35,865 bases of DNA from Lachnospiraceae bacterium (GTDB taxonomy: Bacteria > Bacillota > Clostridia > Lachnospirales > Lachnospiraceae). A program made the position numbers and the translations under genes. The notes below the pieces were generated by a model, which was given only the letters and a program-made list of their open reading frames with translations, had not been told where the DNA came from and did no database searches. Location: contig JAJPXG010000001.1 in the NCBI GenBank assembly GCA_021205565.1, forward strand, positions 1 to 35,865, in the 5' to 3' direction. Each line of letters opens with the position of its first letter. Positions within the stretch are counted from its first letter, which is position 1. This document shows positions 1 through 35,865 of this stretch, one piece after another.

Positions 1-1
1 C

Positions 2-76
2 ATGGAGATGAGACCATTGAAAATCGTGGAAGCCTCTGCTGAACACGATTTTCATTCCCATGGGCTCATTGAAATG
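2..76 (+). ncRNA. Structured intergenic element, copy 1 (left outer arm lies outside the window)
   Basis: 75-nt block aligned without gaps to 2494-2568 (63/75 identical) with paired compensatory changes. Confidence 0.65.
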
Positions 77-287
77 TTTGCACAAGGCATAAGTTCGATT
101 ACGGAAATCTCAGATTTCCTATCTCACTTACAGCACGTATGAGTGAGACAGTTAATGCCTTGCCCCGCGAACCTATAGCAACATCATGAAAAAAGTGAAA
201 TTTCAGTGGAATTGTTTTCCAAATAGGTTTATGATGTGTTCAGTAAAAACATGACAACCCCACCCTCTGACAAGGAGATCAGCTTAT

Positions 288-1529
288 ATGAAAATCGTAC
301 TTCAGGATCTGACCAAGACCTTCCCCGCGCGCGGCAAAAAAAACGCGGGCGAGGTGACTGCTGTCGATCATTTTACCTTTGAAATTCCGGACGGAGAGCT
401 CATCGGCTTACTTGGCCCCTCCGGCTGCGGCAAATCCACAACCTTAAACCTCATCAGCGGCCTTTTAAAACCAACAGGCGGCAAAATCTTTTTCGGCGAC
501 GATGACGTCACCGATCTCGCGCCCGAAAACCGTGGCGTGGGCCTCGTCTTCCAGAACTACGCCCTTTACCCCCACCTGACTGTGAAAAAGAACATCACCT
601 TCCCCCTGGAAAACTTAAAGGGCGATCAGAAACTGACCAAAGCCCAGATGGAGGAGAAAGCGTTGGAGGCCGCGAAGCTCGTTCAGATCGAGAATCTGAT
701 GGACCGCAAGCCCGGCGAGCTCTCCGGCGGCCAACAGCAGCGCGTAGCGATCGCAAGAGCCTTAGTCAAAATGCCGCGCGTCCTTTTACTGGACGAGCCT
801 CTTTCCAATCTGGACGCCAGACTGCGCTTACAGACCCGCGAGGAGATTCGCAGAATCCAGAGACAGACCGGCATCACCACTGTTTTTGTAACCCATGACC
901 AGGACGAGGCCATGAGCATCTGCGACCGGATTGTGGTCATGCAGGAAGGCCATGTCCAGCAGATCGGGCGGCCGCAGGAGGTTTATGACGATCCTGCCAA
1001 TCTGTTTGTGGCGAAATTCCTGGGCACGCCGCCCATCAATGTTTTTCAGGGCAAGGTTTCCCATAACCGTATTTATATCGGCGATGAGGCGATTATGGAG
1101 ATTGAGGGTGTTAAGGATCAGGAGCTGACCGTTGCTGTGCGCCCCGAGGGTTTTGTGGTGAAGGACAATGGGCCGCTCTCGTGTAAGCTCGACCGCCTGG
1201 AGGTGATGGGCCGGGATCTGAGCGTGATCAGCGGGAATCCGGCCTGCGAGGCCGCGAAGGTGCGCTCCATCATTCCCGCTGAAACCGTTGTGGATACGCT
1301 TAAGCAGGAGGTGCATTTCACCATCAAGCCAAATAAAATCTTTCTGTTTGAGAAAGAGAGCGGGAAGCGTATTCCCTTCACCCTGGTGGCGGGCGGCAGG
1401 CAGCCGCAGATGTTTTCTTTGAAAGATGACGCGGGCGTCAGCACAAAAACCATGGTGCCGGATGAAAAGCTGAAGGAAATGGTGGCGTCTGTCCTGAACG
1501 TAAGCGAAAAGGAGGCTGAAAATGCTTGA
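288..1529 (+). CDS. ABC transporter ATP-binding protein, sugar importer type (MalK/UgpC-like)
   Basis: Walker A GPSGCGKST, signature LSGGQQQRVAIARAL, Walker B VLLLDEPLSNLDA, H-loop VTHDQDEA, C-terminal TOBE-like region; followed by two permease genes. Confidence 0.95.
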   Translation: MKIVLQDLTKTFPARGKKNAGEVTAVDHFTFEIPDGELIGLLGPSGCGKSTTLNLISGLLKPTGGKIFFGDDDVTDLAPENRGVGLVFQNYALYPHLTVKKNITFPLENLKGDQKLTKAQMEEKALEAAKLVQIENLMDRKPGELSGGQQQRVAIARALVKMPRVLLLDEPLSNLDARLRLQTREEIRRIQRQTGITTVFVTHDQDEAMSICDRIVVMQEGHVQQIGRPQEVYDDPANLFVAKFLGTPPINVFQGKVSHNRIYIGDEAIMEIEGVKDQELTVAVRPEGFVVKDNGPLSCKLDRLEVMGRDLSVISGNPACEAAKVRSIIPAETVVDTLKQEVHFTIKPNKIFLFEKESGKRIPFTLVAGGRQPQMFSLKDDAGVSTKTMVPDEKLKEMVASVLNVSEKEAENA

Positions 1530-2415
1530 ACATAAAAGCTATAAGGCCTGGCTCTATTTATTGCCTGCCTTTCTCTTCCTGGCCGCGTTCATGATCTACC
1601 CCCTGATCGACGTCTTTATTTACTCCTTTGAGGAGGGCTATAATTCGGCTTCCCAGACCTACTATGGGATTGGCCTGTATAATTACTCCTACGTCCTGCA
1701 CGACACCTACTTTCTGCAGGCTGTGAAAAACACCTTCCTGCTGGTCATTATCACGGTGCCGCTGTCCACGGGCCTCGCACTGTTGATATCCGTGGCCTTG
1801 AATTCCATCACGCGCCTGCGCGAGTTCCTGCAGACCGTATATTTCCTGCCCTACGTGACCAACACCCTGGCCGTGGGCCTGGTTTTCATGATTTTATTTA
1901 AAAAGACGGCCTACTCCGACGGCCTTGTCAATCTGCTGATCCAGTTCTTCGGCGGCAGCTCCGTGGACTTTATCGACGGTCCCTACTGGGCGAAGATGTT
2001 TGTCCTCTGCTTTTATACCATCTGGGTCGTCATGCCCTTTAAAATCCTGATCCTGACCAGCGCCCTGGCGAGCGTCGACCCGATTTACTACAATGCGGCC
2101 CGTGTGGACGGCACCCCGGCCCATCGGATTTTCTTTAAAATCACCCTGCCCATGATCTCCCCGATGATCTTTTACCTCGTGATCACCGGCTTCATCGGCG
2201 CGTTCAAGGCCTACTCCGACGCGGTCGCACTTTTCGGCACCGACCTAAATGCGGCCGGCATGAACACCATCGTCGGCTACGTCTATGACATGCTCTACGG
2301 CGACAGCGGGGGATATCCTTCCTTTGCTTCGGCGGCGGCGATTATTCTCTTTGCGATTGTACTGACCATCACCTGTATTAACCTGCTGGTCAGTAAGAAG
2401 CATGTGTATTACTAA
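1522..2415 (+). CDS. ABC transporter permease (MalF/UgpA-like)
   Basis: Multiple TM segments; EAA-like loop 'YYNAARVDGTPAHRIFFKITLPMISP'; start overlaps the ATPase stop. Confidence 0.93.
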   Translation: MLEHKSYKAWLYLLPAFLFLAAFMIYPLIDVFIYSFEEGYNSASQTYYGIGLYNYSYVLHDTYFLQAVKNTFLLVIITVPLSTGLALLISVALNSITRLREFLQTVYFLPYVTNTLAVGLVFMILFKKTAYSDGLVNLLIQFFGGSSVDFIDGPYWAKMFVLCFYTIWVVMPFKILILTSALASVDPIYYNAARVDGTPAHRIFFKITLPMISPMIFYLVITGFIGAFKAYSDAVALFGTDLNAAGMNTIVGYVYDMLYGDSGGYPSFASAAAIILFAIVLTITCINLLVSKKHVYY

Positions 2416-2455
2416 ATAAACACTAGAACCCGATGTGCAAATATGGCGGAATAGA

Positions 2456-2609
2456 GCGGGGAAATATATAAACTGTTTCGCGATTTTTGCACGATGGAGA
2501 TGAGACTATTGGCAATCGTGGAAGCCTCTGCTGAACACGATTGACGCGTCCATAGGCTCATCGGAATGCCCCGCGCAGCATGAGCGAAACAGTTTATATA
2601 TTTTTCCGC
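2456..2609 (+). ncRNA. Structured intergenic element, copy 2
   Basis: 26-bp closing stem 2456-2481 / 2584-2609 (20 bp perfect, two G.U wobbles) around the conserved 75-nt core. Confidence 0.7.
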
Positions 2610-2652
2610 GAGCCATTCGCTTATAAAATATGGACATTTTCAAAGGAGTTTT

Positions 2653-3528
2653 ATGAACGATCACGAAAACTATGAAAAAATAACCCGCCGCGCCCGTGCG
2701 CGCCAGAATACAACGAAGACCCTGACATACATCCTGCTCCTCTTCTGGGCGCTGATGGTCCTCTTCCCCTTTTACTGGATGCTTCTGACCTCCATCAAGA
2801 GCTACAGCTCCTACAACGCGGAGTATATCCCCTCATTCATCGCCCGCTCGCCCACATTGCAGAACTACGTGGACGCCTTCACCACTGTGCCGTTAGCGAG
2901 GTATCTGCTGAATACGCTGATTTTCACCCTGATCACCACCGCCATCATGCTGGTCGTGGTGACGCTGGCGGCCTTCGCCTTCGCGCGGCTGGAATTTCCG
3001 GGTAAAAATATCGTCTTCACCCTCTTTTTGTCCCTGATGATGATCCCCAATGAGCTGGTGGTCATCACGAACTTTACCACCATCACGAACCTGGGCTGGC
3101 GCAACACCTTCATCGGCCTGATCCTGCCCTCCGTCACCAGCGTTTTTTACATTTATCTACTGAGGGAAAATTTTGCCCAGGTGCCGGACGAGCTTTACTA
3201 TGCGACCAAGGTGGACGGAACCTCCGACCTGCGCTACCTGCGCAAGGTCCTGATCCCCATCTGCAGGCCGACCATGGTCACCATCGTGATCTTAAAGATC
3301 ATCGAGTGCTGGAATTCCTACGTCTGGCCGCGTCTGATTACCGATGATGAGGCCTACTATCTGGTTTCCAACGGAATCCAGGAGATCCGCGAGAACGGCT
3401 TCGGCCGCGAAAATATCCCTGCCATGATGGCGGCGGTGGTGGTGATTTCCGCACCGCTCATTATCCTTTTCCTCTGCTTCAGAAGGCAGATTATGGCAGG
3501 GGTAGCGAGAGGAGGAACCAAGGGATGA
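2653..3528 (+). CDS. ABC transporter permease (MalG/UgpE-like)
   Basis: TM-rich; EAA-like loop 'ELYYATKVDGTSDLRYLRKVLIPICRP'. Confidence 0.93.
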   Translation: MNDHENYEKITRRARARQNTTKTLTYILLLFWALMVLFPFYWMLLTSIKSYSSYNAEYIPSFIARSPTLQNYVDAFTTVPLARYLLNTLIFTLITTAIMLVVVTLAAFAFARLEFPGKNIVFTLFLSLMMIPNELVVITNFTTITNLGWRNTFIGLILPSVTSVFYIYLLRENFAQVPDELYYATKVDGTSDLRYLRKVLIPICRPTMVTIVILKIIECWNSYVWPRLITDDEAYYLVSNGIQEIRENGFGRENIPAMMAAVVVISAPLIILFLCFRRQIMAGVARGGTKG

Positions 3529-3611
3529 GACATACGTTTCTGAAATTATATCATGCGGCTATAGCAGGAACTCCTCAAAAAGAAGGGAAGATAGGCGTGA
3601 AAAATTAGCCG

Positions 3612-5249
3612 ATGAGAACGGGGAGAGAAAGAGGAGTGATGAGACGGGGAAAAGAAATTGCCAGAAAAGTGACTGCTCTGTCACTTGCGGCGTTGACCTG
3701 CCTTACCCTCACCGCCTGCCACGGCTCCCAGGAAACCACTGCCTTCGAGCTCCCGGAGGAATTTGACACCTCCCGCACCTATGAAATCACCTTCTGGGCC
3801 AAAAACGATACCAATAAAAACCAGACCGCCATCTACAAACAGGCCATCGAGGATTTTCAGGAGATTTATCCGAATATTACGGTGAATCTGAAGCTCTACA
3901 CGGATTACAGTACGATTTATAATGACGTCATCACCAATATTGCCACCGGCACCACGCCGAATGTCTGCATCACCTACCCGGATCACATCGCAACCTACCT
4001 GACCGGCGAGAATGTGGTCGTTCCCTTAGACGACCTGATGACCGATGAAAAATACGGCCTGGGCGGCAGCGAGGTCCTCTTTGACTCGCCCTCAGTGGAC
4101 GAGATTGTTCCGGAATTTTTAGAGGAGTGCCTGATCGGAGAGCATTATTACGCGCTGCCTTACATGCGTTCCACCGAGGCCTGCTACATCAACAAAACCT
4201 ATGTGGAGGCGCTTGGCTATACCCTGCCGGACGTCTTGACCTGGGACTTTATCTGGGAGGTGTCCGAGGCTGCCATGGAAAAGGATGCGGACGGCAATTT
4301 TTTAATCAACGGCCAGAAGACGATGATTCCCTTCATCTATAAGTCCACGGACAATATGATGATTCAGATGTTAAAACAGCTGGACGCGGGTTATTCCACC
4401 GCCTCCGGCAGCATTGAAATCTTTAATGATACCACAGAGGAACTGCTTTACACGATCTCAGAACATGCCGCCACGGGCGCGTTTTCCACGTTTAAAATTT
4501 CCAGCTATCCGGCTAATTTTCTAAATGCCGGCCAGTGCATTTTTGCCATCGATTCCACCGCGGGTTCCACCTGGATGGGGACGGACGCCCCGCTTCTGGA
4601 TATCAGCGAAGATTCTCTGGTGGACTTTGAGATCGCGGTGATGACGGTGCCGCAGTATGATACGGAAAATATCCAGATGATTTCCCAGGGACCGTCGGTC
4701 TGCATTTTTAATAAAGAGGATTCGCAGGAGGTTCTGGCGTCCTGGCTGTTCGTGCAGTACCTGCTCTCGGACGAGGTACAGATCGCCTACGCAGAGACGG
4801 AAGGATATGTGCCGGTCACGACAAGCGCCCAGACTTCCGAAGCCTACCAGGATTATCTGTCCCGCAGCGGAGAGGACAACGATACCTATTATGAGGTCAA
4901 AATTGCCGCCACGCAGCTTTTGCTGGACAACACGGAAAACACCTTTACCACAGAGGTCTTTAACGGCTCCGCCTCCCTGCGTGACGCCGCCGGTCAGCTG
5001 ATCGAGAATGTCACCAAATCCGCGCGGCGCAAGGAGACCATCGACGACAACTACATGGAGCAGCTTTTTGACGATATCACATCTCTCTACCGTCTGGATC
5101 AGATTTCCACCGTGGACGGGAAGGTGGAGTTGGGACCGCTGCCCTCCACTGCAGTGGCGCTTTTAGCGGCGCTCGCCGTGACCTGGATTTGTATAATTGG
5201 ATATTTTCTTTATGAAAGGATAAAAAAAATTTCACAGAATCACCATTGA
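3612..5249 (+). CDS. Extracellular solute-binding lipoprotein with an additional C-terminal TM segment
   Basis: Lipobox 'LTLTAC'; family-1 SBP-like body (ITFWAKNDTN...); C-terminal 'TAVALLAALAVTWICIIGYFLYERIKK'. An internal start at MRRGKE is possible. Confidence 0.9.
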   Translation: MRTGRERGVMRRGKEIARKVTALSLAALTCLTLTACHGSQETTAFELPEEFDTSRTYEITFWAKNDTNKNQTAIYKQAIEDFQEIYPNITVNLKLYTDYSTIYNDVITNIATGTTPNVCITYPDHIATYLTGENVVVPLDDLMTDEKYGLGGSEVLFDSPSVDEIVPEFLEECLIGEHYYALPYMRSTEACYINKTYVEALGYTLPDVLTWDFIWEVSEAAMEKDADGNFLINGQKTMIPFIYKSTDNMMIQMLKQLDAGYSTASGSIEIFNDTTEELLYTISEHAATGAFSTFKISSYPANFLNAGQCIFAIDSTAGSTWMGTDAPLLDISEDSLVDFEIAVMTVPQYDTENIQMISQGPSVCIFNKEDSQEVLASWLFVQYLLSDEVQIAYAETEGYVPVTTSAQTSEAYQDYLSRSGEDNDTYYEVKIAATQLLLDNTENTFTTEVFNGSASLRDAAGQLIENVTKSARRKETIDDNYMEQLFDDITSLYRLDQISTVDGKVELGPLPSTAVALLAALAVTWICIIGYFLYERIKKISQNHH

Positions 5250-5273
5250 AATATCTTGATAAACCGGTATAAT
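5246..5273 (+). promoter_or_regulatory. Sigma-A-like promoter TTGAAA-16 bp-TATAAT
   Basis: -35 TTGAAA at 5246-5251, -10 TATAAT at 5268-5273, upstream of the lipoprotein gene. Confidence 0.7.
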
Positions 5274-5379
5274 GAGGTTCGTAAGCGGGGAGAAATTCCA
5301 TGATTTGTCCTGACAGCGCATTTGCTCATAGGTACGCAGGATAGAAATTCTGTAGAATGAGCAGGAAGGAGATTTTGTT

Positions 5380-6222
5380 ATGAAAAAGAAGTTGGTAATG
5401 GCACTGGCTCTTTCCATGAGCCTGACGCTTGCCGCCTGCGGCAGTTCCTCCAGTTCCAGCAGTGAGGAAGCGGATACGACCGTAGAGGAGAGCACCGAGG
5501 AGACAGAAGAAACCGAGGAGACAGAAGGAACTGAAGAGGCTGAGGCTGAGGAAGCAGAAGCTGAGGAAGTCACCGTGATGACCTATGAGGAGTATGTGGC
5601 TGCGGCTGTAGATGATCCGGTTGTGGTGGAAACCTATGTACAGGCAAAGCAGTCCTGGTGGGATGATCAGGCTACCCTGTATACACAGGATGCGGATGGT
5701 GCATATTTTATTTATAATGCAACCTGCTCCGAGGATGACTACGCTCTGTTAGAGGTTGGCACCAAGATCCGTGTGACTGGTTATAAGTCCGAGTGGAGCG
5801 GTGAGGTCGAGATTATCGACGCAACCATTGAGATTCTGGATGATGATACTTACGTCGCGGATACCGTTGATGTGACCGACCTGCTGGCGGATGACAGTCT
5901 CATCGATTATCAGAATCAGTATGTATCCTTCACCGGCATGACTGTAGAGCCTTCTACGGACGCTAACGGCAATGAGGTTGCGTTCCTGTACGGTTGGGAT
6001 GGCTCCGGCGAGGCCGGCAGTGACAGCGATCTGTACTTCAACGTATCTGTGAACGGTGAGACTTACACCTTCACCGTGGAGTATTATCTGTGCGATGAGA
6101 CCACCGAGGTATACCAGGCTGTGACTGAGCTGGAGGTTGGTTCTGTGATCGACATGGAAGGCTTCCTGTACTGGTATGAGGGTGTGAACCCGCACATCAC
6201 CTCCGTGACTGTGGTGGAGTAA
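5380..6222 (+). CDS. Secreted lipoprotein with Ser-rich and acidic (E/T/A) linker, OB-fold-like C-terminal part
   Basis: Signal peptide with lipobox 'LTLAACGSS'; low-complexity E/T/A linker; RBS AAGGAG. Confidence 0.85.
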   Translation: MKKKLVMALALSMSLTLAACGSSSSSSSEEADTTVEESTEETEETEETEGTEEAEAEEAEAEEVTVMTYEEYVAAAVDDPVVVETYVQAKQSWWDDQATLYTQDADGAYFIYNATCSEDDYALLEVGTKIRVTGYKSEWSGEVEIIDATIEILDDDTYVADTVDVTDLLADDSLIDYQNQYVSFTGMTVEPSTDANGNEVAFLYGWDGSGEAGSDSDLYFNVSVNGETYTFTVEYYLCDETTEVYQAVTELEVGSVIDMEGFLYWYEGVNPHITSVTVVE

Positions 6223-6267
6223 GCTTAAACCTTAACGGTTTTACCGGACAATTGAATATCTGATCTG

Positions 6268-6303
6268 AGAGGGGACTGCCGTATTACGGCGGTCCTCTTT
6301 TGT
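6268..6303 (+). terminator. Rho-independent terminator
   Basis: GAGAGGGGACTGCCG...CGGCGGTCCTCTTTT stem followed by a T tract. Confidence 0.8.
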
Positions 6304-6437
6304 ATATTCCGGGATATCATATGGTCATACATATACTGTAACAGCAGCAAACAGAATATCATGAATCACAGAACCGGGCATTTTTTAGTCCTCATCCTCA
6401 TAAATATGAATACAGAGGGATTTATGCGGGGCAAAAT

Positions 6438-7466
6438 ATGAAAACAATATATGTAAAGAAAGTCCTGTCCGGAATATTTTCAGAGAAACACCTGCGCAGA
6501 GGGCTGTCGGTGGCGGGGCTGTTTTTGTTTGCGTTTATTCTGGGCGGGATGGCGGCGCGGATTGCGGATCAGAGGATTGTTGAGACGAACCAGAGTGCGG
6601 ATAATGCAAAGAGGTCCGTGGAAACGGATACTGCAGAGGTGTCTGATTCAGGGCAGGATATGGCGCTTGATCCAACAGCTGAAACCGGTTCTGGAGAAGC
6701 GGCAGAATCTGCTTTGCTGCTGGAAACTGATTTTGCAGAGGCTGACACAGCGGAGACTGGCACAGAGGTAATACGATCCGATACCGTCAACTGGGGGCTC
6801 GGCTTCGGCGAGGCGGGGACGAAGCCGACCGGCATGGCTACGGTGGAGGAGCTGGCGCAGTATAACGCTTATTTTATGTCAGATACAGAGGAAAAAGTTC
6901 TGTACCTGACCTTTGACTGCGGCTATGAGAACGGTAATACAGAGATAATTCTGGATGCCTTAAAGGCGCATGAAGCACCGGCCACCTTTTTTGTGGTGGG
7001 CTATTTTCTGGAGAGCGCTCCGGATCTGGTGAAGCGCATGGTGAAGGACGGTCATACCGTGGGAAATCACACTTATAATCATCCGGATATGTCGCAGATT
7101 TCCGATATGGCTTCTTTTCAGAAGGAAATGGAGGATAATGCCGCGCTGTTTGAGGAGGTGACCGGGACGCAGATGTCTCTGTATTACCGGCCGCCGCAGG
7201 GGAAATACAGTGTGGAGAATTTAAAAATGGCACAGGAGCTGGGCTATGCCACCTTTTTCTGGAGCCTGGCCTATGTGGACTGGTATCAGGACGATCAGCC
7301 GACCCATGAGGAGGCCTTCGACAAGCTGTTGACGCGGGTGCATCCGGGCGCGATTGTCCTGCTGCACAATACCTCCTCGACCAACGCTGAGATCCTGGAT
7401 GAGCTGTTGACGAAGTGGGAGGAAATGGGATATACTTTCAGAGCACTGTCAGATTTTGTGGGATAG
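6438..7466 (+). CDS. Polysaccharide deacetylase (PdaA-like delta-lactam biosynthesis family)
   Basis: Motifs 'LTFDCGYENG', 'TVGNHTYNHPDM', 'YYRPPQGKYS', 'HPGAIVLLHNTS'; N-terminal TM anchor. Confidence 0.9.
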   Translation: MKTIYVKKVLSGIFSEKHLRRGLSVAGLFLFAFILGGMAARIADQRIVETNQSADNAKRSVETDTAEVSDSGQDMALDPTAETGSGEAAESALLLETDFAEADTAETGTEVIRSDTVNWGLGFGEAGTKPTGMATVEELAQYNAYFMSDTEEKVLYLTFDCGYENGNTEIILDALKAHEAPATFFVVGYFLESAPDLVKRMVKDGHTVGNHTYNHPDMSQISDMASFQKEMEDNAALFEEVTGTQMSLYYRPPQGKYSVENLKMAQELGYATFFWSLAYVDWYQDDQPTHEEAFDKLLTRVHPGAIVLLHNTSSTNAEILDELLTKWEEMGYTFRALSDFVG

Positions 7467-7512
7467 TGCCGGTTATGATGACAGGCTTTACATGATTTTT
7501 ACTCTCAGTCAC

Positions 7513-7541
7513 TTGACAATATGATATCAAATTGATATCAT
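7513..7541 (+). promoter_or_regulatory. Promoter TTGACA-17 bp-TATCAT containing the palindrome ATGATATCAA-A-TTGATATCAT
   Basis: TTGACA 7513-7518, TATCAT 7536-7541; perfect 10-bp inverted repeat 7521-7541 covers the spacer and the -10. Confidence 0.7.
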
Positions 7542-7598
7542 AAAGGAGCAAAACGCAGGAGAAAATCCTGCATGGCTGATGAGAGGAGATAATAAATC

Positions 7599-8636
7599 AT
7601 GGAAGAAAAGGTATTAAACAATCGGAAAAACGGGATGGCCTCAATGCTGCTGTTTATCGTCCTGTATGCCGCGGCGATCGCGCTCGTGGTGGTTGCCGGC
7701 ATACGAATTGCGGAGGAAACGTGGGGCGCGGCGGAGGTTGTCCTCATGGTGGTGGGAATCATTTATCTGTGCCTGGGCTGGATTCCCTTCCTGGGACTGA
7801 AGGTCTTAAAACCGCAGGAGGCCATGGTGCTGACCCTGTTCGGCAAATATGTGGGCACCATCCGGGATGCTGGATTTTATTTCGTCAATCCGTTCTGTGT
7901 CAGCGTCAACCCGGCGGCGAAGACCCGCTTAAAGCAGAGCGGCGATGTGGATCACTCCGGCCCCATGGCTATTTTAAATTAGGCGGACAATGGTCTGCAG
8001 CTGAATATCGGCAGTGACGGCGGCAAAAAGGTTTCTCTGAAAATCATGACCTTAAACAACAACCGCCAGAAGATCAACGATGCCCTGGGCAATCCGGTGG
8101 AAATCGCTATCGCGGTGATGTGGAGAGTGACGGACACGGCGAAGGCGGTCTTTAATGTGGATAATTACAAAGAGTACCTGTCTCTGCAGTGCGACAGCGC
8201 GCTGCGCAATATCGTTCGGCTCTATCCTTATGACGTGGCGGAGAATATTGATACCACCGGGGACGGAATCGCTGACGAAGGAAGTCTGCGCGGCTCCAGC
8301 GATATTGTGGCGCAGCGAATCCGGGACGAGATTCAGAGCAAGGTGCAGGAGGCCGGTCTGGAGGTAATTGAAGCCCGGATTACTTACCTGGCCTATGCGC
8401 CGGAGATTGCGGCGGTAATGCTGCAGCGTCAGCAGGCTTCGGCCATCATTGACGCGAGAAAGATGATTGTGGACGGCGCAGTGGGCATGGTCGAGATGGC
8501 GCTGGAGCGCTTAAATGAGAAGCAGACCGTTGTGCTGGATGAGGAGCGCAAGGCAGCCATGGTTTCCAACCTGCTGGTCGTGCTGTGCGGCAACCGGGAC
8601 GCGCAGCCCATTGTAAATTCAGGAAGCTTATATTGA
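7599..8636 (+). pseudogene. SPFH/band-7 domain protein, interrupted by an in-frame TAG at 7980-7982
   Basis: ORFs 7599-7982 and 8046-8636 are in the same frame; readthrough gives ...GPMAILN*ADNGLQLNIGSDGGKKVSLKIMTLNNNRQKINDALGNP..., a continuous SPFH-like protein. Confidence 0.8.
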
Positions 8637-8637
8637 T

Positions 8638-8841
8638 ATGGCAGATAACGGAAAAAAGCAGGTGCCGCTGCGCCTGTCGGCAAAACTGTATGATGCGATC
8701 GCGGCCTGGGCGGAGGATGACTTCCGCTCAGTCAACGGTCAGATTGAATATCTCCTGACGGAGTGCGTGCGCCAGCGCAAAAAGAACGGCGCCCCGGTGC
8801 CGCATGACCTGGACGAGCCGCCGAAGTTTGAGATCGAATAA
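8638..8841 (+). CDS. Small Arc/ribbon-helix-helix-like protein
   Basis: '[42 protein letters not shown]' resembles RHH/Arc-type; starts 1 nt after the SPFH stop. Confidence 0.7.
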
Positions 8842-8845
8842 GATT

Positions 8846-8910
8846 ACTATTCACAGTGGATGCTTTTGCGCACCCGAAGGGCGCCTCGAAGAGAAGCGGC
8901 TGTGAATAGT
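8846..8910. repeat. Intergenic long hairpin element
   Basis: Perfect 11-bp arms ACTATTCACAG (8846-8856) / CTGTGAATAGT (8900-8910); internal hairpin GCGCACCCGAAGGGCGC. Confidence 0.75.
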
Positions 8911-8939
8911 TATTGGTAATCAGCGCTTGACTTTTTTTA

Positions 8940-9264
8940 AAGCCTGCGTTAAGATGGACAGGACTGAGAACATGTGTCAGTAACTGACTTACCAGGGGTC
9001 CACAGAGAGTCGGCGTTATCAGCTGTGAGCGCGGGCGGCCTTTAAGCCGGTGAATTTCAGCATGGGAGTTTTCCGTGAAAAGAGCTGCAGGGTCTTTCGG
9101 TTGATGTTTTTTTCGTGACGATGAGAACGGACGGCAGCGCGTTAAGCGGATGTGACCGCCGCATTAAGGCGGATGAAGTGCGGATGTTGCAATGGATATC
9201 CGAACATGGGTGGTACCGCGGGTTTACTCGTCCCATATCCTTAGTGGATATGGGACGTTTTTTG
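8940..9264 (+). promoter_or_regulatory. T-box leader (Phe specificity probable) upstream of pheS
   Basis: T-box core 'GGGTGGTACCGCGGGTTTACTCGTCCC' about 9208-9233; candidate UUC specifier in 'GTGAATTTCAGC' near 9056; terminator CGTCCCATATCC-TTAGT-GGATATGGGACG-T6 (9229-9263). The 5' boundary is approximate. Confidence 0.88.
9229..9263 (+). terminator. T-box-controlled intrinsic terminator
   Basis: 12-bp perfect stem CGTCCCATATCC / GGATATGGGACG followed by TTTTTT. Confidence 0.9.
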
Positions 9265-9444
9265 TATGATACAAGGGACCAAAGATCAAAAATCGGATGC
9301 TTGCATTCGTATTTTTGACCTTGGGGACCGCAACAAACATGAGGAAGGAGCAAATTTGACCGTTCTTCAGGTCAAATTGTGCGGATTCCGAATGTTTGTT
9401 AGGATTGCGAAAGCGTATTTTGCGGAGCAATCCGTGTATCATAC
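9264..9444. repeat. Multi-branched palindromic element between the T-box terminator and pheS
   Basis: Outer perfect 10-bp arms GTATGATACA (9264-9273) / TGTATCATAC (9435-9444) enclosing three hairpins (about 9275-9329, 9332-9400, 9402-9433). Confidence 0.75.
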
Positions 9445-9476
9445 ATGGATTTAATAAAAGAAAGCAGGAGACGATT

Positions 9477-10523
9477 ATGCAGGAGACAAACAGACTGGCG
9501 GAAAACATCGCCGCCATCAAGCAGAAAATCCAGGATGGCGCAGAGAAGCTCGACAGCTCCAGGGCGGTTTACGAATTTAAAAAGAGCTTCCTCGACTCCA
9601 AGGCCGGCGAGATCAGCCAGCTGATGAAGGAGATGAAAAACATCCCCAAAGAGCAGCGCGCTGACTACGGCAAGGCGGTCAACGAACTGAAGGAATGGGC
9701 CGTGCAGGTCTTTGACGAGATGGATGTGAAGCTAAAGGAGGCGGAGTTAAAACGCCGCTACGAGAAGGAAAAGATCGACGTGACCATGCCGGCGGTTGAA
9801 ACCGAAACCGGAAACCTTCACCCCATCACCCAGATTATTGAGCAGCTGATTGACGTATTCGCGGGTATGGGCTTTGAGGTGTACGAGGGTACCGAGGTCG
9901 AGAACGACTACTATAATTTCACGGCGCTCAATACGCCGCAGGATCATCCGGCCAGAGACATGCAGGATACCTTCTATCTCTCCCCGGAATTTCTGCTGCG
10001 CACCCAGACCTCCGCGGGTCAGATTCACGTCATGGAGAATAAAAAGCCTCCTATTAAAATTCTGTCCCCGGGCCGCGTTTTCCGTTCCGACGATGACTCC
10101 ACCCACTCTCCGATGTTCGGCCAGATGGAGGGTCTGGTAGTGGACGAGCATATCACCTTAAGCGACCTTCAGGGCATGCTGGATTTATTTGTGCAGAAAA
10201 TTTACGGCGAGGGTACCTACACCCGCCTGCGCCCCTCCTACTTCCCGTTCACGGAGCCTTCCGTGGAGGTCGATGTCAGCTGCTTCGAGTGCGGCGGCAA
10301 GGGCTGCAGACTCTGCAAGGGCACCGGCTGGATTGAAATTCTCGGCGCCGGCATCGTGAATAAAAAAGTGCTGGAGAACTGCGGCATTGATTCTGAGAAA
10401 TACAGCGGCCTCGCTTTTGGCATCGGCTTAGAGCGCACAGCCATGCTTAAATATGGAATCAATAATATTAAAACATTATTTGAATCTGATCTGCGCGCGT
10501 TGAAACAGATTGATGATAAATGA
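9477..10523 (+). CDS. pheS: Phenylalanine--tRNA ligase alpha subunit
   Basis: Class II aaRS motifs ([54 protein letters not shown]); start moved from 9396 to ATG 9477, preceded by AGCAGGAG. Confidence 0.95.
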
Positions 10524-10633
10524 TATTACAGGAACCGCTTCGCGAACCCTGTAATCAGATTTTCGCCTGCTGACGCAACTTTCGATACGCTATATTGCAG
10601 GCAGTTCAGTTCAACAGAATTATTATATCATTT
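10518..10633. repeat. Multi-hairpin element C in the pheS-pheT intergenic region
   Basis: Outer arms AAATGATATTA (10518-10528) / TTATATCATTT (10623-10633), one mismatch; inner ATTACAGG/CCTGTAAT (10525-10555) and GCCTGC/GCAGGC (10565-10602). Confidence 0.65.
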
Positions 10634-10646
10634 CGCTGAGTAAGCA

Positions 10647-10721
10647 GTGATTATCATGAAAAAAAGGTAAGGCGAGTCTTTGCGATGAGCGACGAGCCGT
10701 CCTTTTATTCATGATAGTCAC
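10647..10721. repeat. Long hairpin element D in the pheS-pheT intergenic region
   Basis: 21-nt arms GTGATTATCATGAAAAAAAGG / CCTTTTATTCATGATAGTCAC (19 Watson-Crick, 1 G.U, 1 mismatch); internal GGC-GA-GTC / GAC-GA-GCC. Confidence 0.75.
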
Positions 10722-10762
10722 GGAAACTGCGATAAAATAAACAGACAATCGGAGGTTTTCAC

Positions 10763-13186
10763 ATGTTACTACCCTTAAGCTGGTTAAGAGAATATGTAGA
10801 CATAGACGACATTACCCCCCAGGAGCTCGAGAAAAAACTCTTCTCCTGCGGCTTTGAAGTAGAAGAAAAAACAGAACTCGGCCAGGACATTTCCCATGTG
10901 GTCGTGGGCCTGGTGGAGAGCTGCGAGCCCATCCCCGACACACATTTGAGCGTCTGCCAAGTCAATGCCGGAGAGCACGGCACCATGCAGGTCTGCTGCG
11001 GTGCGGACAACGTCCACACGGGCGGCAAATACCCGCTGGCCCTGCCCGGCGCTACCGTATACGCAACGGCCAAAGACCACAAGACCGTGGAGGGCGTGGC
11101 CACCATCAAAGCGGGAAAACTGCGCGGTTATGAGTCTAACGGTATGCTCTGCTCCGGCGTGGAGCTGGGTCTTAATGAGGACCTGTATCCGGGCGCGGAC
11201 TATTTTGGTCTCCTGGTGCTGCCGGACGACGCCCCCGTGGGCGCTGACGTGAAGCCGCTCGTGGGCCTTGACGACTGGATTTTCGATGTGGGCATCACCG
11301 CCAACCGTGCCGACTGCCAGAGCATTTTCGGCATGGCCAGAGAAGTGGCCGCGGTGCTGGAGAAGCCCTTAAAGGAGCCTGCGCTTGATTATCATCCTAC
11401 CGATGCGGTGCAGGAAGGCTTTCAGGTGACGGTGGAAGCGCCGGATATCTGCCCGCGCTATATCGCGCACTGGGTTTATGACGTGACAATCGGTGAATCT
11501 CCGGCCTGGATGAAGAGACGTCTGGCCCTCGTGGGCTTACAGTCCATCTCCAACGTGGTCGATATCACCAACTATATTCTGATGGAATTAGGCCAGCCCA
11601 TGCATGCCTTTGACGGCGCATACCTGGAGGGCAACGCTATCTGTGTCAGAAGAGCGAAGGAAAACGAGACCATTGTGACTCTGGATGAGCAGACCTACGA
11701 GCTCAACTCCAATAACCTGGTCATCTGCGACGGCGTGAAGGCTGTGGCGTTGGGCGGCGTTATGGGCGGCCTGAATTCTGAGATCCGCGACACCACCGCG
11801 ACCGTTATGCTTGAGGCGGCCAAATTCGCCAGAGACAATATCCGCAAAACCTCCCGTTCACTTGGCAAGCGCTCCGATTCCAGCGCCAGATATGAGAAGG
11901 GTGTGGATGAATATACGACCGTGATGGCCATGAAACGCGCCCTGCACCTGATTGAAGAACTGGGCTGTGGCAAGGTGACCTCCACTCATGTGGACGTCAA
12001 CACCGGCAACAGTGTGGAGCCCAGAGAGATGAAGGCCAGCGTGGAGAAGGTCAACGGCGTTCTGGGCATCACCGTTCCGAACGAGGACATTCTCCGCATT
12101 CTGACAAACCTGAATTTTGCGCCGACGATTGACGGCGATGAGCTGACGATTCAGATTCCGGCCTATCGTGAGGACATGGAGTCCTACCCGGATATTTCCG
12201 AGGAAATCATCCGCATGTACGGCTACGACCACATCGTGCCCACCTTCATGCCCACCGCTAAGGTGACCATGGGCGGCAAAAATTTAAAACAGAAGGGTGA
12301 GCTTGCTTTAAAGAGGGCAGTCTGTGCGACGGGCGCTTACGAGTGCATGCACTATTCCTTCTTCTCTCCGTCAGATCTGGATCTGATGCGCTTTGCTAAG
12401 GATGCGCCTGAAAGACAGGCCATTCCGATTTTAAATCCGATTAACGAGGACATGTCCCTGATGCGCACCACCTTAGCGCCACAGATGATCGAGGCCATGG
12501 CCCGTAACCAGAAGCGCGGCACCTTGGAAGGTAGACTTTTTGAACTGGCCAATCGTTTCATCCCGAAGTCTCTGCCCCTGACAGACTACCCGGATGAGAA
12601 AAAGACTCTCTGTGTGGGTGTGTTCGGGGAGAAGGAATCCTTCTTTACTTTAAAAGGAATCGCCGAGGCGGTAGCGAAAAATCTGTATGTTACTTTCTCC
12701 TATGCACCGACCACGAAGCCTTTCCTGCACCCCTATCAGGCAGCGGAAGTCACCTGCAACGGTGAGGCAATTGGTTATTTGGGCACCGTTTCCTACGAGA
12801 TTCAGAATGAGCTGAGCATGCGCACCCCGGCCTTCGTGATGGAGCTGGACGTGGATATTTTAGAGAAATACTACGAGAACAGGCCTACATTTGAGCCGCT
12901 GCCGAAGTTCGAGGAGCAGACAAGAGACCTGGCGCTGGTCATGGATAAGGATATGACCTGCGGCCGGATTGAGGAAGCCATCGTAAGCTGCAGCAACCTG
13001 ATCCGTGAAATCAGGCTCTTTGACGTCTACGAGGGCGGCCAGGTACCTGCAGGCAAAAAGAGCATGGCCTTTTCCGTGACGTTCCGTCCGAAGGACGAGG
13101 AGCTGACTAACGAGAAGGTGGATCAGATTGTGGCGAAGATCTTAAGGAAGCTGGAACACACCATGAATGTGACGCTCCGCTCCTGA
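10763..13186 (+). CDS. pheT: Phenylalanine--tRNA ligase beta subunit
   Basis: N-terminal 'MLLPLSWLREYVDID', tRNA-binding domain, B3/B4 and B5 domains, C-terminal FDX-ACB-like 'RDLALVMDKDMTCGRIEEAI...'. Confidence 0.96.
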   Translation: MLLPLSWLREYVDIDDITPQELEKKLFSCGFEVEEKTELGQDISHVVVGLVESCEPIPDTHLSVCQVNAGEHGTMQVCCGADNVHTGGKYPLALPGATVYATAKDHKTVEGVATIKAGKLRGYESNGMLCSGVELGLNEDLYPGADYFGLLVLPDDAPVGADVKPLVGLDDWIFDVGITANRADCQSIFGMAREVAAVLEKPLKEPALDYHPTDAVQEGFQVTVEAPDICPRYIAHWVYDVTIGESPAWMKRRLALVGLQSISNVVDITNYILMELGQPMHAFDGAYLEGNAICVRRAKENETIVTLDEQTYELNSNNLVICDGVKAVALGGVMGGLNSEIRDTTATVMLEAAKFARDNIRKTSRSLGKRSDSSARYEKGVDEYTTVMAMKRALHLIEELGCGKVTSTHVDVNTGNSVEPREMKASVEKVNGVLGITVPNEDILRILTNLNFAPTIDGDELTIQIPAYREDMESYPDISEEIIRMYGYDHIVPTFMPTAKVTMGGKNLKQKGELALKRAVCATGAYECMHYSFFSPSDLDLMRFAKDAPERQAIPILNPINEDMSLMRTTLAPQMIEAMARNQKRGTLEGRLFELANRFIPKSLPLTDYPDEKKTLCVGVFGEKESFFTLKGIAEAVAKNLYVTFSYAPTTKPFLHPYQAAEVTCNGEAIGYLGTVSYEIQNELSMRTPAFVMELDVDILEKYYENRPTFEPLPKFEEQTRDLALVMDKDMTCGRIEEAIVSCSNLIREIRLFDVYEGGQVPAGKKSMAFSVTFRPKDEELTNEKVDQIVAKILRKLEHTMNVTLRS

Positions 13187-13299
13187 TGAAAAATGGACAT
13201 GTCCGCTGACGCGGACATCACATGTATAAATTCCTGCAATAACGAACCTGTCAACAGATGTCTCCGGTTAAAGCCCGGAGACCGCAGAAAGGAGCAGCA

Positions 13300-14733
13300 A
13301 TGCAAAAAGTAAAATCAAGTTCCTATTTACAGAGCGTCAAGCCTCTGTTGAAGACCCTGCTTGCGCGGGCGCTTGAGACCTATCCCTACGCTTCCATCCT
13401 GGCGGTGGATTCCGAGGCCAATATGTACTCGGTTTCCTCCAACGTGACGAGCATGGGCGAGAACGGCCGTCTTGCCGGCCGTGGTTTTGTCATCAAGGCG
13501 TATGACGGCCAGGCCTACGGCGAATATTCCTTCAATGAGATTTCCGAGGATAAAATCGACGATATCCTGGAGCATGTGAAGGAGGTCGTGGCCTTAAAGG
13601 ACTGCGAGGGCGTGGAAAGCTTAAGCCAGTATCAGATTCTGGCAGACGAGCCCTGCGAGTTCTGTGAGAGCACGGAGTATGAGGTCGGACCGGAGGAATT
13701 AGGGGATGAGGAAATCCTGCGCAGGCTGACCGCGTTGAGAGACCGCTGTGTGGCCTATGACGAGAGCGTGATCGACGGCTCGGCTTCCGTGAATTATCAG
13801 AAATTCAGCAAGCTGTTTTTATCCCCGAACCGTGACATGGAGCAGAATGTCATGTGGACCAACGGCAACATCCGCATCGTGGTGAAAAAGGACCGCCGCG
13901 TCAAAAACAGCGGTCAGGGCTTTTCCAAGCTGGGCGGCATCGAGCTGCTCGATACCATGGGAGAGGCCATCGAGAAGGTCGGCAAAGACGCGGTGGATCT
14001 GCTGGATTCCGAGCCGATGGTTCCCGGTGAGTACGACTGTGTCTGCACGCCTCCGGTGACCGGCATGATCGCTCATGAGGCCTTTGGCCACGGCGTGGAG
14101 ATGGATATGTTTGTAAAGGACAGAGCTTTGGCGAAATACTGCGTCGGCCAGTATGTGGCTTCCCCCATGCTGACCATGCACGACGGCGCTTCCATGCAGG
14201 CGAAATTAGAGACCGCCACTTATTTCTTTGATGATGAGGGAACGCTCTCCACTGACACGGTTATTATAAAGGATGGTGTCCTGCAGACCGGTATCTCCGA
14301 TGCGCAGTCCGCCATGAGCCTGGGCACCGTACCCACCGGAAACGGCAGAAGAGAGAGCTACAAGCGCAAGGCCTACACCCGCATGACCAACACCTGGTTT
14401 GAGCCGGGACATGACAAGGTGGAGGATATGATCGCCTCCATCGACTACGGCTTTCTACTGGACAATGCCTCCAGCGGCATGGAGGATCCCAAAAACTGGG
14501 GCATTCAGATGATGGTCAATATCGCCAGAGAAATCAAGGACGGCAAGCTGACCGGCCGCATTTTCTCCCCCATCGTGCTGACCGGCTATGTTCCGGATCT
14601 GCTCAAATCTATCACCATGATGTCCGGGACGGCCGAGCTGTGCGGCTCCGGCATGTGCGGCAAGGGCTACAAGGAGTGGGTCAAGGTCTCTGACGGCGGC
14701 CCGTATATCAAGGCAAAGATCAGACTGGGCTAA
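13300..14733 (+). CDS. tldD: TldD/PmbA-family metalloprotease subunit (TldD-like)
   Basis: Metal-binding 'HEAFGHGVEMD'; C-terminal 'GTAELCGSGMCGKGYKEWVKVSDGGPYIKAKI'; start moved to ATG 13300 after AGAAAGGAG. Confidence 0.88.
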   Translation: MQKVKSSSYLQSVKPLLKTLLARALETYPYASILAVDSEANMYSVSSNVTSMGENGRLAGRGFVIKAYDGQAYGEYSFNEISEDKIDDILEHVKEVVALKDCEGVESLSQYQILADEPCEFCESTEYEVGPEELGDEEILRRLTALRDRCVAYDESVIDGSASVNYQKFSKLFLSPNRDMEQNVMWTNGNIRIVVKKDRRVKNSGQGFSKLGGIELLDTMGEAIEKVGKDAVDLLDSEPMVPGEYDCVCTPPVTGMIAHEAFGHGVEMDMFVKDRALAKYCVGQYVASPMLTMHDGASMQAKLETATYFFDDEGTLSTDTVIIKDGVLQTGISDAQSAMSLGTVPTGNGRRESYKRKAYTRMTNTWFEPGHDKVEDMIASIDYGFLLDNASSGMEDPKNWGIQMMVNIAREIKDGKLTGRIFSPIVLTGYVPDLLKSITMMSGTAELCGSGMCGKGYKEWVKVSDGGPYIKAKIRLG

Positions 14734-14794
14734 GGCAACACGTCAACAGGGATCGGACGGCCGCATTTTCATAAAATGCCGTGCCGTCTGCGGA

Positions 14795-16087
14795 ATGGAG
14801 ATTATCATGACTGAAAAAATATTAAAGGTATTAAAAGAGCAGCAGATCGACCAGTATTTGCTGCAGGAGACGACCAAGGAGAGCGTCGAGTTATTTTTCA
14901 TCAAAAAGAACCTGGACATGAGGCGTGAGGAGAATGTGCACAGCTGCTCCGTCACGGTGTATCAGGATTATGAGAAGGACGGCGTAATGCGTAAGGGCGA
15001 GGCTGGTTTCTTAGTGGAGGCGGCCACCACCGAGGAGGAGATCGCCGAAAAGTGCAAAAAGGCCTATATGGCGGCCGGTTTTGTGGCGAACCGTTATTAT
15101 CCGCTGGCCGAGGGTACGAAGCAGGAGCCTGTCGTTGTGGAGAGCGACCTGACGAAGGTGTCATTAAAAGAGGCCGCGGGGATCATGACCAAAGCGCTCT
15201 TTGCGGCAGACGACCAGGAGAAGGTATTTTTAAACTCCGCGGAGCTTTTTGTGGAGAAAAATGCCTGCCATATCGTCAATTCCAACGGTGTGGACGTGGC
15301 CTACGTCAAATATAACGTGAACGGCGAGCTGGTGGCGCAGTGCAAGGAGCCGCAGGATGTGGAGACGCACGAGCAGTTCTCTTATGACAATCTAAACACG
15401 GAAGCGCTGACCGCCCTGGTAAAAGAGGCGTTAAACATGACGAAGGACAGAGCTGTGGCGACCGAGGCGCCCACTACCGGCACCTACGATGTGGTACTCT
15501 CCGATGGCTACGCGTCCAGAAATTTCCCTTGTTATCAGGATCGCTGATCGGGAATAAGCATTTTCCAGCACTACTCGGATTTCAAGGTGGGCGATTTCGT
15601 CCAGGGCGATCCGGCTGAGGTGAAGGGCTGTCTGCTCAATGTGGACTATGTGCCGACCGCGCCCTACAGCGAGGAGGGCGTCGCCATGAGACAGCTGCCC
15701 TGCATTCAGGACGGCGTATTTCAGAACATCCAGGCCGATGTGCGCTTCGCCTCTTATCTGGGCGTACCCACCACCGGCCAGTACAGAAAGATGTCCTGCA
15801 AACCCGGCAACGTCAGCTTTGAGGAGATGAAAAAGCATCCCGGCCTCTATGTGGTGAATTTCTCTGACTTCCAGATGAACCCCATGAGCGGCAACTTTGG
15901 CGGCGAGATCCGCTTAGCCTATTTAAACGACGGGGAGAAGATCACCCCGGTCACCGGCGGCTCCATCAACGGCAGTATTTTCGAGGCGCAGAAGGACTTC
16001 GTCTTCTCACAGGAGACACAGGAGACCTCCAATTTCAGCGGTCCGAAGGCGGTATTGCTGAAAAATGTGAATGTCGCGGGACGGTAA
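14795..16087 (+). pseudogene. TldE/PmbA-like partner interrupted by an in-frame TGA at 15545-15547
   Basis: ORFs 14795-15547 and 15587-16087 share the frame; translation ...YASRNFPCYQDR*SGISIFQHYSDFKVGDFVQGDP... continues the TldE-like fold. Confidence 0.8.
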
Positions 16088-16169
16088 AACGTCGGAACGC
16101 AGAGAGACAGCACCGAAGGCTTATAAGGCTGTGGCAACGCAGACCTGACATTCATTAAAAGAAAAAAGG

Positions 16170-16209
16170 AAAAGGTATGACTCAGTAAACGGGACATACC
16201 TTTTCTTTT
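16170..16209. terminator. Bidirectional terminator between convergent genes
   Basis: AAAAGGTATG (16170-16179) / CATACCTTTT (16195-16204) with flanking A and T tracts. Confidence 0.8.
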
Positions 16210-16216
16210 ATTCTGA

Positions 16217-17998
16217 TCAGGAATTCGCCATCGTATACAGCGAATAAAACAGCCCCTTTTTCTCCATCAGTGCTCCGAAATCTCCCTGTTCCGTAAGCGC
16301 TCCATCTTTCATGACGAAAATCCGGTCATACTGGCGCAGGAGATTCTCTTCTAAGCGGTGCGTGACGGTGATGGAGGCAATGTCCTTTAAGTGCAGGATC
16401 GCCTCGCTGACACTGTGGGCAGTTTCGGCGTCCAGGGCCGCGGTGGCTTCGTCCACCAACAGGATCGGTGTCCCGCGCAGCAGGGCGCGGGCGATGGAGA
16501 CGCGCTGGCGCTCGCCGCCGGAAAGACCCGAACCGTTCTCTCCGCACAGATAGTCCTCGCCCCGTTCCGCAATCAGATGAGACAGACCGGCCTGACGGAT
16601 CACGGCGCTCACCTGCCCGGCGGGGAAGTCGCCGAACATGGTGATATTATTGCGGATCGTATCGTTGAATAAAAAGACCTCCTGCCCGATCAGACTCATC
16701 ACGTTATAAAGGCTGTCCGTGTTGATTTCCTTCAGTTCCAGGCCGTCGAGCAGGATGGAACCGCTGTAGCCTGAATTTGCGCCCATCAGAAGCTGAAGCA
16801 GGGTGGATTTGCCGCTGCCGGAGGTACCGACCAGGGCATATTTCTGGCCGGGATAAAGCGTGAGGGAGATATCCTTAAGGACTGCCTTCTCAGGCTCATA
16901 TCCGAAGGTCACAGACCGCAGGGCAAGCGCCTCATGAAAGCCGTCCACGGTGAAGCTGCCTTCCTCGCGCACATTTTCCTCCGCAATCCGCGCCATCTTT
17001 TCCACCAGCCCTCTGGCCGCTTTGAAGTTCGCCCAGTCCTGGGGAACGGTCTGGATGGGCTGCATCAGATAATTGCAGCAGTTGATGAAGATGACAACCG
17101 TACCGACGCTCAGCTTCCCCTGTATGGCCAGCGCAACCGCCGCCAGCATGATGCCGCACTGCATGAGCAGGGAGGCGGAGTAGGCTGAGGTGTTTAACAG
17201 CTTCTGATACCACCGGCGGGAAAATTTCACGTTCTCCAGGTCGCGGTTTTGCGTCGAAAACAGAGACTGCATGCGCCCTTCTGCCTGAAAGCTTTTGATG
17301 ACGGAAAAGCCCTTGAGCAGATCCTGCAGGAAAGCCACGAACTGCTCATTCTGGGCGCTCAGCTTCTGCTCGCGTCTGGACAGTCCCTCGCCCATCAGCA
17401 GCATGATTGCCAGCGGCAGTATACACAAAAGTATGGCGAAGAGCGTCAGAAACAGATTATAGTGAATCAGGACGCAGAGCGTAATTACAAAGAGGCTGCA
17501 CATCTCCACCATGCGGAAGCTGCTGTTTAAGTAATTGCTTTCAATGACAGAGGTGTCGTTATTTAAGACAGAGAGGTAGCGGCCGGTGTTTTCTTTTGAA
17601 AAAGCGGAAATGCTTTTCATGGTCAGCTTTTCAAAGACCTTCTCCTTGTACTGGCGCATGCCGCGCTCTAAAAAGCGGCTGTGCAGGCGCTCTGAGAGGG
17701 CGTCGACGGTGAAGTTGAGGATGAGAAAGAGCGCAATCATGGCGCAGCTTTTCAGAAACTCCGGTATGGTGCCGTCCACCGCGAGATCCATCAGATCGCC
17801 GAGCGTGACGGAGAGAAAAATCAGGAGAAAATTGTGGAAGATATCCAGCGCCATAACCGCGGCGTACAGCAGGCGGTTTCCCTGATAAAAGGCGCGGAAA
17901 TATTCTTTTGCGCCGGGAGTGGATTTCAATGGGCTCATTTTCATGGACCTGCTTTTGGCAGGTTCGGGGTTTAAAGTTCTTGCTTTTATGACAGCCAT
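16217..17998 (-). CDS. ABC exporter (fused TM and ATPase domains)
   Basis: Walker A GTSGSGKST, signature LSGGERQRVSIARAL, Walker B ILLVDEATAALDAET; N-terminal TM domain. Likely start at an internal Met (MSPLKST...). Confidence 0.93.
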   Translation of the reverse strand: MAVIKARTLNPEPAKSRSMKMSPLKSTPGAKEYFRAFYQGNRLLYAAVMALDIFHNFLLIFLSVTLGDLMDLAVDGTIPEFLKSCAMIALFLILNFTVDALSERLHSRFLERGMRQYKEKVFEKLTMKSISAFSKENTGRYLSVLNNDTSVIESNYLNSSFRMVEMCSLFVITLCVLIHYNLFLTLFAILLCILPLAIMLLMGEGLSRREQKLSAQNEQFVAFLQDLLKGFSVIKSFQAEGRMQSLFSTQNRDLENVKFSRRWYQKLLNTSAYSASLLMQCGIMLAAVALAIQGKLSVGTVVIFINCCNYLMQPIQTVPQDWANFKAARGLVEKMARIAEENVREEGSFTVDGFHEALALRSVTFGYEPEKAVLKDISLTLYPGQKYALVGTSGSGKSTLLQLLMGANSGYSGSILLDGLELKEINTDSLYNVMSLIGQEVFLFNDTIRNNITMFGDFPAGQVSAVIRQAGLSHLIAERGEDYLCGENGSGLSGGERQRVSIARALLRGTPILLVDEATAALDAETAHSVSEAILHLKDIASITVTHRLEENLLRQYDRIFVMKDGALTEQGDFGALMEKKGLFYSLYTMANS

Positions 17999-18855
17999 GG
18001 TTTCCTCCTCTGGATCCAGGTATATAAATACAGATCGCTTTTTTCCATCAGCCAGCGGGCAAAATATAAAAAGGGCAGCAGCGCTTCGCTGTTTCGAAGC
18101 TGCCAGGCCGTTGTGCCTCCGTTCTCTGTCTCGACTTCGATGGAATAAAGCAGCCCAAGGCCTTTTAACTCGTGAAGCAGGCGGTCCGTTTCCTCCTCGG
18201 AAACGTCGACTCCTTTAGCGACGGCTGACGCAAAAATGTAGGAGCTCTGCCGCCTGCCGGCAATCCAGAAAAGAAGCTTCAGTGAATTTTCCTGCCCCAG
18301 AAGAGAAAAGAATCTCTGATAGTCCTCAATGGGCGCGAGATTTTGTTTATACCCTCCTTCCGGCTCCGGCAGCAGCAGAAAGAGAGGGAAATCCTCGGCG
18401 CACACGGTCAGCAGGATGCCTCTGTCATCTGCCTGCACAGAACGCATCCAGGCGGTTTCCCCGGTCTTCGTATCTTTGATGAAGGCTGTATCCATGACGT
18501 GAAGGAGCTTCTGCATATCTTCCGACAGGCCAAAGGCAAATTCCAGCCCGGCCATGGAGGTGATTAAAAGGTCATACAGTTCCCTAATCCGCTTTTTGGG
18601 CGGGAAGCTTTTAAGATACCGGGTGAGAGTCTGACTCATATCCGCTCCCGGTCTTTCCTCTCTCCCGAACAAACCATCCAGACTCACTCCCAGCGTGTCC
18701 GCGATCAGGGGCAGCAGCTCCACATCCGGCGTGCCGCCGTTTTCCCACTTGCTGACCGCCTGGGAGGAGACGCCCACCAGCGCGCCCAGCTGCTCCTGGG
18801 TGAGCCCCTTTTCTTTTCTTAATTCCGCAATTTTATCTCCGATGATCATATACAT
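17986..18855 (-). CDS. XRE-family HTH regulator with C-terminal winged-helix-like region
   Basis: N-terminal HTH 'IAELRKEKGLTQEQLGALVGVSSQAVSKWENGGTPDVELLPLIADTLGVSLDGLF'; overlaps the exporter gene. Confidence 0.88.
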   Translation of the reverse strand: MYMIIGDKIAELRKEKGLTQEQLGALVGVSSQAVSKWENGGTPDVELLPLIADTLGVSLDGLFGREERPGADMSQTLTRYLKSFPPKKRIRELYDLLITSMAGLEFAFGLSEDMQKLLHVMDTAFIKDTKTGETAWMRSVQADDRGILLTVCAEDFPLFLLLPEPEGGYKQNLAPIEDYQRFFSLLGQENSLKLLFWIAGRRQSSYIFASAVAKGVDVSEEETDRLLHELKGLGLLYSIEVETENGGTTAWQLRNSEALLPFLYFARWLMEKSDLYLYTWIQRRKPWLS

Positions 18856-18981
18856 TCCTCTGTTTCAACTGATGATTGAATGATAACACAATAATCGGTT
18901 GGAAACAATGGAGGCGAAATTGAGAAATTGAAACCGGTGGTTGTAAAGATGGATAAGAGCCTCTTTTCATTGTAAAAAAAA

Positions 18982-19014
18982 CAAATCCGGGAAGTAAACT
19001 CTTTCCCGGATTTG
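18982..19014 (-). terminator. Rho-independent terminator
   Basis: CAAATCCGGGAA...TTTCCCGGATTTG with an A8 run that reads as a U tract on the - strand. Confidence 0.85.
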
Positions 19015-19032
19015 TATCTTACATATAATGAA

Positions 19033-20022
19033 TTATAGTCGTGATGATACCGCGGCGCGGTCCTCCTCAGAAATCTGCATCATGTCCATGGCCTGCTCGG
19101 CGCTCCAGCCCATGGTTTTCATCAGGCTTTTGATATTCTGCACCAGAGCTTCCAGACGGCCAAGCTGCCGCCCCTCCTGGAGTCCCTTCTGCTCGCCCTG
19201 GCGCAGAATGGTCTTCGCCTCATATTCCAGAATTTTTCCTCCCATAACAGCCTTCACTTCCTTCCTGATATTCTCGTATCCGGCCGCGAGATTGCCCACG
19301 ACCTTCTCTGTCATTTCAATAATCGTCTTTTTATAGTATGTACTGAGCTGCTCATGATATTCAAGATCATTCAGATGCCTCATAATCATCTGGTAGTCCG
19401 CTTTCAGCGTATTCAGCTTTTCTTCATTGGCATTGTATTCCTGCAGTTTCCTGTCGTAAGTGAAAATGTAAAACGGCAGCAGGAACAGAAGGTTTTTCTG
19501 CAGTAAATCATCCAGTGTATATTGCTGCATCTTTATCACTGGGATGTCATAAGTAAAATGCTGCTCCCTGAACTGAAAACGGATGTGCATCTGCTCCGGG
19601 GTGTTCCTCGTGCTTCTTAAAAAGAGAATGGCACAGTTGGGAATTGTTACTTCCAGGGTGTCACCTGAAATCTTCCCTTCATCCAGTGCGACCTGGGTAG
19701 AATACTCAAATATCCGTACCAGCATACTGCTGTCGGGATTCGTCTGACATTCCAGCAGGTACTTCCCAATTTTAGCTCCAATAATAGAGAAGCTTGCGTC
19801 CGTAATCCGCTTGTCTTCGCCGCCGTCCTGTTGGTTCAGGAAGTGTTCATTGGGAGAAAATACAACCTCTTCTTCTCCAGTATAATTTTCACCGAACACT
19901 TCGTTGACCAGCTGGATGACCAGTTGTCTGCAGTCATTTAAGAGGGTACGGAACACATCATCGTATGGAGTACCGATCTGTACTCCAGTGTCTTTGCCGG
20001 CTTTTTCAGCCATCGGCATCAC
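19033..20022 (-). CDS. PD-(D/E)XK nuclease family protein (Rpn/transposase_31-like)
   Basis: 'DDVFRTLLNDCRQLVIQLVNEVFGENY...KRITDASFSIIGAKIGKYLLECQTNPDSSMLVRIFEYSTQVAL'; C-terminal repeat of 'GEQKGLQEGRQLGRLEAL' style. Confidence 0.82.
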   Translation of the reverse strand: MMPMAEKAGKDTGVQIGTPYDDVFRTLLNDCRQLVIQLVNEVFGENYTGEEEVVFSPNEHFLNQQDGGEDKRITDASFSIIGAKIGKYLLECQTNPDSSMLVRIFEYSTQVALDEGKISGDTLEVTIPNCAILFLRSTRNTPEQMHIRFQFREQHFTYDIPVIKMQQYTLDDLLQKNLLFLLPFYIFTYDRKLQEYNANEEKLNTLKADYQMIMRHLNDLEYHEQLSTYYKKTIIEMTEKVVGNLAAGYENIRKEVKAVMGGKILEYEAKTILRQGEQKGLQEGRQLGRLEALVQNIKSLMKTMGWSAEQAMDMMQISEEDRAAVSSRL

Positions 20023-20293
20023 CGCCTTTTTCGTATTGTCGCCAGCTTGCGGCGCAATCTTCTGGAGTACAGTTTTATATTAACATAGTACAGGAAAATC
20101 CGCAAGATGGGTTTTACGAATCTCCTTCCGGCACTTAATACCACTATCCCGGTATACATTTATCGAAGCCCTTTACTTTTGTTTATAAATGTTTTATATA
20201 TTAAAAATGAATGCAGACGATGCTTTTGAGCCGGTCGGCGCTAAAAGTGCGCGGCGGCCGTCTGAGTGGGAAACTCTTAAAAACCGGGAGATA

Positions 20294-21167
20294 ATGGGTG
20301 AAATGAATAAACAGAAGCTGATCGAAGGTACAAAGACGTATCTGACGATTACGGTTGCGGCCGTGCTGATGGATATTGGGATTTACTTTTTCAAGTTTCC
20401 CAATAATTTTTCGTTTGGAGGCGTTTCCGGTCTGTCAGTCGTTTTAAACGATCTGCAGAGCGTGTTTTCTGCGTCACAGATCAACCTGATCATCAACATG
20501 GCGCTGTTAATTATAGGCTTTGTGATTTTGGGCAGGGATTTCGGAATCAAGACCGCATATGTGACAGTCCTGTCATCCATTCTGCTGAATGTGTTTGAGG
20601 CGGTATTTCCGATGGAGGAGCCCCTGACCGATCAGCCGGTGCTGGAGCTGGCCTTTGCCATCATGCTGGCGGCCCTGGCTGCGGCGATGCTTTTTAATGA
20701 GGACGCCTCCGGCGGCGGCACGGACATTGTCGCCATGATTGTGAAAAAAATACTCCACCATGAACATCGGTACGGCGCTGCTGGTGGTGGACGCGGTGAT
20801 TGTGGCGGCCTCGTTCCTGGTGTTTGATATGGAGACAGGTCTTTTCTCTGTCTGCGGCCTGGTGGCCAAGACACTTTTCGTGGACGGCGCGCTCGACCGC
20901 CTGAAGCTCTGCAAATATGTCACCGTTGTCTGCAGTGAGCCGGATCCGATCTGCGACTATATCCGGGACACGCTGCCCCGCAGCGCCACACTTTATCAGG
21001 CGGAGGGCCTTTACAGCCACCAGCATAAAACCGTCATTCTCTGCGCCCTTGACCCCAAACAGTCCGTGCTGCTGCAGAGATACATCCATAAAGTGGAGCC
21101 CAGCGCCTTCATGATGATTACCAAGAGCAGTGAAATTATCGGGAAGGGCTTCTATCAGGGGGCGTGA
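20294..21167 (+). pseudogene. YitT family (DUF161/DUF2179) membrane protein, frameshifted at an A7 run (about 20744-20750)
   Basis: Frame 1 ends '...TDIVAMIVKKILHHEH'; frame 2 continues '(YST)MNIGTALLVVDAVIVAASFLVFDMETGLFSVCGLVAK...'. Deleting one A gives MIVKKYSTMNIGTALL. Confidence 0.85.
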
Positions 21168-21790
21168 TACGCGCAGACGTCGTTTAAACAGCAGCGGTCG
21201 CAGTAGGGCTTCGTCCTGGCTGTGCAGACCGCTCTTCCGTGATCCACGAAACGGTGGCAGAGGTCGTTGCCCTCTTCGGGCGGAATGATATCCCGCAAAG
21301 CCTTCTCCACCTTCGCGGGTTCTTTGATGTTGTCCACCAGGCCGATGCGGTTGGCGAGGCGGATGCAGTGGGTGTCGGTGACGATGGCGGGCTTGCCGAA
21401 GTCGTCCCCCAGAATGAGGTTCGCGCTTTTGCGGCCTACGCCGGGAAGCTTTAAAAGCTCCTCCATGGCGTCGGGCACCTTCCCGCCGTAAACATCCCGC
21501 AGCATTTTCATGCAGGCGCTGATGTCCCTGGCTTTGCTGTGACCGAGGCCGCAGGGGCGCACGATCGCCTCAATATCGGCCACGTCAGCATCCGCCAGTG
21601 CTTCCACAGTCGGATATTTCTCATACAGCCCCTCCACCACGACATTCACTCTGGCGTCAGTGCACTGCGCCGCCAGCCGGACGCTGACCAACAGCTTCCA
21701 GGCGTCGTCATAATCCAGGGTGCAGTTCGTGTCGGGGTATTCTTTTTTCAGGCGCTCAATGACGATGAGCGCCAGTTCTTCTTTTGTCAT
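21155..21790 (-). CDS. nth: Endonuclease III
   Basis: HhH 'ELLKLPGVGRKSANLILGDDFGKPAIVTDTHCIRLANRIGL'; 4Fe-4S cluster 'C-x6-C-x2-C-x5-C' (CTARTKPYCDRCCLNDVC). Confidence 0.95.
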   Translation of the reverse strand: MTKEELALIVIERLKKEYPDTNCTLDYDDAWKLLVSVRLAAQCTDARVNVVVEGLYEKYPTVEALADADVADIEAIVRPCGLGHSKARDISACMKMLRDVYGGKVPDAMEELLKLPGVGRKSANLILGDDFGKPAIVTDTHCIRLANRIGLVDNIKEPAKVEKALRDIIPPEEGNDLCHRFVDHGRAVCTARTKPYCDRCCLNDVCAYHAP

Positions 21791-21941
21791 GGAGTTTCTT
21801 CCTTATTTTTCATTGGATGATCGTTGATCCCCTGGACTGCTTCATACTTCGTGTTTTTTGGCAGTTCCGGTATCAGCATTATAGCAATTCCGATCTGGAA
21901 AAGCAACCGGGCTTTTCCAAACAGTCTCTTTACTGTCAGGG

Positions 21942-21970
21942 TTGACGAACAAAAATCTGCGGCTTATAAT
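21942..21970 (+). promoter_or_regulatory. Sigma-A-like promoter TTGACG-17 bp-TATAAT
   Basis: -35 21942-21947, -10 21965-21970, upstream of the GT2 gene. Confidence 0.75.
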
Positions 21971-22076
21971 CTTCTTTAAAGCAGTGTGAATGAAAATCGC
22001 GTCAGCAAGATAAACGGATGGTGACGCCTGTGTCAGAATAGCGGCCAGATTTGTTTTTTTTCAGAAAGGGTAAGAT

Positions 22077-23492
22077 ATGGAACCGACAGTAAGTATTATT
22101 GTACCGATATATAACGCGGAAAAGACGCTCGCGCGCTGCGTAGAGAGCGTCTTAAAGCAGGCATACCGGGATTTTGAGCTGATATTGGTCAATGACGGCA
22201 GCAGCGATTCCTCTGCGGAAATCTGCGATTCATTTGCAAAAGATGACAGCCGTGTCAGAGCGATTCACAAAGAAAATACCGGTGTCTCGGACACGCGCAA
22301 CCAGGGCATTGCCGCGGCGCGCGGCACCTATGTACAGTTTATCGACAGCGACGACTGGATTGCGCCGGACGCGGTGGGGCTTTTCGTGCGCACGATGGAG
22401 GAGAATGACTGCGACATGGTCATCACGGATTTTTACCGGGTGAACGGGGAGCGCGTCTCACAGAAAGGCGCGATAGATACGGACGGCCTGATGGACCGGG
22501 CCACCTTCGCGCAGTATATGATGCAGAAGCCGTCGGATTTTTATTACGGCGTTCTGTGGAATAAGCTGTTCAAGCGCTCCATTCTTAAGGAGCATGAGAT
22601 GAAGATGGATACCTCCATCAGCTGGTGCGAGGATTTTATTTTCAATCTGGAATATATTCTTTATGTAAATAAAATCTACGCGCTCAAGGTGCCGATCTAT
22701 TATTATGTAAAGACGAAGGGCTCCCTGGTGTCGCAGGGCATGAGTATGAAAAAGACCATTCAGATGAAGCGGATGGTGTTTGCCTACTACAATAATTTCT
22801 ATAAGGAAGTCTTAAGTGAGGAGGATTATGAAAAACGCAGGCTCTCCGTCTACCGCTTTCTGATCGACGTCGCCGCGGATGGGACCATTTCTCCGATCGC
22901 CAATTATAAGCTGGGCGATGAGCGGACGAGTGTCAGTGACAGCGTCCGGACGGGCGAGGGGTTTTTCTTTGATATGTACCGTGAAATCAAAGTGCTGGAA
23001 AAGCTCTTTGATGTGGTGGCGCTGCGCAATGAGCTGCAGACGGACGATGTAAAGGTCCTGTTTTATCTCCATGAGTCCAGGGTGGACTGCACATTTAAGG
23101 AAACAGCGCGCATTCTGAATATGTCGCGGACACAGCTGTCTGCATCCTTACAGCGGCTGACGACGAAGGCACTGATCAAAGCGCCGGAGAAGCCGAAAAA
23201 GGCGGAGAAGGCGGCACTGAAGGAGAAGGAATCTGAGCTGCTGCAGGCAGCCGCGCAGGAGGCGGAGAGCGCACAGACCGTCAAAGAGGAAGAGAAGAAA
23301 AAGAAGAAGCGCCGCCCGGATATCAAAAAATATGTGATTTTGCCGGAGGCGGAGGGGATCCTTTCGGAGATCATGTCGGCTCTCTCGGATTTTGAGCAGA
23401 TTCAGTATGAAGGGTTTACCTTAGAGGAGATCGAGGAGTGTGAGAGGCTCAATGCACGGCGCAATGAGAATATTCGGAAGATGCTGGAGTGA
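22077..23492 (+). CDS. GT2 glycosyltransferase with C-terminal MarR-like winged-helix extension
   Basis: N-terminus 'VSIIVPIYNAEKTLARCVESVLKQAYRDFELILVNDGSSDSS...FIDSDDW'; C-terminus 'VKVLFYLHESRVDCTFKETARILNMSRTQLSASLQRLTTKALIK...LPEAEGILSEIMSALSDFEQIQYEGFTLEEIEECERLNARRNENIRKML'. Confidence 0.88.
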   Translation: MEPTVSIIVPIYNAEKTLARCVESVLKQAYRDFELILVNDGSSDSSAEICDSFAKDDSRVRAIHKENTGVSDTRNQGIAAARGTYVQFIDSDDWIAPDAVGLFVRTMEENDCDMVITDFYRVNGERVSQKGAIDTDGLMDRATFAQYMMQKPSDFYYGVLWNKLFKRSILKEHEMKMDTSISWCEDFIFNLEYILYVNKIYALKVPIYYYVKTKGSLVSQGMSMKKTIQMKRMVFAYYNNFYKEVLSEEDYEKRRLSVYRFLIDVAADGTISPIANYKLGDERTSVSDSVRTGEGFFFDMYREIKVLEKLFDVVALRNELQTDDVKVLFYLHESRVDCTFKETARILNMSRTQLSASLQRLTTKALIKAPEKPKKAEKAALKEKESELLQAAAQEAESAQTVKEEEKKKKKRRPDIKKYVILPEAEGILSEIMSALSDFEQIQYEGFTLEEIEECERLNARRNENIRKMLE

Positions 23493-23508
23493 GCATCTTC
23501 CTTTTTTG

Positions 23509-23540
23509 CAATTCGTCCCTCGAATCCAACAATTCGTCCC
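23509..23540 (+). promoter_or_regulatory. Tandem direct repeat CAATTCGTCCC x2, 21-bp period; putative LytTR-type operator
   Basis: CAATTCGTCCC at 23509-23519 and 23530-23540, upstream of the exporter pair. Confidence 0.6.
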
Positions 23541-23604
23541 CAAATCCCCTTAAAATTCATTTCCTGTGTTACCATATCCTCAGAAAGGAAATGGGAGGAA
23601 CATC

Positions 23605-25443
23605 ATGAACACATCCGATACGGAAAAATCCAAACCCAGATACAATATGTGGCAGAACAGCGCCTGGATGGTGCAAAATGCCTGGCGGGTGCATAAAAGC
23701 GTCCTCTTTCTGGTGCTGGCCCTGGCTCTTGTGACGGTAGGAATCACCACTGCGCAGACTCTGGTCGCGCCGGTAATTTTAGAGAAGGTGGAGGAAGCGG
23801 TGCCGCTTCAGGAGCTGTGCCTGACCATTCTCGGCTTTACGGCGCTGCTGTTTCTTTTGAATGGTCTGAACGGATACATCGCAGATAATACCATCTATGG
23901 CAGAATTGCCGTGAGAATAGATATTATCAAGATGATCAACCGAAAAAGCGCGGACACCTCTTATCCTAACCTGCTGGACACAACCTTCCTTCAGAGAAGG
24001 AAGAAGGCAAACTGGGCGACCGAGGGAAACAACAAGGCTGCCGAGGCCATCTGGGCCACCTGGGAAAAAATCCTGGGCGCACTGCTCGGCTTTATCGTAT
24101 ACCTGGTTCTGCTCTCCGACCTGCATCCGGGGCTTCTATGCCTGGCGGCAGCCACCGCGGCGGCGGGGTATTTTGTCAATAAAAAGGTGAATAACTGGAG
24201 CTATGTGCACAAGGATGAGGAATCCGGATATTTAAGCCGGATGGATTACACCGGTAAGGCCACGGTGGAGCGCAGATACGCCAAAGATATCCGGATTTTC
24301 GGCCTGCAAAGCTGGATTGAGGAGGTCTGGGAGAGCGGCTACCGCCTGTACCGTGATTTTCAGGTCAGAAAGGAGCGGCACCGCCTGTGGATCAATTTCG
24401 CGGATATGCTCTTAAGCTTTTTAAGAAACGGCGTGTCATACGCTTACCTGATCTGGCTGACCATTTCAAAGGGATTGACTGCGTCGGAATTTCTGCTGTA
24501 TTTTAACGCTCTCAGCGGGTTTACGGAGTGGGTGAAGCAGCTGTTAGAGCAGCTTGGCACGCTTAATACGCAGAGCCTGGATTTAAGCATGCTGCGGGAA
24601 TATCTGGAATGGCCGGAGCCCTTCCTCTTTGACGAGGGGAAGCCTTTGAGCGGGGACAGAAACGGCAGCTATGAGCTGAAGCTGGAGCATGTTTCCTACC
24701 GCTATCCGGAGGCAAATGAGGATACCATCCGCGGCATTGACCTGACCATAAAGCCCGGGGAAAAGCTGGCGGTGGTTGGCTTAAACGGCGCGGGCAAGAC
24801 TACGCTGGTGCGGCTCTTGTGCGGGTTCCTCGACCCCACGCAGGGACGGGTGCTTTTAAACGGCGAGGACATCCGCCAGTATAACCGGAGGGATTATTAT
24901 CAGCTGTTTTCGACGGTATTTCAGGATTTCTCCGTGCTGGACGCCACGGTGGCACAGAATGTCGCCCAGCGTGTGGACGGCTATGAAAAGGAAAAAGTGA
25001 CGACCTGCCTGAAAATGGCCGGCCTGACAGATAAAATCGCTTCCCTGCCGAAGGGCGTCGACACCCAGATCGGACGAAATATCTATGAGGACGGGGTGGA
25101 GCTTTCCGGCGGCGAGACGCAGCGCCTGATGCTGGCCAGAGCCTTATATAAAGACGGCCCCATTCTGGTGTTGGATGAGCCGACCGCTGCCCTCGATCCC
25201 ATCGCGGAGAACGATATTTACTTAAAATACAATGAAATGACTTCCGGCTGCACCTCCCTGTTCATTTCTCACCGCCTGGCCTCCACCCGCTTCTGCGACC
25301 GAATCATTTACATGGATCACGGGCAGATTTTAGAGGAAGGAACCCACGAGAGCCTGCTGGCGGCGCAGGGCGGATACGCAAATCTTTTTGAAGTGCAGAG
25401 CAGGTACTACACGGAAGGAGGAGAAGAGCATGGAGCAGAATGA
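23605..25443 (+). CDS. ABC exporter subunit 1 (TM and ATPase)
   Basis: Walker A GLNGAGKTT, signature LSGGETQRLMLARAL, Walker B ILVLDEPTAALDP; likely start MNTSDTEK at 23605. Confidence 0.92.
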   Translation: MNTSDTEKSKPRYNMWQNSAWMVQNAWRVHKSVLFLVLALALVTVGITTAQTLVAPVILEKVEEAVPLQELCLTILGFTALLFLLNGLNGYIADNTIYGRIAVRIDIIKMINRKSADTSYPNLLDTTFLQRRKKANWATEGNNKAAEAIWATWEKILGALLGFIVYLVLLSDLHPGLLCLAAATAAAGYFVNKKVNNWSYVHKDEESGYLSRMDYTGKATVERRYAKDIRIFGLQSWIEEVWESGYRLYRDFQVRKERHRLWINFADMLLSFLRNGVSYAYLIWLTISKGLTASEFLLYFNALSGFTEWVKQLLEQLGTLNTQSLDLSMLREYLEWPEPFLFDEGKPLSGDRNGSYELKLEHVSYRYPEANEDTIRGIDLTIKPGEKLAVVGLNGAGKTTLVRLLCGFLDPTQGRVLLNGEDIRQYNRRDYYQLFSTVFQDFSVLDATVAQNVAQRVDGYEKEKVTTCLKMAGLTDKIASLPKGVDTQIGRNIYEDGVELSGGETQRLMLARALYKDGPILVLDEPTAALDPIAENDIYLKYNEMTSGCTSLFISHRLASTRFCDRIIYMDHGQILEEGTHESLLAAQGGYANLFEVQSRYYTEGGEEHGAE

Positions 25444-27325
25444 AAAACAATTGTCCTTCAAAGACGCTCTGGACCGAAATCTGAGGGGCTGGAAAATTAT
25501 ATGGAACTATCAGCCGAAGCTGATGATCGCTTTTTTACTGCAGGCTGTTTTTGACGGCCTGGGCCCTTATGTGACAATTTATCTGTCGGCTTTGATTGTC
25601 GACGAGCTGGCAGGGGAGCGCTCCCCGGAGAGGCTTACCTTTCTCGTGATAGTCTGCCTGCTTGCCTCCGCAGCGGTGTTGATCGGCAGAGGTGCCCTGG
25701 GCCGGTGGGCGCAGGCGGAATCCGACTGCTTTTATCATCTGGAGGAAAAAATCTACATGGACAAGGCCGCCTCCATGGAGTTTGCCCGGATCGACAGCCA
25801 GAAGACCTATGATGTGTATTCGCAGATGAAACAGAACAGGCAGTGGATGAGCTATGGACTTTACCGGGATGTGTGGCACTTGCCGCAGTTGCTTAAGTCT
25901 TTGTTGCAGATTATGGGAGGCATTGGCCTGTCGGTGACGTTATTCTTAAAAAAAGTTCCGGCGGATCACGCACTTTCTTTTTTAAACAGTCCGCTGGCCG
26001 CTGTGGTTTGCCTGGGACTTATGCTTCTGATTGCTGTACTGTCACCGTTTCTGAGCAACCTGTCGGAAGGGTACTTGGTCCGGTACGCGCCGATGGCAAA
26101 GCTGGGCAACCGGCTGTTTGGGGCCTTCTTTTTCGCAACGCAGGAAGGAAAGCGGTGCGCGGATATGCGCATGTATCGACAGAATCAGAATGTGATCGAT
26201 CCGCTGATGAATTTATCAGATTCCTTTATGCCGGGCAGCGCCATCGCGAGGTGGTCCAAGGGTCGGAAGGGGATTCTGGCAGGTCTGTCGAAGGCTGTCT
26301 CCGCCATTATGACCGGTGTAGTTTACCTTTTCGTATGTCTGAAAGCCTGGGCGGGCGCCTTCGGCGTGGGCATGGTGACGCAATATGTGGGCGCCATCAC
26401 GAGACTGTTCGCGGGGGTCGCGGACTTTCTGGAGGCATGCGGGAATCTCAGGGCGAACGCCTCCTTCCTGGACACCACCTTTGAGTACCTGGATCTGCCC
26501 AATGAAATGTACCAGGGAAGCCTGACCACGGAGAAGCGCTCCGACCGGAACTATCAGGTGGAATTTAAAGACGTTTCTTTCAAATATCCGGGCAGCGAGA
26601 CCTGGGCGCTGCGCCATGTGAATATGAAATTTCAGGTGGGCAGCCGCCTGGCGGTCGTGGGGCAGAATGGCTCCGGCAAGACGACCTTTATTAAGCTGCT
26701 CTGTCGGCTCTACGACCCGACCGAGGGCGAGATATTGTTGAATGGAATCGATATCCGCAAATACCGCTACGAGGATTACATTCAGATTTTTTCCGTGGTA
26801 TTTCAGGACTTCCAGCTTTTTGCCCTGCCGCTTGGAGAGAATGTGGCGGGCAGCAGGCACTATGACAGGGCTGTGGTTTCCGACTGCCTGCAAAAAGCGG
26901 GCTTCGGGGAGCGGCTGTCCCACATGGAGAAGGGGCTGGACACTTATCTGTATAAAGATCTGGACAAGGAAGGCGTGGAGATTTCCGGCGGCGAGGCGCA
27001 GAAGGTCGCTATCGCGAGAGCACTTTATAAAAACGCGCCGTTCTTAATTCTGGATGAGCCGACCGCGGCCCTCGACCCCATTGCCGAGGCGGAAATCTAC
27101 GGAAAGTTCAACGAAATCGCCTCGGACAGGACGACGGTCTACATCAGCCATCGTTTGTCCTCCTGCCGCTTCTGTGATGAAATCGCGGTCTTCGATGCGG
27201 GCGCGGTGGTGCAGGAGGGCAGCCACGAGGAGCTGCTTCAGGACGCGGACGGGAAGTATTATGAGCTGTGGCACGCGCAGGCGCAGTATTATACCGAGGA
27301 GGCGGTGCGGGTGCTGTTAGGGTGA
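25430..27325 (+). CDS. ABC exporter subunit 2 (TM and ATPase)
   Basis: Walker A GQNGSGKTT, signature ISGGEAQKVAIARAL, Walker B LILDEPTAALDP; overlaps subunit 1; RBS GGAGGAG before ATG 25430. Confidence 0.92.
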   Translation: MEQNEKQLSFKDALDRNLRGWKIIWNYQPKLMIAFLLQAVFDGLGPYVTIYLSALIVDELAGERSPERLTFLVIVCLLASAAVLIGRGALGRWAQAESDCFYHLEEKIYMDKAASMEFARIDSQKTYDVYSQMKQNRQWMSYGLYRDVWHLPQLLKSLLQIMGGIGLSVTLFLKKVPADHALSFLNSPLAAVVCLGLMLLIAVLSPFLSNLSEGYLVRYAPMAKLGNRLFGAFFFATQEGKRCADMRMYRQNQNVIDPLMNLSDSFMPGSAIARWSKGRKGILAGLSKAVSAIMTGVVYLFVCLKAWAGAFGVGMVTQYVGAITRLFAGVADFLEACGNLRANASFLDTTFEYLDLPNEMYQGSLTTEKRSDRNYQVEFKDVSFKYPGSETWALRHVNMKFQVGSRLAVVGQNGSGKTTFIKLLCRLYDPTEGEILLNGIDIRKYRYEDYIQIFSVVFQDFQLFALPLGENVAGSRHYDRAVVSDCLQKAGFGERLSHMEKGLDTYLYKDLDKEGVEISGGEAQKVAIARALYKNAPFLILDEPTAALDPIAEAEIYGKFNEIASDRTTVYISHRLSSCRFCDEIAVFDAGAVVQEGSHEELLQDADGKYYELWHAQAQYYTEEAVRVLLG

Positions 27326-27346
27326 GTGCATATTTGCCCGAACTCT

Positions 27347-27649
27347 TCAACAATAATAACTGATCTTTTTGAAGTAGGAATACCATCTGTTTTCGATATC
27401 TGAATGTCTTGCTTCTATGACATCCATGATAACTCTTAATTTCCTTGCAGGTATTTGAGAATTATTATTGCTCAGCAGACATTTTCCACTTTTCGTGATC
27501 CATATTTTGGTAGCGCTTTCAGATGGATATCCTTCTGAAACATGCACATGAACCGGTTCCAGGGGATCACTTTCATTTGACCAGAAATAAATAAGGTAAG
27601 AACCTACTTTAAAAATTTGAGGCACGGTCGAACCCTCCTTCTCTGGCAA
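27347..27649 (-). CDS. DUF4160-like protein
   Basis: 'MPEKEGSTVPQIFKVGSYLIYFWSNESDPLEPVHVHVSEG' resembles the DUF4160 N-terminal pattern. Confidence 0.75.
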   Translation of the reverse strand: MPEKEGSTVPQIFKVGSYLIYFWSNESDPLEPVHVHVSEGYPSESATKIWITKSGKCLLSNNNSQIPARKLRVIMDVIEARHSDIENRWYSYFKKISYYC

Positions 27650-27923
27650 GGCGGATAATAATATGAGCTACGGATTCCAGATATTCCTGGAGGTGTTTGA
27701 TTTCTTCTTCGGAGAAGCCGTCAATGTCAGCCCATCTGTAAGAGGGTAAATAACATGCAGCAGAATGAAATCCTCCGTATACAGGTTTTTCAAAGTATAC
27801 TTTTACAGTCTCTGCACTGTTTTCCATATAAGCATCTGAGTGAACAACTTCAGTTTTATCTTCGAGCGTCATAAATGGATACATCATAATCTTACAAACC
27901 TTTCCGGGAAAATATTGAATCAA
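27609..27923 (-). CDS. Small hypothetical protein overlapping and preceding the DUF4160 gene (putative partner)
   Basis: ORF overlaps 27347-27649 by 41 nt; preceded by a canonical promoter. Confidence 0.65.
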   Translation of the reverse strand: MIQYFPGKVCKIMMYPFMTLEDKTEVVHSDAYMENSAETVKVYFEKPVYGGFHSAACYLPSYRWADIDGFSEEEIKHLQEYLESVAHIIIRLAREGGFDRASNF

Positions 27924-27939
27924 ATGTTCTATATGTGTG

Positions 27940-27968
27940 ATTATACCTTTTGAGAAGCTTCATTTCAA
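27940..27968 (-). promoter_or_regulatory. Promoter TTGAAA-17 bp-TATAAT (minus strand) for the small two-gene module
   Basis: + strand TTTCAA 27963-27968 and ATTATA 27940-27945. Confidence 0.75.
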
Positions 27969-27974
27969 CTCTTT

Positions 27975-28673
27975 TCAGGTTAAATCAATAATCGCCCGGT
28001 TTAAGCCCTCATACGCGCCCCTGGGCAGCGGCAGCGCCGTGCCATCAGCAAGGATGACCTCCTTTTTGGTGACGCGGCGCACCTGATTCAGATTGATAAT
28101 ATAGGCGCGGCCCACGCGCAGAAAGCTCTCGTCGAGCTCCTTCTCGAAATCGCTTAAGGTGCGCCTGACGGTATATTCCTCCCTGGCGCAGACCGTCACA
28201 TAATTCTGGTGCACCTCCAGATAGCGGATTTCATAAAAGGGAATCCGCACCATCTCGCCGGAGATATCCAGAATAAGGCTGCGTCCGGTCTGCCTGCACT
28301 TCTCGACGGCGCGGTCTAAAACCTGAAAGAGCTTCTCCTGATTTAAGGGCTTCATCAGATAATGCAGCGCCTCCACCTCGTACCCCTCCGCGATATAGTC
28401 GGAGTATCCCGTGACAAAAATAATCTGCACCGCCTGATTCTCCCGGCGGATCTGCCTCGCCAGCGTGACGCCGTCCATGGCGCCCATCTCGATGTCCAGT
28501 AAAAGGATGTCGAAGTCCTTTTCCTCCGCGTAGCGGAATAAAAAGCTCTCCGCGGAAGGGAAGGATTCGATGCGGACGGTTGTCTGCCGTTCATCAGCCC
28601 ACTGCTCAATCAGCCGGATATCATATTGTAAATCGATCGGGCTGTCGTCACAGACCGCGATGTGGTAAGCCAT
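27975..28673 (-). CDS. LytTR-family response regulator
   Basis: Receiver 'IAVCDDSPIDLQYDIRLIEQW...DILLLDIEMGAMDGVTLA'; LytTR domain 'IRYLEVHQNYVTVCAREEYTVRRTLSDFEKELDESFLRVGRAYIINLNQVRRV'. Confidence 0.93.
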   Translation of the reverse strand: MAYHIAVCDDSPIDLQYDIRLIEQWADERQTTVRIESFPSAESFLFRYAEEKDFDILLLDIEMGAMDGVTLARQIRRENQAVQIIFVTGYSDYIAEGYEVEALHYLMKPLNQEKLFQVLDRAVEKCRQTGRSLILDISGEMVRIPFYEIRYLEVHQNYVTVCAREEYTVRRTLSDFEKELDESFLRVGRAYIINLNQVRRVTKKEVILADGTALPLPRGAYEGLNRAIIDLT

Positions 28674-28688
28674 GGCGGTTCCTCCTTT

Positions 28689-29351
28689 CTACACTTGCGG
28701 TATCAAAATCTCCGTCGTAAATGCCCCGTCCTCGCTGTTGCGGCTTAAGTACCCGTCCAACCGCTCGATGATCGTGTCGATGCGCACCAGCCCGAAGCCG
28801 TGGCCCTCACCCTTGGAGGTCTTGAACAGGCCGCCCTGTTTTTTCTGCTTTTTCACAGCCGTAAAATTCGTAAAGGAAATATAAAGCTGCGTATTTTTCA
28901 TCTCCATATAGACGCGGATCAGCCGCTTGTCCGGCGGCAGAGCCATGCTGGCCTCGATGGCGTTGTCAAATAAGTTGCCGATGATACAGCACAGATCCAG
29001 CTCGGACATTTTGAACTTCACCGGAATATGGGCGTCCACCGACACCGGGATGTCCTTCGACTGCGCCAGCGAAATCTTGCTGTTTAAAATGGCGTCCGCC
29101 ATGGAGTTGCCGGTCTTCACCACTGTATCCACCGTATTTAAATCCGTATCCAGCATATCCAGATAAGAGCGGATCGCCTCCAGGTCGCCGTTCGCGGCAT
29201 ACGCCTTCATGGCCTGGATGTGATTGCGGTAATCATGCCGCCAGCCCCGCATCTGCCGGTACATATTTTCCACTTCCTGATAGTGGGTCTCAATCAGCTC
29301 CCGCTGGTAGCGGTCGAGCTGCTGATCAATCTTTTTTTCCCAGAATGACAT
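28689..29351 (-). CDS. Soluble GHKL-domain sensor histidine kinase
   Basis: H box 'MRGWRHDYRNHIQAMKAY'; N box 'CCIIGNLFDNAIEAS'; G box 'GEGHGFGLVRI'. Start MSFWEKK at 29351 preferred because a promoter and RBS lie just upstream. Confidence 0.88.
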   Translation of the reverse strand: MSFWEKKIDQQLDRYQRELIETHYQEVENMYRQMRGWRHDYRNHIQAMKAYAANGDLEAIRSYLDMLDTDLNTVDTVVKTGNSMADAILNSKISLAQSKDIPVSVDAHIPVKFKMSELDLCCIIGNLFDNAIEASMALPPDKRLIRVYMEMKNTQLYISFTNFTAVKKQKKQGGLFKTSKGEGHGFGLVRIDTIIERLDGYLSRNSEDGAFTTEILIPQV

Positions 29352-29373
29352 GTCTGCGCCTCCTGCTTCTTTC

Positions 29374-29402
29374 ATTATAAGAAGTCCGGAGGTCTTAAGC
29401 AA
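29374..29402 (-). promoter_or_regulatory. Promoter TTGCTT-17 bp-TATAAT (minus strand) for the kinase/regulator operon
   Basis: + strand AAGCAA 29397-29402, ATTATA 29374-29379; RBS AGGAGG before ATG 29351. Confidence 0.75.
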
Positions 29403-29460
29403 GTGAAATTTCAGACAGAGAATGGCTCAATCTACATATCCCTTTTATATTAGGAAGAAA

Positions 29461-29495
29461 AAGATCTGAAAAGAAACGCGTTTTCAGGTCTTTTT
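29461..29495. terminator. Terminator-like hairpin upstream of the recombinase gene
   Basis: AGATCTGAAAA-GAAACGCG-TTTTCAGGTCT followed by TTTTT. Confidence 0.7.
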
Positions 29496-29620
29496 GGGTT
29501 CTTGTATTATAGAATTTAGCGTACCTGTTACGGAGGTAAAACCGCCGGGTAAGCGCCCGCAAAACCGCGGGGTCAGGGGATTCCTGACTGCTTATTAAAA
29601 AAGAAAGAGAGGTACGAAAG

Positions 29621-30844
29621 ATGAAAACAGGCAGTGAAAACATTCGCAGAAGGACGGATGGAAGATGGGAGGCCAGAATTGTGATCGGCAGCCCGAAGAA
29701 CGGAAAGACCAATTACAAGTATCTGTACGGTAAAACGTATGAGGAAGTTCTGGACAGGAAACGGCAGTTTCTTTCAGAGGAAGGCATAAGGGGAGCGCTT
29801 TTGCGCCAGACCGTGTCCGTAAGCCCGTCCGCCCGCAGGCCAGTGAGAGCCTTGGGAGAAAGGGCTTCTGCAAATCCGGAAGCGGAGGAAAACCAGATCG
29901 AAGACGAGACGTTATTCCGGTACGCGGCGAAGGAATGGCTGCGGTATAAGGAATCTGCCGTCAGGGAATCCACGCACGCCTATTATTCATTTGTAGTCAC
30001 AAACCAGCTGCTGCCCGTACTCGGCGGTATTGCGCTGACGGAAATCACTTCGGATATCATTTCAGAATTCCTGAATGAGAAAAAAGCGCATGGACGCAAG
30101 GAGGACGGCAGCGCTCTGGCGCCGAAAACTGTGGCGGACATGAAGGTCATTTTAAAGCAGATTTTAAACTATGCGAAGGAAAAGGGCATGATTGAGGCCG
30201 TTCCGGCCTGCCCCGCTGTTCCTGTCAGGCAGGGGACGATCCGGGTGCTGACCAGGCAGGAACAGAGGCTGGTAGAGCAGGCGGCGCTGGCGCTGGATAA
30301 ACCTTTTGCGCTTGGGATTTTGCTTTCTCTTTACGGGGGCTTAAGGATTGGCGAGGTCTGTGCCCTGAAATGGGGCGATTTTGATTTCCGCAACGGAACG
30401 ATCCGCATCAACAAGACGGCAGCGCGCATTCAGAACCTGGAAAACGGGAAGGTGGTGGGCACCAGGCTTGTCATCGGCAAGCCCAAAACTGACTGCTCTC
30501 AGCGCACCGTTCCCCTGCCGGAAACGGTTCTGCAGTATTTCAAAGAGCGGCGCGCGGAGGATACGGCGTACGTTCTGACCGGCACGGAAAAGCTCATGGA
30601 GCCCAGATCCTGCCTGGCGCGCTTTAAGCGGTTTTTAAAAAGGTGCGGTGTGGAGGATCACACCTGGCACAGCCTGCGTCACACCTTTGCGACACGCTGC
30701 GTGGAGAGCGGCGTGGATATCAAATCTTTAAGTGAAATCATGGGACATGCTGACGTGGAAATCACGATGCAGCGCTATGTGCACCCGTCCATGGACACGA
30801 AGAAGGAGCAGGTCAATAAGCTGCCGTGTTTTGCGAGGGAGTAA
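29621..30844 (+). CDS. Tyrosine recombinase/integrase (candidate DNA invertase)
   Basis: Catalytic motifs 'SLYGGLRIGEVCALKW' (Arg I), 'HSLRHTFATRCVESG' (HxxR), 'IMGHADVEITMQRYVHPS' (His/Tyr); N-terminal integrase-like arm-binding region 'IRRRTDGRWEARIVIG'. Confidence 0.93.
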   Translation: MKTGSENIRRRTDGRWEARIVIGSPKNGKTNYKYLYGKTYEEVLDRKRQFLSEEGIRGALLRQTVSVSPSARRPVRALGERASANPEAEENQIEDETLFRYAAKEWLRYKESAVRESTHAYYSFVVTNQLLPVLGGIALTEITSDIISEFLNEKKAHGRKEDGSALAPKTVADMKVILKQILNYAKEKGMIEAVPACPAVPVRQGTIRVLTRQEQRLVEQAALALDKPFALGILLSLYGGLRIGEVCALKWGDFDFRNGTIRINKTAARIQNLENGKVVGTRLVIGKPKTDCSQRTVPLPETVLQYFKERRAEDTAYVLTGTEKLMEPRSCLARFKRFLKRCGVEDHTWHSLRHTFATRCVESGVDIKSLSEIMGHADVEITMQRYVHPSMDTKKEQVNKLPCFARE

Positions 30845-30864
30845 AAAAGCGCAAAAAAATACTC

Positions 30865-30879
30865 TAAGGAAGTCCCTTA
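30865..30879 (+). repeat. Left inverted repeat (IRL) of the putative invertible promoter element
   Basis: TAAGGAAGTCCCTTA; exact reverse complement at 31233-31247. Internally TAAGG-AAGTC-CCTTA. Confidence 0.9.
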
Positions 30880-31232
30880 AAGATAATTCGTGGTCTTTTT
30901 ATGCTTTTCCTAGTTAAAGTTAAGTGTACTACTTTCTCAGGTATCCGTCAATGCAGTTTTTAAAAATAATTTCGACTTTTTTTTCGCTAATTTTAAGAGT
31001 TCAGGGACGGTAATCGGGGAAAAGAACCGGCGGAATTTTACCGGTGCAGGCAGTAAAGACACTGCGTTCTGTGATCAGAAGGGCCGGGGCGGTTATCAGG
31101 CCCGGACATTTTAAGCAAAAGGAACAGCCTAAGAAGCCCACGCAGTCGCAAAAAGTGGTCTGAAAAGTGGTCACAAGTCCGCTGAAAATGTCGCATTTGC
31201 CTGATTTTCGGGCAAAAAGTGGATATATACGG
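30880..31232. promoter_or_regulatory. Putative invertible promoter segment (353 bp)
   Basis: Bounded by a 15-bp perfect inverted repeat, next to a tyrosine recombinase and upstream of a pilus operon; contains a leftward promoter. Confidence 0.78.
30923..30951 (-). promoter_or_regulatory. Leftward promoter TTGACG-17 bp-TACACT inside the invertible segment
   Basis: + strand CGTCAA 30946-30951 (-35) and AGTGTA 30923-30928 (-10). Confidence 0.7.
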
Positions 31233-31247
31233 TAAGGGACTTCCTTA
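31233..31247 (-). repeat. Right inverted repeat (IRR)
   Basis: TAAGGGACTTCCTTA, exact reverse complement of IRL. Confidence 0.9.
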
Positions 31248-31484
31248 CAGAACATTTTCAGTGGTCAGATGGCTTTACAACACAGGACGGTGCGCAGGCT
31301 AACGCCCGCCGCCCGTCCATAGACTTTCATCGTATGCAAGGCTGGCATATTGGTCTGGAGCAATATGCCGCCTTCGTATAGATTCCCTGAAACGAGAACA
31401 GTTCATCTCCATATCGCATGGAGTGTGCTCGCACTTCGTTTCGGAAAACACATTTTCAATATTTTTATGGAGGAAACGAAAACC

Positions 31485-33074
31485 ATGCGAAAAATGAAGA
31501 AACTTGCCAGCCTGCTGCTGGCGCTGGTTATGGTGTTGTCGCTGAGCGTCACTGCGATGGCGGATGAACCGACGACGTATACCATTACCATCAATAACTC
31601 CACTGAGGGTTATGAGTATACTGCATACCAGATTTTTAAAGGCGATCTGCTCGTGACCACGACTACAGATGCCGATTCTGGCGAGACCACCACAACAACG
31701 ACATTGTCCAATGTTGAGTTTGGCAGTGCTTTAAGTGCAACTGACCAGACTGCTTTGCTGGCCTATTATGCGACAACATTAGGCACTGACTATGAAAGTA
31801 GTGCTGCTGGCTTGGCTGCAGCTCTTGCTGAAGGAAAAATTACTGCTGCTGCATTTGCGGCTCAGGTTGCGACTTACGCATTAACATCCGCTGGAACTTC
31901 CACCTACAACAAAAATACTTCTGATCCGGATGCTTCCAATTATACAGTTAATGTTACTGGAGCGGGCTACTATCTGGTTAAGAACACCAATGTACCCGAT
32001 GAGGATGGCGCATATACAAGCTATATTCTGTCGGTTGTTGCAGATGTGGCTGTAGAAGCCAAGGCAGATATCCCTTCCTCTGACAAAACGGTTGGCGATG
32101 TCAATGATTCTGACAACACTACTGCACAGGGAGATACTGATTCTGCTGATTACGATATTGGCGACAGTGTTCCCTTCACTCTGACAGCTACTTTGCCTAC
32201 CAACTATGGTGACTATACAACTTATCAGCTGACATTTCACGATACCCTGTCCTCTGGCCTGAGCTTTAATAATAATGTAGTTGTTAAGGTGGGAACTACC
32301 GTTGTTGCTCCTTCCTGCTATACAGTCGCTACTGGCTCAGATTTGACGGACACCTGCAGCTTTGAGGTTCAGATCAGTAATACTAAGGCCTTAACAGATG
32401 CCGATGGTAATGCCATTTCCCTGAGCGCTGGGGATACTATCACTGTTGAATACACTGCAACTTTGGAAACTGGGGCTTCTTTTAAAGAGACCAACAAGAT
32501 GCACATTGAATACTCCAATAACCCCAATGATGGCAGCAGTGGAGAAACCGGCAATACTCCTGATGATACCACAACTGTTTTCACTTTCACTCTGACCGTG
32601 AATAAGGTTGATGCGAAGAAAAATCCTCTGAAGGGTGCCGGATTCACTTTATATAAGTATGATGCCGATACGCAGGCCTATGTTGCAGTAGGCTCCGAAG
32701 TTAAAGGCACTGATCTGACTTCCTTTACATGGAAAGGTCTGGATGATGGTCAGTATAAGCTGAAAGAAACCACAACTCCTGCTGGCTATAACACCATGGA
32801 TGATGTTGAGTTCTATATCGTGGCTACCCATACTGAAGATGGGCTGACTTCCTTGAAGGTAACGTCGGACGCTGCAGGCACGACTGAGATTGATGGTTAT
32901 ACCGAAAGCCTTACTGATGGCACCATCACTGCTGACATCGTAAACTACAGTGGTTCCATCCTGCCCAGCACTGGTGGTATCGGTACCACGATCTTCTATG
33001 TGGTTGGTACACTCCTTGTTCTTGGCGCAGCTGTAGTTCTGATTACCAGAAAGCGCATGAGCAGAGAGGTGTAA
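31485..33074 (+). CDS. LPXTG-anchored major pilin (SpaA/FctA-like backbone)
   Basis: Signal peptide MRKMKKLASLLLALVMVLSLSVTAMA; E-box-like 'YKLKETTTPAGY'; sorting signal 'LPSTGGIGTTIFYVVGTLLVLGAAVVLITRKR'; RBS ATGGAGG upstream of ATG 31485. Confidence 0.93.
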   Translation: MRKMKKLASLLLALVMVLSLSVTAMADEPTTYTITINNSTEGYEYTAYQIFKGDLLVTTTTDADSGETTTTTTLSNVEFGSALSATDQTALLAYYATTLGTDYESSAAGLAAALAEGKITAAAFAAQVATYALTSAGTSTYNKNTSDPDASNYTVNVTGAGYYLVKNTNVPDEDGAYTSYILSVVADVAVEAKADIPSSDKTVGDVNDSDNTTAQGDTDSADYDIGDSVPFTLTATLPTNYGDYTTYQLTFHDTLSSGLSFNNNVVVKVGTTVVAPSCYTVATGSDLTDTCSFEVQISNTKALTDADGNAISLSAGDTITVEYTATLETGASFKETNKMHIEYSNNPNDGSSGETGNTPDDTTTVFTFTLTVNKVDAKKNPLKGAGFTLYKYDADTQAYVAVGSEVKGTDLTSFTWKGLDDGQYKLKETTTPAGYNTMDDVEFYIVATHTEDGLTSLKVTSDAAGTTEIDGYTESLTDGTITADIVNYSGSILPSTGGIGTTIFYVVGTLLVLGAAVVLITRKRMSREV

Positions 33075-33281
33075 TTTGTCAGATTGTACATAATGAGAAA
33101 CGATATGCACTCGTTTACATTACGCGCTTGATTTATGAAATACCTGTCCCGGCCTTTGGGCTGGGATGGGTATCCCCAAGAATTTGGTTCTCTGTTTGTT
33201 GTTCGCTGCCCGTCGCCGACCAGACGGGGGCAGGTAGCTAAGAGCAGGCAGATATCTGACTGAGGAGAGACTGATGGAAAC

Positions 33282-34241
33282 ATGAAGCAATATCGGGGAA
33301 AAAGACAGAAGAGAAAAAGCGACCGTCTGACGACTATTATTCTGGTTTGCATATTTTTCGCCGGCGTCATTATCCTGGCGTATCCTTCGGTGAGTAACTG
33401 GTGGAATGGACAAGTTACAACGCGAGCGGTTGAGAATTATGAAGCAGCAATAGCTGCCATGCAGGAGACGGATTATACATCTTATTTTGAGGCGGCGCAG
33501 GCCTACAACGAAACGCTTGCGAAAATCGGCTCCGCCAAAACAATTACATCTCCGGATCTGGTGGACGAGGACTACTGGGATCTGCTGGACGTCAGCGGTA
33601 CCGGCGTGATGGGGTACGTTACGATTGACAAAATCAACGTCCAGCTGCCGATTTACCATGGAACGGATGCGGGGGTTTTACAGATTGCGGCCGGACATCT
33701 GGAGGGCACGAGCCTGCCGGTGGGAGGGGAGAGCACTCACTGTGTGATTTCCGCACACAGAGGTCTTCCGAGCGCTTTGCTCTTCACCAACCTTGACCAG
33801 CTGGAGGTCGGCGACACCTTCACCATCACTGTTTTAAATCAGGTGATGACCTACGAGGTGGATCAGATATCCATTGTGCTGCCGGATGAGCTTGAAAACC
33901 TCTATATTGAGGAAGGCAAGGATTACTGCACGCTGATGACCTGTACCCCCTACGGGGTCAACAGCCACCGGCTTTTAGTGCGGGGCGTGCGTGTGGAGAA
34001 CGCGACACAGACGCTGATCCATGTGACCGCGGAGGCCTATAAGGTTGCACCGCTTCTGGTCGCGCCGGTGCTGGCGGTGCCGCTGGTGGTGATTTTGCTG
34101 ATATGGCTTATGGTCACGACCAGGAAGGGCAGAAAGCCTCGCAAAGCCGCAAGAAAGAGGCAAAGCGTTCATGAATGGGAAACCCAATCAAACAGATTTG
34201 ACAACCCTGTCAAACATGGAGGGAATGATGATGAAATATAG
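33282..34241 (+). CDS. Class C (pilus-type) sortase
   Basis: Catalytic 'HCVISAHRGLPSALLF' and 'CTLMTCTPYGVNSHRLLVRG'; N- and C-terminal TM segments. Confidence 0.93.
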   Translation: MKQYRGKRQKRKSDRLTTIILVCIFFAGVIILAYPSVSNWWNGQVTTRAVENYEAAIAAMQETDYTSYFEAAQAYNETLAKIGSAKTITSPDLVDEDYWDLLDVSGTGVMGYVTIDKINVQLPIYHGTDAGVLQIAAGHLEGTSLPVGGESTHCVISAHRGLPSALLFTNLDQLEVGDTFTITVLNQVMTYEVDQISIVLPDELENLYIEEGKDYCTLMTCTPYGVNSHRLLVRGVRVENATQTLIHVTAEAYKVAPLLVAPVLAVPLVVILLIWLMVTTRKGRKPRKAARKRQSVHEWETQSNRFDNPVKHGGNDDEI

Positions 34242-34986
34242 GAATGGACTTGTAAAAAAAGCTGCCGCCCTTTTGCTGGGACTGGCCATGACTGTCGCCA
34301 ATATGACGGTTGTGAATGCTGCCACAGCACCGGACCTGGATCTGACCAAGACCGGTTCGATTGCGCTGACGCTTAAGGATGCGGATGGTGTGACAGTATC
34401 CGGCGGAGCCGTGACTGCCTATGAGGTGGCGAAGCTGTATCTGGATGACGGCAACATGGCCTACGCGTACACGGACGGCTTTGGCGACTGCACGGTGGCG
34501 CTCGATGTGACGGATACCACACTGGCCTCCTCGCTTGTCTCCTACATGAGCGGGTGCACAATCACCGGCACCGAAAAGAGCGTAGCCTCTGACGGAACGG
34601 TCAGCTTCACTGATCTGGAGCTGGGTTTATACCTGATTGTACAGACGATTGAATCCGCGGATTATGAGACCATAAGCCCCTTTGTGGTGACTCTGCCGAT
34701 GGAAGAGGACGGTGTGTGGGTATATGCTGTGAACGCCAGTCCCAAGGTTGGCACCGTGACGCTGACGCCGGAGGAACCGGGCGAGCCGGAAGAGCCGGAG
34801 GAGCCGACAGAACCGGAGGAACCAGTGGTGCCGGAAACGCCGCAGACACCGGCGGAGCCGATTTTGCCGCAGACGGGACAGCTCAACTGGCCGGTACCGG
34901 TGCTTTTGATCGGCGGTTTCATCCTGCTGATTGCGGGCGTTGTGTTAAAGAATTCCGATAAAAAGAACAGACGCTATGCCTCATAA
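34231..34986 (+). CDS. Minor pilin / LPXTG surface protein with Pro/Glu-rich wall-spanning repeat
   Basis: Signal peptide MKYRNGLVKKAAALLLGLAMTVANMTVVNA; 'PEEPGEPEEPEEPTEPEEP'; 'ILPQTGQLNWPVPVLLIGGFILLIAGVVL'. Start 34228/34231 preferred, overlapping the sortase stop. Confidence 0.88.
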   Translation: MKYRNGLVKKAAALLLGLAMTVANMTVVNAATAPDLDLTKTGSIALTLKDADGVTVSGGAVTAYEVAKLYLDDGNMAYAYTDGFGDCTVALDVTDTTLASSLVSYMSGCTITGTEKSVASDGTVSFTDLELGLYLIVQTIESADYETISPFVVTLPMEEDGVWVYAVNASPKVGTVTLTPEEPGEPEEPEEPTEPEEPVVPETPQTPAEPILPQTGQLNWPVPVLLIGGFILLIAGVVLKNSDKKNRRYAS

Positions 34987-35641
34987 GAACAAAAGAGCTG
35001 TGTCCAGACGCAGGCGCAGGAGGCTGGGGACGCTGTTCATAGCGTTGGGCAGCCTGATGCTTTTAGGAGCGGTCGGGCTTTTGGCCTATAATGCGTGGGA
35101 CGACTGGCGGGCCGGTACGGCGGTGGTGAAAATCCAGGATGCGCTGGACTCAGCCATGGAAGACCGCAATACGACGTTTTATCTGTATGACAACAACTCG
35201 CAGAAGCGGGATGCGGATGACACCGAAATGGCTACCATCGAGATCGACGGTTACGACTATATCGGGACATTGTCAATTCCTAGATATGGGCTGGAGCTGC
35301 CGGTTATGGCGGACTGGTCCTACGCGGGGTTAAAAATCGCACCTGGGACCTACAGCGGCTCGGTGTGGAGTAACGACCTGGTGATCTGCGGACATAATTA
35401 CGAGCGTCATTTCGGGTATTTAAAAGACCTTGAGGAGGGCGATACGATCACCTTCACGGATGTGGACGGCAACGTGTTCTACTACGTGGTGGAGGAGGTT
35501 CTGACGCTGGAGCCGACGGCCATTGAGGAAATGCTTGATCAGGGCGGAGTTAACTGGGATCTGACCTTATTTACCTGTACGCTGGGCGGGCAGGCGCGCG
35601 TGACGGTGCGGTGCAGCCGGGTGGCGATGGTGGAGTCGTGA
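34976..35641 (+). CDS. Second sortase (class B/D-like)
   Basis: N-terminal TM; 'NDLVICGHNYERHFGYLKDL' catalytic His region; 'DLTLFTCTLGGQARVTVRCSR' catalytic Cys/Arg. Confidence 0.88.
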   Translation: MPHKNKRAVSRRRRRRLGTLFIALGSLMLLGAVGLLAYNAWDDWRAGTAVVKIQDALDSAMEDRNTTFYLYDNNSQKRDADDTEMATIEIDGYDYIGTLSIPRYGLELPVMADWSYAGLKIAPGTYSGSVWSNDLVICGHNYERHFGYLKDLEEGDTITFTDVDGNVFYYVVEEVLTLEPTAIEEMLDQGGVNWDLTLFTCTLGGQARVTVRCSRVAMVES

Positions 35642-35656
35642 GGATTTAATTGCGGT

Positions 35657-35865
35657 ATGGCTGAAAAAGAACTGCGGAAGATGAACCGCACTGAGCTGAT
35701 TGAAATTATTTACGCGCTGCAGCAGAATGAAAAGTCGCTCAGGCGGGAAAATGAAGACCTGCATGAGCAGCTGGAGGATAAGACGATCCGTTTGGAGAAA
35801 TCCGGTTCGATTGCGGAAGCGGCGCTTGGGCTGAACCATATTTTCGAGGACGCCGAGAAGGCGGC
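35657..35865 (+). CDS. Coiled-coil hypothetical protein, truncated by the window edge
   Basis: Open frame from ATG 35657: MAEKELRKMNRTELIEIIYALQQNEKSLRRENEDLHEQLEDKTIRLEKSGSIAEAALGLNHIFEDAEKA... Confidence 0.75.
   Translation, partial: MAEKELRKMNRTELIEIIYALQQNEKSLRRENEDLHEQLEDKTIRLEKSGSIAEAALGLNHIFEDAEKA

Follow-up and report, generated by a model that had tools for sequence, protein, structure and literature searches.

Dispersed palindromic elements with covarying arms in Lachnospiraceae: a probable MITE-like family

Two hairpin elements in the window and their anatomy

The window analysed here is a stretch of 35,865 nucleotides from a gut bacterium of the Lachnospiraceae (G000:C46:1-35865), and its first base is also the first base of the contig. 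It contains an ABC transporter operon, correctly labelled as such in the first-pass annotation, that comprises a PF00005 ATPase, two BPD_transp_1 permeases and an SBP_bac substrate-binding protein. A Clostridiales-1 RNA (Rfam RF01699, 103.9 bits) lies at 9267-9441 on the forward strand and overlaps the start of an ORF at 9396-10523, which we take, from reading its sequence, to encode a phenylalanyl-tRNA synthetase alpha chain. At 7599-8636 and at 14795-16087 one gene is apparently split into two ORFs in different frames. By eye these are presumably a band-7-like and a TldE-like gene, and the splits seem to be either real frameshifts or assembly errors. A presumed pilin and sortase gene cluster, recognised by eye from LPSTGG and LPQTG motifs, is located at 31350-35641.

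The first-pass annotation had described a structured element with compensatory base changes at two places in the window. Its 75-nt blocks, 2-76 and 2494-2568, do align without gaps and are 84% identical. Checked letter by letter, both of its compensatory pairs are exact (A21/T51 becomes C2513/G2543, and C15/G62 becomes T2507/A2554), and the stem said to close copy 2 (2456-2481/2584-2609) is a 26-bp helix. The copy 2 hairpin folds at -77 kcal/mol, compared with -49.2 +/- 4.5 for shuffled sequences (z -6.13; 0 of 200 shuffles as good). A covariance model of the family matches copy 2 at G000:C46:2472-2598 (E 2e-37) and copy 1 at G000:C46:1-80. Both copies are in sense orientation, and copy 2 is located between two permease genes of one operon. 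The parts of the two copies are as follows.

2445-2621, + strand: copy 2, whole hairpin, including the outermost 6-bp pairing 2445-2450/2616-2621 (from the fold, the helices and the covariance model)
2456-2481, + strand: copy 2, closing stem, 5' arm; 26 bp, pairs with 2584-2609; of different sequence but still paired in other copies
2584-2609, + strand: copy 2, closing stem, 3' arm (from the fold and helix list)
2489-2493, + strand: copy 2, helix P2, 5' side; pairs with 2572-2576 with one A·C mismatch (11-copy consensus structure)
2572-2576, + strand: copy 2, helix P2, 3' side (consensus structure of the 11-copy alignment)
2494-2498, + strand: copy 2, core internal loop, 5' side, ATGGA; conserved in cross-genus alignments
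2499-2504, + strand: copy 2, helix P3, 5' side, GATGAG; pairs with 2557-2562 and is followed by the constant A2505·G2556 mismatch
2557-2562, + strand: copy 2, helix P3, 3' side, CTCATC (letter-by-letter check)
2563-2568, + strand: copy 2, core internal loop, 3' side, GGAATG; conserved in cross-genus alignments
2506-2520, + strand: copy 2, 5' sides of P3b (2506-2509/2552-2555) and P4 (2513-2520/2536-2543) (alignment and letter check)
2521-2535, + strand: copy 2, apical loop GAAGCCTCTGCTGAA; contains a 3-bp hairpin, 2523-2525/2530-2532
1-80, + strand: copy 1, core (covariance-model match); 5' arm absent, the contig beginning at base 1
84-132 (extent approximate), + strand: copy 1, optional insert module AAGGCATAAGTTCGATTACGGAAATC..., common to other copies
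133-168, + strand: copy 1, second GCAC and 3' arm of the closing stem, GTGAGACAGTTAATGCCTTGCCCCGCG (comparison with other copies)

Because the contig starts at window base 1, copy 1 is without its 5' arm and its closing stem is not visible here; a complete orthologue is found in G008 (L160). The insert of copy 1 separates the core from the 3' arm, and the same structural place is occupied in L022, L238, L249, L261, L263 and L268. Elements of this kind may explain assembly breaks at such sites in these genomes, copy 1 itself being cut by the contig end.

From the outside inwards, the element consists of terminal repeats, a closing stem, an internal loop, P2, a second internal loop, P3, an A·G mismatch, P3b, P4 and an apical loop. 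The outer internal loop reads GATTTTT / GTATGAG, or AATGGA. The second reads ATGGA / GGAATG and is followed by P3 (GATGAG/CTCATC) and the constant A·G mismatch. The apical loop is GAAGCCTNTGCTGAA in most genera. The loops are the conserved part, and the closing stem varies from copy to copy. P4 and the closing stem are sometimes wholly different between copies, with the pairing still intact. The P4 of L018 (GGGAAAATG/CATTTTCCC) differs in sequence but is paired, the entire helix of the P4 region differs and yet pairs in L018, L014 and L022, and L010 has a closing stem of unrelated sequence that still pairs. Optional hairpin inserts occur at fixed positions, one before P4 and one 3' of P2, as in copy 1 of the window. 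At two orthologous pairs of sites (L014/L226 and L176/L230) whole apical modules are different and the outer arms are kept, which looks like conversion between copies. The hairpins are mostly 150-350 bp long in the window's genome, and they have no transposase gene inside.

Distribution and mobility of the family

Both copies in the window are real, but the element is not limited to two: a covariance model (R1, built from 11 copies) gave 18 matches in the window's genome, and a DNA search of the same genome identified about 19 distinct places. The same model finds 10-21 copies in most sister species; 2 of 9 sister genomes are without any copy, and a fragmentary one has just one. In a sample covering the Lachnospiraceae, the element is present in 7 of 149 other genera, three of which have 8-23 copies. 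In a sample covering the order, the element was present in 5 of 296 genomes, each of which belongs to the Lachnospiraceae. Among the matches listed in a pattern scan of named genomes, model-confirmed copies are found essentially only in Lachnospiraceae-type genomes (Roseburia, Blautia An249, Lachnospira, IMSAGC_002, 28-4, 526-35 and others), together with a few bins otherwise labelled. No copy is carried on the plasmids searched. An unannotated 4.5-kb faecal phage record, MT839189.1, has near its end (bases 20-98) a partial, 78% match to 80 nt within the core of one of the young copies described below. Among elements of all genera with two co-directional neighbours, 72 run antisense to the flanking genes and 37 in the sense direction, as counted from crude gene calls with orthologues not collapsed. 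Known Rfam families do not account for the element: at the gathering threshold no Rfam family matches the copies in the window, and copy 2 has no match up to E = 10. The family was not found in the literature and Rfam searched; it is new to these databases and is comparable to known interspersed palindromic transposable elements.

In the window's genus, most copies are common to several species at the same intergenic site, and within one genome no two copies come close to identity from end to end. Of eight sister species, two have a small 5' remnant at the copy-2 site, three a 3' remnant and three nothing, and at other sites the element is missing in close relatives. Judging by these comparisons, the copies of this genus are old and are decaying freely. 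Young copies are found in other genera. One Roseburia bin has about 12 copies that are ~95% alike. The young copies of this bin and of several other species are 232-237 bp long, are bounded by GATTCGGGTGTCAAAAGCC...GGCTTTTGACACCCGAATC and have conserved terminal inverted repeats (TIRs) of 17-21 bp, with the TIR GATTCGGGTGTCAAAAGC in 18 young copies of several species. They are flanked by 7-bp direct repeats, which match at a mean of 4.24 of 7 positions compared with 2.72 expected (0 of 1000 permutations as high, p < 0.001); duplication lengths of 4-9 were tested and 7 stands out. Perfect 7-bp target duplications are CTATTAC (L048), CTATAAG (L071) and TTTATAT (L092). Terminal repeats and 7-bp duplications of this kind are the mark of a transposon that relies on a transposase provided in trans. 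The copies of the window's genus have ends that differ from those of the young copies and are weaker, and a search for target duplications around them gave a weak signal only, among many offsets.

No transposase partner or autonomous relative with the same ends was found in the element loci examined or in plasmids. None of the high-copy genomes G004, G006, G091, G105 and G116 has PF01797 (Y1_Tnp), so the element does not need a Y1/RAYT transposase as its partner; a REP/RAYT origin was rejected in this sense. A larger mobile unit was considered in G091, where four loci have an upstream kilobase in common, but this is probably not a partner gene. At the two loci inspected (L214 and L218) it is opposite-strand coding sequence for paralogous proteins with a signal-like start.

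Covariation of the arms and the level at which pairing is kept

In model-fitted alignments, where fitting inflates the pairing and covariation figures somewhat, 96.3% of cells are paired in the other genera and 95.5% in the window's genus. Both sides have changed in 32 of 37 pairs in the former and in 27 of 37 in the latter, and the covariation scores are 0.531 and 0.382. Shuffled controls reach 0.165 and 0.145, and slid partners at most 0.126. An unfitted alignment of 11 copies already has double changes in 31 of 53 pairs. The covariation first noticed between two copies is significant in the larger alignments and far above shuffled controls; it is overwhelming and strictly Watson-Crick. Although Rfam does not contain the family, a covariation screen would accept it as a new structured RNA.

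RNA selection tolerates G·U far above A·C, whereas selection or copying at the DNA level treats both alike. The isolated arm mismatches of 183 elements, whose arms were aligned without any RNA model, comprise 64 G·U and 61 A·C; an earlier count with slightly longer arms gave 68:60. As a control, 27 tRNAs of two species in the window's genus have 21 G·U and 2 A·C in their acceptor and T arms. The two spectra differ with a Fisher p of 2e-4, for counts in which related copies are not independent. Among the 183 elements, the G·U to A·C ratio did not vary detectably with the orientation of an element relative to co-directional neighbours. In the model-fitted alignments, where G·U is favoured, the count was 150:108, with 21:5 in one core helix, so the core may have a weak component of RNA-level selection.

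Orthologues of the element differ by paired changes that come in blocks and by coordinated indels. L179 and L181 differ by three paired changes within eight bases, and L177 and L244 by six paired changes and zero single-arm changes. Behind the 3' arm that matches its 5' arm, L009 has another one that looks older, and L252 has an apparent second 3'-arm end. These duplicated 3' arms may be read as fold-back copying. In the genus G116, perfect pairing of the arms continues outside the core for up to 104 bp, or for 115 bp with two mismatches included. Because G·U equals A·C, paired changes occur in blocks, indels are coordinated and perfect arms extend over ~100 bp, the pairing appears to be kept at the DNA level. 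For the same reasons, and because the family is a dispersed, mobile and decaying repeat, selection on an RNA is unsupported. The first-pass annotation had proposed a selected RNA or a DNA hairpin. Its observation that pairing is kept as the sequence changes holds, and the DNA hairpin was the better half of the proposal.

Interpretation and likeness to known families

We propose, with a probability of about 0.68, that the elements of the window belong, as old copies, to a MITE-like family (miniature inverted-repeat transposable element) with arms kept complementary by template switching. The unit would be a non-coding palindrome, ~180-240 bp in length and more in certain genera, that combines a conserved core with terminal inverted repeats and depends for its spread on a trans-acting transposase. 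Template switching in replication creates and repairs hairpins and gives multi-base compensatory changes (PMC8794818). In the present family, replication would switch template inside the hairpin so that one arm is copied from the other (quasipalindrome correction). Matching substitutions and indels on both arms would then arise in single events and mimic RNA covariation without RNA selection. Such switching is probably at work, to go by the footprints that it appears to have left. As a guess, the conserved core and ends may be what the transposition machinery recognises. That the arms are continually rewritten from each other at the DNA level, which would yield hundreds of copies with textbook covariation without RNA selection, is a tentative claim that we place a little short of an even chance. 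Against the MITE reading, the core loops are conserved across genera beyond the needs of a passive passenger.

A genuine structured RNA, multi-copy and either cis-regulatory or trans-acting, would be selected for its fold and would bind a protein or ligand through loops that stay conserved while the stems vary freely across genera, as is seen here. The constant A·G mismatch, the very strong covariation and the retention of copies at orthologous sites in several species are also consistent with such an RNA. It is nevertheless unlikely: G·U is not favoured over A·C as it is in tRNAs, the neighbouring gene and the orientation are inconsistent, copies decay into remnants, arms are perfect over ~100 bp in G116, and the young copies are transposons with target duplications. 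A two-copy regulatory element of the ABC operon was rejected, as copies occur throughout the genome and the eight sister species have remnants or nothing at the copy-2 site. Recruitment of the element as an ERIC-like hairpin for mRNA processing or stability, with copy 2 tuning the two permease genes that it separates, has the position of copy 2 within one operon and the described ERIC precedent (PMC2229807) in its favour. We regard it as quite improbable, given that the same gene pair exists without the full element in eight sister species and that the family's orientation to co-directional genes is mixed.

The hairpin could also be the substrate of a structure-reading enzyme, as in single-stranded-DNA mobile elements (IS200/IS605-type or RAYT Y1 transposases, attC recombination), in which case the DNA pairing itself would be selected. 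This would accommodate a conserved unpaired core with free stems, the symmetry of G·U and A·C, and a core that is kept while the ends differ between lineages. However, Y1_Tnp is absent from the high-copy genomes named above, and the target duplications and conserved TIRs of the young copies point to a conventional double-strand transposase, and we regard this reading as improbable. Insertion into pre-existing host terminators, hinted at by the extra outer pairing, was rejected as well: no T-tracts were seen by inspection, and the arms of the young copies belong to the element itself.

The MITE-like reading places the family beside several known ones, from which it is set apart by RNA-like covariation of the arms combined with a DNA-like mismatch spectrum. 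BOX and RUP of Streptococcus pneumoniae are likewise short non-coding repeats scattered through the genome, which probably move non-autonomously and at a low rate; they are tightly folded with paired terminal repeats, BOX has modular internal parts, and they are sometimes co-transcribed (PMC3049150). They belong to another host family, and their terminal repeats are different as far as described, whereas in the Lachnospiraceae element the arms covary between copies and the unpaired core is the conserved part. ERIC and YPAL of enterobacteria are intergenic palindromes of 127-168 bp that form one long stem-loop with target duplications, and YPAL targets lie in or beside dyad symmetry (PMC2229807); the extra outer pairing here may suggest likewise. 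The likeness is by description, in a different phylum, and YPAL duplications are 3 to 26 bp, in contrast to 7 bp in the young lineages here. Bcr1 and other stem-loop families of Firmicutes are intergenic repeats, 147-167 bp in Bacillus, with one predicted common secondary structure (PMC2267715); they are from a different genus and are again likened by description. Quasipalindrome hairpins produced by template switching have the same multi-base compensatory changes, with one arm copied off the other (PMC8794818), but were described in the histories of RNA genes and not in a dispersed mobile family. Should template switching be what maintains the pairing, covariation together with structure would be no proof of RNA function. 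If the reading is true, the mobile palindrome would be a natural counter-example to covariation as proof of functional RNA, and its many orthologous hairpins are offered for testing the template-switch model.

Two further arrangements were observed at element sites. L065, L068, L119, L233 and L246 are element pairs in inverted orientation ~200 bp apart, of which sister species keep just one or the other element, in either orientation. L307 (G003) and L308 (G009) represent a second hairpin family of the same design, with a core AAGGCGAAGATTAACGAT...GAGCCG and variable, perfectly paired arms, and they occupy sites where sister species have the present element.
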